Assembly (NCBI RefSeq): GCF_008040165.1
Contig: NZ_VRUR01000001.1
Span: 1-64,000, forward strand
From: Flagellimonas hymeniacidonis
GTDB lineage: Bacteria; Bacteroidota; Bacteroidia; Flavobacteriales; Flavobacteriaceae
Reading direction: 5' to 3'
DNA length: 64,000 nt
A program made the position numbers and the translations under genes. Positions 1-64,000 of the stretch are shown here, one piece after another. The stretch's first letter is position 1; each line of letters starts with the position of its first letter. A model generated the notes under the pieces. It saw only the letters and a program-made list of their open reading frames with translations. It had not been told where the DNA came from and searched no databases.

Positions 1-556
1 AGCCGCTATTGCTGCTGCATTAGCTGCTACGCCAGCTGAATCGTCTAAAGCAGAAATGTCCGCTGAAAAACTCGTCGCCCCTTCCGCTACAGTTACACTA
101 GTACCATCAAAGCTCACTCCCGTAATGTCGTCGTCTGCCGTAGCATCCACATAGGCCTTCGTCGCCGCGTCCTGTGCATTGGTAGGGTCCGCAAGGTCCG
201 TGATCGCATTGTTACCTGCGCTCGCGTCCTGACCAATTACATCTTCTAAATCTTGTATCTCGTTCGTATCACTTAAATCACCATCTGCCGTATTATGAGC
301 CGCTATTGCTGCTGCATTAGCTGCTACGCCAGCTGAATCGTCTAAAGCAGAAATGTCTGCCGAGAAGCTCGTAGCCCCTTCCGCCACCGTTACACTAGTA
401 CCGTCAAAGCTCACCCCCGTAATGTCGTCGTCTGCCGTAGCATCCACATAGGCCTTCGTCGCCGCGTCCTGCGCATTGGTAGGGTCCGCAAGGTCCGTGA
501 TCGCATTGTTGCCCGCGCTCGCGTCCTCTCCGATAACATCCTCCAGGTCCTGCGCG
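1..556 (-). repeat. 297-bp in-frame tandem repeat
   Basis: The sequence starting at position 1 (agccgctattgctgctgcat) recurs at 298, giving a period of 297 bp or 99 codons. Similarity continues to about 556, so roughly 1.9 units are visible and more probably lie to the left. Most differences look like single-base changes. The G+C content is clearly higher than in neighbouring genes. Confidence 0.9.
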
Positions 557-1029
557 TCTGTATTCACTAAGGCAGCAATATCAGCCAAGGCAACAGAAAA
601 GGTATTGGTGTCGGAATCTGTAATTACCAAATTGGTATTAGTTCCATCAATACCAAAAGAAGTTATCGTAGTGTTTGTATCTGTAAGAGTATCACTCAAG
701 CTACTTAAATCAACGTTTACACTTCCTCCATTTTCCAACGTCAATGTCAAATCGTTGGTTGCTCCATTGAAGGTGAATCCTGTAAGTTGCTGATCATCTG
801 TGGAAGTTAATTCCCAAGAATCCCCATCCCAAAAAAAGATCGTTCCAGTACTGGTGTTCACATATATATCTCCAGCATCTGCACCACCTGGGGCAACAGC
901 TCCTGGACTGGATACCGCTGTACCACTAAGCACTTCACAATTGCATTGATCTTGCAAAGTTACTGTGGTCTGCGAATAGACAAATCCAGAGAAAAATAGA
1001 AGCGTAACGACTATAATGCTCTTTTTCAT
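1..1029 (-). CDS. secreted repeat protein, N-terminal 343 residues (3' end outside window)
   Basis: This reading frame is open from an ATG at 1029 to the left edge with no stop, so only the N-terminus is seen. Residues 1-20 (MKKSIIVVTLLFFSGFVYSQ) are a clear signal peptide. Residues about 35-70 contain DIYVNTSTGTIFFWDGDSWE, a short module common in flavobacterial surface proteins. From about residue 158 the protein consists of 99-residue repeats containing DPTNAQDAATKAYVDA and SFDGTSVTVAEGATSFSADI. The TKAYVDA type of repeat is known from phage tail-fibre-like proteins and from bacterial proteins ending in an S74 endosialidase-chaperone domain; whether such a domain follows cannot be seen. 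It lies downstream of other exported proteins on the same strand. Likely an exported surface fibre; precise role unknown. Confidence 0.8.
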   Translation of the reverse strand, partial: MKKSIIVVTLLFFSGFVYSQTTVTLQDQCNCEVLSGTAVSSPGAVAPGGADAGDIYVNTSTGTIFFWDGDSWELTSTDDQQLTGFTFNGATNDLTLTLENGGSVNVDLSSLSDTLTDTNTTITSFGIDGTNTNLVITDSDTNTFSVALADIAALVNTDAQDLEDVIGEDASAGNNAITDLADPTNAQDAATKAYVDATADDDITGVSFDGTSVTVAEGATSFSADISALDDSAGVAANAAAIAAHNTADGDLSDTNEIQDLEDVIGQDASAGNNAITDLADPTNAQDAATKAYVDATADDDITGVSFDGTSVTVAEGATSFSADISALDDSAGVAANAAAIAA

Positions 1030-1364
1030 GGGGTTAGCGTTAAATGACATTGTCTGTATGTGTTTTATGTAATCTTTTATGCTTATTCTCCGTGTAGCAT
1101 CTCCTTATTCAGTATTTTGAACACTACTACACTTTACAAAATTACCTTTACCTATAGGGGAAGAAAATATTTGTTGTGTATGTCTGAATTCCGAAGGTAT
1201 AGCCATCAAAACCTGAGGTCATCATGTTAAAAAAATTGTATTTTTTGAAGGTCATTGGTCGACAAAACCAGTAATTTCAGTAGCTCAGGTGATTGTTCAA
1301 AAACGCAAAATACACTTATAAGAGGCGATAAAACCTCTTATAAAAGCGCTCTTTTTTATTAAAA
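1030..1364. other. intergenic region, 335 bp
   Basis: No credible gene is seen. The region holds a terminator-like hairpin at 1316-1343 and, on the minus strand, TAATTTTG at 1144-1137. The latter fits the Bacteroidota -7 consensus TAnnTTTG and could start transcription of the repeat protein about 100 bp upstream of its ATG. No matching -33 TTTG was found, so the promoter is weakly supported. Confidence 0.4.
1316..1343 (-). terminator. hairpin after the P-domain/DUF11 protein gene
   Basis: A perfect 10-bp inverted repeat, ttataagagg at 1316-1325 and cctcttataa at 1334-1343, encloses an 8-nt loop. On the minus strand it is followed by a moderately U-rich stretch. It lies 22 bp beyond the stop codon of the gene ending at 1365. 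Confidence 0.55.
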
Positions 1365-4300
1365 TTAATCTCTATTTACCCTGTAGGTAATCCTTCGGTT
1401 GGTAATCACGCTGGAGACCCTAATGGTCAATTCGGCAGTGTTTGAGATTTCTGAACTACAGATGTAAGCTGAATTGGAAACCAGAACCCGATATTGCTCA
1501 CCATTATTTGCTGTTGTCGGATTCGTAATGGTAAGTGTATTGGTTCCTGAACCGCTATAAATTCCGGTATCGGAAATGTCGTTCCATGTAGCGCCATTAA
1601 ATCGTTGCCATTGGAACGCATCTGCATTTGTAGTGGTTATAGTAAAGGTAGTACCACAACCTGGGCAGGTTGCAGCGTCAACAGGCTGCACTGATATGGC
1701 AGGGGCAATTGAAGCTTCACGAAAATCAAAAACTGTATTTGTATCTCCGTCTGCAGGAGCTGTATAGGTAGCACCCTGAACGGAGCCATCAGCATTTATT
1801 AAGGGGGTTCCAGTACCGTAAGTACCATTATCGTCAGCGTCAGCGTTGACATCGGCATAGGCTTCATCCGCATCATTACAGCCATCGGCATCACTATCAG
1901 TTTCTGTATAATCATCATTTCCATCTGAATCTGAATCTGAAATCGTATAGTTTACCGTTCCACTATTTTCTTGACCGCTAGCTTGCACACTATCCGGTAC
2001 ACCATCCGTACCGACAGCACCAGTAAGTCTACCTGAGGAATGTGTCTGATCATGACCGGCTTCTACAACGTCATAAATACCATCGTTATCACTATCTAAG
2101 TCCCAATCGTCATAGACACCATCATTATCCGTGTCAATTGCTCCGGCCCAAATAATGACATTTACCAACAAGTCTTCACCTGCTGCATCGAAACCTCCTC
2201 CTCCATTTGAGTGAGGCACAATTCCTCTTTTACCTGGAGCGGTTCCAACTTCCATTGCATCGCCTTGTTCCCAAATAACTAAAGATCCTGCACCTGCGCT
2301 TGGATCCTGGCCTAAAACTGTTCCAGTGGTTAAACCATTTCCATAATACTGGGCGTCACCGATGGTATAATTTCCTAAAGCTAAACCCGAGGTTATGGGG
2401 TGTGTATTATTTACAATATTAACAGCTGTTGATGAACCATTTGAGCCTGAGGCAGCTCCTAAAATTTCATCGTGTAATGCAGGTTCACTTGTAATAACAC
2501 CATTTGCCGTAGTAGTCATGTTCGCAACGTTTGCAAAGGCATCGCTACTAAAAACATCTTCATAAACAAATGTCACCGCAAAATTATTCGCATCTCCGCC
2601 AACATTATCATCAACTACTGTAACAGTGTATCCCAGAGCCGTTAGTTTATCAATGGTATTTTGTTCTTCAGTCCCCGGGGTTCCGTTTGTAACCCATAAT
2701 ACTGTTTTTGGAGATTCAACCGAGTCTAATATTCCGTCGTTATCATCATCCAAATCTGTGATATCAGAAATTCCATCGGAGTCACTGTCAATTGCAATGG
2801 TCAATGTAGCTCCCGAAGAGGTAATTGAAGGACAACTTCCAGTTGAATTTGAAACGATTACCCTGTAGATATATCCGTCCTTGGTCAAACTAGGAGACAA
2901 AACTGAGAGCGTAGCGGTAGTAACTCCTGAATACTCAGCTCCGTTTGAAACATTTGCAAAGCTTCCGCCACCATTGGTGCTGACCTGCCACTGAAAGGTA
3001 TCCGTGTTGGTTGAACCTACAGTGAACGTCCCATTGTTACCTAAGGCAACTATTTGGTCGCTTGGTTGGGTATCAATTGTGATTGGGTCCACTGTAATGG
3101 TCTGGGTAACATCAATGCTATTTCCAGCTTCGTCAGTCACTCTATATGTTCTTGTGATTATTTCTGGGTTGGTACCTCCGTCACTTACGTCGCTAACAAA
3201 AGTTACCACTGGATTGGTAGTACAATTATCCATTTCATCTGTTACTACGGTAATATCTGTTGATGGCACATCTCCGCTACAAAATACCGTAACCGGTGCA
3301 GGGTTGCTTGCTGTTGGTGCAACATTATCAACCGTAAGTGTGGTAACTCCTGTTATACTTAGAACAGGATCACCTGTTGTACCTCCGTACTCAACAATAT
3401 AGCCTTGAGGGGCATATGCTCCCCCACCTCCAGCTTCAGGTAAATCGTTCCAAGAGCCTGGGGTTGTTGTAACTGATGGATCTGTAATGTGTGCATAATC
3501 TTCATTTCCCGAGTTGTTTGGTTCTCCAGAGTTCCAAAATGCAAAATTGGGAGTAGTTCCACCAACACCACCATTCCAAAAGTTAGTTCCTGCCTCAGGA
3601 CCGGTTACCCAGTTCCAAACACCTTCGGTAGTTGCATCACTACCTCCAATCCATCCTACCCCTTGCGCTTGAGAACCAGAAAAGTCTGCTTCAGCCTGAG
3701 AAGTTAAAGTTGCCAAATATCCTTGCAAACCAAAATAAGTTCTTAGTGCTGCCGCATCTCTGGCAGCAGTCCATGAAATTCCTGGATCAGCTATAAATTC
3801 GTAATAATGTCCTGTCGGCGGCAAATAATTTGCGGTTCCCGGTGTAATGGAAAACTGTCTAGTACCTGTAGGGCTACCTGAGCTACTGGAATATTCCACT
3901 GCAAGGATGGCAGCCTCAAACTCTGCAAAGGTCGTTGGACCTTGTAAGGTAAGCTCTCCTTCTACTGCATCCCAAGTTGCTGTAATGTTCGGGTGTGTTC
4001 CGGTAAGTGTCAATAAATCTTCTCCATTGATATATCCTGAAGAAATTTGAATAAATATGGCATCGGTAGTAGTATCATCTGGGTCGGTAAGGCTTACTGT
4101 TTCAACAATTGTTTGTGAAGTTCCGGGGCAATAAGCTTGATCGCCAGTTACTGTTAGTACAGGGGGTTGATCAGCAGTCGGCACTATTGATTCGCTTAAA
4201 TCGTCTGCCGTGGCATTGCTATCCAATTGATCGGCAACTACAGCCGTTATTGTATTTGTAATTGTAGCTCCATTTGTACCTCCATTAACGTTCGCAACAA

Positions 4301-5486
4301 TATTCAGAGTTGCTGTAGCTCCATTATTTAAGCTTCCAACAGTCCAGACGCCGGTTCCCGAGTTATAAGTGCCATCATCACTAACATAAGTAACTCCAGG
4401 CGGCAAAAGGTCCGTAATACTAACATTGGTAGCGTTTACCGGCCCATTGTTTGTTACAGCAAGCGTATAGGTTATGTTAGAATTCTCCTTGGGAGTTGCA
4501 TTATCCACTATTTTGGTCACGGCCAAATCGACCGGTATGGCAGGGGAACTACAAATATGAATGGCAAAACCACTTAATGTTCCTGTATCTCCACTAGCAT
4601 CATCAAATATAGCGAGTGTCCAAGTGCCGCTGGGGTCTTGACCATTAAAGTCAGAAAGATTTCCTTCCGGGGAAAAAACTCCAGTAAAAGGAGCTGTACC
4701 AGCGGTAACTGCCGTTCCAGCAGCATCGTCAAGGATTGTACCCGAATAATTATCTCCACTACCCCCATTATCCGTGGTTAAAACAACCGTTGTTCCCCCT
4801 GGACTAGTCAGGCTTATTTCCAAGTCATCATCCCATGTATGTTCTATGTTCAAAGTAACATTAACATCGGTTATTACTCCTGATGTAAAGCCACTTAAAG
4901 TCGAGTTTAGGGTAGTAAAATCGTTTATTGCCGAACCGGGTGCCGAACTTATTATTTCGCAACCAGATGAAGCGGAAGCAATTAAAATATTATCTACCGT
5001 AATGGTTTCACTTGTATTCCAACCTGAATCACCCCCTACAAACCTTATTGAAGAATTGGCAGATATTTGATCCGCTGTTAGGTCATAAGTGATAGCTCCG
5101 GTTATAGCACTATTAATGGTAAAAACCGTTTCATATGAAGACGTGTTATCGTTCCATAGCTGTACTAAAAGCGACTCATTTCCCCTGGAAGTCGCATCAT
5201 AATTCATTGTTAGAACAGCATTAGAGACACCTGAAAGGTCAAGGGCCCTGCTAATGGTCCTACCATCAAGGTTATTGAATTCCAACTCATTACCAACAAT
5301 CTCTATTCTTCCACCACTCGCACTGCCGTTATCACTTACTTCTGTCCAGTTACCAGAGAAGTTTTGCGTTCCGTCATTATTCGAATAGGATGTTGAGCTA
5401 AAATTATCACGATGCGTATCTTGTCCAAATGCAGAAGACCATGAAAACATCAATGCAATTGCAAAGAGTACTATGCCTTTTTTCAT
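1365..5486 (-). CDS. exported multidomain protein (P-domain, DUF11, C-type lectin, Ig-like and TSP3 modules)
   Basis: A 1373-residue protein with signal peptide 1-22 (cleavage after AFGQ). Domains by eye: an N-terminal beta-sandwich about 23-172; a proprotein-convertase P-domain about 175-312 (HTWDDDLEISLTSPGGT, DPSGTWTL); a DUF11 domain about 318-400; a C-type-lectin-like domain about 558-702 with WIGG and GEPNNSGNEDYAH; a HYR-like domain about 720-800; an Ig-like domain about 803-897; thrombospondin-3 calcium motifs about 898-925 and 1118-1140. Between them, residues 928-1115 form an unnamed alpha/beta-like segment resembling ThuA or glutamine-amidotransferase-like domains. A last Ig-like domain covers 1262-1358. 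The tail ITNRRITYRVNRD does not look like a standard type A or type B T9SS domain. Probably a cell-surface carbohydrate-binding or adhesion protein; function unknown. Confidence 0.85.
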   Translation of the reverse strand: MKKGIVLFAIALMFSWSSAFGQDTHRDNFSSTSYSNNDGTQNFSGNWTEVSDNGSASGGRIEIVGNELEFNNLDGRTISRALDLSGVSNAVLTMNYDATSRGNESLLVQLWNDNTSSYETVFTINSAITGAITYDLTADQISANSSIRFVGGDSGWNTSETITVDNILIASASSGCEIISSAPGSAINDFTTLNSTLSGFTSGVITDVNVTLNIEHTWDDDLEISLTSPGGTTVVLTTDNGGSGDNYSGTILDDAAGTAVTAGTAPFTGVFSPEGNLSDFNGQDPSGTWTLAIFDDASGDTGTLSGFAIHICSSPAIPVDLAVTKIVDNATPKENSNITYTLAVTNNGPVNATNVSITDLLPPGVTYVSDDGTYNSGTGVWTVGSLNNGATATLNIVANVNGGTNGATITNTITAVVADQLDSNATADDLSESIVPTADQPPVLTVTGDQAYCPGTSQTIVETVSLTDPDDTTTDAIFIQISSGYINGEDLLTLTGTHPNITATWDAVEGELTLQGPTTFAEFEAAILAVEYSSSSGSPTGTRQFSITPGTANYLPPTGHYYEFIADPGISWTAARDAAALRTYFGLQGYLATLTSQAEADFSGSQAQGVGWIGGSDATTEGVWNWVTGPEAGTNFWNGGVGGTTPNFAFWNSGEPNNSGNEDYAHITDPSVTTTPGSWNDLPEAGGGGAYAPQGYIVEYGGTTGDPVLSITGVTTLTVDNVAPTASNPAPVTVFCSGDVPSTDITVVTDEMDNCTTNPVVTFVSDVSDGGTNPEIITRTYRVTDEAGNSIDVTQTITVDPITIDTQPSDQIVALGNNGTFTVGSTNTDTFQWQVSTNGGGSFANVSNGAEYSGVTTATLSVLSPSLTKDGYIYRVIVSNSTGSCPSITSSGATLTIAIDSDSDGISDITDLDDDNDGILDSVESPKTVLWVTNGTPGTEEQNTIDKLTALGYTVTVVDDNVGGDANNFAVTFVYEDVFSSDAFANVANMTTTANGVITSEPALHDEILGAASGSNGSSTAVNIVNNTHPITSGLALGNYTIGDAQYYGNGLTTGTVLGQDPSAGAGSLVIWEQGDAMEVGTAPGKRGIVPHSNGGGGFDAAGEDLLVNVIIWAGAIDTDNDGVYDDWDLDSDNDGIYDVVEAGHDQTHSSGRLTGAVGTDGVPDSVQASGQENSGTVNYTISDSDSDGNDDYTETDSDADGCNDADEAYADVNADADDNGTYGTGTPLINADGSVQGATYTAPADGDTNTVFDFREASIAPAISVQPVDAATCPGCGTTFTITTTNADAFQWQRFNGATWNDISDTGIYSGSGTNTLTITNPTTANNGEQYRVLVSNSAYICSSEISNTAELTIRVSSVITNRRITYRVNRD

Positions 5487-5531
5487 ACTAAATACTTAAG
5501 TAAGCATACATTTAGGGGAATATGCCTTTAT

Positions 5532-5539
5532 CAAATGTA
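5532..5539 (-). promoter_or_regulatory. possible -7 element TACATTTG
   Basis: The minus strand reads TACATTTG 46 bp upstream of the ATG at 5486, which fits the Bacteroidota TAnnTTTG consensus. No TTTG was found at the expected upstream distance. This gene therefore probably has its own transcript, separate from the PorP operon. The rest of the 208-bp gap shows only short weak inverted repeats. Confidence 0.3.
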
Positions 5540-5694
5540 GTAGTACTTGAAAATGTCTCTAAATAATTGTTGTGAAAGGGTTCATCGATAAAGTGAACTC
5601 CCATAAATATGGGGTAAAGTAAATACAAACACTCTTGCTTACACACTCACGGGCAAGTAACAACTTCTTGTTCAGGAGCTAAGACATCAACATA

Positions 5695-7647
5695 TTACTC
5701 GAATATGATGAACTCCGATCTTCGATTCAACTGATGTTTTTCTTTGGAACAAGGTATTCCATTGGAGCAGTCGTTTACGAGTCTAGTTTCACCATACCCT
5801 TCTCCTTGTAATCTGTCTGCAGAAATTCCCTTGGAAACCATATATGCCACAGTGGATGCTGCTCTTTTTTTAGACAACCAAAGGTTGTAAGCATCATTAC
5901 CACGGCTATCTGTGTGGGAATTGACTTTAATCTTTAAGCTAGGGTATTTCTCCATAGCAACGATTACTTTTTGAATTTCAATCTCCGCATCTGGGCGAAT
6001 ATTAAACTTGTTCAAATCAAAATAGATTGTGCTTAATTGTAACAATTTGGCCAAATCGTCACCAAAACCACCTGTAACTACATCCCTCTCCAAATAAAAA
6101 TCTACAATTCTCGGCTTGCCATAAGATTTGTTCAAGTATTCCTCAGCTGGCACATAACCATCCCTTGAGGCTCTAACAAAGTTTCCTTTGGCACAATCCA
6201 ATGCTAAAACATAATTTCCTTTTGAATCCGTAATGGTTGAGGAGACCTCATTGTTTTCTTCATCAATGATTTTTACCGTTGCACCTACCAAAACTTCATT
6301 AGATATGCGGTCTCTAACAGTTCCCGTAACATCTTGTAAACAATCTAAAACTAGAGGTTCATTTTCCGCAAACTTGTAGATATCATCTTCTCCCAAGCCT
6401 CCTGTTCTATTGGATGAAAAGTAACCTTCTTTGGTTTCTTCATTCATGATGAAAGCAAAATCATCATAATTGCTATTTATTGGTTTTCCAACATTTACTA
6501 TAGGTTCATTAAGGTTGCCAAATGCAATCTTTGTAGCAAAAACATCTAATCCACCCAGACCTTGATGCCCATCTGACGAAAAATACAGTACTCCGTCTTT
6601 GGTAATAAACGGGAACGTTTCTCGAGCTCTTGTATTGATGTTTTTGCCTAAATTGGTAATAGGGCCGTAGGTGCCATCCCCAATGATTTCGGTCACAAAA
6701 ATATCTGATTCTCCAAGAGTACCTGGCATATCTGAAACAAAATACAGCCTCTTTTCATCTGGGCTTAAAACCGGATGTGCAACAGAATATGAATCATTGT
6801 TAAATGGAAGCTCAATCACATTTGTCCATTCCCCATCAATTAAATCTGCTTTGTATATTTTTAAGCGAATCACTCCATTTTGATCCTTGTACTTTTTTCC
6901 ATCCAGAAAATTATTTCTTGTAAAGTACATGGTTGTACCATCCTTAGTGACCGCCGAAGTGGACTCGTGAAGTCTGGTATTTACATCTCCTTCTAATTTT
7001 ACCACATTATTATTGGAAATACTATCTGCATTGACTTTGTACAAATCCAAGAAGTCCCTAGAGTTCCAGGTGTGTCTATATCGAGCTAAATTTCCTGTAT
7101 CTCTATCTGATGAAAAAATTAGACCTTGTTCGTAGTAGGATGCTGCGAAGTCTGAATACTTACTGTTGTATTCAAATTGTTTAATATCAACCCTGCCAGA
7201 ATTCTGTTCTATTTTAGCTAGGTAATCTTCATCCAATGGATTTTCATCAGTAGTAGCTGTTAATTCCCTGAACTTGGCCATTATATTGGATGCCTCATCA
7301 TAATCTCCCAACGTCTTTAGACTTTGAGCGTATCTGAAATAATAATCTGGTTCGGTATCGTCTGGGAAAGCTTCTGCCAAGCGCTTGTATATGTTAGCAG
7401 CTTCTTCGTATTTGGCATTGAAGTAATACGAATTTCCAAGCCGTTTTAATAAATCTAAAGACACATAGCCTTTGTCCAATACCTTTTTATAAATATCTAT
7501 AGCGGGGCTGAAGGAATATTCGTCATATCTTTCATCGGCCTTGGCTTTAACCTTGGCCTGCTGTTTCTCATTAACCTTATCTTGTGCCGAGATATGGGTT
7601 AAATATCCTGAAAAAACAATAAGAAGTATAAGTATTCTTTTTAGCAT
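5695..7647 (-). CDS. PorE-like TPR/PD40/carboxypeptidase-regulatory/OmpA protein
   Basis: A 650-residue protein with signal peptide 1-22 (ISAQ cleavage). TPR-like helices cover about 35-135 (SLDLLKRLGNSYYFNAKYEE). Beta-propeller PD40 repeats cover about 220-425 (LSPDEKRLYFVSD, ITKDGVLYFSSDG, EGYFSSNRTGGLGEDDIY). A carboxypeptidase-regulatory-like domain covers about 437-520 (VTGTVRDRISNEVLVGATV). A C-terminal OmpA domain covers about 535-650, with HTDSRGNDAYNLWLSKKRA matching the peptidoglycan-binding motif. This domain order is the one described for PorE of the type IX secretion system. It lies 11 bp after the PorP/SprF-like gene and probably anchors that complex to peptidoglycan. No lipobox cysteine is present. 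It may be a paralogue dedicated to the adhesin upstream rather than the core PorE. Confidence 0.85.
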   Translation of the reverse strand: MLKRILILLIVFSGYLTHISAQDKVNEKQQAKVKAKADERYDEYSFSPAIDIYKKVLDKGYVSLDLLKRLGNSYYFNAKYEEAANIYKRLAEAFPDDTEPDYYFRYAQSLKTLGDYDEASNIMAKFRELTATTDENPLDEDYLAKIEQNSGRVDIKQFEYNSKYSDFAASYYEQGLIFSSDRDTGNLARYRHTWNSRDFLDLYKVNADSISNNNVVKLEGDVNTRLHESTSAVTKDGTTMYFTRNNFLDGKKYKDQNGVIRLKIYKADLIDGEWTNVIELPFNNDSYSVAHPVLSPDEKRLYFVSDMPGTLGESDIFVTEIIGDGTYGPITNLGKNINTRARETFPFITKDGVLYFSSDGHQGLGGLDVFATKIAFGNLNEPIVNVGKPINSNYDDFAFIMNEETKEGYFSSNRTGGLGEDDIYKFAENEPLVLDCLQDVTGTVRDRISNEVLVGATVKIIDEENNEVSSTITDSKGNYVLALDCAKGNFVRASRDGYVPAEEYLNKSYGKPRIVDFYLERDVVTGGFGDDLAKLLQLSTIYFDLNKFNIRPDAEIEIQKVIVAMEKYPSLKIKVNSHTDSRGNDAYNLWLSKKRAASTVAYMVSKGISADRLQGEGYGETRLVNDCSNGIPCSKEKHQLNRRSEFIIFE

Positions 7648-7658
7648 TATAAACTGTA

Positions 7659-8609
7659 TTAAAAGAATCTAGGCGATACTGTTTTTTGAAACGCTTTTAC
7701 CAACTCCAATCTTAGAAACACTTCGAAAGATCCATCATTAAATTGGGTACCTCCCAATTCTGTGGTTTCACGATCGTAAGCAAGACCCAACATAATCTGA
7801 TCGGTTATTTGAAATCCTGCCAGAGCACTTATTGCTGCATCCAATCTGTAAGCGGCTCCAAAGCTAAACTTCTCGGCGTATAGAAAATTGGCCGATAAAT
7901 CAACCTGCAATGGTGCACCACCAACAGCCTTCGTTAATAGGGCAGGCTTAAATTTAAGATCTGCGTTTAAATCAAAAACGTAGCCCGTTATCACATAAAA
8001 ATTAATTCGCTCCGTCGCCAAAAAATTAACAGAATTTACATCTCCTCTAGCGTTATCAAAATATTCTGTTTCCAAAATGTTTGGTGCGGAAACGCCAGCG
8101 TAGAATCTATCTGTATGATAATATAATCCCAATCCAAAATTTGGTGAAAATTGATTGTCTATATTATCTTGATTTACAACTTCTTGATCAAAGTTACGTA
8201 GTCCATTAAAGTCAAGATTTAGCATATTTCCTCCTGCTTTTAATCCGAATGACAGCTTGGAATCTAGCCCTACATCAATGGTATATGAGAGTACAGCATC
8301 TAAATACGTCTCCTGCACTACTCCATCACCTATATTGTCATTAACTATTGAAACACCATAACCCAGTCTACTGTTTCGTATTGGGGAATGAAGGTTCAAT
8401 GTAAAGGTTTCGGGAGCTCCATCGAGACCAACCCATTGAGAGCGGTACAGTCCAGCAAAACTTAATTGCCCCCTGGATCCTGCATACGCCGGATTAACAC
8501 TCAAGGTATTAAACATGTATTGCGTATACTGTGCATCTTGCTGGGCAACAAGGCCCTGAAATACTACAACAATAAATAAAAACGGAATTAAAAAGTGTTT
8601 CTTAATCAT
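7659..8609 (-). CDS. PorP/SprF family type IX secretion membrane protein
   Basis: A 316-residue protein with signal peptide about 1-22. The N-terminus of the mature part, QQDAQYTQYMFNTLSVNPAYAG, is the hallmark of the PorP/SprF family. The rest is beta-strand-rich with alternating polar and apolar residues, as expected for an outer-membrane barrel. The family helps type B C-terminal-domain cargo pass or attach through the type IX system. Its gene is 14 bp downstream of the adhesin that carries such a domain and 11 bp upstream of the PorE-like gene, so the three probably form one operon dedicated to this cargo. Confidence 0.92.
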   Translation of the reverse strand: MIKKHFLIPFLFIVVVFQGLVAQQDAQYTQYMFNTLSVNPAYAGSRGQLSFAGLYRSQWVGLDGAPETFTLNLHSPIRNSRLGYGVSIVNDNIGDGVVQETYLDAVLSYTIDVGLDSKLSFGLKAGGNMLNLDFNGLRNFDQEVVNQDNIDNQFSPNFGLGLYYHTDRFYAGVSAPNILETEYFDNARGDVNSVNFLATERINFYVITGYVFDLNADLKFKPALLTKAVGGAPLQVDLSANFLYAEKFSFGAAYRLDAAISALAGFQITDQIMLGLAYDRETTELGGTQFNDGSFEVFLRLELVKAFQKTVSPRFF

Positions 8610-8623
8610 TCTGCTTCAATAGG

Positions 8624-11600
8624 TTACCTGCTAATGTATATGTATTCGGAGTCTGTAAAGCTTCCTTCATCCGTTTCGTAGTCAAATATATAAAAATATA
8701 CTCCGGCCGGAAGATAATCATTCGCGCTTAGAGTGGACCTTCCCCTAGATCTTCCATCAAAGACATTATTCACATTGTTATAGTCTTTTCCTTCGTATAC
8801 TGCAACACCCCATCTATTGAAAATTCTAAGGGTACTTGTCCTAATATTTCTAACACCTCTTATAAAAAGGAAATCATTTTTTAAATCTCCATTAGGGGTC
8901 AACATTTGGTTCACCGCAATACTTTCTATAGAAACCGTAACTATAGCAGTATCGCAATTACTTGGATTAGCAGTCTCACAAATGGTATATTCAATGGTAT
9001 AGATACCATCAAGTGTTCCTGGGGCTACACGGACACTTCCATCCTCATTAACCGTTAGTACATTTGTTGGTGTCGAGGTCAAGTCTACATCGATTAAGGT
9101 AATAGGTTCACCATTGAGGGTATCGTTGGAAAGCACATCACTATCTGGAATAAGTCCACCGGAACTATTGGAACTGTAAAAATCATCTATAGCATCGATT
9201 ACGTTCTCCATCCCAGGGCCAACTTCCACAGTAACAGTACCCGTATCACAATTATCTTCATCATCAATTTCACAAATGGTGTATTCAATGGTATAGGTAC
9301 CTTCAGGTGTTCCGGGGGCGATACTGACACTTCCATCATCGTTGATAGTCAGTTCATCCGTACTGGTCGATGTCAAGATTATATTACTTAAAGTCGCCGG
9401 TTCGCCGTTTAAGGTATCATTGGAAAGCACATTACTGTTAGGAATTACACCAACCGAACTATCAGCACTATAGGCATCATCAACAGCGTCGATTATGTTA
9501 CCCATTCCAGGGCCAACTTCCACGGTCACAGTGCCCGTATCACAGTTATCTACATCGGTTATATCACAAATAGTGTATTCGATAGTATAGGTTCCCTCAG
9601 GTGTTCCGGGGGTAATGCTAACACTTCCATCATCATTGATGGTCAGCTCGTCTGTACTGGTCGATGTCAAAATAACATCAGTTAAAGTAACAGGTTCGCC
9701 ATTCAAGGTATCATTGGAAAGCACATTACTGTTAGGAATTACCCCAACCGAACTATCAGCACTATAATTATCATCAACAGCCTCAATTGTGTTACCCATC
9801 CCAGGGCCAACTTCCACGGTCACAGTGGCCGTATCACAGTTATCCTCATCATTAATTTCACAAATGGTGTATTCGATGGTATAAGTACCTTCAGGTGTTC
9901 CAGGCGCAACACTGACACTCCCATCATCGTTGATGGTCAGTTCATCCGTACTGGTTGATGTCAAAATAACATCAGTTAAAGTCGCAGGGGCGCCGTCTAA
10001 AGTGTCGTTGGAAAGCACATTACTGTTAGGAATTACCCCAACCGAACTATCAGCACTATAGGCATCATCCACCGCATCGATTACATTATCCATGTTTGGG
10101 TCCAAGTAATCCGGCGTGCCGTCATCATCGGTATCATCGTTCGTTGGGTCACCGTCACCGTCCACATCCTCGTCGGGAGTGTCGATCCCGTCCCCATCAT
10201 CATCAAAGTCACGGTAGTTCACATCCTCCGTACCGTCCGTGTCAGGTAGATCGTTCGCGGGGTCGTCGATCTCATCGTTCACATCATAGCCATCATTCAC
10301 ATCGCTGCCCTCATAACCATCGTCCAGCCCATCGTTATCTGCATCGATGCCCGTGTATGTTTGGTCGGGAATACCGTCAAAGTTGAAGTCGTTCCCCTCG
10401 TTGTTGTCGGCAACTAGATCGTTGTCACTGTCATCATCCAAATAATCAGGAAGCTCGTCCGCTCCGTCCGTGTTCTCGGGCGTAAGGCCTCCAAGGTAGG
10501 CAGAGTTCACACCATCGTTCGCCGCGTAGGTCGCTGCATCGTCATCGTTTGGAGCTATGTATGTTGCCGTGGGCTGTGCCTCCACATTGTCCGGGATACC
10601 ATCATCATCACTATCGATGTCCAAATGGTCGGGGCGGCCATCGCCGTCACTGTCCAGTGCATTGGTCAATGGGTCGTTATCGTTATCAAAATTGGGATCT
10701 TCCGTCGTGTCCAGGATACCATCATTGTCGTCATCAAGGTCGACGCTGTCCGGCACACCGTCATCGTCCGTGTCCTCTCCTGGGCCATCGGGGTCTAGGT
10801 AATCCGGTGTTCCATCATCATCGGTATCATCGTTTGTCGGGTCGCCGTCTTCGTCGACATCCTCATCAGGGGTGTCAATGCCATCTCCATCATCATCAAA
10901 GTCGCGATAGTTCACATCCTCGGTACCATCGGTATCGGGTAGATCATTGGCTGGGTCGTTTATCTCATCGTTCACATCATAGCCATCGTCCACATCACCG
11001 CCCTCATAACCATCGTCCAATCCGTCATTGTCCATATCAGTGTCCGTGAAGGACTGGTCGGGAATACCATCAAAGTTGAAGTCGTTGCCCTCGTTGTTGT
11101 CAGCGACCAAGTCATTATCACTATCATCGTCAAGATAATCCGGCTCGTCCTCGCCATCAGTGTTCTCAGGGGTCAACCCGCCAAGATAAGCAGAGTTCAC
11201 TCCATCGTTCGCGGCATAGGTCGCAGCATCGTCATCGTTGGGAGCTATGTATGTTGCCGTGGGCTGTGCTTCCACATTGTCCGGGATACCATCATCATCA
11301 CTGTCAATGTCCAAATGGTCGGGGCGGCCATCGCCATCACTGTCCTGTGCATTGGTCAATGGGTCGTTGTCGTTATCAAAATTGGAATCTTCCGTCGTGT
11401 CCAGGATACCATCGTTGTCGTCATCAAGGTCGACGCTGTCCGGTACACCATCATCGTCAGTGTCCTCTCCGGGACCATCTGGGTCCAAGTAGTCCGGCGT
11501 CCCGTCATCATCGGTGTCATCGTTCGTTGGGTCACCGTCCCCATCGACATCCTCGTCCGGGGTGTCGATGCCGTCCCCGTCATCATCAAAGTCGCGGTAG

Positions 11601-12853
11601 TTCACATCCTCTGTGCCGTCCGTGTCAGGTAGATCGTTCGCTGGGTCGTTTATCTCATCGTTGACATCATAGCCATCGTCCACATCACCGCCCTCATAAC
11701 CATCGTCCAGCCCATCGTTGTCCGTATCGGTGCCCGTATAGGTCTGGTCGGGGATGCCATCGAAGTTGAAGTCGTTCCCCTCGTTGTTGTCGGCAACCAG
11801 ATCGTTGTCACTGTCATCATCCAAATAATCCGGTTCATCCACGCCATCTGTATTCTCTGGATTTATACCCTCATCTCCACTTCCTTCATAGGCGTCATCT
11901 AATCCATCTTTGTCATCGTCATCTCCACTTGGAGGAATATATCCCGCGGTTGTCTGTCCTTCAACATTGTCAGGGATCCCGTCATCGTCACTATCTATAT
12001 CCCTAAAATTTGGCTGATGGTCTGTATCGCTGTTGATCGGTGTTAATCCCTCTCCGGAACCTGGGTATGATTCATAATGATCATCCAATCCGTTTCCATC
12101 ACTATCTATGCCACAAGGTGCTTGAAAATAGTCTGTTGTCTGCGCTTCTATATTATCAATTATTCCATCGTCATCTGAGTCGATGTCCCTAAAATCTGGG
12201 TGGTGATCGTAATCGGTATCCACCGGCGTCAGCCCTTCACCGCCTCCTGGGTAACTTTCGTAATGATCATCCAATCCGTTCCCATCACTATCAACTCCGC
12301 ATGGAGCTTGAAAATCTTTTGTTGTTTGTGCCTCTACATTATCCAGTATGCCATCATCATCAGAATCAATGTCTACATAATCTGGATGGTGGTCGTAATC
12401 TGTATCAATTGGGGTTAATCCTCCACATGCACCGGGAGTTTCTTCATAGGCATCATCCAATCCATTACCATCTTTATCTTTTCCTGATGGGGGTATGTAG
12501 CCATATGTTGTTTGTGCCTCTAGGTTATCCAAAAGACCATCATCATCCGAATCTATATCTAAGTAATCTGGAACACCATCTCCATCAGTATCTGTAGGAT
12601 AGGTCCAATAGCAATCATCACCATCAGCATTTTGATCCTCGACGGTATTGATTATTCCATCACCATCAATATCAATATCCTTGTTATCTGGGACGCCATC
12701 TCCATCCGTATCAGTATAGATATCAAACGTGGTTTTGAAGTTTTCGTTTGAAACCCCCAACAAGACTGTGCCTGAATATGCGGTAAGTGCAACTACTGAA
12801 AAAAGACTGTATAAAACCTTTTTCTTAAAATCTAAGAAAGTATTCTTTTCCAT
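8624..12853 (-). CDS. giant Asp-rich adhesin with gliding-type C-terminal (type B T9SS) domain
   Basis: A 1409-residue exported protein. A hydrophobic signal lies at about 10-33. Residues about 45-917 are thrombospondin-3-type calcium motifs ([34 protein letters not shown]), many in 231-residue repeats. Residues about 918-1310 are four cadherin-like or bacterial Ig-like repeats of 98 residues ([34 protein letters not shown]). The last about 95 residues ([41 protein letters not shown]) are the gliding motility-associated C-terminal domain that directs type IX secretion with SprF-like partners. The protein is extremely acidic and should bind many calcium ions. It probably stands on the cell surface as an adhesin; it resembles SprB in architecture only at the C-terminus. 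Confidence 0.9.
8920..10095 (-). repeat. four in-frame 294-bp tandem repeats (98 residues each)
   Basis: The marker ccagggccaacttccac recurs at about 9213, 9507 and 9801, exactly 294 bp apart, and a fourth unit ends at about 10095. The encoded unit begins with an Asp-rich [13 protein letters not shown] and ends with [12 protein letters not shown]. The unit nearest the C-terminus is the most diverged ([17 protein letters not shown]). Confidence 0.9.
10101..11830 (-). repeat. two 690/693-bp tandem repeats plus a partial copy, encoding TSP3 motifs
   Basis: The marker tccaagtaatccgg or its variants occurs at 10101, 10794 and 11484, giving units of 693 and 690 bp. The 3-bp difference is one codon ([10 protein letters not shown] against EDEPDYLDD). 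A third, incomplete copy extends to about 11830. Each unit is built from smaller 9-to-15-residue calcium motifs, so repetition is nested. G+C is visibly above the surrounding level. Confidence 0.88.
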
Positions 12854-13253
12854 AAATGATAGTTTTGGTCAACTAATCACCATGGCAAAGGGTTCTCGTA
12901 AGTGTAAGAAAATGGGGCTTTTCTTATTTAATAAAGTGGTTATTTGTGTTCTCTACACTCCAAATAATCTCAAACGCATAATTAATGCATTTAAAACGTA
13001 TCACCTATTTTAATCGATAAAAGGCGCATTCTTCATCATTATTTACCACTTATATTAATACGTAAGGTTTTTGAAAAAAGATTACGGTTAGGTAAAAAAC
13101 AAAAACCTCAAGCGCTCGAAAATTACTTTACTTTTTTATCTTTTTGGGTGATTATTACGTTTTTTTTCTCCTAATTCTATTAACAATTACTTATGATGTT
13201 TTAAATCAATCGAAAAAGGGATAATTACGCTATTTTTGCCCAAATTTTTGCAG
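12854..13253. other. divergent intergenic region, 400 bp
   Basis: This region separates the minus-strand adhesin operon from plus-strand prfC, so it should hold a promoter for each. A -7 match for prfC is at 13231-13238. I found no TAnnTTTG on the minus strand for the adhesin. A short plus-strand frame (beginning MAKGSRKCKK at about 12892) has no supporting feature. The rest is A+T-rich with no recognisable structure. Confidence 0.5.
13231..13238 (+). promoter_or_regulatory. possible -7 element TATTTTTG of prfC
   Basis: TATTTTTG fits TAnnTTTG and ends 15 bp before the prfC ATG, which would leave a leader of only about 10 nt. No clear TTTG lies 17-23 bp upstream, so this is a half-supported promoter. 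Confidence 0.35.
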
Positions 13254-14843
13254 ATGGAATTTGATAAGGAAATAGCTAGACGAAGGACTTTTGGTATTAT
13301 TTCACACCCTGATGCAGGGAAAACTACCTTAACGGAAAAACTACTTTTATTTGGTGGAGCTATTCAAGAAGCAGGTGCGGTAAAGAACAACAAAATAAAA
13401 AAATCTGCTACCAGTGATTTTATGGAGATTGAAAGGCAACGTGGAATATCAGTTGCCACCTCAGTTTTGGCTTTTATTTATAATGATAAGAAAATAAACA
13501 TTCTGGACACTCCTGGGCACAAGGATTTTGCCGAAGATACTTTCAGGACCTTAACCGCGGTAGATAGTGTCATTGTAGTAATAGATGTTGCCAAGGGTGT
13601 GGAGGAGCAGACAGAGAAATTAGTAGAAGTTTGCCGAATGCGAAATATTCCTATGATTGTTTTTATCAATAAGCTGGACAGGGAAGGAAAGGACGCTTTT
13701 GATTTATTGGATGAAGTTGAGCAAAAATTAGGGCTTTCTGTTACGCCCCTTAGCTTTCCTATTGGTATGGGATATGACTTTAAGGGGATTTATAACATTT
13801 ACGAAAAGAACATCAATCTTTTTAGTGGAAATAGCAAAAAGAATATTGAGGAAACCATTGCTTTTACAGATATAGAAAGTACTGAACTTGAGGATATTAT
13901 TGGCGAATCTGCGGCACTAGAATTGAGAGATAACTTGGAACTCGTACACGGAGTTTACCCAGAATTCGATAAGGATGCTTATTTAAAGGGAGAGCAACAG
14001 CCTGTTTTTTTTGGTTCTGCATTAAACAATTTTGGGGTGAGGGAATTGCTGGATTGTTTTGTGGAAATTGCCCCTCCGCCAAGACCTAAAATGGCAGAAG
14101 AGCGTTTGGTTGAAGCAAACGAAAAGGACTTTTCGGGATTTGTATTTAAAATACACGCCAATATGGATCCCAAACACCGAGACCGACTGGCCTTTATAAA
14201 AATTGTATCTGGCACTTTTGAGCGGAACAAGCCATATTTGCATGTGAGGCATGCGAAGAACCTAAAATTTTCCAGTCCCAATGCCTTTTTTGCTGAGAAA
14301 AAAGAAATTGTGGACATCTCCTATCCTGGCGATATTGTTGGGCTACATGACACCGGTAATTTTAAGATTGGGGATACGCTAACCAGTGGTGAAAAATTAA
14401 ATTACAAAGGAATTCCAAGTTTTTCTCCTGAACATTTTAGGTACATCAACAATGCTGACCCCATGAAAGCCAAACAATTATACAAGGGTATTGACCAGTT
14501 GATGGACGAAGGTGTGGCACAGCTATTTACTTTGGAGTTGAACGGAAGAAAAGTAATTGGTACCGTAGGAGCTTTGCAATATGAAGTTATTCAGTACCGA
14601 CTGGAACATGAATATGGAGCAAAATGCACTTATGAAAACTTCCCAGTACACAAGGCATGTTGGGTTGAAGCCGAAGATGCTACCAACGATGAGTTTAAAG
14701 AATTCAAGCGGGTAAAACAGAAGTTTTTAGCAACGGATAAACATGGACGACTCGTTTTTTTGGCTGACTCGCAATTCTCCTTGCAGATGACACAGCAAAA
14801 ATATCCTACAGTAAAACTTCATTTCACCTCGGAATTTGACTAA
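13254..14843 (+). CDS. prfC: peptide chain release factor 3 (RF3)
   Basis: A 529-residue translational GTPase that recycles RF1/RF2 from the ribosome. The P-loop SHPDAGKTT is at 17-25, the G3 motif DTPGH at 85-89 and NKLD at 139-142. The length matches the family (E. coli RF3 is 529 residues). The C-terminal part keeps RF3 features such as GVAQLF and LQYEVIQYRL. The frame is open 18 bp further upstream to a TTG, but the ATG at 13254 gives MEFDKEIARRRTFGIISHPD. This aligns with the usual start, and the upstream TTG overlaps the -7 promoter match. Confidence 0.96.
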   Translation: MEFDKEIARRRTFGIISHPDAGKTTLTEKLLLFGGAIQEAGAVKNNKIKKSATSDFMEIERQRGISVATSVLAFIYNDKKINILDTPGHKDFAEDTFRTLTAVDSVIVVIDVAKGVEEQTEKLVEVCRMRNIPMIVFINKLDREGKDAFDLLDEVEQKLGLSVTPLSFPIGMGYDFKGIYNIYEKNINLFSGNSKKNIEETIAFTDIESTELEDIIGESAALELRDNLELVHGVYPEFDKDAYLKGEQQPVFFGSALNNFGVRELLDCFVEIAPPPRPKMAEERLVEANEKDFSGFVFKIHANMDPKHRDRLAFIKIVSGTFERNKPYLHVRHAKNLKFSSPNAFFAEKKEIVDISYPGDIVGLHDTGNFKIGDTLTSGEKLNYKGIPSFSPEHFRYINNADPMKAKQLYKGIDQLMDEGVAQLFTLELNGRKVIGTVGALQYEVIQYRLEHEYGAKCTYENFPVHKACWVEAEDATNDEFKEFKRVKQKFLATDKHGRLVFLADSQFSLQMTQQKYPTVKLHFTSEFD

Positions 14844-14952
14844 ATATTCAAGAGTTTTTGGTTATGAGTTGTACTTCCAAGCTTATACGTTCAGGATGGA
14901 TTACTACTTTTTTTGTACTTTATAAGCACATAACCAATAAATACTTTTTTTT

Positions 14953-15390
14953 ATGACAACTGATTCTATTAGTAAACCACCAGTTTGGTTCTGGGTGGTA
15001 AGCGTTATTGCATTGCTGTGGAACCTTATGGGAGTAAGCGCTTATTTGGCTGATGCTTATACAAGTGTTGAGCAATTGGAACAAATGAGCCAAGAAATAC
15101 GAGAACTTTATGAAGGTAGACCAGCTTGGGCAACTGCTGGTTTTGCCATAGCGGTTTTTGCAGGTGCCATTGGGTCAATTGCGTTATTGCTTCGTAAGAA
15201 ATGGGCCAGACCTTTACTCATTTTATCTGTTTTAGGCTCTATCATCTTGAATATTCACACCTTTTTTCTGAGCAATGCCTTGGAGGTTATGGGTGCTAAC
15301 ATAGTGATCATGCCAATTGTTGTTATTGTTTTTGGCATCTACCTTATCTTTTTTGCCAAAAAAGGCATTCAAAAAGGGTGGCTTAGTTAA
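14953..15390 (+). CDS. small four-helix membrane protein of unknown function
   Basis: A 145-residue protein with about four hydrophobic segments, at roughly 12-32, 58-80, 86-106 and 115-136, and no signal peptide or catalytic motif. The first helix contains PPVWFWVVSVIALLWNLMG. Relatives in flavobacteria are often labelled sugar transporter, a label with no support in this sequence. It follows prfC on the same strand after 109 bp and is closed by a strong terminator. An inverted repeat (TTGGTTATG at 14858-14866, CATAACCAA at 14929-14937) lies in the gap before it. Function not known. Confidence 0.75.
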   Translation: MTTDSISKPPVWFWVVSVIALLWNLMGVSAYLADAYTSVEQLEQMSQEIRELYEGRPAWATAGFAIAVFAGAIGSIALLLRKKWARPLLILSVLGSIILNIHTFFLSNALEVMGANIVIMPIVVIVFGIYLIFFAKKGIQKGWLS

Positions 15391-15410
15391 CCCGAAAAAT
15401 AGATCGCAAT

Positions 15411-15438
15411 AAAAAAACCGACAATAGTCGGTTTTTTT
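15411..15438. terminator. bidirectional terminator between convergent genes
   Basis: A perfect 12-bp inverted repeat, aaaaaaaccgac and gtcggttttttt, encloses the loop aata. It gives a stem followed by a T-run on both strands, so it can stop the membrane-protein gene (+) and the DUF3467 gene (-). Only 52 bp separate the two stop codons. Confidence 0.9.
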
Positions 15439-15442
15439 GTTC

Positions 15443-15760
15443 TTATGCTTCTCCAGTAGGTCCAAAATTTAACGGAATTGGAGGTTGTTCATAATCCTTG
15501 ATTGTTCCATGTGCTTTCTCAAACCTTGTTACATTATCATTCAATGCCTTCAAGAATTTTTTGGCATGTTGTGGGGTTAGAATTATTCTGCTCTTCACTT
15601 TCGCTTTTGGAGCTCCGGGCATCATGCTTATAAAATCGACCACAAATTCAGATACCGAATGATTGATGATTGCCAAATTGGAATATATTCCCTCGGCCAT
15701 TTTTTCATCCAATTCAATATTGATTTGCTTTTGGTTTTGGTTTTTATCTTTTTCAGCCAT
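15443..15760 (-). CDS. DUF3467 protein
   Basis: A 105-residue soluble protein, MAEKDKNQNQKQINIELDEK followed by AEGIYSNLAIINHSVSEFVVDF and RIILTPQHAKKFLKALNDN, the pattern of the DUF3467 family. It is the last gene after rpoC, 57 bp downstream of it, with a terminator hairpin in the gap, so it is probably transcribed partly by read-through. The biochemical role is not known; its position suggests a link to transcription or translation. Confidence 0.85.
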   Translation of the reverse strand: MAEKDKNQNQKQINIELDEKMAEGIYSNLAIINHSVSEFVVDFISMMPGAPKAKVKSRIILTPQHAKKFLKALNDNVTRFEKAHGTIKDYEQPPIPLNFGPTGEA

Positions 15761-15788
15761 TATGCTTGTCTTAATATATAGTAAAAGA

Positions 15789-15812
15789 AAACCCTGACTA
15801 GTGCCAGGGTTT
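15789..15812 (-). terminator. hairpin terminator after rpoC
   Basis: The arms aaaccctg (15789-15796) and cagggttt (15805-15812) form an 8-bp stem with an 8-nt loop. On the minus strand it is followed by TTCTTTT. It lies between the rpoC stop and the DUF3467 start, so it may end most rpoBC transcripts. Confidence 0.75.
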
Positions 15813-15817
15813 GTTTA

Positions 15818-18800
15818 TTAGAATTTGAATTCCTCTTTTCGAGCCATGATTTCATCGTACTCTTCTTTTGAGCCTACAATGATACTATCATAATCCCTCA
15901 TACCGGTACCGGCAGGAATTTTATGTCCTACAATAACATTTTCCTTCAATCCTTCCAAGGTATCTACTTTACCGCTTACTGCAGCTTCGTTCAATACTTT
16001 GGTGGTTTCCTGGAATGATGCTGCAGAGATAAATGATTTAGTCTGCAATGAAGCACGTGTAATACCTTGTAAGATTGGAGTTGCCGTAGCAGCTACTGCA
16101 TCTCTTGCACTTACTAGAGCTTTATCCGCTCTTCGTAATACCGAATTTTCATCTCTTAAGGCACGGGCAGAAATAATCTGTCCGGCTTTAAGATTTTCAG
16201 AATCTCCAGCTTCCTCTACAACCTTCTGTCCAAAGATTTCATCATTCTCACGAATAAAGTCATCTTTATGAACCAATTGATTCTCTAGGAAGGTAGTATC
16301 TCCAGAATCTTCAATACGTACTTTACGCATCATCTGTCTTACCACAACTTCAAAGTGCTTATCATTAATTTTCACACCTTGTAAACGATATACTTCTTGA
16401 ACTTCGTTCACCAAATACTGCTGTACTGCTGATGGTCCTTTTATTGCCAAAATGTCTTCTGGAGTAATAGATCCATCAGACAAAGGCATACCAGCGCGAA
16501 CATAATCGTTCTCTTGTACCAAAATCTGGTTTGAAAGTTTTACCAAGTATTTCTTGATCTCACCCAATTTAGATTCGATAATAATCTCACGGTTACCACG
16601 CTTGATCTTACCAAAGGAAACTACACCATCAATTTCAGAAACAACCGCTGGGTTAGATGGGTTACGTGCTTCAAAAAGCTCTGTAACTCTTGGAAGACCA
16701 CCTGTAATATCACCTGCTTTAGCTGATTTACGAGGAATCTTAACCAAAATTTTTCCTTCTTTAATCTTCTCACCATCGTCCACCATAATGTGTGAACCTA
16801 CTGGTAAGTTGTAAGAACGTATGGTTTCCCCTTTACCATCCTTAATCAATAGGGTTGGAATGAGTTTCTTATTTCTAGATTCAGAAATTACCTTTTCTTG
16901 GAAACCAGTTTGCTCATCAATTTCTACCTGATACGTAACCCCTTGCTCAATGTTTTCATAAGCAATTTGTCCCGTAAATTCAGAAACGATTACACCATTA
17001 TATGGATCCCACTGACAGACAACAGTTCCTTTTTTGATCTTATTCCCGTTCTTCACGAACAGTTGAGATCCATAAGGAATATTATTTGTACTTAGGGTAA
17101 TTCCAGTAGTAGCATCGACAACTTTAATTTCAGAAGTTCTTGAGATAACAATATTGGCTTTTTCGCCTTCATTGTTTTCTCCAACAACGGTTCTTAAATC
17201 TTCAATCTCAGCAATACCATCAAATTTCACTTCTAATTTGTTGTCTTCAGAAATGTTACCTGCAATACCACCCACGTGGAACGTACGCAATGTTAACTGT
17301 GTTCCTGGTTCACCAATAGACTGAGCGGCAACAACACCTACAGCTTCTCCTCGTTGCACCATTTTATTGGTTGCCAAGTTTCTACCGTAGCATTTACCAC
17401 AAATTCCTTTTGGTGCTTCACATGTTAATGCTGAACGCACCTCGATTCTTTCTATTGGAGCTGCTTCAACTTTCTTCACATCTGCCTCAGAAATTTCCTG
17501 ACCTGCAGCCAATACCAATTCCTCCGTCAATGGATTGTATACATCATGTAATGATACCCTTCCAAGAATACGTTCACCAAGCGTTTCAACTACTTCTTCA
17601 TTCTTCTTCAACGCTTTAACCTCAATACCTCTTAGGGTACCACAATCTTCAATGTTGATAATAACATCTTGTGAAACATCCACCAAACGTCTTGTTAAGT
17701 ATCCTGCATCCGCCGTTTTCAAAGCGGTATCTGCAAGACCTTTACGTGCACCGTGCGTAGAGATAAAGTATTCCAAAATCGATAATCCTTCCTTAAAGTT
17801 GGAAAGAATCGGGTTTTCAATAATCTCACCACCACCAGCAGTAGATTTTTTAGGCTTGGCCATCAATCCACGCATACCGGTCAACTGACGAATCTGCTCT
17901 TTTGAGCCCCTTGCTCCAGAATCCAACATCATATATACCGAGTTGAATCCTTGTTGATCTTCACGAATTCGCTTCATCGCCAATTCCGTCAACATCGCAT
18001 TGGTAGAGGTCCAAACATCAATCACCTGATTATAACGTTCGTTATTGGTGATAAGACCCATGTTATAGTTTGCCATAATACCATCAACTTGCCCATTGGC
18101 ATCATTGATCATCTCCTGCTTCTCTGGTGGAATAATAATATCACCCAAACTGAAGGATAGACCCCCTTTGAAGGCGAAATCATATCCCATGGACTTTATT
18201 TTATCCAAAAATGCCGCAGTAGCTGGTACATCTGTAACTGCAAGAATATCTCCAATGATATTTCTTAGCGATTTCTTGTTCAATACCTCATTGATGAATC
18301 CAGCTTGCTCAGGAACAACACTGTTAAACAACACACGCCCCACTGTAGTGGCGATGATTTGGCTAACAAGTTCTCCCTCTTCATTGAAATCTTTGGCTCT
18401 CACCTTGATTCCTGCATTCAAATCAACTTTTCCTTCGTTAAAAGCAATTTCCACCTCTTCTGCAGAGTAGAATGTCAATCCTTCACCTTGAATAGGCACT
18501 TCCTTGGTTGACTTTCTTTCTTTGGTCATATAATACAAACCCAAGACCATATCCTGAGAAGGAACGGTAATTGGAGAACCATTTGCAGGATTCAAGATAT
18601 TCTGCGATGCCAACATTAAAAGTTGTGCTTCCAAAATAGCTTCTGGACCCAATGGCAAGTGAACTGCCATCTGATCACCATCAAAATCCGCGTTAAATGC
18701 CGTACATGCCAATGGGTGCAAACGAATCGCCTTACCTTCAATAAGTTTTGGCTGGAACGCCTGTATACCCAATCTGTGCAATGTAGGGGCACGGTTCAGT

Positions 18801-20116
18801 AATACTGGATGCCCTTTAAGGACATTTTCAAGGATATCCCATACTACGGGTTCCTTTTTGTCTATGATTTTCTTAGCGGACTTAACTGTTTTTACAATAC
18901 CTCTTTCAATCAGTTTTCTGATAACGAAAGGCTTGTACAATTCCGCTGCCATATCTTTTGGAAGACCACATTCGTATAGGTGCATTTCTGGACCTACAAC
19001 AATCACGGAACGAGCAGAATAATCTACACGTTTACCCAAAAGGTTTTGACGGAAACGACCTTGTTTACCTTTCAAGGAATCTGAAAGGGATTTCAATGGT
19101 CTGTTTGATTCTGTTTTTACCGCAGAAGCTTTTCTTGTGTTATCGAAAAGAGAATCCACCGCTTCTTGAAGCATACGTTTCTCATTTCTCAAGATTACCT
19201 CTGGAGCTTTTATTTCCATCAATCGCTTTAAACGATTGTTACGGATAATAACCCTACGGTATAGATCATTTAAATCTGAAGTAGCAAAACGACCACCATC
19301 CAATGGCACCAATGGGCGTAATTCCGGTGGAATAACAGGAACCACCTTCATAATCATCCACTCTGGTCGGTTTTCCCTATTTTCTTGAGATTCACGCAAA
19401 GCCTCAACAACTTGAAGTCTTTTTAAGGCTTCTGTTTTACGTTGTTTTGAAGTCTCCGTATTTGCTTTGTGTCTTAATTGATAGGACAGTTCTTCCAAAT
19501 CAATTCTTGCCAATAAATCGATTAAACACTCGGCACCCATTTTAGCTACAAACTTGTTAGGGTCTGTATCTTCCAAATATTGGTTTTCTGCTGGAATGGA
19601 CTCCAAAATGTTCAAATACTCCTCTTCAGTCAAGAAATCCATTTTATTGATTTCTTCTCCTTCTGGACCTTTAGCGATACCTGGTTGAATTACAACATAT
19701 CTTTCGTAATAGATAATCATATCCAATTTCTTGGATGGTAATCCCAATAGGTATCCTATTTTATTTGGAAGGGAACGGAAATACCAGATATGTGCAACGG
19801 GAACCACTAAATTAATGTGCCCCACACGGTCTCTACGTACTTTTTTCTCCGTTACTTCTACACCACAACGATCACAAACAATACCACGGTAACGGATACG
19901 CTTGTATTTTCCACAGGCACACTCGTAATCCTTTACAGGACCAAAAATACGCTCACAGAACAATCCGTCACGCTCAGGCTTGTGCGTTCTATAGTTAATA
20001 GTTTCAGGTTTTAAAACCTCCCCACGGGATTCTCCCAAGATTGACTCAGGAGAAGCCAGTCCTATGGAAATTTTATCAAACCTTTTTGGTGCGTTATTAT
20101 CTTTTATTCTAGCCAT
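15818..20116 (-). CDS. rpoC: DNA-directed RNA polymerase subunit beta'
   Basis: A 1432-residue catalytic subunit. The N-terminal zinc site [20 protein letters not shown] is at about 66-85. The active-site motif NADFDGDQ is near residue 474 and the second zinc-site cysteines ([15 protein letters not shown]) near 905. The length is typical of Bacteroidota beta'. The gene follows rpoB after 56 bp in the same transcript and is followed by a terminator. The sequence appears intact. Confidence 0.98.
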
Positions 20117-20172
20117 AATACTATGGAGATGATATAATTAATAAACTTTTTTTCAATAGTGTTAACTATGTA

Positions 20173-23100
20173 CTACTCTTCCAATCTAATATCCAAACCT
20201 AATCCCTTAAGTTCGTGCATCAATACATTGAAAGATTCTGGCAATCCAGGTTCTGGCATGGTTTCACCCTTAACTATGGACTCATAGGTCTTGGCTCTTC
20301 CGATAACATCATCCGACTTAACGGTCAATATTTCGCGAAGCGTTGATGAAGCTCCGTAGGCCTCAAGTGCCCAAACCTCCATCTCACCAAAACGCTGACC
20401 ACCAAACTGGGCTTTACCACCCAATGGTTGTTGTGTGATCAATGAGTATGGTCCAATAGATCTAGCGTGCATTTTATCATCTACCATGTGTCCTAATTTC
20501 AACATGTAGATTACACCAACGGTTGCTGCCTGATCAAAACGTTTTCCTGTTCCACCATCATATAAGTGGGTGTGTCCAAATCTTGGTACGCCTGCCTCAT
20601 CGGTAAGTGCATTGATTTGATCCAGTGTAGCGCCGTCAAAAATTGGAGTTCCGTATTTTCTACCCAACTTAAGACCTGCCCAACCAAGAACCGTTTCATA
20701 AATCTGACCGATGTTCATACGGGATGGTACTCCTAATGGATTCAATACGATATCCACTGGTGTTCCATCTTCCAAGAACGGCATATCTTCTTGACGAACG
20801 ATACGTGCTACGATACCTTTATTACCGTGACGACCTGCCATTTTATCACCAACTTTAAGCTTACGCTTTTTAGCGATATAGACCTTAGCCAACTTCATGA
20901 TACCTGCTGGTAATTCATCACCTACGGAGATGGTAAACTTGTCCCTTCTAAGATTTCCTTGAATATCATTCAATTTAATCTTATAGTTGTGCAACAAATC
21001 GGCTACTTGCTCATTTGTTTTATCGTCTGTTGTCCAGCTTCCGCCAACCAAGTGAGCGAAATCGTCAACAGCGTTCAACATTTTAATGGTGTATTTCTTT
21101 CCTTTTGGAAGAACTTCTTCTCCAAGATCGTTCATTACACCTTGAGAAGTTTTACCATTGATCAATCCGAAGAGTTTCTCTATCAAAACATCTTTCAACT
21201 GCTCAAACTTAACTTCGTAATCCATCTCCAATCTGGAGATTGCTTCTTTATCTTCTGAACGTTTTCTTTTATCCTTAATAGAACGAGAGAACAATTTCTT
21301 ATCGATAACAACTCCTCTTAATGAAGGTGAAGCTTTAAGCGATGCATCTTTTACATCTCCTGCTTTATCACCAAAGATTGCACGAAGTAGTTTCTCTTCT
21401 GGAGTTGGATCAGATTCTCCTTTTGGGGTAATCTTACCAATCAAAATATCACCAGGTTTAACTTCAGCACCAATTCTGATCATCCCGTGTTCATCCAAAT
21501 CTTTGGTAGCTTCTTCAGAAACGTTAGGGATATCATTGGTAAGCTCTTCTGCACCTAATTTGGTATCTCTTACTTCTAAGGCGTACTCATCAATATGGAT
21601 AGAGGTAAAGATATCTTCACGTACTACTTTTTCCGAGATTACAATCGCATCCTCAAAGTTGTACCCTTTCCAAGGCATAAATGCCACTTTCAGGTTTCTA
21701 CCTAGTGCCAATTCACCTTTTTCAGTTGCATAACCTTCACAAAGCACTTCTCCTCTTTTAACTTTATCGCCTTTTTTAACGATAGGTTTTAGGTTGATGC
21801 TGGTTCCCTGGTTCGTTTTTCTAAACTTTACCAAGTTATAGGTTTTGGAATCTTCCTCAAAGCTTACTAATCGCTCGTCCTCAGACCTGCTATATTTGAT
21901 TGTTATTTTCTGAGCATCTACATATTCAATAACACCATCACCTTCAGCATTGATCAATACTCTAGAATCGGTAGCAACTTGTCTTTCCAAACCTGTTCCC
22001 ACAATAGGAGACTGTGGCTTTAATAATGGAACTGCTTGACGCATCATGTTTGATCCCATCAAAGCCCTGTTTGCATCATCATGTTCCAAGAACGGAATTA
22101 ACGAGGCAGAAATGGAAGCAATTTGGTTAGGAGCAACATCCGTGTAGTTCACCTCTGATGGATCTACTACTGGGAAATCACCTTCTTCACGAGCAATTAC
22201 CTTATCATCCTGAATTTTTCCTTTCTCATCCATTGGGATGTTGGCTTGGGAAATCTTCATTCCTTCTTCCTCCTCGGCACTTAGATATCTGAAATCCTTG
22301 GTATCAACAACACCGTTCTCTACTTTTCGGTATGGAGTTTCCAAGAAGCCCATTGGGTTTACTTTTGCAAATACTGAAAGTGAAGAAATCAAACCAATGT
22401 TTGGTCCTTCAGGGGTTTCAATAGGGCATAATCTTCCGTAGTGTGTATAGTGAACGTCACGTACCTCAAATCCTGCTCTTTCTCTTGATAGACCTCCTGG
22501 TCCTAATGCTGACAATCTTCTTTTGTGGGTAATCTCTGCCAATGGATTGGTTTGGTCCATAAACTGAGATAGCTGGTTGGTACCAAAGAACGAGTTGATC
22601 ACCGAAGACAATGTCTTAGCATTAATCAAATCGATTGGCGTAAACACCTCATTATCACGAACGTTCATACGCTCACGAATGGTACGGGCCATACGTGCCA
22701 AACCTACTCCAAACTGTGATGATAACTGCTCACCTACTGTTCTTACACGACGGTTGGACAAGTGATCAATATCATCAATCTCTGCTTTTGAGTTAATCAG
22801 CTCAATTAAGTACTTGATAATAGTGATGATATCTTCCTTGGTCAAGACCTGCTTGTCCATTCCAATATCCAACTGCAATTTTTTGTTCATTCTGTAACGA
22901 CCAACTTCACCTAAGTTGTAACGCTGATCAGAGAAGAACAATTTATCTATAATACCACGAGCCGTTTCCTCATCTGGCGGCTCTGCATTACGCAACTGTC
23001 TGTAAATATGCTCTACCGCTTCTTTTTCTGAGTTGGTAGGGTCTTTTTGCAATGTATTGTGAATAATTGCATAATCAGACTGTGCATTATTTTCTTTGTG

Positions 23101-23982
23101 AAGTAAAATGGTTTTTACATCTGCATCGATGATTTCATCCACGTGTTCTTTTTCAAGAACGGTATCACGATCTAGGATGATCTCATTACGCTCAATGGAA
23201 ACCACCTCACCTGTATCTTCATCCACAAAATCCTCATGCCAAGTGTTCAATACCCTAGCAGCCAATTTGCGTCCCAATACTTTTTTAAGTCCAGCTTTTG
23301 AAACCTTCACTTCTTCCGAAAGGTCAAAGATTTCCAAAATATCTTTATCTCTTTCAAATCCGATAGCACGGAAAAGCGTAGTTACTGGTAATTTTTTCTT
23401 TCTATCAATATAAGCGTACATCACGCCATTGATATCCGTAGCAAATTCAATCCAAGAACCTTTAAAAGGAATTACCCTAGCTGAGTATAGCTTTGTACCA
23501 TTTGCATGGAAAGATTGTCCAAAGAATACCCCTGGAGATCTGTGCAACTGAGAAACCACAACTCTTTCGGCACCATTGATTACAAAGGTTCCGCTAGGAG
23601 TCATGTATGGTATTGTTCCCAAATACACATCCTGAACGATAGTCTCAAAATCTTCGTGCTCTGGATCGGTACAATATAATTTTAGACGCGCCTTTAACGG
23701 TACGCTATAGGTAAGTCCACGCTCTATACATTCTTGAATGGAATATCTTGGTGGATCTATAAAATAGTCTAGAAATTCAAGTACGAATTGGTTTCTAGTG
23801 TCTGTAATTGGAAAATTTTCCATGAAGGTATTGTAGAGACCTTCATTTCCTCTTTCATCAGATTTGGTTTCAAGTTGAAAAAAGTCTTGAAACGATTTAA
23901 TCTGAATGTCCAAGAAATCCGGGTATTCCGGTATGTTCTTAGCGGATGCAAAATTTACTCTTTCAGTATTGTTTGTGAACAT
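20173..23982 (-). CDS. rpoB: DNA-directed RNA polymerase subunit beta
   Basis: A 1269-residue beta subunit. Recognisable regions include the rifampicin-pocket segment around [20 protein letters not shown] and [13 protein letters not shown], and the C-terminal signature [18 protein letters not shown] near residue 1194. It is transcribed after rplL across a 129-bp gap that contains a hairpin, and before rpoC. In the rifampicin region the residues visible (Q, D, H, R, S) are those of a sensitive-type sequence. Confidence 0.98.
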
Positions 23983-24055
23983 CTATGGACAAATTTTGAT
24001 AGTGAATTCTCAAAAAGGGTTACGTGTGCCATCACACGCTGCTATAAAAACAGGC

Positions 24056-24087
24056 TAAGGTCTGACCGTTTTTACGGAAAGACCTTA
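24056..24087 (-). terminator. attenuator-like hairpin between rplL and rpoB
   Basis: An outer stem TAAGGTCT/AGACCTTA (24056-24063 with 24080-24087) and an inner stem CCG/CGG form one hairpin. On the minus strand it is followed by CCTGTTTTTATAG. In E. coli a partial terminator at the same place lowers rpoBC transcription relative to the ribosomal protein genes; a similar role is inferred here. Confidence 0.65.
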
Positions 24088-24111
24088 ACCAAGTTTGTAT
24101 GGTAAAAGCTA

Positions 24112-24495
24112 TTATTTAAGCTCAACTTCTGCTCCTGCTTCTTCCAATGATTTTTTGATACCTTCTGCCTCATCTTTGGCAACACCTTCTTTAACAGCTT
24201 TTGGTGCGCTGTCAACAATGTCTTTAGCATCTTTCAATCCAAGACCAGTTAATTCTTTAACTAGTTTTACTACTGCCAATTTAGAACCACCAGCAGCTGT
24301 AAGGATTACATCAAATTCTGACTTTTCCTCAGCAGCCTCAGCGTCACCACCAGCAGCAGCACCGCCACCAGCAACAGCTACTGCAGCAGCAGCAGGCTCA
24401 ATACCGTATTCATCTTTTAATATGTCGGCCAACTCATTTACCTCTTTTACTGTAAGGTTTACCAACTGTTCTGCAAAATCTTTTAAATCTGCCAT
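24112..24495 (-). CDS. rplL: 50S ribosomal protein bL12 (L7/L12)
   Basis: A 127-residue stalk protein. It has the N-terminal dimerisation domain, an Ala/Gly-rich hinge ([19 protein letters not shown]) and the C-terminal factor-binding domain with [20 protein letters not shown]. It lies 53 bp after rplJ. Confidence 0.98.
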
Positions 24496-24548
24496 TTTTC
24501 TATCGTTTAATCAAATTTTTAAAATATACTTAGTTTATTGTGCGCGAA

Positions 24549-25064
24549 TTATTTTTCAGATAATGTTTTAAGGATACCGGCCAATTTACCGCCACCAGAT
24601 TTAAGTCCAGAAATAACATTCTTGGCTGGTGATTGTAATAATCCGATAATATCCCCAATAACCTCTTCTTTAGACTTGATGTTAACAAGTGAGTCAAGGT
24701 TTTCATCACCTACATAAACAGCTTCTTCTATAAAAGCTCCTTTAAGTAATGGTTTATCTGATTTTTTTCTGAAATTTTTGATAAGTTTCGCTGGTGCATT
24801 CCCTGTTTCAGAAAACATCAAAGATGTATTTCCTTTTAAAACATCGGGAAGTTCCCCAAACTCCTTATCAGAAGCTTCCATTGCTTTTGCAAGCAAGGTG
24901 TTCTTTACGACCGCAAGTTTAATGTTTGCCTTAAAACATGCCCTTCTAAGATTAGAAGTAGTCACGGCATCCAAACCTGATATATCCGCCAAATAAATAT
25001 TAGCGTTATCAGCCAACTGTGAGGTCAAATCTTCTATTACGATTGCTTTTTCTTCTCTTGTCAT
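24549..25064 (-). CDS. rplJ: 50S ribosomal protein uL10
   Basis: A 171-residue stalk base protein with TREEKAIVIEDLTSQLADN at the N-terminus and LRRACFKANIKLAVVKNTLL, typical of L10. The C-terminal helices bind bL12. It lies 22 bp after rplA, too short a gap for the L10-binding leader known from other bacteria, so autoregulation must act elsewhere if it occurs. Confidence 0.97.
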   Translation of the reverse strand: MTREEKAIVIEDLTSQLADNANIYLADISGLDAVTTSNLRRACFKANIKLAVVKNTLLAKAMEASDKEFGELPDVLKGNTSLMFSETGNAPAKLIKNFRKKSDKPLLKGAFIEEAVYVGDENLDSLVNIKSKEEVIGDIIGLLQSPAKNVISGLKSGGGKLAGILKTLSEK

Positions 25065-25086
25065 AATTAAAATATTGAACTACCAG

Positions 25087-25779
25087 TTACGAAACTGCTT
25101 TTGGATCTAATTGAACACTAGGACTCATTGTACTTGACAAGTAGATGCTTTTCATATAAACACCTTTTGCCGCAGCTGGTTTCATTTTAACCAAAGTATC
25201 TAATAATTCCTTGGCATTACCAGCAATCTTATCTGCAGAGAAAGATGCCTTTCCTATTGCAGCATGTACAATTCCAGTCTTATCTACTTTAAAATCAATT
25301 TTACCTGCCTTAACATCAGATACCGCTTTTGCAACATCCATAGTTACGGTACCAGTTTTTGGATTGGGCATTAAACCTCTTGGGCCTAAAACTCGACCTA
25401 ATGGCCCAAGTTTACCCATAACGCTAGGCATAGTGATGATTACATCAACGTCTGTCCAACCGCCTTTAATTTTATCCAAATATTCATCCAACCCTACAAA
25501 ATCAGCACCTGCTTCTTTAGCTTCTGCTTCTTTGTCTGGAGTCACCAATGCTAAAACTTTTACGTCTTTACCTGTTCCATGAGGAAGGGTAACAACACCA
25601 CGCACCATTTGATTTGCTTTTCTCGGATCTACACCCAAACGAATTGCAAGGTCAATGGAAGCGTCAAATTTTACATTAGTTATTTCTTTTACCAAAGCTG
25701 ATGCTTCTTCCAAAGAGTACAATTTATTCTTGTCTATTTTAGAATGAGCGTCTTTTTGCTTTTTTGTCAATCTTGCCAT
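25087..25779 (-). CDS. rplA: 50S ribosomal protein uL1
   Basis: A 230-residue L1-stalk protein of normal length. Motifs include [14 protein letters not shown] and [20 protein letters not shown]. It starts 19 bp after the rplK stop and belongs to the rplK-rplA-rplJ-rplL group. Confidence 0.97.
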
Positions 25780-25798
25780 TATAAATTGCTTTAAGATT

Positions 25799-26236
25799 TT
25801 AAAAAGGTCTTTTGCCTGCTACTTTTAAACCCATAGATCTAGCAGTACCTGCAACCATACTCATTGCAGACTCTACTGTAAAAGCATTCAAATCGACCAT
25901 TTTGTCTTCAGCGATTTGCTTTACTTGATCCCAGGATACAGAACCATTTTTAACTCTGTTAGGCTCGCCAGATCCTTTTTTAATCTTAGCTGCTTCCATC
26001 AATTGAACTGCCGCTGGTGGTGTCTTTACAACAAACTCGAAAGATTTGTCTTTGTAAACGGTGATCACAACAGGTAATACTTTACCCGGTTTGTCCTGTG
26101 TACGAGCATTAAACTGCTTACAGAACTCCATGATGTTAACACCTGCAGCACCTAAGGCGGGTCCAACCGGTGGCGACGGATTCGCAGCACCTCCCCTAAC
26201 TTGTAATTTAACTACCTTATCTACTTCTTTTGCCAT
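25799..26236 (-). CDS. rplK: 50S ribosomal protein uL11
   Basis: A 145-residue protein with [20 protein letters not shown] and a C-terminal RNA-binding domain ([13 protein letters not shown]). It binds the GTPase-associated region of 23S rRNA. A 148-bp gap with an inverted repeat separates it from nusG upstream. Confidence 0.97.
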
Positions 26237-26312
26237 TGTTTTTAGTTAAAATGAAAGTGTGTCAATTGGAAGCAACACAGCTTTATATATGTAACAGCTC
26301 TTTTTTTAGATT

Positions 26313-26377
26313 TCAGAATTCAGATGTGAGATTTAAGACAACTCTTTTTAATATCAAATCTAACATCTTACGTCTCA
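26313..26377 (-). repeat. imperfect inverted repeat between nusG and rplK
   Basis: Left arm 26313-26334 (tcagaattcagatgtgagat and two more bases) and right arm 26356-26377 pair in 17 of 22 positions, with 12 of 13 next to the 21-nt loop. The right end (26356-26381) matches 18 of 26 bases with the right end of the S23 cassette in the trp operon (43161-43186). On the minus strand the right arm also contains TAGATTTG with a TTTG 23 bp upstream (26389-26386), a weak internal promoter candidate for rplK. Confidence 0.55.
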
Positions 26378-26384
26378 CTTCTTA

Positions 26385-26942
26385 TCAAACTTTTTCTACT
26401 TGCATATAGCTGAGTTCCAATGGTGTTTTTCTTCCGAAAATTTTTACCATTACCTCAAGCTTACGCTTTTCTTCATTGATTTTCTCAACGGTTCCATTGA
26501 ATCCGTTGAAAGGACCATCAATAACTTTTACAGTTTCACCAAGTACGAAAGGAATGGCAACATTATCTGTGTTCACAGCCAACTCATCCACTTTTCCTAA
26601 CATACGGTTCACCTCTGATTTCCTTAAAGGAACAGGGTCACCGCCTTTGGTTTCACCCAAGAAGCCAATTACATTGGTAATGGAACGGATGATGTGAATC
26701 ATCTCTCCTCCCAAATTGGCTTTTATCATTATATATCCCGGAAAGTAAACGCGCTCTTTGTTTATTTTCTTTCCGTTACGTATTTGTACTACTTTTTCTG
26801 TTGGAACAAGAACATCTTCAAGGTAATCTGCAAAACCATTACGCTCTACCTCACTTTCAATATAGCCTTTGATTTTATTCTCTTGGCCACTTACAGCTCT
26901 TACTACATACCATTTTTTCTCCAGAACCTCAGACATATCCAA
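26385..26942 (-). CDS. nusG: transcription antitermination/termination protein NusG
   Basis: A 185-residue protein with the NGN domain (KKWYVVRAVSGQENKIKGYI) and a C-terminal KOW domain (VIDGPFNGFNGTVEKINEEK). It links RNA polymerase to Rho or the ribosome. The ATG at 26942 directly abuts the secE stop; a second ATG two codons later (MSEVLEKK) is an equally plausible start. Confidence 0.97.
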   Translation of the reverse strand: MDMSEVLEKKWYVVRAVSGQENKIKGYIESEVERNGFADYLEDVLVPTEKVVQIRNGKKINKERVYFPGYIMIKANLGGEMIHIIRSITNVIGFLGETKGGDPVPLRKSEVNRMLGKVDELAVNTDNVAIPFVLGETVKVIDGPFNGFNGTVEKINEEKRKLEVMVKIFGRKTPLELSYMQVEKV

Positions 26943-27131
26943 CTACCCTATTATGTTATCAAAATACAATCGAATCAACTTACTGAAAAGAGAATCCACT
27001 CCCCATGTCGCCAAAGCGAACAAGATTGAAAAAACAGCTACAACCACCATCAAATTAGAGGCTTTTTCCCTGTCTAGCCAGGTGACGTTGTTTTTTAATT
27101 CCTCAAATGACTCTTTAATGTAAGTGAACAT
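26943..27131 (-). CDS. secE: preprotein translocase subunit SecE
   Basis: A 62-residue single-span protein, MFTYIKESFEELKNNVTWLD followed by one transmembrane helix (VVVAVFSILFALATWGVDSLF). The frame is open further upstream, but that extension is a translation of tRNA-Trp. The ATG at 27131 therefore is the start. It is the short SecE form typical of most bacteria. Confidence 0.95.
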   Translation of the reverse strand: MFTYIKESFEELKNNVTWLDREKASNLMVVVAVFSILFALATWGVDSLFSKLIRLYFDNIIG

Positions 27132-27152
27132 ATTATACTTGTATTTTTCTAG

Positions 27153-27225
27153 CACGGGCGGAGAGGCTCGAACTCCCGACACCTGGTTTTGGAGACCAGT
27201 GCTCTACCAACTGAGCTACGCCCGT
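27153..27225 (-). tRNA. tRNA-Trp (CCA)
   Basis: The minus strand folds into a 73-nt cloverleaf with acceptor ACGGGCG/CGCCCGT, D-arm GCTCAGTTGGTAGAGC and T-arm GGGAGTTCGAGCCTCTCC. The anticodon loop CTCCAAA contains CCA. The terminal CCA is not encoded. It lies 21 bp before secE and after tuf. Confidence 0.97.
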
Positions 27226-27280
27226 AAATTAATGGCGTCTTACTATCTCAATTTTCAGAGATGAACTACACCCGCTTCTA

Positions 27281-27328
27281 TTTACGTCGAAAGGTATCCG
27301 TCATATGACGGACACCCTTTAACGTAAA
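27281..27328 (-). other. long hairpin between tuf and tRNA-Trp
   Basis: The region folds as TTTACGT/ACGTAAA (outer), AAAGG/CCCTTT (middle) and TCCGTCAT/ATGACGGA (inner, a perfect 16-bp palindrome with no loop bases). It starts 18 bp after the tuf stop. No T-run follows on the minus strand, so it looks more like an RNA-processing or mRNA 3'-end stabilising structure than an intrinsic terminator. Confidence 0.6.
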
Positions 27329-27345
27329 CTATGATTATAAATTTT

Positions 27346-28533
27346 TTAATCTAAAATCTTAGTAACCTGACCAGCACCTACTGTTCTACCACCTTCACGG
27401 ATAGCGAAACGTAGACCTACACTTAATGCAATTGGCTGAATCAACTCTACAGTAATAGTTAAGTTATCTCCAGGCATAACCATTTCAACTCCACTTGGAA
27501 GAGCAATGTTACCTGTTACATCTGTAGTTCTAACATAGAACTGTGGACGGTAGTTATTATGGAAAGGAGTGTGACGACCACCTTCTTCTTTCTTAAGGAT
27601 ATAAACCTCAGCTTCAAATTTAGCGTGTGGCTTAACTGAACCTGGCTTACAGATTACCATTCCACGGCTAATTTGAGATTTTTCAATACCTCTTAACAAG
27701 ATACCTACGTTATCTCCAGCCTCACCTCTATCCAAAATCTTACGGAACATCTCAACACCAGTAATTGTAGAAGCCAGTTTCTCAGCTCCCATACCAATGA
27801 TATCAACTGAGTCTCCAGTGTTTGCAATACCAGTTTCGATACGTCCTGTAGCAACAGTACCACGACCAGTAATCGTGAATACATCTTCAACAGGCATCAA
27901 GAAATCTTTATCAACATCTCTTTTAGGCAATTCGATCCACTCATCAACAGCAGCCATCAACTCCATTACAGTATCAACCCATTTTTGCTCACCGTTAAGT
28001 GCTCCAAGGGCAGAACCAGAGATTACAGGTCCATTGTCACCATCGTACTCGTAGAAAGAAAGCAATTCTCTTACTTCCATTTCAACAAGCTCTAAAAGCT
28101 CCTCATCATCAACCATGTCAACTTTGTTCAAGAAAACAACGATTCTTGGAATACCGACCTGACGTCCTAATAGGATGTGCTCACGAGTTTGTGGCATTGG
28201 CCCGTCAGTTGCAGCTACAACCAATATTGCACCATCCATTTGAGCAGCACCAGTAACCATGTTCTTTACGTAATCCGCGTGACCTGGACAGTCAACGTGC
28301 GCATAGTGACGGTTTTGAGTTTGGTACTCCACGTGAGAAGTGTTGATTGTAATACCCCTTTCTTTTTCTTCGGGAGCATTATCAATAGAATCAAAGCTTC
28401 TAAGCTCTGACAAGCCCGCATTTGCCAATACAGTAGTAATAGCAGCGGTCAACGTTGTTTTACCGTGATCCACGTGTCCAATAGTACCAATATTTAAGTG
28501 CGGTTTGGAACGATCAAAAGTTTCCTTTGCCAT
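27346..28533 (-). CDS. tuf: elongation factor Tu
   Basis: A 395-residue GTPase that delivers aminoacyl-tRNA. The P-loop GHVDHGKT is at 19-26, DCPGH near 80 and NKVD near 135; the C-terminus ([15 protein letters not shown]) is standard. It lies between tRNA-Thr(GGT) and tRNA-Trp, the position of tufB in E. coli. No second copy is visible in this window. Confidence 0.98.
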
Positions 28534-28580
28534 TTTAAATAATTTTAATCTTAGTTTATATTAGTGTACAAATCGTTTTG

Positions 28581-28652
28581 AGCCAATGACGAGATTTGAA
28601 CTCGTGACCTCTTCCTTACCAAGGAAACGCTCTACCCCTGAGCTACACCGGC
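28581..28652 (-). tRNA. tRNA-Thr (GGT)
   Basis: A 72-nt cloverleaf on the minus strand. The acceptor is GCCGGTG/CATTGGC, including G-U pairs, with discriminator T. The anticodon loop TTGGTAA contains GGT. It precedes tuf by 47 bp. Confidence 0.95.
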
Positions 28653-28704
28653 GTAAAGTGTTGAATCAACTACTTTAAAATAGTTCTCCCATAAATTGGA
28701 AGAG

Positions 28705-28724
28705 ATTCTTGCTTTCGCAAGGAT
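28705..28724. repeat. REP-like palindrome between two tRNA genes
   Basis: ATTCTTGC (28705-28712) pairs with GCAAGGAT (28717-28724), one G-U pair included, around the loop tttc. The sequence agattcttgctttcgcaagg resembles the widespread repeat with core ATTCCTGC-tttc-GCAGGAAT. It lies between tRNA-Gly and tRNA-Thr(GGT), where it may help processing. Only one copy is seen here. Confidence 0.5.
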
Positions 28725-28732
28725 GACTTTAG

Positions 28733-28805
28733 AGCGGGAGACCGGGTTCGAACCGGCGACATTCAGCTTGGAAGGCTGACGCTCTACCAACTGAGCTACT
28801 CCCGC
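28733..28805 (-). tRNA. tRNA-Gly (TCC)
   Basis: A 73-nt cloverleaf with acceptor GCGGGAG/CTCCCGC and anticodon stem TCAGC/GCTGA. The anticodon loop CTTCCAA contains TCC. The discriminator base is T. It is the third tRNA of the pre-tuf group in transcription order. Confidence 0.96.
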
Positions 28806-28915
28806 ATTTTTTTTGGGCAAAAACCCAAAATATTTCAATATTTCAAATCTGAAATTCCTAAAACTGTTTTTTTAACAGATTTCCCAAACAGGATTTCAGC
28901 ACTCTTATTTTTGTG

Positions 28916-28997
<82 letters not shown>

Positions 28998-29021
28998 ATT
29001 CTTGATTTTCAGTACATTAAG

Positions 29022-29095
29022 AGCCGATGGAGGGACTCGAACCCACGACCTGCTGATTACAAATCAGCTGCTCTAGCCAGCTGAGCTACATCGGC
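29022..29095 (-). tRNA. tRNA-Thr (TGT)
   Basis: A 74-nt cloverleaf with acceptor GCCGATG/CATCGGC and anticodon stem GCTGA/TCAGC. The anticodon loop TTTGTAA contains TGT. The discriminator base is T. It is the first tRNA of the group, about 50 bp after the promoter candidate. Confidence 0.96.
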
Positions 29096-29122
29096 ATTTT
29101 ACCACCTTTTTAACACAAAAAA

Positions 29123-29144
29123 AGTCCGCTATTTCTAACGGACT
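29123..29144 (-). terminator. terminator after hpf
   Basis: AGTCCG (29123-29128) pairs with CGGACT (29139-29144). On the minus strand it is followed by TTTTTTT. It ends the hpf transcript and lies directly beside the tRNA promoter candidate. Confidence 0.8.
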
Positions 29145-29145
29145 G

Positions 29146-29175
29146 CAAATGTATATATTTATTTATTTAATCAAA
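29146..29175 (-). promoter_or_regulatory. promoter of the tRNA-tuf-secE-nusG operon
   Basis: On the minus strand, TTTG (29175-29172) is followed after 18 bp by TACATTTG (29153-29146). This is a full match to the Bacteroidota consensus TTTG-N17-23-TAnnTTTG. Transcription would start near 29140, about 45 bp before tRNA-Thr(TGT). It lies between the hpf stop codon and the hpf terminator stem. Confidence 0.7.
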
Positions 29176-29196
29176 ATAAAATTGCAAAAATTTTAA

Positions 29197-29499
29197 TCAA
29201 GCTTTTGCTCTTAATTTTTCTTTCTTTTTTACCAACTTTCTCTCCAAAGAACTGCAAGCAGAATCCACCGCTTCCTCAAAAGATTTACATTGCTTTTTTA
29301 CAATGAGTTTATCTCTAGGCACCAATAACTTTATCTCCACTATCTTATTTTCTTTTGCACTGGTATTCTCAACTTTCAGATAAACATCGGAACCGATTAC
29401 TTTATCATAAAAATTTTCGAGCTTGTCCATTCTTCTTTGGATAAAATCCATAAGTTTTCCGTCCGCAACAAAATTTACCGATTGTGCATTTACTTTCAT
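29197..29499 (-). CDS. hpf: ribosome hibernation-promoting factor (HPF/YfiA family)
   Basis: A 100-residue protein of the short HPF/RaiA type, MKVNAQSVNFVADGKLMDFI with a basic C-terminus (LERKLVKKKEKLRAKA). It has only the ribosome-binding domain and lacks the C-terminal dimerisation domain of long HPF. It probably inactivates ribosomes in stationary phase. It follows the recombinase gene by 58 bp. Confidence 0.9.
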   Translation of the reverse strand: MKVNAQSVNFVADGKLMDFIQRRMDKLENFYDKVIGSDVYLKVENTSAKENKIVEIKLLVPRDKLIVKKQCKSFEEAVDSACSSLERKLVKKKEKLRAKA

Positions 29500-29557
29500 A
29501 AGATGTAGTTTTTAGTGCTGCCCAATGACAGCTAGGTTAAACAATACAAGAAATCTG

Positions 29558-30448
29558 CTATTTCTTGTTTCTGGGGTGGGCGTTTAAATGAACCTTCTTT
29601 AGCTCTGCTATGCTATTGTGCGTATACACCTGCGTAGACGCCAAACTGGAATGACCCAATAATTCCTTTACCGAATTTAAATCCGCTCCCCTATTAAGTA
29701 GGTGTGTTGCAAAAGTATGCCTCAAAATATGAGGACTCTTTTTTACTTTAGGGGATACTAAACTAAAATACTTATTTATGGTACGATAAACAAGTGTTTC
29801 ATAAATTTTAAGACCTCCTTTGGTTAAAAAAAAATAGGTGGAGTCGGTTATATTTTCAAGCTGTGAACGTAACTCCAAATACTGATGAAGCAATTCAATT
29901 GTTGCCGGTAACAGGGGTAGAATCCGTTCTTTGTTTCGTTTCCCCAAAACTTTTAAGGTACTACTGGATACATTAAAATCCTGTACTTTGAGATGAACCA
30001 ACTCTGCCCTTCGAATTCCTGTGGCATACAGCAATTCAATAATACTTCTATCTCTTACGCCTTCAAAGTCATCATCAAAAGGTATTTCCAAAAGGATTTT
30101 TTCCATCTCTTGCTCAGAAAATGGGACTTCCAAACTTTTACTTGTTTTAAGGGCTTTGTGCTTTACCAATGGTGATGTGTTTATCTGATTTGTTTTCTGC
30201 AAAAACTTGTAAAACGCCCTTAAGGAAGATATTTTTCTATTTACTGTTCTGTTGGAAATCCCCTTGTTTACCAAAAAAACAATCCAGCTTCTAATAATGG
30301 TATAGTCAACACTCACAATAGATGCCAAATCATAATCGTCCATACAGAATCTGGAAAATTCGGCGATGTCCTTTTCATAAGCACTTATGGTATGCTTGGA
30401 ATAATTCTTCTCTAGTTGGAGATATGAAATAAAGGCCTTTGTGGACAT
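29558..30448 (-). CDS. Xer-type tyrosine recombinase
   Basis: A 296-residue recombinase with an N-terminal SAM-like core-binding domain about 1-85. In the catalytic domain the residues fit Arg146/147 (ATGIRRAEL), Lys170, His240 and Arg243 (HILRHTFATHLL), His266 (LLGHSS) and Tyr275 (TQVYTH). Length and sequence fit XerC/XerD rather than a mobile-element integrase. Its place between rpsU and hpf, with no att-like repeats, supports a housekeeping role in chromosome-dimer resolution. Whether it is XerC or XerD cannot be decided here. Confidence 0.88.
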   Translation of the reverse strand: MSTKAFISYLQLEKNYSKHTISAYEKDIAEFSRFCMDDYDLASIVSVDYTIIRSWIVFLVNKGISNRTVNRKISSLRAFYKFLQKTNQINTSPLVKHKALKTSKSLEVPFSEQEMEKILLEIPFDDDFEGVRDRSIIELLYATGIRRAELVHLKVQDFNVSSSTLKVLGKRNKERILPLLPATIELLHQYLELRSQLENITDSTYFFLTKGGLKIYETLVYRTINKYFSLVSPKVKKSPHILRHTFATHLLNRGADLNSVKELLGHSSLASTQVYTHNSIAELKKVHLNAHPRNKK

Positions 30449-30490
30449 GACCCAAAGTTAGCCAAATAATAGCTGTTGGATAAAACAAAA

Positions 30491-30521
30491 AATCCCGTTT
30501 CATAGTATATGAAACGGGATT
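30491..30521 (-). terminator. strong terminator after rpsU
   Basis: A perfect 14-bp stem, aatcccgtttcata (30491-30504) and tatgaaacgggatt (30508-30521), has a 3-nt loop. On the minus strand it is followed by TTTTGTTTTAT. It separates rpsU from the recombinase gene. Confidence 0.92.
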
Positions 30522-30542
30522 CGTCTTTCTTGTGCAAGAACA

Positions 30543-30737
30543 CTAAATCTCTTCTTGATCTCTAAGTCCTTGTATATATTGAGCTTTTTGAACTTCAGCT
30601 CTTCTTTTTACTGAAGGTTTTGTAAACTGTTGCCTTTTTCTTAACTGGCGCATAGTGCCAGTCTTATCAAACTTACGCTTGAAACGCTTTAAAGCTCTAT
30701 CGATGTTTTCTCCTTCTTTTACTGGTATTATTAACAT
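30543..30737 (-). CDS. rpsU: 30S ribosomal protein bS21
   Basis: A 64-residue basic protein, MLIIPVKEGENIDRALKRFK with RQQFTKPSVKRRAEVQKAQ, typical of Bacteroidota bS21. In this phylum bS21, with bS18 and bS6, is known to cover the anti-Shine-Dalgarno tail of 16S rRNA. The gene has an unusually strong Shine-Dalgarno sequence and its own terminator, so it is probably monocistronic. Confidence 0.97.
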   Translation of the reverse strand: MLIIPVKEGENIDRALKRFKRKFDKTGTMRQLRKRQQFTKPSVKRRAEVQKAQYIQGLRDQEEI

Positions 30738-30746
30738 TGGCTACAA

Positions 30747-30752
30747 CCTCCT
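30747..30752 (-). promoter_or_regulatory. canonical Shine-Dalgarno AGGAGG of rpsU
   Basis: The minus strand reads AGAGAGGAGGTTGTAGCCAATG. AGGAGG stands 9 nt before the rpsU ATG. I did not see a comparable site before the other genes I inspected. In Flavobacterium, ribosomes lacking bS21 expose the anti-SD and translate rpsU, so this site should autoregulate bS21 synthesis. Confidence 0.9.
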
Positions 30753-30786
30753 CTCTTTAAAATGATACCCGCGTTAAACGGGGCTG

Positions 30787-30802
30787 CAAATATACAAATG
30801 TA
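30787..30802 (-). promoter_or_regulatory. possible rpsU -7 elements
   Basis: On the minus strand TATATTTG (30794-30787) and TACATTTG (30802-30795) both fit TAnnTTTG, 49-57 bp upstream of the rpsU ATG. Neither has an evident TTTG 17-23 bp upstream, so which one is used is unclear. Confidence 0.4.
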
Positions 30803-30819
30803 TTCTTTGTAGAAAAGTT

Positions 30820-31983
30820 TTATTTTAAAATATTTTTTGAGATGACCACTTTTTGAATTTCAGTTGTTCCCTCTCCTATAGTGCAAAGCTTGGAATCCCT
30901 ATAAAATTTCTCCACGGGAAAATCTTTGGTATATCCATATCCTCCATGAATCTGCACTGCATCGTTAGCAATTTTAACACAGACTTCTGAAGCATACATC
31001 TTGGACATTGCTCCCATTGTGGTAACCTTTCTTCCTGAATTTTTTAAGAATGCTGCTTTATGCAACAACAATTCGGATGCTTCAATTTCTGTAGCCATAT
31101 CCGCCAGTTTGAAAGAAATTCCTTGGAATTCACTAATAGGTTTACCAAACTGCACGCGTTCTTTAGAATATTTTAAAGCTGCCTCATAGGCTCCTTTGGA
31201 AACGCCTAATGACAACGCTCCTATTGAAATTCGACCTCCATCCAACACTTTCATCGATTGTATAAATCCATCACCTACTTCACCCAAACGATTTTCATCT
31301 GAAATTCTACAGTCAGAAAAAATAAGTTCTGCTGTCTCACTGGCGCGCATACCTAATTTATCTTCCTTCTTTCCACTGGTAAAACCAGGAGTGCCTTTTT
31401 CAACAGCAAAAGCAGTCATGCCATGACTATCACCTTTTTCACCAGTTCTGGCTATCACAACGGCGATATCTCCACTCTTACCATGTGTAATAAAGTTTTT
31501 GGCACCGTTCAAAATCCAAGAATCGCCATCTTTTATAGCGGTAGTATTCATGCCTCCGGCATCAGAACCTGTATTATGCTCGGTTAAACCCCAAGCACCT
31601 ATCCATTCTGCTGTTGCCAATTTAGGAATCCAACGTTGCTTTTGCTCTTCACTTCCAAAAGAAAGAATATGATTGGTGCATAACGAATTATGGGCCGCCA
31701 CGGAAAGTCCTATAGCCGGGTCAACCTTTGAAATCTCTTCCAAAATGGCAATGTACTCATGATATCCCAGGCCAGAACCTCCAAGTTCCTCAGGCACCAA
31801 AACCCCCATAAAACCGATTTCCCCAGCTTTCTTAAAAACCTCAACTGGAAATGTTTGTGATTCATCCCATTCCATTACATGGGGAAGAATATAATGCTGT
31901 GCAAACTCTCTAGCAGATTCTGCTACCATCTTTTGGGTCTCAGAATAATCAAAGTTCATTGTGGATAAAGTATCCGTTATCAT
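30820..31983 (-). CDS. acyl-CoA dehydrogenase
   Basis: A 387-residue flavoprotein that oxidises acyl-CoA to enoyl-CoA in fatty-acid or branched-chain amino-acid breakdown. The central motifs WIGAWGLTEHNTGSDAGG and FITHGKSGD, and the C-terminal IHGGYGYTKDFPVEKFYRD with IGEGTTEIQ, are family signatures; Glu in IGEGT occupies the usual catalytic-base position of short-chain types. An internal ATG at 31959 (MNFDYSETQK) is the more usual family start. It follows the HhH gene closely, by 9 bp or 33 bp depending on the start. Confidence 0.93.
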   Translation of the reverse strand: MITDTLSTMNFDYSETQKMVAESAREFAQHYILPHVMEWDESQTFPVEVFKKAGEIGFMGVLVPEELGGSGLGYHEYIAILEEISKVDPAIGLSVAAHNSLCTNHILSFGSEEQKQRWIPKLATAEWIGAWGLTEHNTGSDAGGMNTTAIKDGDSWILNGAKNFITHGKSGDIAVVIARTGEKGDSHGMTAFAVEKGTPGFTSGKKEDKLGMRASETAELIFSDCRISDENRLGEVGDGFIQSMKVLDGGRISIGALSLGVSKGAYEAALKYSKERVQFGKPISEFQGISFKLADMATEIEASELLLHKAAFLKNSGRKVTTMGAMSKMYASEVCVKIANDAVQIHGGYGYTKDFPVEKFYRDSKLCTIGEGTTEIQKVVISKNILK

Positions 31984-31992
31984 AGTACAATT

Positions 31993-32859
31993 TTATAGGG
32001 TCAAATATAGCTTAATTCTAGCAATCCTGTCTAGTGGAAAAGTCGGTACATGCTTCAATTCATCAAGTGATTTATACCTTCCGTGCATTTCTCTATGTTT
32101 AACTATTTCCTGTGCTAATTTACGGTTGATATAAACTAAACGGGACATTTCTTCCACACTTGCTTTATTGATGTTAATTTTTTCAACTTTTGGCGGGTTG
32201 AGCACTTTAAACTTGTTTAGAGCTCTCTCAACCACCTCAACATCCAATCCATAGACATCATATAGCTGTTCATCTTCTAAAAATCCTCCTAACCTATCCC
32301 TGAACTTAATAATCCTGCTAGAAAGCTTTTCTCCTATACCGCTTATGGTCTTTAAATCTTCTTCCGTTGCTGAGTTTATATCTGCAACTTGTATTGTCTT
32401 CTTTTTAGTACTATTATTTGAATAGGATGAAGCATATTTAGCTTTTTGCTTCCATTTGGGAAACTTAAACAAGGGTGCTATTACTTTTAGTAATGAATCT
32501 GAGATTTTGGTGACTTGCTGAAATTCTTCAGCAGAATTCACAAATTTTCCTTGTTCTCTAAATGCAAACAGTCTATCCAAAGCTTCAGGTGAAATTCCCA
32601 AGGTATATCCTTTATAATCCGAAATGTAGTTTGGGTTAAACGAAAAGGTTTTTAGCTCCTCTTTTTGAAGTGCGCTTTTTTTAAGGCTGTCCAGTTTAGA
32701 TTGCACCAACGTATTGACAGCAATCTTGGACTCAGTATCATAAGGCTTTGCTTTAATAAATAGATGCACTCCTTGAAGCACCACAATAATCAGCAGCAAA
32801 AAGAAAATCCCACTTCGTTCTTGTTTGTTAAACTTGAAGTGGGATTTGAAATTATTCAA
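31993..32859 (-). CDS. membrane-anchored helix-hairpin-helix protein
   Basis: A 288-residue protein. One transmembrane segment lies at about 16-36 (SGIFFLLLIIVVLQGVHLFI). Then come three helix-hairpin-helix repeats: about 90-135, about 156-195 (DINSATEEDLKTISGIGEKL) and about 228-275 (ININKASVEEMSRLVYINRKL). The ComEA-like repeats suggest DNA binding on the outer side of the membrane, possibly in DNA uptake. It is 9 bp downstream of the symporter gene. Confidence 0.85.
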   Translation of the reverse strand: MNNFKSHFKFNKQERSGIFFLLLIIVVLQGVHLFIKAKPYDTESKIAVNTLVQSKLDSLKKSALQKEELKTFSFNPNYISDYKGYTLGISPEALDRLFAFREQGKFVNSAEEFQQVTKISDSLLKVIAPLFKFPKWKQKAKYASSYSNNSTKKKTIQVADINSATEEDLKTISGIGEKLSSRIIKFRDRLGGFLEDEQLYDVYGLDVEVVERALNKFKVLNPPKVEKININKASVEEMSRLVYINRKLAQEIVKHREMHGRYKSLDELKHVPTFPLDRIARIKLYLTL

Positions 32860-32868
32860 TGCTCTGAG

Positions 32869-34485
32869 TTATTTACTCTTTACAAAATTCTTTATATCCG
32901 TCAAATACTTATCCATCTCTTCCCTAACTCTTGGGAACAAGAACAACAAACCAATCATATTCGGGAACACCAGTGCTAAAATCATTGCATCGGAAAACTT
33001 GATAACCGCATCCAGTGTGGCAGCAGCTCCAATAACTACAAATAACAAAAACATTACTTTATAGACAATGTCGGCTGTCTTTCCTCTTCCAAAAAGGTAT
33101 TTCCAAGATTGTAATCCGTAGTACGACCAAGAAATCATGGTTGAAAATGCAAAAAGTATTATTGCAATGGTCAATACATACCTAAAACCTGGTATTACCG
33201 AATCATACGCCATGGAAGTTAAATCAACTCCTCCTACATACGCTCCAGATTCGTTAAGCAATACTGTACTACCAACAGCATTCCCATAATCAAAAGCGCC
33301 AACATCCATATTGAAAAAGATAATAACCAAAGCCGTCATCGTACAAATGACAACCGTATCAATAAATGGTTCTAAAAGCGCAACAACACCTTCACTCGCA
33401 GGATATTTTGTCTTTACTGCAGAGTGGGCAATGGCCGCTGAACCGGCACCTGCCTCATTGGAAAAAGCTGCTCGTTGAAAACCAACTATGATTACTCCAA
33501 CAATTCCTCCAAGACCAGCTGCAGGTGTAAAAGCACCGCCAATGATCATTCCAAAGGCATCACCAATGTATTCGAAATTTGCAAAAATGATAATTAAGGA
33601 AGCTAGGACATAAACCCCGGCCATAAAGGGAACTATTTTCTCCGTTACACTAGCAATCTTTTTGATGCCTCCAATAATTACAATCCCTACTAAAATGGCT
33701 AAAATGATTCCGATGATTACACCTGTCGCACCGCCTTCAAGGCTGAGCATTGTTGAAAGCTGTACTGCTGCCTGATTTGATTGAAAAGCATTACCTCCAC
33801 CAAAGGAAGCCCCAACGCAAAGGATAGCGAAAATGACGGCCAATACTTTTCCAAGGCCTTTCATTCCTCTTTCTTTCAATCCCTTTGATAAGTAGTACAT
33901 AGGTCCACCATAAACTGTTCCATCTGGACCTACATCTCTATATTTAACCCCTAAGGTACATTCCACAAATTTAGTCGACATACCTATTAACCCACAAACT
34001 ATCATCCAAAAGGTAGCACCAGGTCCACCCAGTGCAATTGCAACGGCAACACCAGCTATATTTCCAAGTCCAACAGTACCTGAAACGGCGGTTGCCAAAG
34101 CCTGGAAGTGGCTAACTTCTCCTTCTTTACTTTCATCTTTGATTGTTCCTGGAAGGTCTCCATCAGGTGCGCTCAATTCAGTTTTTTCAACACTATGATG
34201 ATCCAATTCATCATACTTGCCTCTAACAGTATTAATGGCCAAGCCAAATTTGGTGATATTGGGAAATTTGAATGTTATAGTGAAGAATGTAGCTCCAATA
34301 ATTAGAAGAATCAATACAATGGGTAAGTTATATCCGGCGATTGAAATTGGAGTTAGAACAAAACCCTCCCACCAAGATGCAAATGGCATAAAGGCATCGT
34401 TTACTTTCTCGTCCAAGCCTTTTTCCTGAGCACTTGATAACAATGGAAATAAAAATGTAATTAACGCAAGAAGTCGATACTTCAT
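32869..34485 (-). CDS. sodium:alanine/glycine symporter (AGCS family)
   Basis: A 538-residue membrane protein with about 11 hydrophobic spans and the family motif region GTVGLGNIAGVAVAIALGGP and GAGSAAIAHSAVKTKYPASE. The N-terminus looks like a cleaved signal (LFPLLSSAQ), frequent in Bacteroidota members. It probably imports alanine or glycine with Na+. A possible minus-strand -7 element TAAATTTG lies at 34559-34552. Confidence 0.92.
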   Translation of the reverse strand: MKYRLLALITFLFPLLSSAQEKGLDEKVNDAFMPFASWWEGFVLTPISIAGYNLPIVLILLIIGATFFTITFKFPNITKFGLAINTVRGKYDELDHHSVEKTELSAPDGDLPGTIKDESKEGEVSHFQALATAVSGTVGLGNIAGVAVAIALGGPGATFWMIVCGLIGMSTKFVECTLGVKYRDVGPDGTVYGGPMYYLSKGLKERGMKGLGKVLAVIFAILCVGASFGGGNAFQSNQAAVQLSTMLSLEGGATGVIIGIILAILVGIVIIGGIKKIASVTEKIVPFMAGVYVLASLIIIFANFEYIGDAFGMIIGGAFTPAAGLGGIVGVIIVGFQRAAFSNEAGAGSAAIAHSAVKTKYPASEGVVALLEPFIDTVVICTMTALVIIFFNMDVGAFDYGNAVGSTVLLNESGAYVGGVDLTSMAYDSVIPGFRYVLTIAIILFAFSTMISWSYYGLQSWKYLFGRGKTADIVYKVMFLLFVVIGAAATLDAVIKFSDAMILALVFPNMIGLLFLFPRVREEMDKYLTDIKNFVKSK

Positions 34486-34571
34486 AATATTTTATTTGGT
34501 TATGTTAATTTGATGTAAAGTGGGCAATATCCTAAAAAAATTCAACGGAATCAAATTTAAAAGTTATAAAC

Positions 34572-35579
34572 CTAACCTATTTGAAACATTTGATTGAGTT
34601 TTTTAATTTGTTCTGGTCTTCCTAAAACAATGACCTTTCCTTGAGGTTGCAACACTAAATCTGCCTCTGGATTTATGATGTAGTTGCCATTGGGCTCTAT
34701 ATATCCTATTATGGTGCAGCCCGTTTTTCTACGTAAATCCAAATCTCTTAAGGAATTGCAATCCATTTGATCTGTAAAATCTTCAATTTCCACTTCTTCT
34801 AAGTTAGTGGTGTGTTCCCCTTCAACAGATAATTTATTAATGAACGTCACCAAATCTGGCATGACTACTAAGGAAGCCATATAATCGCCCCCTATCTTAT
34901 CTGGCATTATTACTTTATTGGCACCGGCAAACTCCAGTTTCTTCTGACTTGTAATTTGTGAGGCCCTGCTTATGATGAACAGATCCTTATTTAACTGGCG
35001 TGCTGAAAGCACAATAAATAAGTTTGCCGCATCATCTGGCACTGCAGTAATGAGGTATTGCGCACGATCTATTCCAGCAGCTAACAACACCTCATCTTCG
35101 TTCGCGTCTCCTTCAACAAAAAGGGCTTCATTTTCATGACGTTCGATAAGCTCTTTATCCTTTTCAATAACTACAAAAGGTCTTTTGTACGCTTTTAACT
35201 TTTCGACCGCCTGCATTCCATTTCTTCCATAACCGCACACAACAATATGATTGGATAAACTATCTATTCTCTTTTTCACTTTTTTCTTTTTTAATATTTG
35301 AAGTGAATTTCTTCCTAATAAATATTCGGTTATGACCGATAGGGCAAAACCAAAAATAAAAACACTGGTTACAATTAAAAATACGGTAAAAATCTTTGCA
35401 TCGGGATCTAACGGACGTACCTCCGAAAAACCAACGGTGGTCACTGTAATAATGGTCATATAAATGGCTTCTATCCAGGTAAAATCCGAAATGAATTTAT
35501 AACCTATTACTCCAAATAAAAGCACCAACAACATTAAAGAAAATGCCCACACTATTTTGGAACGTAATAATCGTATCAT
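34572..35579 (-). CDS. potassium channel with RCK (TrkA-N/TrkA-C) domain
   Basis: A 335-residue two-span channel. TM1 is at about 9-29, the pore loop at about 38-56 and TM2 at about 63-85. It is followed by an RCK domain with the dinucleotide-binding motif VVCGYGRNG at 113-121 and a TrkA-C domain at about 255-335. The selectivity filter reads TTVGFSE (47-53); Ser replaces the last Gly of the usual TVGYG/TVGFG. The gene is 2 bp from the PspC gene, suggesting one transcript with it and DUF2851. Confidence 0.9.
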   Translation of the reverse strand: MIRLLRSKIVWAFSLMLLVLLFGVIGYKFISDFTWIEAIYMTIITVTTVGFSEVRPLDPDAKIFTVFLIVTSVFIFGFALSVITEYLLGRNSLQILKKKKVKKRIDSLSNHIVVCGYGRNGMQAVEKLKAYKRPFVVIEKDKELIERHENEALFVEGDANEDEVLLAAGIDRAQYLITAVPDDAANLFIVLSARQLNKDLFIISRASQITSQKKLEFAGANKVIMPDKIGGDYMASLVVMPDLVTFINKLSVEGEHTTNLEEVEIEDFTDQMDCNSLRDLDLRRKTGCTIIGYIEPNGNYIINPEADLVLQPQGKVIVLGRPEQIKKLNQMFQIG

Positions 35580-35581
35580 AG

Positions 35582-35809
35582 TTAAAGATCAAAAACGGAG
35601 GTTCGTTTGGTATAGACCAAATCTTTAATTTTTAACCAAAAAGCCATAAAAAGATAGAGTGCAAAACCAAAGCCCAAGGTTGCAAAAGTTAGATATATGA
35701 AGGTAGTACGCACAACCCTGGCACGTATTCCAAGACGTTCTGCAATTCGTCTGCAGACCTCAAAACCTCTCTTCTGAAAGTAATAGAGTGTATTATAAAA
35801 CAAACTCAT
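35582..35809 (-). CDS. small PspC-like membrane protein
   Basis: A 75-residue protein with one hydrophobic helix at about 38-60 after a basic amphipathic segment (EVCRRIAERLGIRARVVRTTF), the pattern of PspC. The role may be an envelope stress link, but no other phage-shock gene is nearby. It is packed between DUF2851 and the K+ channel with gaps of 2 bp each. Confidence 0.8.
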   Translation of the reverse strand: MSLFYNTLYYFQKRGFEVCRRIAERLGIRARVVRTTFIYLTFATLGFGFALYLFMAFWLKIKDLVYTKRTSVFDL

Positions 35810-35811
35810 AT

Positions 35812-37098
35812 TTAAAAATATGTATTTCTATTCAATAAATGTGTGCCCAAGGTACACTGTAGGCATTTATTTTTTGAACAATAGTTGTTATACAATTCTA
35901 ACTTCGCCTGACTTTCCAAGGCATTTTTGGTCTTGGAGCCGATAGTTCGAAACCCAGAAATAATAGTATTTTCTTCTTTTTTAATTTGAGAAACGAGTGA
36001 AATTAGCTGGTCCGTTTCATCCGTCCCCGTGTATTTGGAATAGCAAAACTTGATTGGTATGATCGTATTAATAATGAGTAAATCTATAAAGCTTTTGGAA
36101 AGCTTCTTTGTACTCTTTCTTGAAACTTTTCCAAATGTGAAATGGTCCTCCCAATAGGAACTGGCACGTATTTCAAAAATAGAATATAGATTTTCTAACG
36201 TCTTTGATTCCATCAGTCTGGAAAAGAAATCTTGCTGTTTTGCATATAAGTTAGATAGTTGTGACAACCGTATGGTAGGAAAATTAGCTGGCCTTAAACC
36301 GAAGAACCCTGGTTTGCCAATACAAGGTGATAGCTCAAACTTTTTAGTCAAATATTGGTATTCTTTTTTTAACCGTAAATAATACACGTCCGAACATTCT
36401 TCTTGCCCCAACAAGCCAAAAAAACCAAACAATACGCTTTCTAATTGATCTGGGTTGTTTGCTGTTTTTCTAATTATTGAAAAATTTAATTGCTTGGCCC
36501 TATCCAAAAAGAAGGTTCCATTTATTTTAGACCCAAAACTTTTTATCAATAGTGTAAAAAGAACCCCTTCCCAATCGTTGTTGGATTCATCCAACAATTC
36601 ATAGATCAGATTGGATTTCTGTTCTAACCGTTCTACATAAAGTCGATGCAACCAATTTTCGACAAGAAATGAATCAAAGGTCTTAAAGTCCTTTTCACAA
36701 TTAATAAAGTTGGATTTGGTATTTTCCAATAGCTGTCGATATGCGTCCAAAAGATCTAATGGAATAACGCTCTTTAATGCCAAGGTTGGGATTTTGGAGC
36801 CATCTTTTCTAAAAACGGAAACATCATCTTCCCAAACTACATGAAGAATCACATTGTCATAATTGGAATCTGTTTCATGGTGATGTGCATACCAATCCGA
36901 TGATTTAAGGTGCATTTCCACATTGCCTGCCCAGAGCTGACCTCCAACCTCAACCGAAGCATTAAAAAAATCCGGACCAGCATATTTGTTTAAGGTACCT
37001 GGGTTTTTAATGACTATACTTTCGGAGGTTGTTGTGGTAAGTGGTTGTCCTTGAAGCTTATCGCACCTCCATATAAAATGGAGTAGGTCTTCCTTCAT
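35812..37098 (-). CDS. DUF2851 protein
   Basis: A 428-residue soluble protein with the DUF2851 pattern: MKEDLLHFIWRCDKLQGQPL, GPDFFNASVEVGGQLWAGNV, and a C-terminal cysteine cluster CSKNKCLQCTLGTHLL that may bind metal. The family is widespread in Bacteroidota; its function is not known. First gene of the DUF2851-PspC-channel group. Confidence 0.88.
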   Translation of the reverse strand: MKEDLLHFIWRCDKLQGQPLTTTTSESIVIKNPGTLNKYAGPDFFNASVEVGGQLWAGNVEMHLKSSDWYAHHHETDSNYDNVILHVVWEDDVSVFRKDGSKIPTLALKSVIPLDLLDAYRQLLENTKSNFINCEKDFKTFDSFLVENWLHRLYVERLEQKSNLIYELLDESNNDWEGVLFTLLIKSFGSKINGTFFLDRAKQLNFSIIRKTANNPDQLESVLFGFFGLLGQEECSDVYYLRLKKEYQYLTKKFELSPCIGKPGFFGLRPANFPTIRLSQLSNLYAKQQDFFSRLMESKTLENLYSIFEIRASSYWEDHFTFGKVSRKSTKKLSKSFIDLLIINTIIPIKFCYSKYTGTDETDQLISLVSQIKKEENTIISGFRTIGSKTKNALESQAKLELYNNYCSKNKCLQCTLGTHLLNRNTYF

Positions 37099-37170
37099 GC
37101 AACTAAAATAGGAAAATGATTGTTAATTTCCAGTGTTGGGTTAGGGTACTAATCAGAATATCCACAAAAC

Positions 37171-37482
37171 TTATTCGGCTACTTCACCTTCCCAATTCAT
37201 AAAACCACCTTCAAGATTATATGCGTTCTCAATACCAATGCTGTTCATTATAGCACAGGCCTGACCACTTCTGTTCCCCGATCTGCAGTATACATAATAG
37301 TTTTTGGTCTTATCCAATTTTTCAAGCTCATTCAAGAACTCTTGTCCTAAATAAATATCAATGTTGGTAGCCCCTGGAATGTATCCTTCTTCTACTTCTT
37401 CAGGTGTGCGAACATCTAAAATGAAGGCGTTAGTATCATTTTCTAACTGATTCTCCCATTCTTCTTGTGATAAATCTGACAT
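37171..37482 (-). CDS. single-domain rhodanese
   Basis: A 103-residue sulfurtransferase-type protein. The active-site loop CRSGNR has the cysteine at 66, and LDVRTPEEVEEGYIPGA is the usual rhodanese entry motif. The frame is open up to 37575, but that part runs through the terminator of the upstream gene. The ATG at 37482 (MSDLSQEEWENQL) is the start. Confidence 0.9.
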   Translation of the reverse strand: MSDLSQEEWENQLENDTNAFILDVRTPEEVEEGYIPGATNIDIYLGQEFLNELEKLDKTKNYYVYCRSGNRSGQACAIMNSIGIENAYNLEGGFMNWEGEVAE

Positions 37483-37511
37483 TTTTAACAATTTAAGTTC
37501 TGCAAAAATAA

Positions 37512-37536
37512 AAATCCGGAGCATTACCCCGGATTT
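37512..37536 (-). terminator. terminator after the redoxin gene
   Basis: The stem aaatccgg/ccggattt (37512-37519 with 37529-37536) is followed on the minus strand by TTATTTTTG. It lies just beyond the redoxin stop at 37557 and before the rhodanese start. Confidence 0.8.
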
Positions 37537-37556
37537 AAATCTATTTATTCTCCTAA

Positions 37557-38171
37557 TTAAACTTTTATACCGCATCCGATGGCCCTTGTAGTGGTCACCT
37601 TTATCTCTTCTCCGGCCAACATGGCATCTACTGCATTTTCGACAAACTTTTCGTCAACTTTTGCAGCGTTTCCAGAATTATCATCAATAGCTCCAATATA
37701 TTTTACCACATTTCCGGTTGTCGTTTTTTCCAATAAAAAAACATGCGGCGTTCGTGTGGCACCAAATTTTGGAAATACTTTTTGTCCTTCATCCAGTAAA
37801 TAGGGAAAGGTGAATCCTTTTTCAGTTGCTCTGGTTTTCATTGCCGCAAAGCTATCTCCCGCCTTAACATCTGGATTGTTAGGATTAATGGCTATTACCG
37901 GCACTCCTTTAGTTTTGTATTTTAGGTCCAAGGCTATAATTCTATCTTCATATGCTACTGAATATGGACAGGTATTGCAGGTGAAAATCACCAAAAAACC
38001 TTTGGCGCTTTCAAAATCTGATAGAGAAACCATGCTGCCATCTACATTTTTCAGTGAAAAATCTTCCGCAGCGTCTCCAATAGCGTAACCATCTACTGAT
38101 GTAAATTTTGTTGAGAAGGCACATAACACTAGAATAAATGTCAATGTACCTAGGATTTTAACTGTTTTCAT
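37557..38171 (-). CDS. exported redoxin (AhpC/TSA-type thioredoxin fold)
   Basis: A 204-residue protein with an N-terminal signal or anchor 1-22. The thioredoxin fold has CNTCPYS (Cys65, Cys68) at the active site, followed by a cis-Pro region at RTPHVFLL. The CxxC spacing and the family (redoxin domain) suggest a periplasmic thiol reductase or peroxidase-like enzyme. The C-terminal IGCGIKV adds a further cysteine. It follows the TlpA-like gene by 6 bp, so the two are probably co-transcribed. Confidence 0.85.
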   Translation of the reverse strand: MKTVKILGTLTFILVLCAFSTKFTSVDGYAIGDAAEDFSLKNVDGSMVSLSDFESAKGFLVIFTCNTCPYSVAYEDRIIALDLKYKTKGVPVIAINPNNPDVKAGDSFAAMKTRATEKGFTFPYLLDEGQKVFPKFGATRTPHVFLLEKTTTGNVVKYIGAIDDNSGNAAKVDEKFVENAVDAMLAGEEIKVTTTRAIGCGIKV

Positions 38172-38177
38172 ATGGTC

Positions 38178-38732
38178 TTAGTTTATGAATTTGCTTATTT
38201 CTTTATTTAATTCTTCATAGGTAAATCCCTGCGGATAAAAACTCCTTTTGTTCTTACTATATATTAAAGTAGCAGGAATTCCTCCTCCCCAATCTTCAGC
38301 TATTTTTGGAATCCAATCATTTTGCTTGGGGTCATCCAGAATCACAACTTTGGATTTGAGCCCTTTCTTCTCAACGAATGGTTCCAATTTAGATTTCCAC
38401 ATAGAAGGCATATCCAGGCTTACCAAAACAACCTCTACATTATTATCTTTTTGTTCGGCATACACCTGTTCAAAATATGGGAGTTCTACAATACAAGGCT
38501 TACACCAAGTGGCCCAAAAATTTATCACATAGGTTTTTCCATCGTCCTTATAGAGCAATGGTTTAAGCCCTTCATAATCATATATTGGAAATTTAACCTG
38601 ATCAGCTGTTTCAGATTGTGCTTCTGCGTATTCAGGAGTAACATCTTTATTGTCAGTCTTGGACTTTTGTTCGCCTTTACAACTGGACATAAGAAAAAGT
38701 ACAGTCATTGATAAAAGTAACAAGTGCTTCAT
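38178..38732 (-). CDS. TlpA-like thiol:disulfide lipoprotein
   Basis: A 184-residue lipoprotein. The lipobox LMSSC ends at Cys18. The thioredoxin-like domain has WCKPC (Cys77, Cys80). It probably reduces or isomerises disulfides in the periplasm, as TlpA/ResA-type proteins do. It starts the two-gene unit with the redoxin. Confidence 0.88.
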   Translation of the reverse strand: MKHLLLLSMTVLFLMSSCKGEQKSKTDNKDVTPEYAEAQSETADQVKFPIYDYEGLKPLLYKDDGKTYVINFWATWCKPCIVELPYFEQVYAEQKDNNVEVVLVSLDMPSMWKSKLEPFVEKKGLKSKVVILDDPKQNDWIPKIAEDWGGGIPATLIYSKNKRSFYPQGFTYEELNKEISKFIN

Positions 38733-38834
38733 TATCTGTTATTTATAATATTAAAAGTAAATAAAGGGATTTTTGAAGATTTTAATTTAACAAAATTTTA
38801 TCTGTTAAAGATACGTGGACATCAATAAACCACT

Positions 38835-38842
38835 TACATTTG
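38835..38842 (+). promoter_or_regulatory. -7 element TACATTTG of the marR-type operon
   Basis: TACATTTG fits TAnnTTTG and ends 22 bp before the MarR ATG. No TTTG is seen 17-23 bp upstream; activity may be low or regulated. It overlaps the palindromic operator candidate. Confidence 0.5.
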
Positions 38843-38860
38843 TATATACAATTGTTGTAT
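38840..38860 (+). promoter_or_regulatory. operator candidate with three TTGTAT half-sites
   Basis: TTGTATATACAA (38840-38851) is a perfect 12-bp palindrome. A third half-site TTGTAT follows at 38855-38860. It overlaps the end of the -7 element and ends 4 bp before the MarR start codon. A MarR-type repressor bound here would block its own transcription. Confidence 0.6.
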
Positions 38861-38864
38861 TAAC

Positions 38865-39311
38865 ATGAATGTAGAGGGAATCATAAAAACGGAAAAAAAG
38901 CTCTCCTTGAAAACGAGGACCATGATTCATTTGGCTTTGGTGAGCAATAAAATAAGCGAACAAATTGCCATTGCTCTAAAACCTTACGAAATTTCGGAAC
39001 AACAATTTAATGTGTTGCGTATTCTAAGAGGGCAAAAAAATAAACCCGCCAACCTATCTACAATCAACGAACGTATGGTTACTAAAATGAGCAATACCAC
39101 CCGCTTGGTAGACAAGCTTATTTTAAAAGATTATGTAAAGCGATGGACTTGTGAATCCAATAGACGCAAAGTGGAGATTTTAATCACTCCCAAAGGAAAG
39201 TCCATTCTGGCTAAAATTGATAAAACAATAGAAGATGCGGAAAAAGAAATCCTTAAAAATTTCACCAAAAAAGAACTTGAAGAATTGAATGCATTACTAG
39301 ATAAATTTTAA
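38865..39311 (+). CDS. MarR-family transcriptional regulator
   Basis: A 148-residue winged-helix regulator. The recognition part is ISEQQFNVLRILRG and MVTKMSNTTRLVDKLI, and the wing contains VKRWTCESNRRKVEILIT. It is followed after 2 bp by a nitroreductase gene, and then by YceI. It probably represses this group in response to a small molecule or redox signal; Cys at the wing (WTCESNRR) might be a sensor. Confidence 0.92.
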   Translation: MNVEGIIKTEKKLSLKTRTMIHLALVSNKISEQIAIALKPYEISEQQFNVLRILRGQKNKPANLSTINERMVTKMSNTTRLVDKLILKDYVKRWTCESNRRKVEILITPKGKSILAKIDKTIEDAEKEILKNFTKKELEELNALLDKF

Positions 39312-39313
39312 AA

Positions 39314-39946
39314 ATGAACAATATTATAGAAAATAGGACCTGGCGCTATGCCACAAAAAAGTTTGACAGTACAAAAAAAGTGTCAGATGAAGATTTGGAA
39401 TTATTGCTTGAAGCCACTAGACTAAGTGCTTCATCATATGGCCTTCAGCCATACCATGTATTTGTTATTACAGATGATAAAATTAGAGAGCAGTTAAGAC
39501 CTGTTTCCTGGGGTCAATCTCAAATTACAGACGCTTCGCATCTTATTGTTTTTGCCAATGTCACCGATTTTGGAGAAGAAATGATGGATGACTATTTACA
39601 AAATGTAAGTTCCACTAGAAAAATTCCAGCTGAAGGATTAAAAGGTTACGGCGATTTTATGAAGTCAAAATTACTGGATTTACCAGCCAATATAAAGGGT
39701 GTTTGGACCGCCAGACAAGCTTACATTGCATTCAGTAATATGATGCAAGCGGCTTCTGAACTAAAGATTGATTCCTGCCCAATGGAAGGTTTTGAATCTG
39801 AAGCATATAATGAAATTCTAGGCCTTTCAGAGAAAAATCTTAATGCCTCGGTAGTGCTTGCAGTAGGGTACAGATCAGAGGAAGATGAGACCCAGCATTA
39901 TGCAAAAGTTAGAAAATCAAAAGAAGAATTATTTACCCATATATAA
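39314..39946 (+). CDS. NAD(P)H-dependent nitroreductase-family oxidoreductase
   Basis: A 210-residue FMN-dependent enzyme with NRTWRYATKKFDSTKKVSD, TRLSASSYGLQPYHVFVI and the C-terminal CPMEGFESEAYNEILGL, typical of NfsB-like nitroreductases. It probably reduces quinones or nitro compounds. The 2-bp gap to the MarR gene shows co-regulation. Confidence 0.9.
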   Translation: MNNIIENRTWRYATKKFDSTKKVSDEDLELLLEATRLSASSYGLQPYHVFVITDDKIREQLRPVSWGQSQITDASHLIVFANVTDFGEEMMDDYLQNVSSTRKIPAEGLKGYGDFMKSKLLDLPANIKGVWTARQAYIAFSNMMQAASELKIDSCPMEGFESEAYNEILGLSEKNLNASVVLAVGYRSEEDETQHYAKVRKSKEELFTHI

Positions 39947-39987
39947 ATAGTAAACCTTAATTAAAACAAGAATTTAAACACAAAATC

Positions 39988-40563
39988 ATGAAAAAGACAA
40001 TTTTAAGTTTAGCGTTAACAGTGGTATTCGGATTTACTGCAATTGCCAATCCAATTGATGGCGAAAAGAAAGCTGTAAAAGTTGATGAAAGCACAGTAAC
40101 ATGGAAAGCCTATAAAGTAACAGGGTCACATACAGGCACTATAGCACTAAAATCTGGTGCATTGGAATTTGATGGTGATAAGCTAGTAGGCGGAGAATTT
40201 GTGGTGGATATGACCTCCATTACCAATACAGATCTAGAAGGTGAATACAAAGGTAAGCTTGAAGGGCACCTAAATTCAGATGACTTTTTTGCAACCGCAT
40301 CCAATCCAACTTCAAGTTTAGTTTTCACTAACGTTGAAGCTTCTGGCAAAAATTCATACCAAGTGACTGGCGATTTAACTATTAAAGGAATCACAAAACC
40401 TGTAACTTTCGATGTATCTGTGTATGGAAGCAAGGCAACAGCTACTTTAAAAGTAGATAGAGCAGCATACAACGTAAAATATGGCTCTGGAAGTTTCTTC
40501 GAAAACCTAGGAGACAAAACCATCTATGATGAATTTGATTTGGTAGTTGATTTACAACTATAA
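39988..40563 (+). CDS. YceI-family periplasmic lipid-binding protein
   Basis: A 191-residue protein with signal peptide 1-20 (cleavage at AIAN). The mature part has the YceI beta-barrel pattern: STVTWKAYKVTGSHTGTIAL, HLNSDDFFATASNPTSSL and YGSGSFFENLGDKTIYDEF. Family members bind isoprenoid-type lipids. It follows the nitroreductase by 41 bp and is closed by a terminator. Confidence 0.92.
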   Translation: MKKTILSLALTVVFGFTAIANPIDGEKKAVKVDESTVTWKAYKVTGSHTGTIALKSGALEFDGDKLVGGEFVVDMTSITNTDLEGEYKGKLEGHLNSDDFFATASNPTSSLVFTNVEASGKNSYQVTGDLTIKGITKPVTFDVSVYGSKATATLKVDRAAYNVKYGSGSFFENLGDKTIYDEFDLVVDLQL

Positions 40564-40584
40564 TTAATGCTAGTTTAGTGTTTG

Positions 40585-40620
40585 AAAATCCCATTTGAGA
40601 AAACTCAAAATGGGATTTTT
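40585..40620 (+). terminator. terminator after the YceI gene
   Basis: The arm aaatcccatttgag pairs with ctcaaaatgggattt with one bulged A, and a T-run follows (40616-40620). It separates this operon from the trp promoter 20 bp further on. Confidence 0.85.
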
Positions 40621-40638
40621 AATTTTAAAAGCTCAAAA

Positions 40639-40669
40639 TTTGCAAGTTTAAATTTCCTTTCTATCTTTG
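40639..40669 (+). promoter_or_regulatory. trp operon promoter
   Basis: TTTG (40639-40642) and TATCTTTG (40662-40669) are separated by 19 bp, a full match to the Bacteroidota consensus TTTG-N17-23-TAnnTTTG. The start of transcription would fall at about 40673-40677, at or next to the leader-peptide ATG, so the leader mRNA may be leaderless. Confidence 0.75.
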
Positions 40670-40674
40670 AAGCA

Positions 40675-40731
40675 ATGAACAACAGAACAGTTAATACTTG
40701 GTGGTGGATTAATTTACGTCGAATGTCGTGA
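40675..40731 (+). CDS. trpL: trp leader peptide with three consecutive Trp codons
   Basis: ATG at 40675 opens an 18-codon frame, MNNRTVNTWWWINLRRMS, ending at TGA 40729-40731. Codons 9-11 are TGG TGG TGG (40699-40707). It lies between a full promoter and a terminator just before trpE. Three tandem rare Trp codons in so short a frame are the hallmark of transcription attenuation. It is too short for routine gene callers. Confidence 0.88.
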   Translation: MNNRTVNTWWWINLRRMS

Positions 40732-40785
40732 ACTGGTCCCCCATTGTAATCATATAGAGGCTTGTCATCACGACAAGCCTTTTTT
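40724..40785 (+). promoter_or_regulatory. trp attenuator: antiterminator and terminator stems
   Basis: The terminator stem is aggcttgtc (40758-40766) with gacaagcct (40772-40780), followed by six T (40780-40785). The alternative is TGTCGTGA (40724-40731), which can pair over 8 bp with TCACGACA (40768-40775) and uses up half of the terminator's right arm. The antiterminator segment contains the leader stop codon. A ribosome stalled at the Trp codons would leave it free; a ribosome that reaches the stop would cover it and let the terminator form. Confidence 0.8.
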
Positions 40786-40803
40786 AATTTATCACTATTT
40801 GAA

Positions 40804-42201
40804 ATGACTTATAAACTAGACACACACTACAAGAAAATCCTGGCCGATACCATTACCCCGGTTAGCGTTTATCTTAAGATACGGGATAAATTTCCTAATA
40901 GTATTCTATTGGAAAGTAGTGACTACCATGCCAATGACAATAGTTTTTCATATATCTGTTGCAACCCTATTGCTTCCATAAAAGTGCAAAATGAAGTTAT
41001 TACCCAAACCTTTCCAGATGGTTCAACGGAGGAATTTCCAATTTCATCCACAACAGATGTAACCAAGGTCATCCATGATTTTAGTAAGAAGTTTTCGGTT
41101 TCCAGCAATGGTTTTAAATTTATAAACAATGGCCTTTTTGGATATATGTCTTACGATGCCGTTCGTTATTTTGAAGATGTGGAAATTTCATCCAAAGATA
41201 ATTCCATTCAAATACCAGATATCTATTATGCGGTATATCAGAACATCATCGCTATAAATCATTTCAAAAATGAAGCATACCTCTTTGCCCATTGTTTTGA
41301 AAGTGAGAGCAATGTTGATGAAATAGCACAATTGTTTAATGTAAGAAACTTTGCGTCTTATAATTTTTCAAAAGAAGGAGAACCAAAATCCAACTTAGAA
41401 GATGAGGAATATAGGGAGCATGTAAAATTGGCCAAAAAACATTGTCAGCGAGGTGACGTATTCCAGTTGGTGTTGTCACGTAGATTCTCCCAAGCTTTTA
41501 AAGGAGATGAGTTTAATGTGTACAGGGCACTACGCTCCATAAATCCATCACCATATCTATTCTATTTTGATTATGGGGATTTTAAAATTTTCGGAAGCTC
41601 ACCAGAAGCTCAACTCATTGTAAAAGGTGGAAAAGCAGAAATCCACCCGATTGCAGGCACCTACAAAAGAACAGGGAATGATGAGCAAGATGCCGAACTG
41701 GCAAAGCAACTAGCACAAGATGATAAGGAAAATAGCGAACATGTAATGCTGGTAGATTTGGCACGAAACGACCTCAGCAGAAATGGAAACACCGTGAATG
41801 TGGAGACTTATAGAGAAGTGCAATATTTCTCTCATGTGATTCACTTAGTATCTAAAGTAACAGGACAAAAGAAAAAAGATATCTCAACCATGAAAGTTGT
41901 TGCAGATACCTTCCCGGCAGGCACCTTGAGTGGAGCTCCAAAACATATGGCCATGCAACTCATTGAAAAGTATGAAAAAACTGGTCGTGCATATTATGGT
42001 GGTGCTATTGGCTTCATGGATTTTAAAGGCAATTTTAACCATGCCATTATGATCAGAACTTTTTTAAGTAAAAATCATGAATTACATTATCAAGCAGGAG
42101 CAGGACTTGTAGCTGCCTCCGACCCAGAAATGGAATTACAAGAAACCTATAACAAATTAGGTGCTTTAACAAAAGCATTGGAAATAGCGGAAACTATCTA
42201 A
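40804..42201 (+). CDS. trpE: anthranilate synthase component I
   Basis: A 465-residue chorismate-binding enzyme that forms anthranilate with TrpG. LLESS near the N-terminus is the feedback-inhibition element that binds tryptophan. C-terminal motifs include HPIAGTYKRTG, LVDLARNDLSR, PAGTLSGAPK and YYGGAIGF. The frame is open to a TTG at 40762, but that start lies inside the terminator; ATG 40804 (MTYKLDTHYKK) is correct. It is 2 bp before trpG. Confidence 0.96.
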   Translation: MTYKLDTHYKKILADTITPVSVYLKIRDKFPNSILLESSDYHANDNSFSYICCNPIASIKVQNEVITQTFPDGSTEEFPISSTTDVTKVIHDFSKKFSVSSNGFKFINNGLFGYMSYDAVRYFEDVEISSKDNSIQIPDIYYAVYQNIIAINHFKNEAYLFAHCFESESNVDEIAQLFNVRNFASYNFSKEGEPKSNLEDEEYREHVKLAKKHCQRGDVFQLVLSRRFSQAFKGDEFNVYRALRSINPSPYLFYFDYGDFKIFGSSPEAQLIVKGGKAEIHPIAGTYKRTGNDEQDAELAKQLAQDDKENSEHVMLVDLARNDLSRNGNTVNVETYREVQYFSHVIHLVSKVTGQKKKDISTMKVVADTFPAGTLSGAPKHMAMQLIEKYEKTGRAYYGGAIGFMDFKGNFNHAIMIRTFLSKNHELHYQAGAGLVAASDPEMELQETYNKLGALTKALEIAETI

Positions 42202-42203
42202 GC

Positions 42204-42773
42204 ATGGGAAGAAAGATTTTAATGATTGACAATTACGATAGTTTCACTTATAATTTAGTGCACTATCTTGAGGATTTAGATTGCGATGTTACGGTAAAGC
42301 GTAACGACCAATTGACTTTGGAGGAGGTTGAAGCTTTTGACGAAATTGTCCTGTCTCCCGGTCCTGGAATTCCGGATGAAGCGGGATTACTAAAAGAAAT
42401 TATCAAAACCTATGCGCCCACAAAACGGATTCTTGGGGTCTGTTTGGGGCAACAGGCCATTGGTGAGGTTTTTGGTGGGACGCTGGTCAACCTTGATCAA
42501 GTCTATCATGGAATTGCTACCGCCATAACGGTTACCAAAGAAGATGTCATTTTTGAGGGTATGCCAAATACAATTGAAGTGGGTCGTTATCATTCTTGGG
42601 TAGTGCATCCAGATTTACCGGAAAGTTTAGAAGCTACCTCCATAGATGAAAATGGACAAATAATGTCCCTAAAACATAAAACATATGATGTAACTGCAGT
42701 CCAGTTTCATCCGGAATCTGTATTGACCCCGCAAGGAAAACAAATGCTAAAAAATTGGCTAAATAGAGTATAG
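42204..42773 (+). CDS. trpG: anthranilate synthase component II (glutamine amidotransferase)
   Basis: A 189-residue class I amidotransferase. It has the IDNYDSFTYNL entry, the nucleophile motif GVCLGQQAIGE and the His-Glu pair in VQFHPESVLT. It supplies ammonia to TrpE. The stop codon TAG overlaps by one base the left inverted repeat of the inserted S23 cassette. Confidence 0.96.
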   Translation: MGRKILMIDNYDSFTYNLVHYLEDLDCDVTVKRNDQLTLEEVEAFDEIVLSPGPGIPDEAGLLKEIIKTYAPTKRILGVCLGQQAIGEVFGGTLVNLDQVYHGIATAITVTKEDVIFEGMPNTIEVGRYHSWVVHPDLPESLEATSIDENGQIMSLKHKTYDVTAVQFHPESVLTPQGKQMLKNWLNRV

Positions 42774-43179
42774 ATATTAGGCATTAGATTTTAGATTTTA
42801 GATTTTAAATAATGAATAATTACAAAGAACTTATTGTGTGGCAAAAATCAATAGCGTTGACAGAATTGGTTTATAAAATGACCTCTTGTTTTCCTAATGA
42901 AGAGAAGTATGGCCTAACAAACCAAATTAGAAGAAGTGCTGTTTCAATTGCTTCAAATATTGCAGAAGGAGCGGGAAGAAATTCTAAAAAGGAGTTTAGA
43001 AATTTTCTTGGAATTGCCAATGGTTCTTTGAACGAATTAAATACACAACTAGAAATATCAAAAAGATTAGAGCTTATTGATAAGAATGAACTTGATGAGG
43101 TTTCAATGCTAAGTGATGAAATTCAAAAAATGATTTACACGCTTATCAAAAAATTTGCTCAAATCTAAATACTAATATC
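42773..43179 (+). mobile_element. IVS-like cassette: inverted repeats around an S23 gene
   Basis: The left end gatattaggcattagattt (42773-42791) and the right end aaatctaaatactaatatc (43161-43179) are reverse complements in 16 of 19 positions (8 + 8 matches around a 3-base block). The left end continues into three tandem agatttt heptamers (42786-42806). Between them is one S23-type gene. In 23S rRNA intervening sequences, S23 genes are likewise enclosed by complementary ends that form a stem in the RNA. The unit spans about 407 bp and breaks the otherwise gap-free trp operon. Mobility is inferred, not seen. Confidence 0.6.
42812..43168 (+). CDS. four-helix bundle protein (23S rRNA-intervening-sequence/S23 family)
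   Basis: A 118-residue protein with the S23 signature: LIVWQKSIALTELVYKMTSC, EKYGLTNQIRRSAVSIASNI, AEGAGR and a helical C-terminus. The family was named for genes in intervening sequences of 23S rRNA and is related to the Avd protein of diversity-generating retroelements; members form pentameric helical barrels. It has no role in tryptophan synthesis. It occupies the trpG-trpD junction inside inverted repeats. Function unknown. Confidence 0.9.
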   Translation: MNNYKELIVWQKSIALTELVYKMTSCFPNEEKYGLTNQIRRSAVSIASNIAEGAGRNSKKEFRNFLGIANGSLNELNTQLEISKRLELIDKNELDEVSMLSDEIQKMIYTLIKKFAQI

Positions 43180-43194
43180 TCATATCCAATAAAT

Positions 43195-44190
43195 ATGAAA
43201 GAGACTCTCAATAGACTCATCAATCACGAAATCCTATCAAAAGGCGATGCCAAGCAAATCTTGGTTAACATCGCCAAGGGTGATTACAATACATCTCAAA
43301 TTGCGGCTTTCTTGACCGTTTATATGATGCGAAGCATCACTATTGAAGAACTGGAAGGTTTTAGAGATGCGCTTTTAGAACTTTGTTTGGCTGTAGATTT
43401 ATCTGACTATAATCCCATAGATTTATGTGGTACAGGAGGTGATGGTAAGGATACCTTCAACATATCGACATTGGCATCTTTTGTCACTGCCGGAGCCGGT
43501 ATAAAAGTGACCAAACACGGAAACTATGGTGTTTCGTCCAAATGCGGTAGTAGCAATGTCATGGAGTTTTTGGGCATCAAATTCAGCAATGAAGCTGACT
43601 TTCTTAAAAAATCTATTGATGAAGCTGGAATATGTGTTTTGCACGCTCCCCTATTTCATCCTGCCATGAAAAATGTAGCACCAATCCGAAGAGAACTTGC
43701 CGTCAAGACCTTTTTCAATATGTTGGGGCCAATGGTAAACCCGGCATTTCCAAAAAATCAGATGGTTGGTGTATTCAATTTAGAACTGGCCAGAATGTAT
43801 GGATACCTCTATCAAAACACCGATAAAAATTTCACTGTGCTCCATGCATTAGATGGTTATGATGAAATTTCTTTGACAGGCGCAACAAAAACCATTTCCA
43901 ATGGTTCCGAAGGAATGCTCACCCCTTCCGACTTTGGAGTTCAACGTATTTTGCAAGAAGAGATTACCGGAGGAGAAGATGTAGCACAATCCGCTCAAAT
44001 ATTTCTGGATATTTTAAACGGACGAGGAACCGAGGCTCAAAATAATGTGGTTTGTGCCAATGCGGGAATTGCGATTTCGACGGTGGAAGGGACAACACCA
44101 AAAGAAGGTTTTGAAAAAGCTAAAGAATCGCTTCTAAACAAAAAAGGATTGGGAGCATTAAAAAAATTACAAGAGATAAGTGCATCATGA
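43195..44190 (+). CDS. trpD: anthranilate phosphoribosyltransferase
   Basis: A 331-residue enzyme that joins anthranilate with PRPP. Glycine-rich DLCGTGGDGKDTFNIST, KHGNYGVSSKCGSSN and HPAMKNVAPIRRELAVKTFF are conserved motifs. The start lies 26 bp after the S23 gene and 15 bp after the right inverted repeat. It overlaps trpC by 4 bp (ATGA). Confidence 0.96.
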   Translation: MKETLNRLINHEILSKGDAKQILVNIAKGDYNTSQIAAFLTVYMMRSITIEELEGFRDALLELCLAVDLSDYNPIDLCGTGGDGKDTFNISTLASFVTAGAGIKVTKHGNYGVSSKCGSSNVMEFLGIKFSNEADFLKKSIDEAGICVLHAPLFHPAMKNVAPIRRELAVKTFFNMLGPMVNPAFPKNQMVGVFNLELARMYGYLYQNTDKNFTVLHALDGYDEISLTGATKTISNGSEGMLTPSDFGVQRILQEEITGGEDVAQSAQIFLDILNGRGTEAQNNVVCANAGIAISTVEGTTPKEGFEKAKESLLNKKGLGALKKLQEISAS

Positions 44191-44972
44191 ACATCCTTGA
44201 TAAAATAGTAGCCGATAAACGTAAAGAGGTCGATTTAAAAAAGGCACTGATTCCAGTTTCGCAATTGGAGCAAGCTGTTCTTTATAATCGAGACACAGTT
44301 TCTTTAGCTACCTCATTAAGAAATAGTAGTTCTGGAATTATAGCAGAACACAAACGGCGTTCCCCCTCCAAATCAGTCATCAATCAAAGTTTAAATGTTC
44401 AAGATGTTGCCAAGGGATATGAGGAAGCGGGAGTTTGTGGAATGTCCGTTTTAACCGATGGTAAATATTTTGGAGGCTCTTTGGATGATTTGTTACTGGC
44501 AAGGGCCGTTGCAAAGATTCCATTGCTCCGAAAAGAGTTTATTATTGATGAATATCAAATCTTGGAAGCTAGGGCACATGGTGCCGATGTGATTCTATTG
44601 ATTGCAGCTATTTTATCAAAAAATGAAATCAAAGCTTTATCGGAAACTGCTAAAAGCTTGGGGCTGGATGTACTTCTGGAAGTTCATAATGAAGAAGAAT
44701 TGCATAAATCTATTATGCCCAGTCTCGATATGCTCGGTGTAAACAATAGAAATCTAAAAACATTTGAAGTGAGTTTGGAAACCAGTAAGACTTTGTCAAA
44801 ACTGATTCCGGACGAATTTGTAAAAGTTTCTGAAAGTGGGATAAGCTCCATTGATGCCATCAAAGACTTAAAGCAATACGGATACCAAGGGTTTTTAATT
44901 GGAGAGAATTTTATGAAAACGGAGAATCCCGGAAAGCATGCAGATGAATTTATAAAAGCGTTGATATCATGA
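44187..44972 (+). CDS. trpC: indole-3-glycerol phosphate synthase
   Basis: A 261-residue TIM barrel. Motifs include IAEHKRRSPSK, SVLTDGKYFGGSLDD, PLLRKEFIIDEYQI, GVNNRNLKTFEV and SESGISS. It is a separate single-function protein, not fused to TrpF as in E. coli. It overlaps trpD and trpF by 4 bp each. Confidence 0.96.
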   Translation: MNILDKIVADKRKEVDLKKALIPVSQLEQAVLYNRDTVSLATSLRNSSSGIIAEHKRRSPSKSVINQSLNVQDVAKGYEEAGVCGMSVLTDGKYFGGSLDDLLLARAVAKIPLLRKEFIIDEYQILEARAHGADVILLIAAILSKNEIKALSETAKSLGLDVLLEVHNEEELHKSIMPSLDMLGVNNRNLKTFEVSLETSKTLSKLIPDEFVKVSESGISSIDAIKDLKQYGYQGFLIGENFMKTENPGKHADEFIKALIS

Positions 44973-45610
44973 AATTAAAAGTCTGTGGAATGAATCATAA
45001 TCCAAAAGAAGTTGCTCAATTGCAACCAGATTATTTGGGCTTTATATTTTGGAAACCTTCCACACGCTATTTTGATGGTAACATGCCAGAACTGCCAAAA
45101 TCGATTAAAAAAGTTGGAGTTTTTGTGGATGCTTTCGTTGAAGAGGTGCTCCAAAAAGTTAAAAAGTACAGTCTAGATGCCTTGCAGCTTCACGGGACAG
45201 AAAGTCCTGAATATTGTAGTAATCTAATACAAGCTCAGGTTGACATCATCAAAGTATTTTCCATCAAGGATGACTTCGATTTTTCAGTCCTTGAAGCGTA
45301 TGAAGCTTCCTGTGATTATTTTATGTTCGATACCAAAGGAAAACTGCCTGGTGGTAACGGCTATGTATTTGATTGGAGTATTCTAAAAGAATATCCTTCC
45401 AGCAAGCCTTATTTTTTAAGTGGCGGTATTGGACTAAATGAAATTGACAGCCTATTGGCTTTTTTAGAAAGTCCGGCATCGAAACAATGCTATGCTATCG
45501 ATGTCAACAGCAAGTTTGAAATAGAACCAGGATTAAAAAACATTAAACAATTAAGAGAATTTAAAAAGTTGTTATCTAACAACTTTCAATTTAATACGGA
45601 CAACTCATGA
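44969..45610 (+). CDS. trpF: phosphoribosylanthranilate isomerase
   Basis: A 213-residue TIM barrel with KVCGMNH at the N-terminus (catalytic Cys), [18 protein letters not shown] and [10 protein letters not shown]. The catalytic Asp is expected in [12 protein letters not shown]. It overlaps trpC and trpB by 4 bp each. Confidence 0.95.
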
Positions 45611-46788
45611 GTTATCACGCTAACGAAAAAGGCTATTATGGTGAGTTTGGCGGGGCATTCATTCCAGAAATGCTTTATCCCAACACAGAAGAACTTCGCC
45701 AAAATTACATCCGAATTATGGAGGAACCTTCTTTTAAAGAAGAGTTCGATCAATTGCTACAAGATTATGTGGGCCGCCCTACCCCACTCTATTTTGCAAA
45801 ACGATTATCGGAAAAATACGATACCAAAATCTACTTGAAACGAGAAGATTTATGCCATACTGGAGCACATAAGGTGAACAATACCATTGGCCAGATATTG
45901 ATGGCAAAAAAATTGGGCAAAAACAGAATCATTGCAGAAACTGGAGCGGGTCAGCATGGAGTTGCTACGGCAACCGTTTGCGCCTTAGCCGGTATTGAAT
46001 GTGTTGTGTATATGGGTGAAATAGACATTGCCCGCCAAGCTCCGAACGTGGCACGAATGAAAATGTTAGGAGCTGAAGTTAGACCAGCATTATCTGGAAG
46101 CAGAACCTTAAAAGATGCCACCAACGAAGCGATACGGGATTGGATCAATAATCCAGTTGACACGCATTATATAATTGGTTCCGTGGTAGGCCCTCACCCC
46201 TATCCTGATATGGTCGCGAGATTTCAATCAGTGATTTCCAAAGAAATCAAAAACCAATTGTTAGAAAAAGAAGGACGTGAAAATCCTGATTATGTTGTGG
46301 CTTGCGTTGGTGGAGGAAGTAATGCAGCAGGGGCTTTTTATCATTTTCTGGATACTCCCGAAGTTGGTATTATCGCCGTTGAAGCTGCAGGAAAAGGTAT
46401 AGATACCGGGGAAAGTGCTGCCACTTCGGCTTTGGGGAAAATTGGAATAATTCATGGTAGTAAAACTTTATTGATGCAGACCAATGATGGTCAAATTACC
46501 GAACCGTATTCCATTTCCGCGGGATTGGATTACCCAGGTGTTGGCCCCATGCATGCCCATTTGTTCCAATCGGGAAGAGCTGAGTTTATTTCGATAACGG
46601 ATGATGAGGCCATGACTTCAGGATTGGCACTATGCCAATTAGAAGGCATTATTCCAGCCATTGAATCATCACATGCATTTGCCATTTTAGAACAGAAAAA
46701 ATTCAGTCCTTCAGATGTTGTGGTCATCAATTTATCTGGAAGAGGTGATAAAGATTTACAGAACTATATTGATTATTTCAAATTATGA
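45607..46788 (+). CDS. trpB: tryptophan synthase beta chain
   Basis: A 393-residue PLP enzyme. The PLP lysine lies in [10 protein letters not shown], with [11 protein letters not shown] and [11 protein letters not shown] binding the cofactor phosphate. It condenses indole with serine. It overlaps trpA by 4 bp, favouring translational coupling of the two subunits. Confidence 0.97.
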
Positions 46789-47546
46789 ATAGAATCAACC
46801 AAAAATTAAATGAGGATAAAAAACTCCTCTCCATATACTTTACAGCGGGCTATCCAAATATAAATGACACTTCAAAAATCATCCAAGACCTTGAAAAACA
46901 TGGTGTGGATATGATTGAAATTGGATTGCCTTTCAGTGACCCTCTAGCTGATGGCCCTACCATTCAAGCAAGTTCCACTGCTGCCCTTAAAAATGGAATG
47001 CATACGGAGCTGTTGTTTGAGCAGTTGGAAGGTATACGAAAGACTGTATCTATTCCACTGATTATGATGGGGTATTTTAATCCTGTGCTACAATATGGTG
47101 TGGAAGCTTTTTGTAAAAAATGTCAAGAAATTGGTATTGATGGAATTATTTTACCGGATCTACCTTTGGATGTATACCAAGAAGAATACGAAGCCATTTT
47201 TAAAAAATATGGCCTCATTAATGTCTTTTTGATAACGCCGCAGACCAGTGATGAACGTATTCGCCAAATTGATGAAGCCTCTGATGGTTTTATCTATATG
47301 GTAAGTTCTTCCAGTACTACAGGGGCAAAAACTGGTTTCGGAGATGAAACGGAAACTTATTTTAATAGAATCAATGAAATGAAGCTCAAGAACCCTCAAA
47401 TTGTTGGCTTTGGGATTAGTAATTCTGAAACATTTAATCATGCTACCAAAAAAACAAAGGGGGCAATAATTGGTTCCGCTTTTATAAAACATCTGACCCA
47501 AAATGGGGCCGATAAAATTGATGAGTTTGTAAAGGGAATTCGCTAA
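46785..47546 (+). CDS. trpA: tryptophan synthase alpha chain
   Basis: A 253-residue TIM barrel that releases indole from indole-3-glycerol phosphate. The active-site glutamate is in [19 protein letters not shown] and the Asp in [13 protein letters not shown]. It ends the biosynthetic set; the M20 peptidase gene follows after 21 bp without an evident terminator, so read-through is likely. Confidence 0.96.
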
Positions 47547-47567
47547 ATTGAACTCAAATTCAATAGA

Positions 47568-49073
47568 ATGTTCACAATCAAAAAATTTGTATTTCTAGTA
47601 GCTCTAATTTCTTGTTTTTCAATTTTTTCACAGAATTCTACGGCAATAAAATCTGAGGTGGCTGATGCTATAAACGAACTAAAAGATTTTGTTTCCATCC
47701 CTAATGATGCCCTTAATGCCGAAGATATAGACGACAATATCTTTTGGTTAAAGAAAAAGTTTGGTAAGCGTGGGTTCAACACAACAGTTTTGGAAACCGA
47801 GAATTTACCGTTATTTTTTGCCGCATTGCCCATGAACGACTCCAAGCCAACAATGCTTATCTACATGCATTTAGATGGTCAATCAGTAGACGCTTCAAAA
47901 TGGGATCAACCCAATCCGTACGAAACTGTATTGAAAAAACCAGTTGATAATGGTTATGAAACCATTTCCTTTGATGCTCTGGATGATGACCTTAACTACG
48001 ATTGGAGATTATTCGGTCGTTCAACCTCTGATGATAAAGGACCAATCGTCATGTTTTTGAATGCGATTGACTTGCTTAAAAAAGATGGTAAAGAGCTTCC
48101 TTTCAATGTTAAAGTAATTTTGGATGGTGAGGAAGAAAAGAGTAGCAAACCCTTACCCAAAGCGGTAAAGCAATATAGAGAGTTGCTTGAAGCTGATTTT
48201 TTGGTCATCAACGATGGGCCAGTTCATCCTTCTGGCAATCCAACCGTTACATATGGTTGTCGTGGTATCACTTCGTTGACCTTAACCACTTATGGTCCAA
48301 TAACGCCCCAGCACAGCGGGCATTATGGCAACTACGCACCAAATCCTGGGTTTCAACTTGCACAATTGTTGGCAGGTATGAAGGATAAAGAAGGGCGTGT
48401 AATCATTCCAGGGTACTATGATGGAATTTCCTTGGATGATACCGTTCAAGACGTTTTAAAGAGTGTGCCTGATAGTGATTCCGACATTGCAGAAAAACTT
48501 CAATTTAAATCTGCTGAAAAGGTCGGAAGCTTTTACCAAGAAGCTTTGCAATATCCTTCTTTGAATATTAGAGGATTGGGTTCTGGTTGGGTCGGAAAAA
48601 AAGCACGAACCATAGTACCAGAAAGTGCAACAGCTGAACTTGATTTGCGTTTGGTCCCAGAAAGTGATGGAACACGATTAAAGAAACTGGTGAAAGACCA
48701 TATTGCCAAACAAGGATTCCATGTTTTAGATCATATCCCATCCAAAGAAGAACGCATGACCCATGATAAAATCATAACGATTACAGAAGGTAGTGTTACT
48801 GATGCTTTCCGCACCAACTTGGACAATTCCTATGGAAACTTCCTGGTGGAGACATTAGAATCTGCTTTTGAAAAAGATGTAGTCCGGATTCGTATTATGG
48901 GAGGTACCGTGCCTATTGCTCCTTTTATCAATGAATTAAAAATACCTGCGTTTATTGTTCCCATGGTAAATGCGGACAATAACCAACATAGTCCTAACGA
49001 GAATTTAAAAATTGGTCAGTTGGCTTATGGGATTAGAGCATTTTACAGCATTCTCTCCACACCGAATGATTAA
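47568..49073 (+). CDS. exported M20-family metallopeptidase
   Basis: A 501-residue protein with signal peptide about 1-22 (FSIFSQ). Zinc-site motifs of the M20/M25/M40 family are present: YMHLDGQ, GRSTSDDKGP, DGEEEKSS, INDGPVHP and NNQHSPNEN. The insert domain contains GSGWVGKKARTIVPESATAE. It probably cleaves di- or small peptides in the periplasm. Although it follows trpA by 21 bp, no link to tryptophan is apparent beyond position. Confidence 0.9.
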   Translation: MFTIKKFVFLVALISCFSIFSQNSTAIKSEVADAINELKDFVSIPNDALNAEDIDDNIFWLKKKFGKRGFNTTVLETENLPLFFAALPMNDSKPTMLIYMHLDGQSVDASKWDQPNPYETVLKKPVDNGYETISFDALDDDLNYDWRLFGRSTSDDKGPIVMFLNAIDLLKKDGKELPFNVKVILDGEEEKSSKPLPKAVKQYRELLEADFLVINDGPVHPSGNPTVTYGCRGITSLTLTTYGPITPQHSGHYGNYAPNPGFQLAQLLAGMKDKEGRVIIPGYYDGISLDDTVQDVLKSVPDSDSDIAEKLQFKSAEKVGSFYQEALQYPSLNIRGLGSGWVGKKARTIVPESATAELDLRLVPESDGTRLKKLVKDHIAKQGFHVLDHIPSKEERMTHDKIITITEGSVTDAFRTNLDNSYGNFLVETLESAFEKDVVRIRIMGGTVPIAPFINELKIPAFIVPMVNADNNQHSPNENLKIGQLAYGIRAFYSILSTPND

Positions 49074-49252
49074 TCAAAGACACTTATGGGTCTATCCATA
49101 AACCGCAATTAACTTCGATATACAAAAACGTAGTTTAAGGAAAAATGCCAGAAATCATGATTTCACCTGTGTAAAACCGTAGTACATCTCCATTTTTCCA
49201 ATTAAACATGTAGGTAAATATAACTTTGATATACAATTTATACCTACTAATA

Positions 49253-49690
49253 ATGAAGTATACTACGCTTGTCATTGACGATTCCTCAATTCAGCGTTTG
49301 GCAACCACCGTATTGGTCAAAAACCATCCAGACTTGAAATTAATTGGTTCTTACCAGAATCCATATTGCGGTATAAAAGCTGTTTATGATGAAAAAGTGG
49401 ATATTGTCTTTTTGGATGTTCTAATGGAACACGTTGATGCTTTTGAGCTTCTTGACAATATTGAAATAAACGCTGCAATAATTATGAATTCAACATGGTC
49501 CGATTTCGCTGCCAAAGCCTTTGAGTATGGCATTGATGATTTTTTGATGAAGCCTATGCCTAAAAAAAGATTCAATATTGCCGTGGATAAAATCATAAAA
49601 CAAATAGAGCAAAGAAAAGTAGTTCCTCCAAAAGTATATTTGCTTTCAGAAGTACTTTCTACATTCAAGGAAGCCACCATTAAAAAGTGA
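49253..49690 (+). CDS. single-domain response regulator
   Basis: A 145-residue receiver domain: Asp9-Asp10, phospho-acceptor Asp55 (FLDVLM) and Lys100 (LMKPM). The last 30 residues form a helix without a DNA-binding output. It fits the receiver part of LytT-type regulators. The frame is open to 49226, but ATG 49253 (MKYTTLVIDDS) is the natural start; a possible -7 element TAACTTTG is at 49221-49228. No kinase gene adjoins it. Confidence 0.85.
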   Translation: MKYTTLVIDDSSIQRLATTVLVKNHPDLKLIGSYQNPYCGIKAVYDEKVDIVFLDVLMEHVDAFELLDNIEINAAIIMNSTWSDFAAKAFEYGIDDFLMKPMPKKRFNIAVDKIIKQIEQRKVVPPKVYLLSEVLSTFKEATIKK

Positions 49691-49705
49691 TGTTGGTCGC
49701 CTCTA

Positions 49706-50377
49706 TTATCCCATAAAAAACTCTTTATACTGCATTACCCTAAAATCCAATGTGTTGAAGTTTGGATTTTCGATTTTTAAGTCTTTATATGCTTGCAGGC
49801 TTCCTACAGCCCTATTGGCTGCACCGGACGGGGCAGTTAAGGAAACCGTTTTTAATGTTCGCCCATCCAATATAAGTTGATGTATTCTTGGAACAATATC
49901 AGACACCACATCCAATCGCAATCCTTTTTCTTTCAATAGTTTTCTAAAAAAATATTCAGGTCCATTTTTACTATTGCCACCCATAAACAATAGGGTATCT
50001 ATTTTAGGGTAATCCTTGAGATAGCCCAACATATTGCGAAGCTTCACATTTTGCATTCCCAAATCAGATGCATCAATTTTATTTCGTTCTGCACTACCCA
50101 CAATATCGCAAACCCCAATCTTGTGTTTTAATAAAAAGTTTTTCCTTTGGTCAGCAGCTTCTTTTGTGGTTTCATATTTTAGATTCAAATCAAAAAGACG
50201 ATTTAGAATGGGCCAAAGCATGCCATTGCGACTGCCATAACAGAAATCCACATCATCATGTTTTAATTCACCAGTAGTGAATCGTGGTGGTGGCAAAGTA
50301 CCTACTATCAGTTTTGTCGCTTCTGGAAACAGAAAGGGTTTGTAGGGGTGGGTATGAATAAATGGCTTTGAACTCAC
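49706..50377 (-). CDS. uracil-DNA glycosylase-like protein
   Basis: A 223-residue protein. The N-terminal segment LIVGTLPPPRFTTGELKHDD and FCYGSRNGMLWPILNRLFDL and the C-terminal SLTAPSGAANRAV resemble the uracil-DNA glycosylase superfamily (GxxPG-like and SPSxxN-like motifs). The canonical water-activating residue is not obvious, so base specificity is uncertain. It lies 20 bp downstream of ppc on the same strand. Confidence 0.75.
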   Translation of the reverse strand: MSSKPFIHTHPYKPFLFPEATKLIVGTLPPPRFTTGELKHDDVDFCYGSRNGMLWPILNRLFDLNLKYETTKEAADQRKNFLLKHKIGVCDIVGSAERNKIDASDLGMQNVKLRNMLGYLKDYPKIDTLLFMGGNSKNGPEYFFRKLLKEKGLRLDVVSDIVPRIHQLILDGRTLKTVSLTAPSGAANRAVGSLQAYKDLKIENPNFNTLDFRVMQYKEFFMG

Positions 50378-50397
50378 GATTTGAATACAACCTCTTT

Positions 50398-52944
50398 TTA
50401 AGCCGAATTTCTACTTGCATTAATATTTCCGTACAATGACCTTGTCACTATTTTCTCGTACAATTCCTTGTATTCCGAATTCTGGGTAATATGGTATAAT
50501 GCATTCTGTTGAATTACAAGCAAGGGAAGAACGATTTTTTCCCGAATCTTTACAGATTCCCTTGAAACCGCCTCATCCTCCATCAAAATTTTTAGTCCCG
50601 AAATCTGTAATAACATTTCTTTGGACAATTGGTATTCTTGATTTAGTATGCTCCAGAACTCACCAAACTCTTCATCATCTTTCATGTAACTGGTCAAATC
50701 AAAATTGGTTTTTGCCAATGACATCATGCTATTCAACATTAATGCTTTAAAGAAAGGAACATCTTTATATAGTTTTTTAAGCTCACTTAATCTACCCTCA
50801 TCCTTCAGCTTTTTCATGGCTGACCCCAAACCAAAATATCCGGGTACGTTCTGTTTTAACTGGCTCCACGACCCCACAAAGGAAATGGCCCGTAAATCTG
50901 AAAGCTCTAGCTGTTTTTTATTTCCCCTTTTACCTGGTCGACTTCCAATATTGGCTTTGGTATAGTACTTTAAGGTACTACGATGCTCTAAATATGGGAT
51001 GAATTTCTCATGCTGTTTAAGGGTGTCATATTTTTCAAAACTTAAGTCTGAAAGTTCTTCAATTAATTTTCTTTGGGCTGATGAAATAACGTGTTCTTTT
51101 CCAAACAGATTATTACTAAGACCTGCGGTTAGTAATTGCTCTGAATTATGCATAAACTGCTGTTTAGTACCGTAGGTACTAGTAATGGTCTGGCCTTGAA
51201 TGGTCAATTGTATTTCGTGATTGGCCACATCTTTTGTCTGTGCAGCATAAAATCTATGTGTTTTACCACCTCCACGTGCTGGCGGCCCCCCCCTGCCATC
51301 GAAGAAAATAGCTTTGATGCCATTTTTTTTGCATACTTTACTTAGGGTTTCTTTTGTTTTTAAAATAGACCAATTTGCTTTCAAGTATCCACCGTCCTTG
51401 GTACCGTCCGAGAAGCCCAACATAATGGTGTGTACATTTTTCCTTCTTTCCAAGTGTTCTCGATAAACAGGAGTATCAAACAGCGTCTGCATTACTTCTT
51501 CAGAGGCTTCCATGCCTTTCATTGTCTCGAACAACGGAACAATATCAAAGGTAATATCGTCCTCTTTCCAGCCGCACCACTTAAACAATCCGAACACAAA
51601 AAGTACAGCATAGATATCTTCGGAATTACTAATGATATACCGGTTACATCCTTCCTCACCATTCTTTTCCTGAATCTCTTTTAATTGTTGAATATTCGCA
51701 ATAGTATCTTTTACAATTCCCTCTTCAAAATCTTCTGGTTTTAGTTGAAGATCCTTTTCCAATAACCATTGTGTTAAATCAGCGTCCTTTAATTCTTCAA
51801 GGTTTTCTTTTATAGCTCCTTTCTGCTTTAAAATGGTTTCCACAGCTAATTTGTGCTTGCTATGATCTTGTCTAATATCCAGTGTAGCGAAATGGGTTTT
51901 AAATATGTGTACTTTATCAATAAACTGATCCAAATTATTCAAATACAATTCGTGATAATCTGTTATAAGTTTTTCTCTAATTTCCTCTAGTCTCCGAATG
52001 ATTTCTGTATAGCTTATAACGGCCTTGGAATCAAACATGGCCTTGTACAACTTGTTGCTCAACCCATTTAAGTCGTCCTGTAAATTTTTGAAAGTCAATT
52101 TTTTACGTAACGATTTAAGCTCATTGTAGTAGCACTTCATTAATGTAAGACGAAGTTCATCTGCCACTTTTTTGGTAATCTCCGCAGTTACAAAAGGATT
52201 TCCATCGCGATCACCACCTGGCCAGAATCCCAGTTTAATAATGTTATAATTATCAAAGGCTTCATCACGAATATTGCTTTTCACATATTGAAAAAGTTCA
52301 CCAACCGCATCGTAATAGGTGTTTCTTAAGATATAAATGATGTTTTTGGCCTCATCCAAAGGAGTTGGTTTTTTGGCATTTACCAGAGAGGTAAGCCCCA
52401 ACTGCTGTAAAGTAAGGTCTATGTGATGAATCCTATCATCATCTATAAGTTCCCTTAATTCCGCGATTATGTCAAGGACCGCAGGTGTATAAAATTGCGT
52501 GGGATGCGCAGTAAGTACAATTCTGGCGCTAAAAGTGGAAAGCTGTTTGGATATGTTATCCCAGCTTTTGGTGCTATTCACCAGTTCAAAATAGTCCTTG
52601 ATGGAAAGTGAATTGGTGTATTCTTGCAATTTTGGAAATGCGGAATCTTCAACACTATCATACAAGACCACTTGCCGTTCTACATATTGAATGATTCGGA
52701 ACATAAAATCCAATCGTTCTCGCTCATCTTTTATATCTACAAAATTGGTAAAGAAGGTTTCTAAAATTTCCTGAGGGTTTTTACCTGCTTCCAGTCCTTT
52801 CTCGCATTGATCGAATAAAAGAGGCACAAGCATCCCAACATTTTCAATATTTCTATAAGGTAGATTTAAAAAAAGGCTGTTATAAATATTGAACTTATTA
52901 GTAACAAATTTTTTAAACTCTTCTAGACGTCTAGATTGCTGCAT
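50398..52944 (-). CDS. ppc: phosphoenolpyruvate carboxylase
   Basis: An 848-residue enzyme making oxaloacetate from PEP and bicarbonate. The catalytic histidine is in VLTAHPTQ near 150, and GFWPGGDRDGNPFVT is conserved. The glycine-rich loop reads FFDGRGGPPARGGGKTHRFY, where most enzymes have FHGRGGTVGRGGGPTH; this is a Bacteroidota-type variant. The C-terminus ends GNINASRNSA rather than the usual RNTG. It is 35 residues shorter than the E. coli enzyme. Confidence 0.93.
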   Translation of the reverse strand: MQQSRRLEEFKKFVTNKFNIYNSLFLNLPYRNIENVGMLVPLLFDQCEKGLEAGKNPQEILETFFTNFVDIKDERERLDFMFRIIQYVERQVVLYDSVEDSAFPKLQEYTNSLSIKDYFELVNSTKSWDNISKQLSTFSARIVLTAHPTQFYTPAVLDIIAELRELIDDDRIHHIDLTLQQLGLTSLVNAKKPTPLDEAKNIIYILRNTYYDAVGELFQYVKSNIRDEAFDNYNIIKLGFWPGGDRDGNPFVTAEITKKVADELRLTLMKCYYNELKSLRKKLTFKNLQDDLNGLSNKLYKAMFDSKAVISYTEIIRRLEEIREKLITDYHELYLNNLDQFIDKVHIFKTHFATLDIRQDHSKHKLAVETILKQKGAIKENLEELKDADLTQWLLEKDLQLKPEDFEEGIVKDTIANIQQLKEIQEKNGEEGCNRYIISNSEDIYAVLFVFGLFKWCGWKEDDITFDIVPLFETMKGMEASEEVMQTLFDTPVYREHLERRKNVHTIMLGFSDGTKDGGYLKANWSILKTKETLSKVCKKNGIKAIFFDGRGGPPARGGGKTHRFYAAQTKDVANHEIQLTIQGQTITSTYGTKQQFMHNSEQLLTAGLSNNLFGKEHVISSAQRKLIEELSDLSFEKYDTLKQHEKFIPYLEHRSTLKYYTKANIGSRPGKRGNKKQLELSDLRAISFVGSWSQLKQNVPGYFGLGSAMKKLKDEGRLSELKKLYKDVPFFKALMLNSMMSLAKTNFDLTSYMKDDEEFGEFWSILNQEYQLSKEMLLQISGLKILMEDEAVSRESVKIREKIVLPLLVIQQNALYHITQNSEYKELYEKIVTRSLYGNINASRNSA

Positions 52945-53093
52945 GGTGGTTCTTTTAGTTTTTTAGTGACTAGATAAGTCTTCAAAGATCGTGATAAAAG
53001 CTAAATCTATAGCAGTATTTTATCTACATCACAATTTAAAGCACAAGGGGTGCAAACCTAACAGCTTTTTAATAAAAGACCGTTAATTAAAGG

Positions 53094-53855
53094 TTATCTA
53101 ATAAAAACGGGTTGGTTTTCTTTTAAAGTGTGTTCTGCGCTATACACGTAATTGTCATAGTCAAAACCTTTAATGTCAGCCATCGTTTTCGCATCGGTAT
53201 CCAAAATATAACGTACCATGGAACCACGTGCCTTTTTGGCAAAAAAGCTGATAACTTTTAGTTTGTCATTTTTCCAGTCCTTAAAGATTGGGGTAATCAC
53301 TGGTACTTTGAGTGTTTTTTCATCCACGGCGCCAAAGTATTCATTACTGGCCAAATTGATAAACAGCTCATCATCTTGTAGTTCTTCGTTTAAATGTGCT
53401 GTTAATTGCTTTTTCCAAAACTCGTATAGGTTTTTCTTTCGAGCTACTTTTAATTGGGTTCCCATTTCTAAGCGATACGGTTGAATTAAATCCAGAGGCT
53501 TCAAAATACCGTAAAGTCCAGATAATATTCGAAGTGTTTCTTGAAGCTTATCCAGTTTGTTTTCTGGAATGGTATAAGCATCGAGGCCTTGATATACATC
53601 CCCATTGAATGAAAATACCGCCGGTCTTGCATTTTCTGGCGTAAATGGTGTTGAAAATTGCTGATTTCTTTGCCAATTAAGCTGTGCCAAATTATCTGAA
53701 ATGGACATCAACTTAGATAAGGCCTTTGGTTTTTTCTTTGCCAAAACCGTATTCAATTTAATAGATTGATCTAAGAACTGGGGCTGACTGTATTGTGATG
53801 TAGGCAATGCCGTTTCAAAATCAAGGGATTTGGCAGGAGAAATTACAATTTTCAT
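53094..53855 (-). CDS. yaaA: peroxide stress protein YaaA (DUF328)
   Basis: A 253-residue protein with [52 protein letters not shown] and [14 protein letters not shown], all typical of YaaA. The family binds DNA and lowers free iron damage under peroxide. A possible -7 element TAGGTTTG at 53060-53053 lies beyond its 3' end and could serve ppc. Confidence 0.94.
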
Positions 53856-53946
53856 GAAAACTAATTTTTAGTAAAAATAGCAATGAAATTGGTTTTTTTG
53901 CATATACCACAAAAGGTGTTTTCAATCTAAGGATTGATGAAACCTA

Positions 53947-54972
53947 TTATTCGCTATGCTTTGCATAATTCCGCCATTTTTCGATACAATGGACCATATC
54001 TTCTGGTAATTCGGAATCAAATCGCATAAACTCGCCAGTTGTTGGATGCTCAAACCCCAAAGTCTTGGCATGTAGTGCCTGTCTGGGTAAAATTTTAAAG
54101 GCATTATCAACAAATTGTTTGTATTTGGTAAAGGTGGTACCTTTTAAAATCTTATCTCCACCATAGCGCTCATCATTGAATAACGTATGCCCAATGTATT
54201 TCATGTGCACCCGTATTTGGTGAGTTCTTCCAGTTTCAAGCTTACAGGAAACCAAGGTGACATAACCAAGTCTTTCCACTACTTTGTAATGGGTAACGGC
54301 TTCTTTTCCTTGATCACCTTCAGGAAAAACCATCATTTGCAATCTGTTTTTTGGGTTACGGGCAAGATGTCCCTCCACCGTTCCTTCCTCCTCGGAAACA
54401 TTGCCCCACACCAAGGCTAAATACTCCCGTTCACTGCTTTTATCAAAAAACTGTTTTGCCAAATGTGTCATTGCGGCTTCAGTCTTTGCAATGACCAATA
54501 GACCCGAGGTGTCTTTGTCTATTCGATGCACTAGGCCAGGTCTTTCGGAACTGTTCTTTGGTAAATTCTCAAAATGATGAACCAAGGCATTAATCAATGT
54601 TCCGGAATAATTGCCATGTCCAGGGTGCACAACCATTCCTGCAGGCTTGTTGACCACCAACAACACCTCATCTTCGTATACAATATCTAATGGAATATCC
54701 TCTGGGGTAAGTAAAAATTCATACGGTGGATGTTCAAACATCACTTTTACCTCATCCCCTGCTTTTACTTTGTAATTTTGTTTTACAATGACCTCATTTA
54801 CCCAAATATGACCTTGTTTGGCGGCTTGTTGAATTTTATTTCGCGTTGCATTTTCTATGAAGTTCATCAAAAATTTATCTACCCGTAACGGTTCTTGCCC
54901 TTTTGAGGCTACAAATTTGTGATGTTCAAATAAGTCGTCTTGAGAAAGTTCTGGGTTTTCAGCGGCATCCAT
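53947..54972 (-). CDS. RluA-family 23S rRNA pseudouridine synthase
   Basis: A 341-residue protein with an S4 RNA-binding domain about 30-90 (RVDKFLMNFIENATRNKIQQ) and a catalytic domain with the HRIDKDTSGLLVIAKT motif that carries the active Asp. The signature HQIRVHMKYIGHTLFNDERY follows. Length and domain order fit RluD. It is 2 bp from the PASTA gene, a pairing common in flavobacteria. Confidence 0.93.
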   Translation of the reverse strand: MDAAENPELSQDDLFEHHKFVASKGQEPLRVDKFLMNFIENATRNKIQQAAKQGHIWVNEVIVKQNYKVKAGDEVKVMFEHPPYEFLLTPEDIPLDIVYEDEVLLVVNKPAGMVVHPGHGNYSGTLINALVHHFENLPKNSSERPGLVHRIDKDTSGLLVIAKTEAAMTHLAKQFFDKSSEREYLALVWGNVSEEEGTVEGHLARNPKNRLQMMVFPEGDQGKEAVTHYKVVERLGYVTLVSCKLETGRTHQIRVHMKYIGHTLFNDERYGGDKILKGTTFTKYKQFVDNAFKILPRQALHAKTLGFEHPTTGEFMRFDSELPEDMVHCIEKWRNYAKHSE

Positions 54973-54974
54973 AG

Positions 54975-55562
54975 TTATTCTGAATCAGCCTGAATACGAG
55001 CACTTCCGGGAATGGTCCCATTACCACAAATCAATTCAATTTTTGATGTTTTCGGTAGCTTATCACCAGGCTTAAGGTATTTTCCTTTGTGCTTCATCCT
55101 ATAGACCATATCCTTGCCCAATTCATCTATATAGGTCACGCGTTGCACATCCAACCCAACAGCCCTTAACATAGAAGCTGCATTACGCTGAGTTACTTGT
55201 ATAATATCTGGGACGGTAACTTTTTTATATCCAGATGGATTTACAGTAAAATAAATCTTCCTATTGGATTTTACTTTGTTTCCAGCTGGGGGATCTTGCT
55301 CCAAAATGGAAAAACGTGGATAATCTGGGTTATAATTGGAAGAATCCAACACTTGGTATCGCAATCCCGCATCCTCCACCACTTTGCGCATTTCCATAAC
55401 CGACATTTTTGAAAAATCCGGAACTTCAACAAACTCACCATGATTGGTAGAGCTTTTTAACCATTGCAACACCAAAAAGCAAAAGAGAACCGCAGCCACC
55501 AACGCCAAACCCAATTGGATTAAAAAAGTCTTACTTTTTAAAAAGCTTAAAAAATGTTTCAT
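54975..55562 (-). CDS. membrane-anchored PASTA-domain protein
   Basis: A 195-residue protein with one transmembrane segment at about 14-33 and PASTA repeats at about 42-110 (VPDFSKMSVMEMRKVVEDAG) and 115-185 (VTVPDIIQVTQRNAASMLRA). PASTA domains bind peptidoglycan fragments or beta-lactams in kinases and PBPs; here no kinase domain is present. It is transcribed with the pseudouridine synthase and diverges from ddl. Confidence 0.88.
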   Translation of the reverse strand: MKHFLSFLKSKTFLIQLGLALVAAVLFCFLVLQWLKSSTNHGEFVEVPDFSKMSVMEMRKVVEDAGLRYQVLDSSNYNPDYPRFSILEQDPPAGNKVKSNRKIYFTVNPSGYKKVTVPDIIQVTQRNAASMLRAVGLDVQRVTYIDELGKDMVYRMKHKGKYLKPGDKLPKTSKIELICGNGTIPGSARIQADSE

Positions 55563-55641
55563 GCGCAGTTCCTTATCTGGACAAATATAGGAAAGCCAGT
55601 CCTTTTTTCTTTACTTTGACAAAGTGATATTCGACAAACGG

Positions 55642-56616
55642 ATGAAAAAAAATATTGCCATTATAATGGGTGGCTACTCCAGTGAGTATGAAATTTCAAT
55701 AAAAAGCGGTAACGTAGTTTATCAACATTTAGATAAAACCAGATACCGTTCGTACCGCGTTATTATATCTTCAGAAAAATGGGTTTATCTCGCTAATGAT
55801 GGTACTGAGTTTCCTATTGACAAATCTGATTTTAGTATTGAGATCCATAACAAAAAAGTCAATTTTGACTGTGTTTTCAACGCTATACACGGCACTCCGG
55901 GAGAGGATGGAATTCTACAGGCTTATTTTGAGTTGTTAAACATTCCACAGACATCCTGTAATCATTATCAAGCAGCATTAACTTTTAATAAAAGAGATTT
56001 ACTAAGCACACTAAAACCCTATGGCATCAAGTGCGCTACGTCATACTATCTAAACTTGGGAGAGCCTATTGATGAAGATGAAATTATAAAAACAGTAGGG
56101 CTTCCCTGTTTTGTAAAGGCCAACAGAGCGGGCAGCAGTTATGGCATTTCGAAGGTTTATGAAAGAGAAAATCTGAAAGCAGCCATTGCCAATGCTTTTA
56201 CAGAGGACAATGAGATCATTATAGAATCCTTTTTAGACGGAACCGAGGTTTCTGTGGGGGTTATCACTTATAACAATGAGGTCACTGTACTACCGATTAC
56301 GGAAATTGTCTCAGAAAATGATTTTTTTGATTATGAAGCTAAATACCAAGGGAAATCGCAAGAAATCACCCCGGCAAGAATTACCAAAACCCAGGAGGCT
56401 AATGTCGTTAGGTGGGCAGAGTATATTTATAAAACCTTGGGATTGAAAGGGTATACACGAAGTGAGTTCATTTTTATTGAAGACATTCCATATCTTTTAG
56501 AGGTGAATACTACTCCCGGACTTACAGAAGAAAGTATTTTGCCAAAGCAAGCCAAAGCGGCAGGTATATCCCTTGAGAAATTGTTCGGCAGTGCCATTGA
56601 CGAAGCATTACGATAG
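55642..56616 (+). CDS. ddl: D-alanine--D-alanine ligase
   Basis: A 324-residue ATP-grasp enzyme for peptidoglycan synthesis. IMGGYSSEYEISIKSGN is the N-terminal signature. The ATP-grasp motifs FVKANRAGSSYGISKV and FIIEDIPYLLEVNTTPG-type C-terminus (ATP/Mg site) are present, with the last read as FIFIEDIPYLLEVNTTPG. The start chosen is ATG 55642 (MKKNIAIIMGG); a GTG 18 bp upstream is possible but less likely. It is divergent from the PASTA gene, 79 bp apart. Confidence 0.95.
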   Translation: MKKNIAIIMGGYSSEYEISIKSGNVVYQHLDKTRYRSYRVIISSEKWVYLANDGTEFPIDKSDFSIEIHNKKVNFDCVFNAIHGTPGEDGILQAYFELLNIPQTSCNHYQAALTFNKRDLLSTLKPYGIKCATSYYLNLGEPIDEDEIIKTVGLPCFVKANRAGSSYGISKVYERENLKAAIANAFTEDNEIIIESFLDGTEVSVGVITYNNEVTVLPITEIVSENDFFDYEAKYQGKSQEITPARITKTQEANVVRWAEYIYKTLGLKGYTRSEFIFIEDIPYLLEVNTTPGLTEESILPKQAKAAGISLEKLFGSAIDEALR

Positions 56617-56648
56617 AAAATCTGTATTTTTAGACAAACTTTCCATTC

Positions 56649-57107
56649 ATGAGACGTGCCATTTTCCCAGGTTCTTTTGATCCACTGACCTTAGGTCATT
56701 ACGATATCATAAAAAGAGGAATTACCTTGTTTGATGAGCTTTTAATTGCCATTGGGATAAATGCAGATAAAAAATACATGTTCTCTTTAGAGGAACGTAC
56801 CGATTTTATTAAAAATGCTTTCAAGGATGAACCTAAAATAAGGGTAGTAACCTATGAAGGTCTGACCGTTGATTTTTGCAAAAAAGTTGACGCTGATTTT
56901 ATTTTAAGAGGGTTGAGAAATCCGGGGGATTTTGAATTTGAAAAAGCCATTGCCCACACCAACAGGCAACTATCAGAAATTGAAACAGTCTTTTTATTAA
57001 CCTCTTCAGGGAAATCCTATATCAGCTCTTCCATTGTGCGGGACGTTATCAGAAATGGAGGTGATTATACGGGATTGGTGCCCAACACAGTTCGAATAAA
57101 GTCCTAG
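56649..57107 (+). CDS. coaD: phosphopantetheine adenylyltransferase
   Basis: A 152-residue nucleotidyltransferase for coenzyme A synthesis. The motif GSFDPLTLGHYDII contains the (T/H)xGH site and SSGKSYISSSIVRDV the ISSxxxR site. Normal length. It follows ddl by 32 bp and is probably in the same transcript. Confidence 0.95.
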   Translation: MRRAIFPGSFDPLTLGHYDIIKRGITLFDELLIAIGINADKKYMFSLEERTDFIKNAFKDEPKIRVVTYEGLTVDFCKKVDADFILRGLRNPGDFEFEKAIAHTNRQLSEIETVFLLTSSGKSYISSSIVRDVIRNGGDYTGLVPNTVRIKS

Positions 57108-57305
57108 TTCCGTAGAAATTCAATAGAATTCCATTAAGCTTCATCCTAGCTATATTTCACTTTTACCCACCTATCCAACCTTACCGTTCGTCGAGGAAAC
57201 AACATATTTCTGCCCATTCACAACATTAACACCCCAAACATTTAGAATACCATTATTTTAGTAAGAAATTTCGTATAATTTCAAAACCCAAATCTAACCC
57301 CCACT
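57108..57305. other. intergenic region, 198 bp
   Basis: An A+T-rich gap between coaD and the histidine kinase gene. No TAnnTTTG element, hairpin with T-run or small frame was recognised, so the kinase promoter is not identified. Confidence 0.4.
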
Positions 57306-59147
57306 TTGAAAGCAACTAAAACGATCCCCCAACATTACTTGCTTAAGCAATTGCCACACCCAACCGCTCTTCTGGACCTTGAACACGCACTAGTAGATGC
57401 CTCCGATTCATGGATAGCTCTTTTTGATAAAAACCTAAACGATTGTATAGGCACCAAAATAGAAGAATTCTATAACAAGCATGAAAAGGTTTGCGGTAAT
57501 AGCTTGGAGCAATGTCTTACCCAAGGCAAAACACACATCTTAAGACATAAAAAGGGAAAAGGAGCCCAAGAACAATGGTTGGAAAGCACATTTGCCCCAT
57601 GGTTTGATGAAAAGGAAAATCTGTTGGGAACTGTTATCCATACAAATGACATTAGCAGTGAAATTGAAAAAGAACTAGAACTGGAAAGAGTTAAAACTCT
57701 TCTTAAAACAACATCGGAAGTAGCGTTAGTTGGCAGCTGGGAATTTGACATTGCAACAGAAAAACTGAGCTGGTGCGAAGTAACCAAAAAAATTCACGAA
57801 GTTTCTCCAGATTACGAGCCTGACGTGAATGAAGGAATAGAATTTTATAAGCAGGGATATAGTAGAAATAAAATTTCAATGCTGTTCCATAAGGCTTTGG
57901 AAGATGGTACACCTTTCAGCGAACGCTTAATCATCGTAACTAGTAAAGGAAAAGAAAAATGGGTTACTGCCGCTGGAAAACCAATTCAAAAAAATGGAAA
58001 AACAATAACGCTTTTTGGTACTTTTCAAGATATAAATGACCAGGTTCTTACCGAAATCAAAACAAAAGAAAATGAACAGTTGCTCACTACTTTGGTTGAC
58101 AATCTTCCCATAAATGTCTTTATCAAAGACAGAGACTCTCGCAAAATACTGGTAAACAAATCCGAATGTGATTATCTGGGAGCAAAATCAGAAGATTTGC
58201 TGGGTAAGACCGATTTTGACCTTTACGAAAAGGATATCGCCCAAATTTCTCGAGATGAAGATTTAGAGGTCATGCGCACCCACAAACCAATGATCGGTAT
58301 AGAGACCATAAACGTAAGAAAAGATGGTAGTGCCACGAACTTCTTAACCTCAAAAATTCCATTGTTAGACATTAAGGGGAAGGCCTACGGTCTTATAGGC
58401 ATGAGCATGGACATTACGCACATAAAACAGAAAGAGGACCAATTGCAAGACCTGATCAATGTAACGGCCATACAAAATAAAAAGCTTATAAATTTCGCCC
58501 ACATTGTCTCTCACAATTTAAGATCACATACTGCTAATTTTTCCATGCTATTGGAGTTTCTAATAAATGAGAAAGAAGAAGAGGAGAAGAAACGTATCAT
58601 GAAAATGCTATCCCACGCATCTGACAATCTTTTGGATACCTTGGAAAACCTAAATGAAGTTGTAGAAATAAGTACCAATGTAAATCTGGACAAGAAATCT
58701 TTAAATCTCAACGAGTATATTCATAAAGTTCAGCAGAACCTTGCCGGTTTCTTAGTTAACAACAAAGTGGAGCTCATCAATTCTGTTCCAAAAAAGCTAA
58801 CAGTGTTGAGCGTTCCGGCATATTTGGAGAGTATTATCCTAAATTTGGTGACCAACGCCGTAAAATATAGCAAGCCAAAAGAAATACCTACCATTAGCTT
58901 AAGCGCCAAAAAACAGGACAAAAATGTCATTTTTAGCGTAAGTGATAAAGGTATGGGTATTGATTTGAACAGATATGGAGGCAAAATTTTTGGAATGTAC
59001 AAAACCTTTCACAACAATAAGGACGCTAGAGGACTTGGCCTATACATTATAAAGAATCAGGCCGAGGCGATGGGCGGAAATATAACGGTAAGTAGTGAAG
59101 TAAATAAAGGCACAACCTTTAAGGTGTATTTTAATGAAGAAAGTTAA
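57306..59147 (+). CDS. cytoplasmic multi-PAS sensor histidine kinase
   Basis: A 613-residue kinase without transmembrane segments. PAS-like domains lie at about 15-120, 135-248 and 256-375 (VDNLPINVFIKDRDSRKILV). The dimerisation helix has HIVSHNLRSH with His403 as phospho-acceptor. The ATPase domain has the N-box ILNLVTNAVKYSK (Asn517), DKGMGID and RGLGLYIIK. The start is TTG 57306 (KATKTIPQH); no closer ATG fits the first PAS domain. Its end overlaps the response-regulator start by 14 bp, so the two form one signalling pair. Confidence 0.88.
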   Translation: MKATKTIPQHYLLKQLPHPTALLDLEHALVDASDSWIALFDKNLNDCIGTKIEEFYNKHEKVCGNSLEQCLTQGKTHILRHKKGKGAQEQWLESTFAPWFDEKENLLGTVIHTNDISSEIEKELELERVKTLLKTTSEVALVGSWEFDIATEKLSWCEVTKKIHEVSPDYEPDVNEGIEFYKQGYSRNKISMLFHKALEDGTPFSERLIIVTSKGKEKWVTAAGKPIQKNGKTITLFGTFQDINDQVLTEIKTKENEQLLTTLVDNLPINVFIKDRDSRKILVNKSECDYLGAKSEDLLGKTDFDLYEKDIAQISRDEDLEVMRTHKPMIGIETINVRKDGSATNFLTSKIPLLDIKGKAYGLIGMSMDITHIKQKEDQLQDLINVTAIQNKKLINFAHIVSHNLRSHTANFSMLLEFLINEKEEEEKKRIMKMLSHASDNLLDTLENLNEVVEISTNVNLDKKSLNLNEYIHKVQQNLAGFLVNNKVELINSVPKKLTVLSVPAYLESIILNLVTNAVKYSKPKEIPTISLSAKKQDKNVIFSVSDKGMGIDLNRYGGKIFGMYKTFHNNKDARGLGLYIIKNQAEAMGGNITVSSEVNKGTTFKVYFNEES

Positions 59148-59547
59148 TAGCATATATATTATCGACGATGACCCTATAACTGTTTTCGGTATTAAAAAAA
59201 TGCTGAAAACCACTGCTATTTGTCCAGATATTGAAGCTTTTGAAAATGGCAAGCTAGCCTTAGATGGTTTAAGGGAAAGAATTAAAACAGGTGCTCCCAT
59301 TCCGGAGGTTATTTTTTTGGACATTAATATGCCCATAATGGACGGGTGGGAATTTTTAGAGGAAGTTGTGAATATGAATATAAAAGAAAAAATAATCATC
59401 AACGTAATAACTTCATCAATAGACCCTGCGGATTATAAGAAATGGAACCATTTTAGACTAAAGTGTTTGCATTATCTCAATTTTAAAAACAAACCGATAT
59501 ACAAAATCGATGACACCGATCTAAATAGAGTCAATATGGTATCTTAA
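59134..59547 (+). CDS. response regulator, receiver domain only
   Basis: A 137-residue CheY-like receiver: Asp11-13 acidic pocket (YIIDDDP), phospho-acceptor Asp63 (FLDINMPIMDGWEF), switch Thr/Ser in VITSSIDPADYKK and KNKPI near the C-terminus. It has no output domain. Overlap with the kinase gene shows translational coupling. The stretch after DPADYKKW (HFRLKCLHYLNFKNK) departs from the usual VxxFxxKP pattern. Confidence 0.87.
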   Translation: MKKVNSIYIIDDDPITVFGIKKMLKTTAICPDIEAFENGKLALDGLRERIKTGAPIPEVIFLDINMPIMDGWEFLEEVVNMNIKEKIIINVITSSIDPADYKKWNHFRLKCLHYLNFKNKPIYKIDDTDLNRVNMVS

Positions 59548-59617
59548 GCTTATTATTGCCTATTTTTATCAAAGGAAAAGTATTTCCATTTTAATTTTCA
59601 ACTAGTATACCAACATC

Positions 59618-61390
59618 TTGAAGTACATCGTTCTGTTTGCAATATTGACTCTTTTTCTATCCTGTGAAACCAAAACACAAGATCAGATTGCCTCATACCA
59701 AACCTATTTTGAGGTTTCCAAGGGTGAGGGCACCGCGACTTACGAGGAAACCATTGCCTTTTATATAAAATTAGCCAAGGATTTTCCCGAAATTAATATT
59801 CAGACCATTGGTGAAACAGATAGTGGTTATCCACTACATATTGTCACTTTTAATCCCGATGGGGATTTTAATTTTGAAAATGTAAGAAAAGAGAAGACGA
59901 TTATTTTAATCAATAATGGCATACACCCTGGAGAAAGTGACGGAATTGATGCCACTATGTTATTGTATCGAGATCTTGCTACGGGAAAAATTTCACATCC
60001 TCAGAACACGGTTTTAGTTACCATTCCTATTTACAATATTGGTGGGGCTTTATATAGAAATTCCACCACTAGGGCAAATCAGAATGGACCAACAGCCTAT
60101 GGTTTTCGCGGAAATGCCTTAAACTATGATCTCAACAGGGATTTTGTTAAAATGGACACTAAAAATGCAAGGACCTTTACTACTATTTTCCATCTGGTAA
60201 AGCCAGATATTTTCATCGACAACCACGTAAGTAATGGGGCGGATTATCAATATACACTTACCCATCTCTTTACCCAGCATAATAAATTAGGAGGGGAATT
60301 GGGCAACTATCTGCATAAAGAACTTATGCCAAAAGTTGAGGCATCCTTAGTGGAAAACGATTGGGATATTACACCCTATGTAAATGTATATAACAGACCT
60401 CCCGAATTCGGTTTTAGCCAGTTTATAGATCATCCTAGATATTCAACCGGTTATACCACGCTTTGGAGCACTTTGGGGCTAATGGTTGAAACACATATGC
60501 TAAAACCCTATAAAAAAAGGGTAGCAGGCACTCGCCAACTTATGCTAAGCATGATGTCCATAGTGGAAAAAGAACACGAAACCATTAAAAAGTTACGTCA
60601 AGAAACATTGGAAAAAAACCAAAAGCTCAATAAGTACCATTTTAATTGGCAGGTGGATACTACGCAAACCTCAAAACTACAATTTAAAGGGTATGAAGCA
60701 GATATCATCGAAAGTGAGGTAACGGGACTGGGGCGACTCAAGTATGATCAAAACAAACCTTTTACCAAGGAAACCACATACTATAATTACTATCTTCCTT
60801 TGGATACGGTTTCCGTTCCTGCCGCCTATCTTATCACACAAAGCTGGCAAAATGTAATGGAAAGATTAGATGCAAATAATATCCATTATTTTGAAATAGA
60901 GCAGGATACTACTTTAACGGTGGAATCGTATTCCATTTTGAATTATGAAACAAGGAAAGATCCTTATGAAGGGCACTATCCCCATTTTAATACTGAGGTA
61001 AATAAAAGCTTGCAAAAAGTAAGTTTTAGAGCAGGTGATCTTGTAGTGCCTACAGCACAATTGGGTATTAGATATTTAATGGAAGCTTTGGAACCCCAAG
61101 GAGCAGATTCTTTTTTTAATTGGAATTTCTTCGATACCGTATTGCAACAAAAAGAAGGGTTTTCACCATATGTTTTTGAAGATGTGGCGTTGGATATGCT
61201 TAAGAAAGATTCAGTTCTCAGGACAAATTTCTTGATGAAAAAGGAATTGGATGATGATTTTTCACAAGACTGGTATGCTCAATTGGATTGGATTTACCAA
61301 CGCTCGAAACATAGAGAAAAGCCTTATTTACGATATCCCATTTATCGTATCGCCAAGAACAGCAAAGCTGCTACTATTTTGTCCAAGTAG
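59618..61390 (+). CDS. M14-family metallocarboxypeptidase lipoprotein
   Basis: A 590-residue exported protein. The lipobox LFLSC ends at Cys16. Zinc ligands fit GIHPGESDG (His103, Glu106) and FIDNHVSNGADY, with RNLNYDLNRD-type substrate site at NYDLNRDFVK and a candidate catalytic Glu in LMVETHML. The C-terminal 250 residues are a family-specific extension. The start is TTG 59618, supported by the immediate lipoprotein signal. It ends 17 bp inside the opposing Nudix gene. Confidence 0.88.
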   Translation: MKYIVLFAILTLFLSCETKTQDQIASYQTYFEVSKGEGTATYEETIAFYIKLAKDFPEINIQTIGETDSGYPLHIVTFNPDGDFNFENVRKEKTIILINNGIHPGESDGIDATMLLYRDLATGKISHPQNTVLVTIPIYNIGGALYRNSTTRANQNGPTAYGFRGNALNYDLNRDFVKMDTKNARTFTTIFHLVKPDIFIDNHVSNGADYQYTLTHLFTQHNKLGGELGNYLHKELMPKVEASLVENDWDITPYVNVYNRPPEFGFSQFIDHPRYSTGYTTLWSTLGLMVETHMLKPYKKRVAGTRQLMLSMMSIVEKEHETIKKLRQETLEKNQKLNKYHFNWQVDTTQTSKLQFKGYEADIIESEVTGLGRLKYDQNKPFTKETTYYNYYLPLDTVSVPAAYLITQSWQNVMERLDANNIHYFEIEQDTTLTVESYSILNYETRKDPYEGHYPHFNTEVNKSLQKVSFRAGDLVVPTAQLGIRYLMEALEPQGADSFFNWNFFDTVLQQKEGFSPYVFEDVALDMLKKDSVLRTNFLMKKELDDDFSQDWYAQLDWIYQRSKHREKPYLRYPIYRIAKNSKAATILSK

Positions 61391-61982
61391 TTGGCCATTC
61401 TTCAAAAAGAATTTTTATGTTATGGTAAGAGTTTTCTAAAGCTTTTCTCACTTTTTTGGGACTCTTCCATTTTACTTTTTCAATACCTTCCTCTTTTTGT
61501 CCAACCAACTCTCCTTTATAATCGGTAGACATGGCAAACCAATGCACTTGTTTTAATCTGTACTCTCCGTTTCTTTTAAAAACATGGTAAGTAGTTCTAA
61601 GAAACTTATCGATTTTAAGGCGTTTCACTCCCGTTTCTTCCTCCACTTCGCGCATAGCGGCCTTTTCAATGGACTCTCCTTTATCCACCTTTCCCTTGGG
61701 CAAATCCCACTTGTTGTTTCTATAAATAAATAGGATTTTACCCTTTTTATTTGTTACAAACCCACCACCAGCTACCACTACTGGGATTTTATGCATAAAA
61801 ACATCAAGGATTTTTTCTTCATCTGGGTGATAAATATAGGCGGCGTTCAATCTTCCTTTGGCCAACGAATCTATCGCCATTAAAATTGAATCACCATCCA
61901 ACGAAAAAAGATTTCCATTGGAATTATCCTGGCGCTCATTTGTTAAAATCAGTGGGGACTCATTAACAAAAACTTTATACAT
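61374..61982 (-). CDS. Nudix hydrolase with N-terminal extension
   Basis: A 202-residue protein. The complete Nudix box is in GKVDKGESIEKAAMREVEEE plus TGV (G-x5-E-x7-REUxEExGU), about residues 108-130. The first 65 residues are an extra domain typical of this flavobacterial group. The start is set at ATG 61982 (MYKVFVNESP). The frame is open to 62009, but that overlaps pyrE. The 3' end overlaps the M14 gene by 17 bp. Confidence 0.9.
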   Translation of the reverse strand: MYKVFVNESPLILTNERQDNSNGNLFSLDGDSILMAIDSLAKGRLNAAYIYHPDEEKILDVFMHKIPVVVAGGGFVTNKKGKILFIYRNNKWDLPKGKVDKGESIEKAAMREVEEETGVKRLKIDKFLRTTYHVFKRNGEYRLKQVHWFAMSTDYKGELVGQKEEGIEKVKWKSPKKVRKALENSYHNIKILFEEWPTTWTK

Positions 61983-61985
61983 TTG
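61978..61985 (+). promoter_or_regulatory. -7 element TACATTTG of pyrE
   Basis: TACATTTG ends 4 bp before the pyrE ATG at 61990. It fits TAnnTTTG, and transcription would begin about at the start codon, giving a leaderless mRNA. No TTTG was found at the right upstream distance. It lies at the very start of the opposing Nudix gene. Confidence 0.45.
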
Positions 61986-61989
61986 CGCA

Positions 61990-62628
61990 ATGGTTTTAGA
62001 CAAGGACACTGCTAAAAAAACAGCCGAACTTCTGTTACAAATTAATGCAATTAAGTTGGAACCAGAAAATCCATTTACATGGGCTTCTGGTTGGAAATCT
62101 CCTATCTACTGTGATAACCGTATCATGCTTTCTTATCCAGAAATTCGAAATTTTGTGAAAGAAGAAATGGCCAAGCAAGTAGAAAAGCTTTATGGAAAAC
62201 CAGATGTCATTGCGGGTGTGGCGACTGGTGCAATAGGTATAGGTATTATGGTGGCCGAAGTACTTGGGCTTCCATTTATATATGTGAGACCTGAGCCCAA
62301 ATCGCATGGAAGGCAAAATCAAATCGAAGGTTATCTGGAATCAGGCCAAAATGTAGTTGTAATAGAAGACCTAATAAGCACTGGAAAAAGTAGCTTAAAT
62401 GCTGTTAAAGCTTTACGGTCGCAACAAGCAAACGTTATGGGGATGGTAGCCATCTTCACCTATGGTTTTTCCGTGGCGACTACCAATTTTGAAGAGGACA
62501 ACGTTGCGCTTAATACATTATCAGATTATGACCATTTAGTTGAGCAAGCCTCTGAAACCAATTATATAAAAGAATCCCAATTACAAACCCTGTTGCAGTG
62601 GAAATCAAATCCACAACAATGGAAATAA
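61990..62628 (+). CDS. pyrE: orotate phosphoribosyltransferase
   Basis: A 212-residue enzyme of pyrimidine synthesis. The PRPP site VVVIEDLISTGKSS and GVATGAIGIGIMVAEVLGLP are conserved, as is FTWASGWKSPIYCDNR near the N-terminus. The start is ATG 61990 (MVLDKDTAKKTAEL); the longer frame from 61858 would run through the Nudix gene and its start. Only 7 bp separate the two divergent start codons. SRPBCC follows after 10 bp. Confidence 0.95.
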   Translation: MVLDKDTAKKTAELLLQINAIKLEPENPFTWASGWKSPIYCDNRIMLSYPEIRNFVKEEMAKQVEKLYGKPDVIAGVATGAIGIGIMVAEVLGLPFIYVRPEPKSHGRQNQIEGYLESGQNVVVIEDLISTGKSSLNAVKALRSQQANVMGMVAIFTYGFSVATTNFEEDNVALNTLSDYDHLVEQASETNYIKESQLQTLLQWKSNPQQWK

Positions 62629-62638
62629 ATATAGTAAG

Positions 62639-63034
62639 ATGCATATAGAAGTCCCTAAAAAGAAAGTTGCCAAAAGCAGTAAAGAAGTATTTGAGTTTTT
62701 AACTGACATTAAAAATTTTGAAACCTTGATGCCTGACAACATTGACAAATTTGAAGTTTTGGACGAAAAAACCTTCAAATTTGCGCTAAAGGGAATGCCC
62801 GAAATTATTTTAAGGTTAAAAGAACAGTTTCCGCATGAGAAGGTGGTGCTAGGTGCGGCAAGTGATAAGTTGCCTTTTACCCTAACAGGAAATATAGCAT
62901 CTTTAGGAGATAATGAAAGTGAGGTGGCGCTTAGTTTTGAAGGAGAGTTTAATGCCATGATGGCCATGATGATCAAAACACCCATCACTAATTTTATGGA
63001 AACTCTATCCACCAATATGGATAAAATAAGTTAA
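62639..63034 (+). CDS. SRPBCC-fold protein
   Basis: A 131-residue protein of the START/SRPBCC type, MHIEVPKKKVAKSSKEVFEF with LTDIKNFETLMPDNIDKFEV and a long C-terminal helix. The fold binds hydrophobic ligands. It is a regular neighbour of pyrE in flavobacteria and is probably co-transcribed; ligand unknown. Its stop overlaps that of the biotin ligase by 4 bp. Confidence 0.82.
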   Translation: MHIEVPKKKVAKSSKEVFEFLTDIKNFETLMPDNIDKFEVLDEKTFKFALKGMPEIILRLKEQFPHEKVVLGAASDKLPFTLTGNIASLGDNESEVALSFEGEFNAMMAMMIKTPITNFMETLSTNMDKIS

Positions 63035-63774
63035 TATAACAACTTTACCTCCTTAAGCCCATATTCCTTAAATACGTTATCCTCAAGTTCCAAAACCAAC
63101 TTGCCATCAGAAGAGACTCCTCGGATGAAGCCCATAAAAACTTCGTCATCAACATTTTTGAAAGTAGAAGGTTTATCTTTTCTGAACAATACTTTTTCGT
63201 ATGCTGGTAACATTTGAGGAACTGATTTCCCTTCAATTCCTATGAAGTAATGCCTCAGTTTTTCCAATAATCTAGTCAATAGTTCGTCAAGATCAAAGTA
63301 TTGGGCAGTCAATAATTTCAAGGAACTCACTTTTTCAAGGTTTTTAAAGGAAATCTGGTTTACATTAAGACCAATACCAATGATTGAATGCTGAATTATT
63401 TTCCCCTTTAAAACGTTTTCAATTAAAATTCCACAAATTTTAGTTGAACCTGACATTATGTCGTTGGGCCATTTTACTCTTAAATCCGGTATGGATAGTT
63501 CCTTAAGAACTGCATAAACCGCCAAGGAGATACATGTGTTAAGGTTGAATTGCTGAACGACCTGAAGTGACTCAAAATTCTTTAAAACACTAAAAGTCAG
63601 GTTTTTACCATTCTCGGTCACCCATTCAGCACCCATTTGCCCCCGCCCTTTAAGCTGCTTCGCTGTAACCACAACAGTATAGTCCGCAAGCGTTTTGGAG
63701 CGCAGCAAATTCTTTAAATACAGATTTGTTGAGTCCGTGGCATCAAGTTTGATTATTGGTGATTGTTCTCTCAA
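63031..63774 (-). CDS. birA: biotin--[acetyl-CoA-carboxylase] ligase
   Basis: A 247-residue enzyme that attaches biotin to carboxylase carrier protein. Motifs include KGRGQMGAEWVTENGKNLTF (biotin/ATP loop) and LRVKWPNDIMSG, followed by KICGILIENV. There is no N-terminal DNA-binding domain, so it is a class I enzyme and not a repressor. It is divergent from rsfS, 81 bp apart. Confidence 0.93.
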   Translation of the reverse strand: MREQSPIIKLDATDSTNLYLKNLLRSKTLADYTVVVTAKQLKGRGQMGAEWVTENGKNLTFSVLKNFESLQVVQQFNLNTCISLAVYAVLKELSIPDLRVKWPNDIMSGSTKICGILIENVLKGKIIQHSIIGIGLNVNQISFKNLEKVSSLKLLTAQYFDLDELLTRLLEKLRHYFIGIEGKSVPQMLPAYEKVLFRKDKPSTFKNVDDEVFMGFIRGVSSDGKLVLELEDNVFKEYGLKEVKLLY

Positions 63775-63828
63775 TGTGGTGCGTCCAATGATATGTTAAA
63801 ATCTAGGGCTAAGAAAACAAAAAAAATA

Positions 63829-63836
63829 TAACTTTG
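63829..63836 (+). promoter_or_regulatory. possible -7 element TAACTTTG of rsfS
   Basis: TAACTTTG fits TAnnTTTG and ends 19 bp before the rsfS ATG. No TTTG is found 17-23 bp upstream. Confidence 0.4.
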
Positions 63837-63855
63837 TAGAAATTAAAATTTTTGA

Positions 63856-64000
63856 ATGCAGAAAACAAAAGCTAGCGCAGATGAACTGATTGCCTTAATT
63901 TTACATGGAATAGAAGACGTAAAAGGAGTAGATATAAATCTGCTCGATCTTAGGGAAATTGAAAATACGGTTTGCGACTACTTTATCATCTGCAATGGTA
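63856..64000 (+). CDS. rsfS: ribosome silencing factor RsfS, 5' part
   Basis: ATG at 63856 opens a frame that runs off the right edge. The 48 visible residues, MQKTKASADELIALILHGIE then VKGVDINLLDLREIENTVC, with CDYFIICNG at the end, match RsfS (YbeB/Iojap). The protein binds uL14 and keeps the subunits apart under starvation. About two thirds of the usual length lies outside the window. Confidence 0.9.
   Translation, partial: MQKTKASADELIALILHGIEDVKGVDINLLDLREIENTVCDYFIICNG

Follow-up and report, generated by a model that had tools for sequence, protein, structure and literature searches.

S23 proteins are common but, to our knowledge, have no known function, and tandem 7-base (heptamer) repeats have been reported on several occasions, from unrelated groups, with no cause given as far as we know; the STRR repeats of cyanobacteria are one such 7-base class. 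In the 23S rRNA of Coxiella, an intervening sequence (IVS) of ∼430 nt carries an S23 gene between complementary ends, with tandem heptamers, variable in number, just before the S23 start codon (PMC4990558). TAACTGA heptamer repeats, reported from Beggiatoaceae, Cyanobacteria, and some Bacteroidetes, are intergenic 7-base tandems that lie mostly in the forward orientation just before start codons, with one set in reverse directly after a stop codon, and some relatives have shorter, repeat-free spacers (PMC4679880). In the P6b stem of the Nostoc trnL intron, repeats of the forms TDNGATT and NNTGAGT make up complementary 7-base arms, and one repeat class has repeatedly been replaced by another, their origin being described as unknown (PMC4476775). 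In the open-licence literature, the Coxiella IVS heptamers were the only connection between S23 and such repeats in print; neither a general S23-heptamer link nor a paper joining the rRNA IVS with the TAACTGA and trnL P6b repeats was found there.

A unit of similar composition lies in the trp operon of Flagellimonas hymeniacidonis, within the 64-kb window (the whole stretch of DNA that was analyzed). In agreement with the initial annotation, trpG (positions 42204..42773, + strand) and trpD (43195..44190, +) are separated by an S23 gene of the four-helix-bundle family (42812..43168, +), whose 118-aa product scores above the cut-offs for PF05635 (141.2 bits, cut-off 33.8) and TIGR02436 (139.6 bits, cut-off 24) and has family matches to PF05635 and its kin only. 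The left arm of the unit (42763..42808, +) is a degenerate heptamer array of the form nnnTnAG, in which six TAG triplets follow one another at exact 7-nt steps (read from the sequence, with G at 42766, 42773, 42780, 42787, 42794, and 42801) and the seventh is TAA; as in the Coxiella-type IVS, these heptamers precede the S23 start codon. The right arm (43165..43194, +) is an array of four CTnAnnn units that begin with CT or CC (C at 43165, 43172, 43179, and 43186); the S23 stop codon falls within its first unit, and its end abuts the intact ATG of trpD at 43195. The unit has terminal inverted repeats, as in a transposon or MITE: a repeat search returned a 23-nt inverted pair, 83% complementary, at its ends, and the previously described agreement of GATATTAGGCATTAGATTT (42773-42791) with the reverse complement of 43161-43179 at 16 of 19 positions holds on the sequence. 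The left end, by contrast, had been placed at the final base of the trpG stop codon, whereas the array starts ∼10 bases further left, at ∼42763, and the stop codon (42771-42773) is its second unit. With the trpG stop inside one array and the S23 stop inside the other, 42763-43194 describes the unit better. It is not an rRNA IVS, because it sits between trpG and trpD and not inside a 23S rRNA gene. The trpG-trpD junction had been singled out as the only loose one among downstream trp genes that otherwise overlap by 4 bp. The overlaps are real (four junctions behind trpD), but the junction is hardly unique: S23 units occupy ∼13-14 operon junctions in the genus, ∼13 of them other than this one, and a gene-less heptamer hairpin with arms of the same kind lies between nusG and rplK in the window (26304..26392, − strand). 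Junction gene names other than those of trp (fadA, hemB, metF, nusG, and rplK) are presumed ones, assigned by inspection.

What exceeds chance at the trp unit is the period-7 array, together with the family-wide match of arm to arm, and not the inverted repeat itself. For DNA this rich in A+T, the inverted repeat alone is ordinary: its score is reached by 388 of 2,000 dinucleotide shuffles of the 100-nt flanks and, in short windows, by 269 to 905 of 4,000 shuffles, depending on the scoring scheme. The lag-7 peak at 42776 has the highest lag-7 score in the 64-kb window; of the intergenic lag-7 peaks listed across 464 kb of the genome, just one, a CTGAACT array, scores higher than the left trp array. 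Four successive T.AG motifs match 17 times in 464 kb at a spacing of 7 and not at all at spacings of 5, 6, 8, and 9. The CTGAACT array, with ∼14 repeats at G000:C1 ∼459193-459295 (L328), is located between two co-directional genes and has no adjoining S23 gene.

The family-wide comparison drew on 218 S23 open reading frames in 204 loci; the start and flanks were usable in 192 of them, 189 of which were distinct: 89 from the genus (71 genomes), 26 from the class, and 74 from the named contigs of a wide set, which belong mostly to Bacteroidota but also to Clostridia, Acidobacteria, Planctomycetes, candidate phyla, and others. Some S23 locus counts leave out L010 and L009; the latter (G000:C2:1718576-1718893) is a broken S23 copy of the F. 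hymeniacidonis genome with an in-frame TAG. Both S23 flanks are periodic at 7, 14, and 21, with lag-7 ratios of 1.26-1.43 in the genus, class, and wide sets, compared with 0.97, and no such period, in the control of 367 other genes of the F. hymeniacidonis genome; apart from these, the S23 flanks show lag 1 and, in the genus, a minor shoulder at 8 and 15. The two arms of a locus also match each other, with median scores of 22, 29.5, and 27.5 (genus, class, and wide sets) versus 14 in every set for arms of other loci. The own-arm score lies above the 95% point of mismatched arms in 101 of the 189 loci and does not in the other 88; for the control genes, own and other arms both score 15, and 13 of 367 are above the 95% point. 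Clear lag-7 segments, mostly 3 to 5 units long, are found in 109 left and 108 right arms, leaving ∼80 of the 189 arms on each side with none. The consensus common to both arms over the 189 loci is CTnAnnn, reading nnnTnAG on the left, and four T.AG motifs at spacing 7 are found in 47 loci. The actual heptamer sequence varies by site and is not shared across a genome: the comparison gave 24.5 for the same site, 11.0 for the same genome but another site, and 12.0 for neither. Both neighbors are co-directional with the S23 unit at 83 of 89, 21 of 26, and 60 of 74 loci, versus 222 of 390 genes of this genome. A reading of the TnAG arrays as three-frame stop codons was rejected (41% of left arms, versus 37 ± 4% with permuted columns), and duplex energies over 150-nt flanks were dropped because coding sequence dominates their signal.

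The same junctions in relatives are occupied patchily. Among 68 trpG-trpD junctions from 67 genomes of the genus, 3 contain an S23 unit (F. hymeniacidonis, G013, and G028) and 11 are clean, 8 of them overlapping (trpG enters trpD by 20 nt in seven cases and by 4 in one) and 3 with 8-17 bp between the genes. Relatives that lack the segment and show a clean junction, which had been proposed as the mark of an insertion, thus exist, and this distribution supports the view of the S23 unit as a discrete one. Counted by eye, a further 18 junctions carry gene-less heptamer hairpins of 64-176 bp and 36 carry another, REP-like hairpin or a short remnant. About half of the relatives (L012, L021, L024, L043, and L058, among others) carry at this junction a REP-like double hairpin of an unrelated kind (CATTCCTGC..GCAGGAATCC..) or what remains of it, and in one relative (L079; G045:C1:43420-44099), trpD is fragmented and contains stop codons. 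S23 units in the relatives measure ∼405-445 bp, and the left arms of two near-identical trp units (L011 and L014) differ by 14 nt, i.e., by two heptamers. The fadA junction, sampled in 69 genomes, holds an S23 unit (423-446 bp) in 24 of them and a gene-less spacer (40-86 bp; counted by eye) in 32; it is clean in 11, including F. hymeniacidonis, and in the other two (L334 and L348; genomes G067 and G035) it carries inserts of 545 and 601 bp with unrelated open frames. Neither at trp nor at fadA is a target duplication visible by comparison with the clean junctions, although the A+T-rich ends could hide a very short one.

The S23 proteins from the fadA site fall into three separate clades of a tree that was built from a short alignment and has good support at 55 of its 113 inner branches. 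One of these clades is mixed with sequences from the junction directly behind fadA, and one is sister to the trp-site clade (97/89). The same S23 lineage occurs at more than one junction, and more than one lineage occurs at the same junction. Movement is rare, since S23 at one site mostly forms a single clade.

The number of period-7 arrays in a genome tracks its number of S23 genes. Matches to four T.AG motifs at spacing 7, a spacing-6 control, S23 genes, and Y1 transposases (PF01797) were counted in each of 247 genomes of the class, which we take by inspection to be Bacteroidia; the array counts are counts of windows, in which one long array is counted many times. An S23 match is present in 192 genomes, in 188 of them above the curated cut-off. 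T.AG arrays correlate with S23 copies at a rho of 0.68 (0.58 given genome size; p = 2e-23), compared with 0.08 (p = 0.2), given genome size, for spacing 6, which was used as the control in place of a backward pattern that likewise has period 7 and tracks S23 (0.69). Median numbers of spacing-7 matches are 0, 1, 8.5, 23, and 37.5 in genomes with 0, 1-2, 3-5, 6-9, and at least 10 S23 genes, and arrays are absent from 42 of the 55 S23-free genomes. With both period-7 motifs summed, the contrast within the 21 families that include S23-bearing as well as S23-free genomes is reached by none of 20,000 permutations (S23-bearing genomes are higher in 19 families, equal in 1, and lower in 1); the partial correlation is 0.62 for S23 given Y1 and genome size, as against 0.008 for the Y1 transposase given S23 and size. 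PF01797 is absent from the F. hymeniacidonis genome. Within the genus the relationship is weaker, T.AG alone giving a rho of 0.33 (p = 0.005) and the two motifs together 0.38 (p = 9e-4), and the S23-free genomes G024 and G009 have 9 and no T.AG matches, respectively. Of 30 sampled array loci, 3 have an S23 match within 1.5 kb, so most of these arrays are gene-less. Exceptions are the S23-free genomes G236, G187, G128, and G192, in which the two period-7 motifs match 11 to 28 times; G236 and G187, with 28 and 15, may have lost S23 or have another factor. A few genomes (G182, G218, G244, and G108) are rich in spacing-6 arrays, and both G182 and G218, with 108 and 83 period-6 TnAG matches, also contain S23 and period-7 arrays.

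Since array number tracks S23 gene number, the S23 protein likely spreads or maintains the arrays. We lean, if only slightly, toward the reading of 42763-43194 as an S23 gene between reverse-complementary 7-base arrays whose product is predicted to recognize arrays of this type and to act on them in trans, spreading or maintaining them at operon junctions; correlation is not causation, and S23 could simply ride with the arrays. The Xanthomonas S23 protein is a toroidal homopentamer (PMC4990558, citing Lin 2006), and the solved relatives found by sequence, 2gsc and 2rld, have five chains each. A pentameric ring of this kind might grip the array so that each subunit takes up one 7-nt step, which would account for the period. 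The gene-less hairpins would be non-autonomous partners of the S23 units, with DNA cutting and joining possibly performed by a host enzyme. A unit placed in sense orientation after the stop codon of one gene and before the ATG of the following one would cause the least harm and be transcribed. Such a link would give a job to a family with no known function, join the rRNA IVS with insertions in mRNA operons, provide a testable partner for S23 and a candidate factor for the heptamer repeats, and point to a route by which operon junctions acquire inserts of 40 to 450 bp with their genes unbroken.

An RNA-level explanation, in which the arms pair in the trp transcript and RNase III cuts the stem, separating the S23 message from trpG and trpD, appears unlikely. 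It would fit the location of S23 units, mostly inside operons and in sense, and the folding of the gene-less spacers, which reaches z < −2 against mononucleotide shuffles in 27 of the 30 distinct fadA spacers tested and in 19 of 30 trp spacers. However, G.U pairs are not favored over A.C in the arm-arm alignments (100 versus 162, from the 150 of 189 loci that aligned well enough to count; 52 versus 74 in the mismatched-arm control, where 90 of 189 did), and coevolution of arms within sites was not detected, own arms pairing better than same-site arms from other genomes in 44 of 74 cases (p = 0.11); the fadA site alone gives 14 of 17, a value confounded by its three clades. The stem of the window copy is weak, and none of 80 wide S23 loci has an rRNA match at the Rfam gathering score, so rRNA is not the usual place of S23. 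The absence of a G.U preference and of detectable later correction of the arms suggests that complementarity is set when the unit is made, e.g., through a fold-back intermediate in which one arm serves as the template for the other, and pairing of the arms in RNA may be a by-product. The observation made in the initial annotation is thus confirmed in part, and its interpretation as an IVS-like unit at an mRNA junction is partly supported: a discrete unit with the anatomy of an S23 IVS is present, but its ends do not appear to be kept for RNA pairing, even if RNase III may cut the transcript. Compared with the 23S rRNA IVS, the trp unit occupies an mRNA junction, the arms of S23 units vary by site and carry no sign of RNA-level selection, and gene-less relatives occur in the same genomes.

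TRAP, which binds repeated triplets, offers an analogy for a regulatory role, in which S23 rings would bind heptamer arrays in mRNA and adjust the downstream genes, the arrays having spread because they are useful and not because they are mobile. The tracking of S23 by array copy number is compatible with this role, as are the toroidal shape of the Xanthomonas protein and the fact that arrays can stop right at start codons, both in the trp unit and among the TAACTGA repeats (PMC4679880). Occupancy of a junction is nevertheless patchy among closely related genomes, some of which have a clean junction there and others an unrelated insertion, and the genes at the sites have, as judged by inspection, no evident common function, which makes regulation improbable. 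Least probable of all is a scenario in which the gene-less hairpins descend from S23 units by decay and another agent moves S23 as cargo: the broken copy L009, the sharing of junctions by the two kinds of insert, and five heptamer-type gene-less trp spacers of 117-176 bp, which exceed bare hairpins, speak for it, but no fadA spacer falls between 86 and 423 bp, the gene-less fadA spacers consist (by eye) mostly of heptamers other than those of the S23 units there, and the Y1 transposase adds nothing.

The comparison extends beyond the class. The wide-set genomes examined for arrays were 8, all of them S23-bearing by choice; every one contains arrays, among them a cyanobacterium with 690 matches. 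The S23 arrays resemble the TAACTGA repeats in their intergenic location, placement relative to start and stop codons, and absence from the shorter spacers of some relatives; TAACTGA rotated to CTGATAA fits the CTnAnnn consensus, and as tandem intergenic 7-base repeats with a CTnAnnn-like unit, the S23 arrays qualify as TAACTGA/STRR-type. They differ in that S23 has no occurrences in the main text of the TAACTGA report, the available text of which describes no partner arm apart from one inverted repeat (PMC4679880). Both trnL P6b repeats fit nnnTnAG but lie within an intron stem, and the available text of that report mentions no S23 gene (PMC4476775). It is conceivable, if somewhat doubtful, that the rRNA IVS, the TAACTGA and trnL P6b repeats, and the cyanobacterial heptamers form one family of cross-phylum mobile DNA, in which a ring-shaped four-helix-bundle S23 protein, and no transposase, would act on period-7 inverted arrays, the S23 units being autonomous and the far commoner gene-less hairpins dependent on them.

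Two other systems show more limited similarity. REP and MITE-like hairpins are also short intergenic inverted repeats present in many copies, but S23 units have period-7 arms and no target duplication was seen; movement in the manner of REP by Y1 (RAYT) transposases was rejected, there being no PF01797 link once S23 is counted (partial r 0.008). Avd of the diversity-generating retroelements belongs to a related four-helix-bundle family, but the match is weak, and assignment of the S23 protein to Avd was rejected on an NF033474 score of 32.8, below the cut-off of 80. Period-7 arrays can also be very long, such as the TAAGGGT array of more than 50 heptamers at G001:C19:102138-102519.
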